This document shows, one piece after another, positions 1 through 11,036 of a stretch of 11,036 nucleotides of DNA. The notes beneath the pieces are model-generated. The model had not been told where the DNA came from. It saw only the letters and a program-made list of their open reading frames with translations, and searched no databases. The stretch covers positions 1 through 11,036 of the forward strand of contig JAQTWS010000009.1 in the NCBI GenBank assembly GCA_028689175.1. Direction: 5' to 3'. This DNA is from Minisyncoccota bacterium (lineage in GTDB: Bacteria; Patescibacteriota; Minisyncoccia; Minisyncoccales; Minisyncoccaceae). Numbering within the stretch: the first letter of the stretch is position 1; each line of letters starts with the position of its first letter. A program made the position numbers and the translations under genes.

Positions 1-646
1 GTTGAGCGAGATGATAGCCCATTCTGTAATGTTTTCTCATCCAAAACCAGAGAAAATTTTATTAATTAGTGAATTTGATAGAGGGATAATAAAAGAAATA
101 GTAAAACACAAAAGTGTAAGTGAAATTTATTTTATATCAAGTAATAAAGAAGCACAAGAAGCTTTTGAAGATAATTTCCCTACTTTAAAATTAAAAAGTG
201 ATCCAAAAATTAAAATAATATTTGATGATCCTATAAACTATATTAAAAATTTCCAGGACTATTTTGATGTAATAATCGTTGATTCAAACAATCCTGATTT
301 TAAAAATAAGGATTTTTTAAAGTCTGTATCTAAGTCTCTTACTAAAGAAGGTATGTTTGAATTATCTTGTCCATTTTTAAAAGAATCTTTGGCTATTAAA
401 AATGAATTCAAATCATTGAAATCGGTTTTTAAATATGAAACACTTTTAAAAACGCCTATGAATTTGCAGATTTTCTCAAATTTAGGAATAATGCTATGCT
501 CTAAAAAAATTGATGTGTCGGAGATTAACTTGAGAGTCTTAGCCACGAGGTTCAAACAATTTAAGGAGGCTAAAAAATTACAATATTATTCTCCTGAAAT
601 ACATTTATCTTCAATGATTATTCCAAAGTTTTACAAATTAAAGTAA
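1..646 (+). CDS. Spermidine synthase-like protein, 5'-truncated by the window, degenerate AdoMet site
   Basis: This is the C-terminal part of a SpeE-fold (polyamine aminopropyltransferase) protein. The first codons read L-S-E-M-I-A-H, matching the family's YHEMLAH segment, so the frame is open at the left edge and the TTG at base 2 is unlikely to be the start. Family features that survive are FSHPKPEKILLI, KH.SV, the DVIIVDS strand, and a C-terminus with LQYYSPEIH...IIPKF, which corresponds to the family's LKYYNPEIHxAAFxLPxF. Two key sites have diverged. The glycine-rich GGGDGG loop reads SEFDRG, and the following acidic VEID reads ISSN. The catalytic-region DSTDP reads DSNNP. Spermidine synthases use decarboxylated AdoMet and putrescine, but these changes suggest an inactive or repurposed paralogue, perhaps a partner of an active SpeE upstream of the window. 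The fold assignment is firm and the activity is doubtful. It ends 13 bp before the DUF4105 gene. Confidence 0.8.
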   Translation, partial: LSEMIAHSVMFSHPKPEKILLISEFDRGIIKEIVKHKSVSEIYFISSNKEAQEAFEDNFPTLKLKSDPKIKIIFDDPINYIKNFQDYFDVIIVDSNNPDFKNKDFLKSVSKSLTKEGMFELSCPFLKESLAIKNEFKSLKSVFKYETLLKTPMNLQIFSNLGIMLCSKKIDVSEINLRVLATRFKQFKEAKKLQYYSPEIHLSSMIIPKFYKLK

Positions 647-659
647 TTTTTTAGAATAA

Positions 660-1475
660 ATGAATAAAAATCAAAAAAAGATTTGTTTTATATTTATCTT
701 TACTATTGTTTTGATTTTAATTTTTTGGCAAATAACAAAAAAACCCTTACCTAATAATGATTGGCCAGAAACATATGCTACTTTAGCGGAGACTGAAATT
801 AATGAGAATATAGCGCATATTAAAAATGTTAGAAATTTCCGTTATAATTCTGACGAAACTGTTGACCTAGTTGATTATTATGATAAAAGCTATGATTTAA
901 ATAAATTAAAAAAGGTTTGGTTTATTTTTGAGCCATTTAGTATCGCTGCCCATACTTTTTTAAGTTTTGAATTTGAAAACGATGTTTTTTTGACAGTTAG
1001 CATTGAGGCTAGAACTAATAAGAAACAAAAATATAATGCTTATGTTGGACTTTTTAGATCGTACCATTTAATTTATGTTATTTCTGACGAAAGAGATTCA
1101 TTTTTCGTTCGCACTAATATTCGTAATAATCAGGTTAATCTTTACCCAATGAACCTTTCTCAAGAACAGGGGAAAAAATTATTGTTAAATTTATTGGAGG
1201 AGGCTAACGAATTAAGGAATAATCCAAAATGGTACAATACACTTACAGCCAATTGCACAAATCTTCTTTTTAGTCATTTAAATTGTGTTTTAGAAGAGCC
1301 GATACACTATTCGTGGAAAATGCTTTTTACTGGATTTTCTGATGAGTTAATTTTTGACAAAAATTTAATTAGTCTAAAAAAAGAAAAAAACAAATATGAT
1401 ATTACAAAAAAATCAAGAGAAATTGGCAATGTGGAAAGCTATTCATTATTAATAAGGGAGGGTATAAATGATTAA
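660..1475 (+). CDS. DUF4105 (Lnb N-terminal periplasmic domain-like) protein
   Basis: A 271-residue protein with an N-terminal membrane anchor (about residues 8-24, after a Lys-rich start) followed by an extracytoplasmic domain. The domain matches the DUF4105 pattern in order: NDWPETYATLAETE (33-46), KNVRNFRYNSD (55-65), AAHTFLSFEF (96-105) with His98, S.E.R (114-118), the Y...G.FR.Y.LIYV..DERD segment (126-146), R.N......LYP (151-163), and NPKWYNTLTANCTN (188-201) with Cys199. The conserved His and Cys suggest a cysteine-hydrolase-like site, but the family's biochemical role is not established to my knowledge. It is probably cotranscribed with the spermidine-synthase-like gene 13 bp upstream. 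There is no Shine-Dalgarno sequence. Its stop codon overlaps the stop of the convergent gene by a few bases. The family call is confident and the function is unknown. Confidence 0.83.
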   Translation: MNKNQKKICFIFIFTIVLILIFWQITKKPLPNNDWPETYATLAETEINENIAHIKNVRNFRYNSDETVDLVDYYDKSYDLNKLKKVWFIFEPFSIAAHTFLSFEFENDVFLTVSIEARTNKKQKYNAYVGLFRSYHLIYVISDERDSFFVRTNIRNNQVNLYPMNLSQEQGKKLLLNLLEEANELRNNPKWYNTLTANCTNLLFSHLNCVLEEPIHYSWKMLFTGFSDELIFDKNLISLKKEKNKYDITKKSREIGNVESYSLLIREGIND

Positions 1476-1891
1476 ATAATATTTTTGTTATTATAACATT
1501 TAATTTCTTTTCTTATCTTGTAGGCATCATCTATATCCCTAATTTTCCAACCGCCAACCTCTAATAGTTTCTTATAAATTTCTTTTTTACTCATATTTGC
1601 GGCTTCGCATGAGTTAATATATGAAATAATTTTTTTCTGCGAAATAGAAAGATTTTTAATGTTTATTTTAAATATTTTTATTAATATTTTATTTACAAAT
1701 GACATTACTGCAAAAAACAAGGCGATGATGGGTATAAGTGTCAACCCTGCTGTGCAGATAATTAAAAGCATTAATGATTGTATAATATTTAAAATATCTA
1801 AACTTCCGTAAAGAATACATAAAACAATGCAGAAGATAATTAAGGTAATGATAAAAGAGAGAAAAGATGTTGATAAGATTTTTTGATTCAT
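1472..1891 (-). CDS. Small membrane protein with CPR-type C-terminal helical domain
   Basis: A 139-residue protein of unknown function. Residues 8-28 and 36-66 are strongly hydrophobic, giving two or three membrane segments. Residues 68-79 are basic. The soluble C-terminal domain (about 84-130) reads ISYINSCEAANMSKKEIYKKL followed by L.VGGWKIRDIDDAYKI. Patescibacterial proteins often carry a similar short module (YI....G.s.eeI...L...GW...di..Af) next to membrane segments, and I base the domain call on that resemblance. It starts 4 bp after the upstream membrane gene stops, so it is the last gene of the minus-strand operon led by the radical SAM gene. Its 3' end overlaps that of the convergent DUF4105 gene by 4 bp. 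The reading frame looks real; no function can be given. Confidence 0.7.
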   Translation of the reverse strand: MNQKILSTSFLSFIITLIIFCIVLCILYGSLDILNIIQSLMLLIICTAGLTLIPIIALFFAVMSFVNKILIKIFKINIKNLSISQKKIISYINSCEAANMSKKEIYKKLLEVGGWKIRDIDDAYKIRKEIKCYNNKNII

Positions 1892-1895
1892 ATAG

Positions 1896-2957
1896 TTATT
1901 TTTTTTGGTTTACTAAGAATATAATATAAGTAATAAAAGGTAGAATAATTAAAAGATAAAACGCTGATCCAAAGAATATTTCAAGAGGCATATTTAGCGC
2001 TTCAATGGTGAGTCCTGAAAAATTATTTACCGTTGCTTCATTATATACTCTCATACCTTTATTTATAAGAAAAACTTCAAGGAAAAAAATTGGAACAATT
2101 GATATTCCGAAGTAAAGAATAAATTTTTTAAAGATATCATGATATCCCAAATATTTATCAATCAAAGTTACAGATGTCCAAATTAGAATTGCTCCGATGA
2201 ATGTGAGCTCTATAGAGACATTATCAATTATATATGACCAATCACACCAGCCGATATTAGTTACCATTGTTCTTGTCATAATATCAAAAGATAAAATTCC
2301 TAAAAAGCAGATTAAAAATGAGATTAAGTTATTGTTTTTAACAGGAATAATTATTTTGTTATCAATTTTTAAATTCCAATATTTGTAAAATGACATTACA
2401 AAAAGTGAAATGATGGCACTGTAATAAATAGGAAATAAGGCAATTGCTCTTTGTGAAAATGCTTCTAGGGTTTCTTCTGAAAATACTCTTATGTCTAAAT
2501 GAATCATAATAAATTCTAAAAAAAGAGCAAAAAAAGACAATATTAGCGTTGATAGCAAAAAATTTTTAATAGAATATTTTTTAAAAAATTTATTAGCCAG
2601 ATAATCCGCCCAAAGAATAAAGGTTGCCCAAGTCGTGCTTATTATCCAGCTTGTTTTTATATATATGTAAGCCCATGAACCTAGTTTTATAGCGCTAAAT
2701 AACGAAGCTGTAAACATTTGAAAAAGAGTAAAAATAATAAATCCTATAAACCATCTTATAATTATTTTATTTTGATGTTTTTTAAGATAAAAAAACGATC
2801 CAATGGTAAATAAAATTAGAATAACTTCAAGTAACACAATTTCTGGAGTTGTAATTTTATCAAATACATGAAAGTTGTTGTGCACTTCAACAAGATTTGC
2901 AAAAAAATCTGATAAAGCCATATCGTGGATATTAGCCATTAATTCTTTTGGTGTCAT
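1896..2957 (-). CDS. Internally duplicated polytopic membrane protein, weakly lycopene-cyclase-like
   Basis: A 353-residue protein with about eight hydrophobic segments. It is built from a repeat of roughly 145 residues. Residues 93-168 align with 238-314: each has W.Y.., then an I-L/I-W segment, then FLEF or FLEV, then a D/G-x-R-V-F/Y-x-E-x-T...FS motif (155-168 and 301-314). The hydrophobic segments starting near 38, 175 and 324 also resemble each other (TPEIVLLE, FPIYYSAI, MPLEIFFG). The first two are followed by similar loops ending NKIII. Paired three-helix repeats with P-x-E-E at a helix start recall the lycopene cyclase (CrtYcd/CarRA) and CruF-type carotenoid families. That link is weak and inferred, and copy 2 of the P-x-E motif is lost. 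The ATG overlaps the stop of the radical SAM gene as ATGA, indicating translational coupling. An isoprenoid-related role would fit the neighbouring lipid genes. Confidence 0.65.
   Translation of the reverse strand: MTPKELMANIHDMALSDFFANLVEVHNNFHVFDKITTPEIVLLEVILILFTIGSFFYLKKHQNKIIIRWFIGFIIFTLFQMFTASLFSAIKLGSWAYIYIKTSWIISTTWATFILWADYLANKFFKKYSIKNFLLSTLILSFFALFLEFIMIHLDIRVFSEETLEAFSQRAIALFPIYYSAIISLFVMSFYKYWNLKIDNKIIIPVKNNNLISFLICFLGILSFDIMTRTMVTNIGWCDWSYIIDNVSIELTFIGAILIWTSVTLIDKYLGYHDIFKKFILYFGISIVPIFFLEVFLINKGMRVYNEATVNNFSGLTIEALNMPLEIFFGSAFYLLIILPFITYIIFLVNQKK
2016..2246 (-). repeat. Internal protein-level repeat, copy 2
   Basis: Encodes residues 238-314 of the duplicated membrane protein: CDWSYIID, then an LIW helix, then FFLEVF and the GMRVYNEATVNNFS tail, matching copy 1 position by position in its signature residues. 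It is followed by MPLEIFFG, the copy that best keeps the P-x-E helix start. Confidence 0.6.
2454..2681 (-). repeat. Internal protein-level repeat, copy 1
   Basis: Encodes residues 93-168 of the duplicated membrane protein: GSWAYIYI, then an ILW helix, then ALFLEF and the DIRVFSEETLEAFS tail. It aligns with copy 2 (residues 238-314) over its full length with only short gaps. The similarity is at protein level, and I do not see long DNA identity, so the duplication is old. Confidence 0.6.
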
Positions 2958-4111
2958 ATATTTATTTTATTAAATTTATCTTTTGATATATATTTATCAT
3001 TAATTATTTTTTTGTCTTTTAGTCTGCATCCGCCATATTTAGTATGTTTAAATATTAGTCTCATTTTTTCTAATATTTCGTAAAGAGGGGTTTCTCTAAC
3101 ATTGCCAAAAACAGCATGATTAAAATCACATGGACAAACTTCTCCAAAGGGGTTTATGTAAAAATAATTTACTCCGCCAGAACAGCCAATGCTTCTATGA
3201 GAGGAGGTGTAACCATATATTAAAATACCAGGATAGTCATAAGATTTATTATATTTATTAGAAAATTCTATAAGTTCGTCTATAAAGACATGATCATCTG
3301 CTAAATCTTGTCTTTCTGCGTATTTTCCCGATGGATTAGCTCCAAAAACTAAAACTTCATGAACTCCCTTTTTCTTAGCAAGTTCAACGATTCCATGAAG
3401 TTCTCCATTTTTAAAAGACTTTGGTGTTACGCAGGATGATATGCCGACAGTTAAACCAGTTTTTTTGGCACTTTCAATTCCTTCCATGGCTTTTTCAAAT
3501 AAATTATCTATCTTTCTAAATTTGTCATGTTTTTTAGCTTTAGCAGAGTCAATACTTACATAAACTCCATCTAATCCAGAATTTTTTAACTTTTTTGCAT
3601 TTTGGCTCAGATAATATCCGTTTGTAAATAAAATAGCAGTTGATAAGTTTTTATCAACCGAACTAATTATTTCAAAAATGTCAGGATTTAATAAAGGCTC
3701 TCCTCCAACAATATTTATCACAGTAACGCCAGCTTCTTGAGCATCTTTTATGATCTTAAAATATTCTTGTTTTTTTAATGGATTTTTCTTTTCATTTAAG
3801 TCTTTTGTATGAAAGCTACAATGTTCACAACTGGCATTACATTTTTCTGTAATAGCTAAACTCATTAAATTGTGATTCGTCCTGCCAGTTATATTTTTAT
3901 AGAAGTTTCTGGCCATAAAATTAGCTGCTGCATTTGAAAAGAGTGCTGGGGTTGATAAAGAAAAAACGGGGCAGCCGTCTCTAAAGTGTATAATTTTGCT
4001 ATGGTTTAAATAAATTTTATATGTATTACTAGTAAAAAAATCTGCATACGATCTGCCTTTTCTTAAAAATGAAATATAAAATTTTAATCGTAGGGTTAGT
4101 TTTCTAAACAT
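2954..4111 (-). CDS. Radical SAM protein with SPASM/twitch-like C-terminal cysteines
   Basis: A 385-residue radical SAM enzyme. The [4Fe-4S]/AdoMet motif is C91-x3-C95-x2-C98 (CNASCEHC), preceded by LAITEKC. GGEPLLNPDI (136-145) is the AdoMet-binding GGEP motif; TNGYYL (163-168) and the GLDGVYVSID strand (179-188) continue the barrel. The C-terminal part has further cysteines: C310 in IGCSGG, C326 and C328 in INPFGEVCPCDF, and C362 in YGGCRLKD. The surrounding text (YINPFGEVCPC, then FGNVRE.PL.EI) is SPASM-like, so an auxiliary Fe-S cluster is likely. A basic N-terminal extension of about 80 residues precedes the core. The substrate is unknown; SPASM proteins often modify peptides, but some radical SAM enzymes act on lipids. 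It is the first gene of the minus-strand operon, is coupled by ATGA to the duplicated membrane protein, and lies 30 bp from the divergent lipid operon. Confidence 0.88.
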   Translation of the reverse strand: MFRKLTLRLKFYISFLRKGRSYADFFTSNTYKIYLNHSKIIHFRDGCPVFSLSTPALFSNAAANFMARNFYKNITGRTNHNLMSLAITEKCNASCEHCSFHTKDLNEKKNPLKKQEYFKIIKDAQEAGVTVINIVGGEPLLNPDIFEIISSVDKNLSTAILFTNGYYLSQNAKKLKNSGLDGVYVSIDSAKAKKHDKFRKIDNLFEKAMEGIESAKKTGLTVGISSCVTPKSFKNGELHGIVELAKKKGVHEVLVFGANPSGKYAERQDLADDHVFIDELIEFSNKYNKSYDYPGILIYGYTSSHRSIGCSGGVNYFYINPFGEVCPCDFNHAVFGNVRETPLYEILEKMRLIFKHTKYGGCRLKDKKIINDKYISKDKFNKINI

Positions 4112-4141
4112 GCTTTTTATGTTATTATATAATATAATATC
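4112..4141. promoter_or_regulatory. Bidirectional promoter with a shared palindromic -10 region
   Basis: The whole intergenic space between the divergent radical SAM and UbiA-type genes is 30 bp. It contains ATTATATAAT (4124-4133), a perfect palindrome that gives a consensus TATAAT on the plus strand (4128-4133) and on the minus strand (4129 down to 4124). A second plus-strand TATAAT lies at 4133-4138. The distance from the first plus box to ATG 4142 is 8 nt; from the minus box to the ATG at 4111 it is 12 nt. No good -35 box is visible on either side. Transcripts would have no leader or a very short one. The call rests on sequence only. Confidence 0.55.
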
Positions 4142-4999
4142 ATGAATAAAATAAAAAGGAAAGATTTATTTTTATACATAAAAGAAAGGTTTCCGATTTT
4201 TGCTGCGCTATTTTTTTCATTGTTAGTTTTAACTTCAATAAATCTCTATATTTTTAATAAAATAAATGTTAATACATCTTTTTTTATATGCATTGCTTTG
4301 TTGCTTCTATTTCTTTTTAGGATTAGGCTAATGGATGATGTGAAAGATTTTAAATACGATGTTGTTTTTCATAAAGATAGGGCTGTGCAAAGAGGTGTAA
4401 TGTCAATTGCACAACTTAAGAAATTATTGTTTATAGTTTTATTATTAGAAATAATTCTGCAATTATTTCTGCCTCAGTTTGCTATATATTTTTATCTTTT
4501 TTTAATATTTTATTCTTTTTTAATGCATAAAGATTTTTTTAGCGGAGGTTTTTTTAAAAATCATTTTTTTGTCTATATATTATTGCATCAAATTATTTTC
4601 GCTTTTTATATTTATTATTATTTTTGTATTTTTCAAAATAAAATAGTGTTTTTGGGCATAAAAGATGTCTTGTTTGTATTTTTTTTATTTTTAACTATGT
4701 ATATTTACGAAATATCAAGGAAAATGAATCATAGATATGACGATAATAATAAGAAAACGGACGATACATATATTTATAAATGGGGGAGGAGAAATGTTTT
4801 ATCTCTCTTATTTTTATTTATTTTGATTCAAATTTTTTGCTTACTTTTTATTTTTAGAAGCATTAATTTGTTTTTATTAATGTATGTTGCATTATTGATT
4901 ATTGGGATTTTTTACTCTAAGATTAATAAAAAAGAAAGCTATTTTATTCTTATGATTATTTTTAGTTTATCAACATTTATAAGTTATTATTTTATATGA
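4142..4999 (+). CDS. UbiA-family prenyltransferase-like membrane protein
   Basis: A 285-residue protein with eight or nine hydrophobic segments, typical of the UbiA superfamily, which transfers a prenyl chain from a polyprenyl diphosphate to an aromatic, haem or glycerol-phosphate acceptor in the membrane. The first Asp-rich motif is at 65-73, DDVKDFKYD. This is the family's NDxxDxxxD with Asp for Asn, and it is followed by HKDRAVQRGVMS (77-88), the usual H..RP...G..S segment. The second conserved region is YEISRKMNHRYDD (189-201), then DDTYIYKWGRRN (207-218), matching the E..RK...........TY....G subgroup. The second aspartate cluster is looser than in classical UbiA. This is the first gene of the five-gene operon, and its stop overlaps the next start as ATGA. 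The acceptor cannot be told from sequence. The lipid neighbours make a role like DGGGP synthase (glycerol-phosphate acceptor) possible but unproven. Confidence 0.75.
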   Translation: MNKIKRKDLFLYIKERFPIFAALFFSLLVLTSINLYIFNKINVNTSFFICIALLLLFLFRIRLMDDVKDFKYDVVFHKDRAVQRGVMSIAQLKKLLFIVLLLEIILQLFLPQFAIYFYLFLIFYSFLMHKDFFSGGFFKNHFFVYILLHQIIFAFYIYYYFCIFQNKIVFLGIKDVLFVFFLFLTMYIYEISRKMNHRYDDNNKKTDDTYIYKWGRRNVLSLLFLFILIQIFCLLFIFRSINLFLLMYVALLIIGIFYSKINKKESYFILMIIFSLSTFISYYFI

Positions 5000-7320
5000 A
5001 AAATATAGGAAACAAGGCTAAAAATTTAATATGGTTAAAGGAAAACGGTTTTCCCATTCCTGATTTTTTAATAGTAGATCCGCGCGATATTATTGCTAAT
5101 TATGATGAAATAAAAAATTGTTCAGACTTGAGTTCTGTAAAATGGATTGAAGAAAATATAGATAAATATTTAAAATTTAAAGGAAAAGAAGTTGCTTTTA
5201 GAACTTCTTCATTTTTAGAAGATACTGAAAAACATTCCTTTGCCGGACTATATGAGACTTTTTTAAATATTACGCTAACTAAAAATAATTTTAAAAAATA
5301 TATTTTTCTGTGTATAAGAGGATTATTTTCTGAAAAAGTAATTTCTTATTTTAAAATTAATAATTTTGACACTAGCAAGTTGGGGTGTTCAATTATTATT
5401 CAGGAGATGTTTTATCCAACATTTTCTGGTGTGGCTTTTATGTATGAAAAAGATAAGGATTCTAAGTTGGTTTACAGTAAAGGGTTTTGTAAAAAAATTG
5501 TTGATGGCGGGAATGCTAATTCTGTGCAAATTGATAATATTTCAGATGATTTTAAAAGTATAAATTATTCCAAAGAACTTTTAGATTGCCTAAAAAAAGT
5601 TTATAAGCTAAAGGGTTGTCCGCAAGACATAGAATGGGGAATTTCAGATAAATATTTTTGTTTTTTACAGACAAGAAATATTACAAAAGATATTATTTTT
5701 AGAGATGAGAAATTTGAAATATATGATTGCACCAATATATCAGAAAGCTATCCAGGCATAACGCTTCCATTAACATATTCTTTTATTAATTATTTGTATT
5801 CTAAAGTTTATATATCATTTTTATCAATTTTTGGGATTAGAGGTGTGATCAGATATAAAGATGTTTTTGATAATATGCTTGGATATATTGATGGAAGAGT
5901 TTATTATAATATAGCAAATTGGTATAATTTTTTAAAAATTTTACCTGGATATAAATATAATAAAGAATTTTTTGAGGCAATGCTTGTGCCTAAAAAAAAT
6001 ATTAAAAGCGAGAAAGAAAAGAAATTTAAAACTCCTTTTTTTATTAATTTTTTTATTTTAGTTAAGCTTTTTTTTAAATTGTTTTTCTATAAAAATGATC
6101 ATCAAGAATTTATAAAAAAATTTAATCATAAATACGAACAGCACAAAGAAAAAAATTTAAGCAAAATGTCTAATAAGGACATCTTTAATTATTATGAAAG
6201 ATTAAGAGATAGTTTTTTGGATGATTGGAAAATTCCCATTATGAATGATTTCAGATTAATGGTTTTTCACGGCTTGCTTAAAAAAATTTCTAGAGAAGAT
6301 ACTTTAAACGAAATGATGTCTGGCTTTGCAAAAGATCAATATTTTGAAATAATTAGAGAAATTAGTAAACTTTCGTCTATTGTTAATTGTAATAACGAAT
6401 TAAAAAGTATTTTTTCACAAAAAGATAATAAAAAAATATACGATGGTATTATGAAAGGCGATGGTGTGGATATTGTAAATTTTAGAGAAAAGTTGCATTT
6501 TTATCTTAATAATTTTTATTACAGAAGACCTGGAGAGTTAAAGTTAGAAAGCGATGATATTGGCGATAATCCGGAAATGATTATAAGTCTTATAAAAAGT
6601 TATCCAAAAGAGATAAAAAATAAAAAGAAAAAATTAAAAATAAGCAATCCTTTCATTAGATTGATTGCAGAAAAGACAAGAGATGCTATAAGAAATAGAG
6701 AAATTTTTAGAGCAAAAAGAGCCATGGTTTTCGGCGTCGCAAAAGATTGTTTCATAACCATAGCCCATAACTTTAAAAGCTCTGATATAATAGAGGAAAA
6801 AAAAGACATCTTTTTTTTAAACACAGAGGAGATTAAAAGTATTATAAATAGAAACACAGCGGATAATTATTATAAAGAATTAATAAAACAAAGAAAAAGA
6901 AAGATTGATGAATACAAATTTGTGATTTGGCCAGATAGAATTAAAATTTATGAATATGGCAAAAAAAGAGTTGTACTTGACGATACAATAGAAATAAAGG
7001 ATAATTTAAAAGGATTGCCTGTGTCTCAAGGAGTTTTTAGAGGAAGAGCTTTAGTATTGGAAAAATTTAGAACAGATGTTGATTACAAAGACAAAATATT
7101 GGTTACGTATCAAACAGATCCCGGGTGGTCAATTGTTTTTCCTCTTTTAAAAGGAGTTATATTGGAAAGAGGCAATACTTTATCTCATGCATCCATATTA
7201 AGCAGAGAAATGGAGATCCCTTCTATTGTTAAAGTTAAAAATGCTGTTTCTATGCTTAAGGATGGTCAATTAATTGAATTAAATGGAAATAATGGAGAAA
7301 TTAAAATTATTAAAGAATAA
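4996..7320 (+). CDS. Rifampin-phosphotransferase/PEP-synthase-like phosphotransferase
   Basis: A 774-residue protein with the three-part architecture of the PPDK/PEPS/RPH superfamily. The N-terminal ATP-grasp half (about 1-230) shows GNKAKNL.WLKENGFPIP (5-22), VAFRTSSFLEDTE..SFAGLYETFLN (66-91), QEMFYPTFSGVAF (136-148) and PQDIEWG...YFCFLQTRNIT (209-230). The middle (about 240-660) contains a TLPLT segment, RRPGELKLESDD (510-521) and KKDIFFLNTEEI (602-613), as in rifampin phosphotransferases. The C-terminal swivelling domain has LPVSQGVFRGRALV (674-687) and GNTLSHASILSREMEIPSIV (726-745) with catalytic His731. There is no PEP-binding TIM barrel, so it is not a true PEP synthase. The expected chemistry is ATP to AMP plus phosphate with one phosphoryl moved via His to an unknown acceptor. 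A hydrophobic stretch at 346-366 could touch the membrane. It is coupled by ATGA to the UbiA-type gene. The family is certain and the substrate unknown. Confidence 0.88.
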   Translation: MKNIGNKAKNLIWLKENGFPIPDFLIVDPRDIIANYDEIKNCSDLSSVKWIEENIDKYLKFKGKEVAFRTSSFLEDTEKHSFAGLYETFLNITLTKNNFKKYIFLCIRGLFSEKVISYFKINNFDTSKLGCSIIIQEMFYPTFSGVAFMYEKDKDSKLVYSKGFCKKIVDGGNANSVQIDNISDDFKSINYSKELLDCLKKVYKLKGCPQDIEWGISDKYFCFLQTRNITKDIIFRDEKFEIYDCTNISESYPGITLPLTYSFINYLYSKVYISFLSIFGIRGVIRYKDVFDNMLGYIDGRVYYNIANWYNFLKILPGYKYNKEFFEAMLVPKKNIKSEKEKKFKTPFFINFFILVKLFFKLFFYKNDHQEFIKKFNHKYEQHKEKNLSKMSNKDIFNYYERLRDSFLDDWKIPIMNDFRLMVFHGLLKKISREDTLNEMMSGFAKDQYFEIIREISKLSSIVNCNNELKSIFSQKDNKKIYDGIMKGDGVDIVNFREKLHFYLNNFYYRRPGELKLESDDIGDNPEMIISLIKSYPKEIKNKKKKLKISNPFIRLIAEKTRDAIRNREIFRAKRAMVFGVAKDCFITIAHNFKSSDIIEEKKDIFFLNTEEIKSIINRNTADNYYKELIKQRKRKIDEYKFVIWPDRIKIYEYGKKRVVLDDTIEIKDNLKGLPVSQGVFRGRALVLEKFRTDVDYKDKILVTYQTDPGWSIVFPLLKGVILERGNTLSHASILSREMEIPSIVKVKNAVSMLKDGQLIELNGNNGEIKIIKE

Positions 7321-7882
7321 TACAGCTAATATAATATCTTTATTGATAGTTCCCAATAGTCTAATTTCTTTTTATTTTATTTTTAAAGAAGAAGTATTTT
7401 TAGCTTTTTTATTCATAATTATATGTTTTTTTCTAGATACTATAGACGGATATATTGCAAGAAAAATGAAAATTGAAAGCAGTATGGGGCAAGCAATAGA
7501 TTCGTTTTGCGACTTGATTGTTTATCTGATGTTCCCGGTTTTTTTTATTTTTAATTACTTAAATTTTAATTTATTTGTAACTTTTTTTATTTGTTCCATC
7601 GTTTTAATTTCTGGAATTATTAAATTAGCTCGCTTTTCTAAAGAGGGTTTTGTGATTATTAATAATGAAAAATATTATAGAGGATTGGTGGTGCCGTTTG
7701 TGTTATTAACAACTGCTATTTTTTATATTTTAAACATCAATAATTTTATTTATATTAATATATTATTTCCTTTAGCTGTAATTTTAATATCCATATTAAT
7801 GGTATCTAATCTAAAATTTAAAAAAATCAGCAATTTTGCTTGGTATGCTCTTGCTATTTTATTATTATGGATGATTTATTAA
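7292..7882 (+). CDS. CDP-alcohol phosphatidyltransferase, PssA-like
   Basis: A 196-residue membrane enzyme that displaces CMP from a CDP-activated lipid with an alcohol. The full family signature is present: D49-x2-D52-G53-x2-A56-R57-x8-G66-x3-D70-x3-D74 (DTIDGYIAR...GQAIDSFCD). Downstream, IIKLARFSKEGF (109-120) and YYRGLVVPF (128-136) match the RLARFN and F.GLPVP segments of phosphatidylserine/archaetidylserine synthases, so serine is the likeliest head group. An in-frame ATG also exists at 7283. I prefer 7292 because it gives the usual short polar lead (MEKLKLLKNNTANIIS) before the first helix and a smaller overlap (29 bp) with the phosphotransferase gene. No phosphatidylserine decarboxylase is in view. 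Its substrate could be the product of the carS-like enzyme encoded nearby. The family is firm and the head group inferred. Confidence 0.88.
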   Translation: MEKLKLLKNNTANIISLLIVPNSLISFYFIFKEEVFLAFLFIIICFFLDTIDGYIARKMKIESSMGQAIDSFCDLIVYLMFPVFFIFNYLNFNLFVTFFICSIVLISGIIKLARFSKEGFVIINNEKYYRGLVVPFVLLTTAIFYILNINNFIYINILFPLAVILISILMVSNLKFKKISNFAWYALAILLLWMIY

Positions 7883-8367
7883 TTAAAAATTATTTTTCAG
7901 AAAGTGAAAAAGAAAATATTATTAAACATGTGTATGAAGTTTTAGAACGAGAAAAAGATTTATCCAAAAGATCTTTTAAGGAATTAGATAATTTTATTGA
8001 AAAAAAAGAATTATACTGCCTTTATAAAGATAAAAAAATCATAGGGTTTATTTTAAAAAGTAAATTAAGTAGCAAAATGATGGAAATTCAGGGTCTTTAT
8101 ATAGATCCGAAATTTAGAGAACGGGGTTATTCTCTTTTTTTAATGAATGAGGTAATAAAGAATAATAATTTTAGATATATAGGAGTTACTTTTAATCCTA
8201 AGGTTAAAAAAAGATTGATTTGTATAAAATTTAAGGAAACTTCCTTTAATTCTTTAAGATTGATAGAAAAAGTAAATTTTTTAATATCTAGATTAAGTAG
8301 GCATAGAATGCTTGAGATGAGAAGACACTTTAAAGAAAAGAAAAAAATATCAATTTTTATAAAATGA
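7867..8367 (+). CDS. GNAT-fold acetyltransferase-like protein
   Basis: A 166-residue protein with a GNAT pattern: a beta strand ELYCLYKDKKIIGFIL (48-63), a second strand MMEIQGLYIDP (71-81), then the acetyl-CoA loop FRERGYSLFLMNEVI (83-97), i.e. R-x-x-G-x-S where the consensus is Q/R-x-x-G-x-G/A. The C-terminal third (about 130-166) is rich in Arg and Lys. I chose ATG 7867, which overlaps the preceding gene by 16 bp. The longer in-frame start at 7840 would add nine residues (MVCSCYFII) that only continue the previous gene's coding sequence. Its stop overlaps the next start as ATGA. The acceptor is unknown. Its place between two lipid enzymes allows N-acylation of an amino head group or regulation by lysine acetylation, but neither can be supported from sequence. 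Confidence 0.68.
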   Translation: MDDLLIKNYFSESEKENIIKHVYEVLEREKDLSKRSFKELDNFIEKKELYCLYKDKKIIGFILKSKLSSKMMEIQGLYIDPKFRERGYSLFLMNEVIKNNNFRYIGVTFNPKVKKRLICIKFKETSFNSLRLIEKVNFLISRLSRHRMLEMRRHFKEKKKISIFIK

Positions 8368-8957
8368 ATTTATTATTTTTTATAATTTTATTTATATCTT
8401 TTATCTTTATTTTCTTATTAGAAATAATAAAAAGATATTTTAATATAAAATCAATTTATACAAGAAGGGCTGCTCATATTTTCTTTTTTATAATTATTTT
8501 AATTAGTTATTTTACGATAAGCATTCAAGAAGCTTTAATAATACTTTCTATTTTTTTTATCATATTTTGTCTTTCTTATAGATTTTATATATTATCTTCC
8601 ATTCATATAAAAGAATTTCTAACTTATGGCGAAATTATTTATATAATAAGCTTTATACTCCTTTTTATTTTTTGGGGAAATAATCCCTATGTTTTTGTAA
8701 GCGCATCCTTTATTTTGGGTTTTCTTGATCCAATAAGCGCTTTTTTTAATAAATCAAATAAGAGATGTTTTAAATATAATTTAAAATACCTAGCTTTGTG
8801 TTTTTTAATTCTTTCTTTAATTGCTTTTTATTACAAAGAATTTGTTTTTTTAAAAATTTTAATGATTGCATTAACATCAGCCATAATTGATCGTTATTCT
8901 GATTACGGATTAGATAATATTACCACGCCTATGGCTGTGGCTTTATTCCTATCTTAA
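8364..8957 (+). CDS. Dolichol/phytol kinase-like CTP-dependent prenol kinase (SEC59/VTE5-type)
   Basis: A 197-residue membrane protein with about six helices. Family motifs are seen in order: YTRRAAHI (32-39), which corresponds to the R-K-..H-I near the N-terminus; ASFILGFLDPISAFFNKSNK (114-133), matching the A.G.GD..A...G segment with LD in place of GD; and ALTSAIIDRYSDYGLDNITT (169-188), matching the E..s..G.DN..iP signature near the C-terminus. Relatives transfer phosphate from CTP to dolichol, phytol or geranylgeraniol; distant relatives in the cytidylyltransferase superfamily make CDP-lipids. The usual K-[ST]-x-E-G-S segment in the middle is not recognisable, and the stretch at 134-150 is RCFKYNL plus hydrophobic residues. 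The family call is therefore good but activity is less sure. This is the last gene of the plus operon, and its final 29 bp overlap the convergent carS-like gene. Confidence 0.72.
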   Translation: MNLLFFIILFISFIFIFLLEIIKRYFNIKSIYTRRAAHIFFFIIILISYFTISIQEALIILSIFFIIFCLSYRFYILSSIHIKEFLTYGEIIYIISFILLFIFWGNNPYVFVSASFILGFLDPISAFFNKSNKRCFKYNLKYLALCFLILSLIAFYYKEFVFLKILMIALTSAIIDRYSDYGLDNITTPMAVALFLS

Positions 8958-9468
8958 ACAATAGAAAATCAGTTGATAAATGTATGGCTGATCCTAAAAT
9001 TAAAATTCCAATCAAATAAGTTAGATCTATTTGATAAAATAAAACTAAGCAAAAACAGCAAGAGACAATAGAGTCAATGTTGTCTAAAACAAGAAATATT
9101 GTTTTTTTTGGGTTTTTTTCTGCTTTTTTCCCAGGAGGAATAGAGCATCTTCTCTTTATAAATGAATTAGGAAGTTCGCCCAAAGAATATGAGAATCCTA
9201 AAATAAGAGATTTATGCAAATTGCCTATTTTATATAGTTCATTTGCTTCGCCTACTAAAAAATAAAGAATTGATGTGACAATTAGGCAAAAAACAGGCAT
9301 TAGAATAAATCCTCTAAATGTTTTATTTTTTCCAAAAATATTTTTATTAAAATCTATAGGATTGTTTAAAATTTTAAAATAATTTTTTTTTAAAACAATA
9401 ATAAATAGAATGCCAGAAAGGAGTATTGGAAGAGTATATAAAAAACATTGACTACAATAATGCAACAT
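8929..9468 (-). CDS. CDP-archaeol synthase (CarS)-like CTP:lipid cytidylyltransferase
   Basis: A 179-residue protein with about five membrane helices. CarS enzymes convert 2,3-di-O-geranylgeranylglyceryl phosphate plus CTP into CDP-archaeol at the membrane. Seen in order: NPIDFNKNIFGKNKTFRGF (36-54), the P-x-D...G..KT..G segment; GFSYSLGELPNSFIKRR (91-107), whose SFIKRR is diagnostic; SIPPGKKA (109-116); FLVLDNIDSI (125-134), corresponding to the LDQ.D segment; and IHLSTDFLLFKIGIKPQP at the C-terminus (H....N...GLK..P in the family). The GELPNSFIKRR...PPG variant looks like the bacterial rather than archaeal branch, as far as I recall. It is convergent with the prenol-kinase-like gene and has its own extended -10 promoter. 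Its substrate may be an isoprenoid or another phospholipid. The family is firm and the substrate inferred. Confidence 0.85.
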   Translation of the reverse strand: MLHYCSQCFLYTLPILLSGILFIIVLKKNYFKILNNPIDFNKNIFGKNKTFRGFILMPVFCLIVTSILYFLVGEANELYKIGNLHKSLILGFSYSLGELPNSFIKRRCSIPPGKKAEKNPKKTIFLVLDNIDSIVSCCFCLVLFYQIDLTYLIGILILGSAIHLSTDFLLFKIGIKPQP

Positions 9469-9474
9469 ATTTTT

Positions 9475-9483
9475 ATTATAGCA
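9475..9483 (-). promoter_or_regulatory. Extended -10 promoter of the carS-like gene
   Basis: On the minus strand the sequence reads TGCTATAAT, a perfect extended -10 (TGn-TATAAT). Six nucleotides separate it from the ATG at 9468, so transcription would begin at or next to the start codon. No convincing -35 box is present, which extended -10 promoters can tolerate. Confidence 0.55.
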
Positions 9484-9506
9484 TATAGTTATAGGATTTG
9501 TGTTTG

Positions 9507-9534
9507 TTGATTAATTCTCTATTTTGTATATAAT
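9507..9534 (+). promoter_or_regulatory. secA promoter with leaderless geometry
   Basis: TTGATT (9507-9512) and TATAAT (9529-9534) are separated by 16 bp, a good match to a housekeeping sigma factor promoter. TATAAT lies 6 nt before the ATG at 9541, so the transcript would start at the initiation codon. There is no Shine-Dalgarno sequence. The promoter diverges from that of the carS-like gene within a 72-bp intergenic region. Confidence 0.6.
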
Positions 9535-9540
9535 AAGTTT

Positions 9541-11036
9541 ATGTTTAATTTAACTAAAATTTTTGGTGATGCAAATGAAAAATACATTAGAAGTTTAAAT
9601 CCTTTATTAGATAAGATTGATAGTTTAGAATTAGAATTTTCAAAGCTAGATAAAGAAGATTTTCCTAAAAAAACAGAAGAATTTAAGAATAGGATTGAAA
9701 AAGGAGAAACTTTGGATGATATTCTTCCAGAAGCTTTTGCTCTTTTAAGAGAAGCCTCAAAAAGGGTTTTGAATCAAAGACATTATAGAGTGCAGCTTAT
9801 AGGAGGAATTATTTTGCATCAAGGTAAAATTGCTGAGATGAAAACTGGTGAGGGAAAGACATTAACAGCCACACTCCCTCTTTATTTAAATGCACTTTCT
9901 AAAAAAGGTGCTCATTTGGTTACTGTAAATGATTATTTAGCTAGAAGAGATATGGTTTGGATGGGGCAAATATATAATTATTTGGGTGTTTCTGTTTCAT
10001 GTTTAAATCATGAACAATCTTTCATATATGACCCTAATTTTAAAAAAGAAGAAGAAGAGGATAGGGTGAGAGATACATTAGGAGGATTTAAGATTGTTGA
10101 GGATTATTTAAAACCTTGCACAAGAAAAGAGGCATATTTAGCAGACATAACATATACTACAAATAATGAACTAGGCTTTGATTATTTAAAAGATAATATG
10201 GTTTTTGACTTGAAAGAAAAAGCTCAGAGAGGTTTAAATTATGTGATAGTTGATGAGGTGGACTCTGTTTTAATAGATGAGTCAAGAACTCCTTTAATTA
10301 TTTCAGCTCCGGATACTGAATCGTCAAAATGGTATTTGGAATTTGCTAAAATTATTCCTAGACTAAATAAAGAAAGTGATTTTGAGGTTGATGAGAAACT
10401 AAAAGCAGTTACCTTAACAGAGGCTGGAATTAATAAAATTGAGGAAATATTAGGAGAGGGTGATATTTATAACGAAAGAGGTATAAAATATCTGCATTTT
10501 TTAGAACAAGCACTTAAGGCGAATGTTTTATTTCATAAAGATAAGGATTACGTAGTAAGAGATGGAGAAATTGTCATAGTTGATCCATTTACAGGAAGGC
10601 TTATGCCAGGAAGAAGATGGTCATCTGGTCTTCATCAGGCAATTGAGGCTAAAGAAGGGGTTAGGGTTAATCCAGAATCACTTACATTAGCATCAATTAC
10701 ATTCCAAAACTATTTCAGAATGTATGATAAATTAGCTGGAATGACAGGAACTGCTGTAACCTCAGCAGAGGAGTTTGATAAGGTTTATAAGCTGGATGTA
10801 ATAATCGTTCCAACAAATAAAAAGACAATAAGGGAAGATTTAAGTGATAAGATTTATAAGACTGAAAAAGCAAAGTTTGAGGAAGTGGCAAAAAAGATTA
10901 GGGAAAAATATGAATTAGGGCAACCAGTGCTAGTTGGAACAACTTCAATTGATAAAAATGAATATTTAGGCAAGTTGCTTGAAAGAGAGGGTATTCCACA
11001 CAATATTTTAAATGCGAAAAATCATGAAAAAGAAGG
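9541..11036 (+). CDS. secA: Preprotein translocase ATPase SecA, 3'-truncated by the window
   Basis: The first 498 residues of SecA, the motor that drives unfolded preproteins through SecYEG; the frame runs off the right edge. Visible motifs: N-terminal LTKIFG (4-9); [14 protein letters not shown] (64-77); Q motif [10 protein letters not shown] (80-89); Walker A MKTGEGKT (100-107); [10 protein letters not shown] (128-137); [19 protein letters not shown] (202-220); Walker [24 protein letters not shown] (237-255); the preprotein-binding domain; [20 protein letters not shown] (347-366); and [20 protein letters not shown] (381-400) followed by MTGTA (401-405). Compared with the usual SecA there is an acidic insertion at about 160-190 ([16 protein letters not shown] and onward), before [15 protein letters not shown]. 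Ser replaces Ala in DEARTP and Pro replaces Glu in VDEFTGR. An insertion here is, as I recall, common in CPR SecA proteins. ATG 9541 fits the family's N-terminus. Confidence 0.97.

Follow-up and report, generated by a model that had tools for sequence, protein, structure and literature searches.

A candidate laterally acquired phospholipid-type biosynthetic module in a bacterium with a very small genome

We identified a block of genes in a Minisyncoccota bacterium with a very small genome that we read, with a probability only just above one half (about 0.52), as a laterally acquired phospholipid-type biosynthetic module. The window, meaning the whole stretch of DNA analyzed, spans 11,036 nt (assembly GCA_028689175.1, contig JAQTWS010000009.1, positions 1 to 11,036, forward strand), and the module comprises six adjacent genes, F, G, H, I, J, and K, with K convergent to the rest (Table 1). 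In the pathway that we infer from the encoded families, J would phosphorylate a lipid alcohol with CTP, K would convert the lipid phosphate to a CDP-lipid, and H would exchange CMP for L-serine to yield a lipid-phosphoserine, which, at one variant locus (L045), a decarboxylase could turn into the ethanolamine form. F (UbiA fold), G (an ATP-dependent His-phosphotransfer dikinase), and I (GNAT) would act upstream of J-K-H, building or modifying the hydrophobic part, with G probably phosphorylating or activating a substrate hydroxyl; the tail need not be isoprenoid. A sequence-only reading had described this region as a compact isoprenoid or archaeal-style polar lipid gene cluster; the gene block is real, whereas the archaeal-style label is poorly supported. 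The dikinase G and the GNAT I are module members absent from that account.

Table 1. Features of the window and the profile or synteny evidence for each
Feature	Position	Strand	Evidence
F, UbiA-superfamily membrane transferase, 285 aa	4142..4999	+	PF01040 37.3 bits
G, Rph/PEP-synthase-like dikinase, 774 aa	4996..7320	+	PF01326 90 bits, PF00391 65.7 bits
H, CDP-alcohol phosphotransferase, PS/archaetidylserine synthase type	7283..7882	+	PF01066 57.1 bits
I, 175-aa GNAT acyl/acetyltransferase with an uncertain TTG start	7840..8367	+	PF00583 28.3 bits
J, SEC59/VTE5/Dgk1-like putative CTP-dependent lipid-alcohol kinase, 197 aa, 8 predicted helices	8364..8957	+	
K, CarS-like CDP-lipid synthase, 179 aa	8929..9468	-	PF01864 45.4 bits
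E, radical SAM/SPASM protein, divergent from F	2954..4111	-	PF04055 85 bits, SPASM 32 bits
D, membrane protein, 353 aa	1896..2957	-	Syntenic homologue in L033, 36% identity
C, small membrane protein	1472..1891	-	30% identical to its syntenic counterpart in L033 (E 7e-7)
Probable insertion carrying genes B-K at the speE-secA junction	647..9540		speE and secA adjoin in relatives

In four genomes of the same genus (G001, G002, G004, and G005), speE and secA are neighbors, with 7–51 bp between the ends of the tblastn matches, whereas the window holds an extra 8.9 kb at this junction. Because speE abuts secA in all four, the block was probably gained laterally rather than lost in the relatives. In the family-level genomes G006, G009, and G016, the retrieved stretch contained secA and gave no match to speE, so the speE-secA neighborhood is known only within the genus. 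The search for flanking repeats as marks of insertion returned only short, AT-rich, chance-like repeats. The genome is 94% complete, with an estimated contamination of 5.45%; we rejected contamination as the origin of the block because SecA, encoded on the same contig, is 86–87% identical to its counterparts in four same-genus genomes.

Four further genomes (loci L033, L034, L035, and L044) have all six genes arranged and oriented as in the window, I being kept in place in each; two of the four are named CPR. At loci L045 and L046, F, G, H, K, and GNAT-type genes are present in rearranged orders, and J was not found in L045. With 20.0 bits, the L045 GNAT falls short of the Pfam cut-off (20.7), and neither it nor that of L046 had a tblastn match to I, so their orthology to I is not established. 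Conservation of gene order among relatives is thus split: the order is kept in distant genomes, whereas the closest relatives lack the UbiA gene, an F-type gene being found in 0 of the 59 other relatives searched. The kept order, with K for CDP activation and H for attachment of the head group, supports the earlier proposal that the locus is dedicated to lipid-type synthesis. Scanning the phylum with the UbiA profile A1 gave matches in 8 of 379 genomes, four of which (G000, G072, G300, and G123) hold the module, intact or rearranged; this scattered occurrence speaks for the reading as a laterally acquired module. Neighborhood inspection covered six of the eight, the remaining matches (G157 and G203) being weak, and found no window gene at E 1e-3 within 14 kb in G381 and 11 kb in G116. 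Plasmid records had no match to J of L044 or K of L045 and one distant UbiA match, and viral contigs had no match. A 253–277-aa protein near F in four loci looked SCP2-like by eye, and we set it aside after finding only weak one-member Pfam matches, weak PDB matches (E 0.012 and 0.018), and a poor model (pLDDT 56.5).

The head-group and CDP-lipid steps have the clearest family assignments. H carries the complete CDP-alcohol phosphotransferase signature DxxDGxxARx8GxxxDxxxD (residues 52–77), its nearest family is that of PS synthases, and its best structures by profile are 7pow and 7b1k; it missed the cut-offs of both pssA (71.4 bits, cut-off 107) and NF038087 (76.3 bits, cut-off 240). Locus L045 contains a phosphatidylserine decarboxylase gene (PF02666, 157.3 bits) accompanying the same PssA and CarS types, an indirect pointer that H may use serine. 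K exceeds the PF01864 cut-off of 22 bits, its motifs GKNKTFRG, FIKRR, and DxxDS match the conserved GxNKTxxG, KR, and DxxD of CarS, and CarS is its nearest relative (ApCarS, 5guf, E 4e-4 by profile). On the CDP-archaeol synthase equivalog PRK04032, K scored 64.9 bits, under the cut-off of 148, and so did a PlsY-linked CarS-like paralogue in G001 (112.8 bits); F, G, H, and K all scored under the cut-offs of their best NCBIfam models. Such a second CarS-like gene directly adjoins PlsY (the bacterial G3P acyltransferase) in all six genus genomes, the window's included, and CarS-like genes are therefore not a marker of archaeal lipids here.

The lipid-gene background of the carrier genomes is sparse. 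Among the seven carriers, whose completeness varies (78% for G123 and untold for some others, which weighs on these counts), H is the sole CDP-alcohol phosphotransferase detected in four (G072, G123, G432, and G434) and K, fused in G123, the sole CDP-lipid synthase detected in five (G072, G123, G432, G433, and G434), making the locus the only CDP-lipid route seen there. GGGP synthase (PF01884) was found in none of the seven carriers, not all of them complete and the window's genome among them, while four archaeal controls were positive. A trans-prenyl diphosphate synthase (PF00348) was not found in the window's genome (94% complete) and occurred in one carrier, G123, with 14 of 14 controls positive. 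UppS is present in six of the seven; in G072, neither PF00348 nor UppS was found.

G has the order ATP-grasp domain, central substrate domain, and phospho-His swivel domain (His731), and matches Listeria Rph structures at about 250 bits in profile searches. Key residues of the ATP-grasp and His domains are conserved (K7, R69, E213, Q225, R227, and H731), and we take their catalytic roles to be as in Rph. G shares this domain order and these residues with the Rph/PigC/RedH dikinases; profile positions 258–486 of G, most of the central substrate region, do not align to Rph, and the rifampin phosphotransferase equivalog score is 164.4 bits against a cut-off of 999. G lies among lipid genes rather than in an antibiotic-resistance setting. 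In L035 and L044, G has lost the ATP-grasp domain, and the respective genomes (G434 and G072) showed no free-standing ATP-grasp protein that could act as its partner, a poor fit to an obligatory ATP-driven kinase.

Profiles matched the families that the sequence-only reading had assigned to F, H, and K, whereas none confirmed that of J in searches with Pfam, NCBIfam-type, and PDB-sequence profiles, the last returning nothing at E up to 10. Foldseek gave no significant PDB match, and the fold match of J is marginal. We take its motif to resemble those of prenol kinases, and J is a putative SEC59/VTE5/Dgk1-like lipid-alcohol kinase. Homology of J to K was considered and dropped, as profile comparison gave nothing. 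Set against the proposed pathway as a whole are the unconfirmed family and marginal fold match of J, the lack of a J match in L045, the GNATs of L045 and L046 with no tblastn link to I, the G proteins without ATP-grasp, and the NCBIfam scores below cut-off.

F scores above the PF01040 cut-off of 34.2 bits, and its first Asp motif, D65-D66-V-K-D69-xxx-D73, is intact; the pattern D[DE]x[KR]DxxxD is kept in all rows of a 136-row alignment of the F family (16 locus-type, window included, and 120 PRK13592-type). The second Asp motif, DxxxD, which we take to define UbiA intramembrane prenyltransferases and DGGGP synthase, is absent from the C-terminal half in 134 of 136 rows (15 of 16 locus-type, window included, and 119 of 120 PRK13592-type). 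In its place F has E190-xx-R193-K194, with E-xx-R-K invariant in 136/136 rows and an acidic residue at position 200 kept in 131/136. The sole significant solved relative of F is the archaeal DGGGP synthase MjDGGGPS (6m31), a result that depends on profile depth (E 5.9e-7 with the deeper profile A8, only 0.14 with A1). This bears out part of the earlier claim of archaeal-type enzymes; an identification of F as DGGGPS itself was rejected, because the second Asp motif fails.

An archaeal-like prenyl ether lipid would follow if J, perhaps with G, phosphorylated a salvaged prenol, F prenylated a glycerol phosphate-type acceptor, and K and H added the head group. The DGGGP synthase match of F and the presumed likeness of the J motif to prenol kinases speak for this reading, and UppS in six of the seven carriers shows that some isoprenoid chemistry is present. 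Salvage by a CTP-dependent prenol kinase and a prenyl-phosphate kinase is established (excerpts of PMC10849223 and PMC9782597), and J, then perhaps G, may carry out prenol salvage here. We nevertheless regard the prenyl ether reading as distinctly unlikely, given the lack of GGGP synthase matches, the single carrier with a trans-prenyl synthase (not this genome), the G072 genome without PF00348 and UppS matches, the missing second Asp motif, and CarS-like genes that are not archaeal-specific here; the archaeal-type lipid first proposed is likewise unsupported. Alternatively, F could work like Rv3806c, a mycobacterial phosphoribosyltransferase, and load a lipid with a non-prenyl group taken from a diphosphate donor; a single Mg2+ would then sit at the first Asp motif, and basic residues would stand in for the second Mg2+ site. 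The invariance of the first motif and of E-xx-R-K near the second agrees with this, as does the poor prenyl diphosphate supply, and the second Mg2+ that UbiA enzymes require is replaced in Rv3806c by lysines from helical bundle 2, which touch the pyrophosphate at that place (excerpt of PMC10994848). It is nonetheless very improbable, since F members match prenyltransferase models (PRK13592, and in L045 and L046 also PRK12882/12883, ChlG, and EboC) whereas no phosphoribosyltransferase model reached the thresholds applied, R193 falls on an Arg and K194 on a Glu of DGGGPS in the profile alignment rather than on its Asp residues, and the acidic residue at 200 is kept.

The locus might instead serve ordinary acyl-lipid salvage, converting host-derived diacylglycerol into PS: J would be a CTP-dependent diacylglycerol kinase of the Dgk1 type, K would make CDP-diacylglycerol, and H would be the PS synthase, with F, G, and I serving a separate function. 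CarS-like genes, lying beside PlsY in all six genomes of the genus, can serve bacterial G3P lipids; nine of the ten genomes searched for PlsC (PF01553) gave no match, so phosphatidate would need another source; and lipidomics of a CPR-rich size fraction gave acylglycerols only, 22 of 72 being lysolipids (excerpt of PMC7242380). This account seems rather unlikely to us, because all seven loci combine H and K with F, G, and a GNAT-type gene, which makes F, G, and I unlikely bystanders, and because K and the PlsY-linked copy share only 27% identity across 113 residues. Under the module reading that we prefer, a tentative extension is that the product belongs to a lipid class not yet described, with serine (or ethanolamine) as its head group. 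The tail would be assembled jointly by a dikinase of the His-phosphotransfer type, a GNAT, and a UbiA-fold transferase whose second metal site has been rebuilt; the pathway, common to scattered CPR lineages and perhaps, via an L045-type cluster, gut Clostridia, would have spread by lateral transfer.

The module does not look like the standard archaeal polar lipid pathway (GGGPS, DGGGPS, CarS, and archaetidylserine synthase). It shares with it a UbiA-fold enzyme nearest DGGGPS among solved structures and CarS-like and archaetidylserine-synthase-like enzymes; by contrast, the window's genome yielded no GGGPS or trans-prenyl synthase, the second Asp motif of F is degenerate, the module adds a dikinase and a GNAT, and CarS-like genes here also lie beside PlsY. 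With the bacterial PssA/Psd branch it shares the PS-synthase-like H, to which L045 adds the decarboxylase, and it differs in having a CarS-like gene instead of CdsA and a tie to UbiA, dikinase, and GNAT genes. GGGPS and DGGGPS genes, likewise archaeal-like lipid genes in bacteria, are described from FCB bacteria and one Parcubacteria (CPR) genome; there, in the excerpted text, GGGPS is present and CarS undetected in Cloacimonetes genomes, the reverse of the module here (PMC7852524). A survey of 675 CPR genomes reported, in excerpt, no complete known lipid pathway and suggested that lipids come from neighbors (PMC7242380), and a UbiA-like gene in another neighborhood is described in an excerpt of PMC12419801. 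Listings of open-licence PMC papers on this gene combination or on CPR lipids gave no description of the module. For the membrane lipid supply of CPR bacteria, the module offers a concrete, expressible target: it is compact and probably transferable, and in several carriers it encodes the only CDP-lipid synthase and the only head-group transferase detected. The UbiA subfamily, with its changed second metal site, poses an enzymological question in its own right, and a separate one comes from the dikinase, whose ATP-grasp domain has been lost in two loci. Next to the module in the window, D had no family above its cut-off in Pfam and NCBIfam-type profile searches, and homologues of E also adjoin the module in L033 and L034 at about 50% identity by tblastn, the L034 copy being cut by the contig end.

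The window, 11,036 bp long, spans an entire contig. We assign it to a 586-kb genome (G000; estimated completeness 94%, contamination 5.45%) because the SecA at its right end shares 86–87% identity with the SecA proteins of four genomes of the same genus. The lineage is probably CPR, judging by the size of the genome and by the named relatives of the module genes. Genes F–K form a putative lipid module, of which two members, G and I, were missing from the sequence-only reading.

Features of the window and of comparison loci (L, loci; G, genomes)
Feature	Position	Remarks
A, speE-like	2–646	left border of block
B, Lnb_N		between A and secA
C		between B and D
D, membrane protein	1896–2957	
E, radical SAM/SPASM		
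F, UbiA		
G, Rph/PEP-synthase-like dikinase		
H, CDP-alcohol phosphotransferase		
I, GNAT		
J, SEC59/VTE5-like		
K, CarS-like		strand opposite to F–J
secA	from 9541	right border of block
Dikinase without the whole N-terminal ATP-grasp domain	L035:10831–12519	directly after ubiA; central and phospho-His domains kept
Same	L044:5859–7559	same
Conserved 253–277-aa protein near ubiA (4/7 loci)	L034:8032–8835; L035:9091–9924; L044:4025–4858; L046:10365–11126	
Inositol-3-phosphate synthase-like gene, one small gene, inositol-phosphate-lipid-synthase-like CDP-alcohol phosphotransferase	L058:3–1988	G000, contig C17

Scanning GTDB genome contigs with a UbiA alignment pattern gave 44 pattern matches, three of them true relatives: L033 (a MAG, G432), L034 (Komeilibacteria, G433) and L035 (Gottesmanbacteria, G434). 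Within the window's phylum, a UbiA search of 379 genomes gave eight matches, among which neighbourhood confirmed, besides the window, L044 (G072), L045 (G300) and L046 (G123). The order and orientation F-G-H-I-J-K are identical in the window, L033, L034, L035 and L044, with 24–47% identity. Gene order, on which the sequence-only reading was to be judged, is kept in four distant relatives, although the UbiA gene is absent from all 59 other relatives searched. Gene E also adjoins the module in L033 and L034, as do C and D in L033. Matches to both F and G proteins on contigs of equal size suggest that four more metagenome contigs (10,466, 10,127, 10,320 and 40,102 bp) may carry the pair. No published description of the F–K module was found in the literature searched.

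Two loci are variants. L045 (2146–12458) encodes CarS, PEPS1, PssA, phosphatidylserine decarboxylase, UbiA (PRK13592, 417.6 bits; cut-off 443), PEPS2, a weak GNAT (20.0 bits; cut-off 20.7) and an AMP-binding ligase; J was not found in this locus, and an extra dikinase lies between CarS and PssA. Among the matches listed, homologues of its UbiA at 72–74% identity bear the names Clostridia, Ruminococcaceae and Lachnospiraceae (P0192, P0219, P0251), and the cluster was possibly transferred between Clostridia and CPR. For L046, F, G, H and K were recovered by tblastn, and the GNAT and a J-like gene were recognised by Pfam and motif. Its CarS carries a fused domain with weak resemblance to PlsC (PF01553, E 0.028, below cut-off); next come a gene of the Coq4 family (PF05019, 45 bits) and UppS (11193–13655).

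We aligned the F family in 136 rows (7 loci, 9 relatives and 120 matches listed of 2,263; the L045 protein occurs twice). The first Asp motif (D65, D69, D73) is invariant, and the usual DxxxD is missing from the C-terminal half in 134 rows; E190-xx-R193-K194 is invariant, and an acidic residue at 200 is kept in 131. MjDGGGPS, not significant with a first profile (E 0.14), was the only significant solved relative with a deeper one (E 5.9e-7). In the UbiA-fold phosphoribosyltransferase Rv3806c, helical bundle 2 supplies basic residues at the place where UbiA enzymes depend on a second Mg2+ (PMC10994848); by this precedent, loss of the second site in F may mean an altered donor. G keeps K7, R69, E213, Q225, R227 and H731, and among 127 aligned sequences (8 from loci and 119 of 120 listed among 467 matches) the ATP-grasp domain is missing only from those of L035 and L044. 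No lone ATP-grasp gene was seen in these two genomes, each of which has one other PPDK_N protein, similar in size to PEP synthase. H has a complete CDP-alcohol phosphotransferase signature, with PS synthase nearest by profile; K has the CarS motifs and ApCarS as profile relative; J is tentatively assigned from its motifs and a marginal fold match to CdsA.

The reading of these genes as an archaeal-style polar lipid cluster has lost most of its support, while that of a lipid module has gained. GGGP synthase (PF01884) was found in none of the seven carrier genomes and trans-prenyl synthase (PF00348) only in G123, whereas UppS (PF01255) is in all but G072. K had been taken as archaeal-type, but a CarS-like PF01864 gene lies directly beside PlsY in 6/6 same-genus genomes, G000 included (L087–L092; PlsY of G001, 177 bits against a cut-off of 137.2), and K is therefore unusable as an archaeal marker. 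With PlsY as neighbour, the CarS-like enzymes of the genus probably belong to a bacterial-type G3P pathway and may function as CDP-diacylglycerol-type synthases. G300, G432, G433, G434 and G072 have only the locus copy of PF01864, a model that the fused CarS of G123 escaped. Across ten genomes searched, a CTP_transf_1 match other than to CarS-like proteins occurs in G300 only, and PlsC (PF01553) in G434 only, the search having missed the fused domain of G123. PF01066 CDP-alcohol phosphotransferases number two each in G000, G300 and G433, and G072, G123, G432 and G434 have the locus copy only. The additional enzyme of G000 resembles phosphatidylinositol-phosphate/archaetidylinositol-phosphate synthases (136.2 bits; cut-off 180) and lies near an inositol-3-phosphate-synthase-like gene (422.6 bits; cut-off 638), so that an inositol phospholipid route is likely from gene content. 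Villanueva et al. report GGGPS together with DGGGPS from FCB bacteria and from a single Parcubacteria genome (PMC7852524); Probst et al. report that CPR bacteria have no full lipid pathway, and describe lysolipids of acyl type (PMC7242380).

We propose that J, K and H would act in a chain, from lipid alcohol to lipid phosphate, CDP-lipid and phosphoserine lipid. Judging from L045, the dikinase and J could be interchangeable as suppliers of lipid phosphate. Because F, G and the GNAT accompany H and K in 7/7 loci, they would make or modify the lipid, whose tail may be prenyl, acyl or other.

The block may have been gained laterally by the window's lineage or, possibly, lost in its relatives. speE and secA are adjacent in four same-genus genomes (G001, G002, G004, G005; no match to SecA was obtained in the fifth, G003) and 8.9 kb apart in the window. 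Composition is not decisive, since G and K equal speE in GC (26%; secA, 31.5%), unlike F, H, I and J (21–22%). The scattered distribution favours gain over loss, and lateral gain is our favoured explanation.

In L033, the gene for a fatty-acyl-reductase-like protein (7049–8239; NAD_binding_4, 121.5 bits) separates ubiA from the radical SAM gene. The 253–277-aa protein near ubiA matches no Pfam family and, by eye, tentatively recalls SCP2-type lipid carriers. Profile searches gave no family match for D, which has P-x-E-like repeats with a tentative resemblance to lycopene-cyclase-type proteins.
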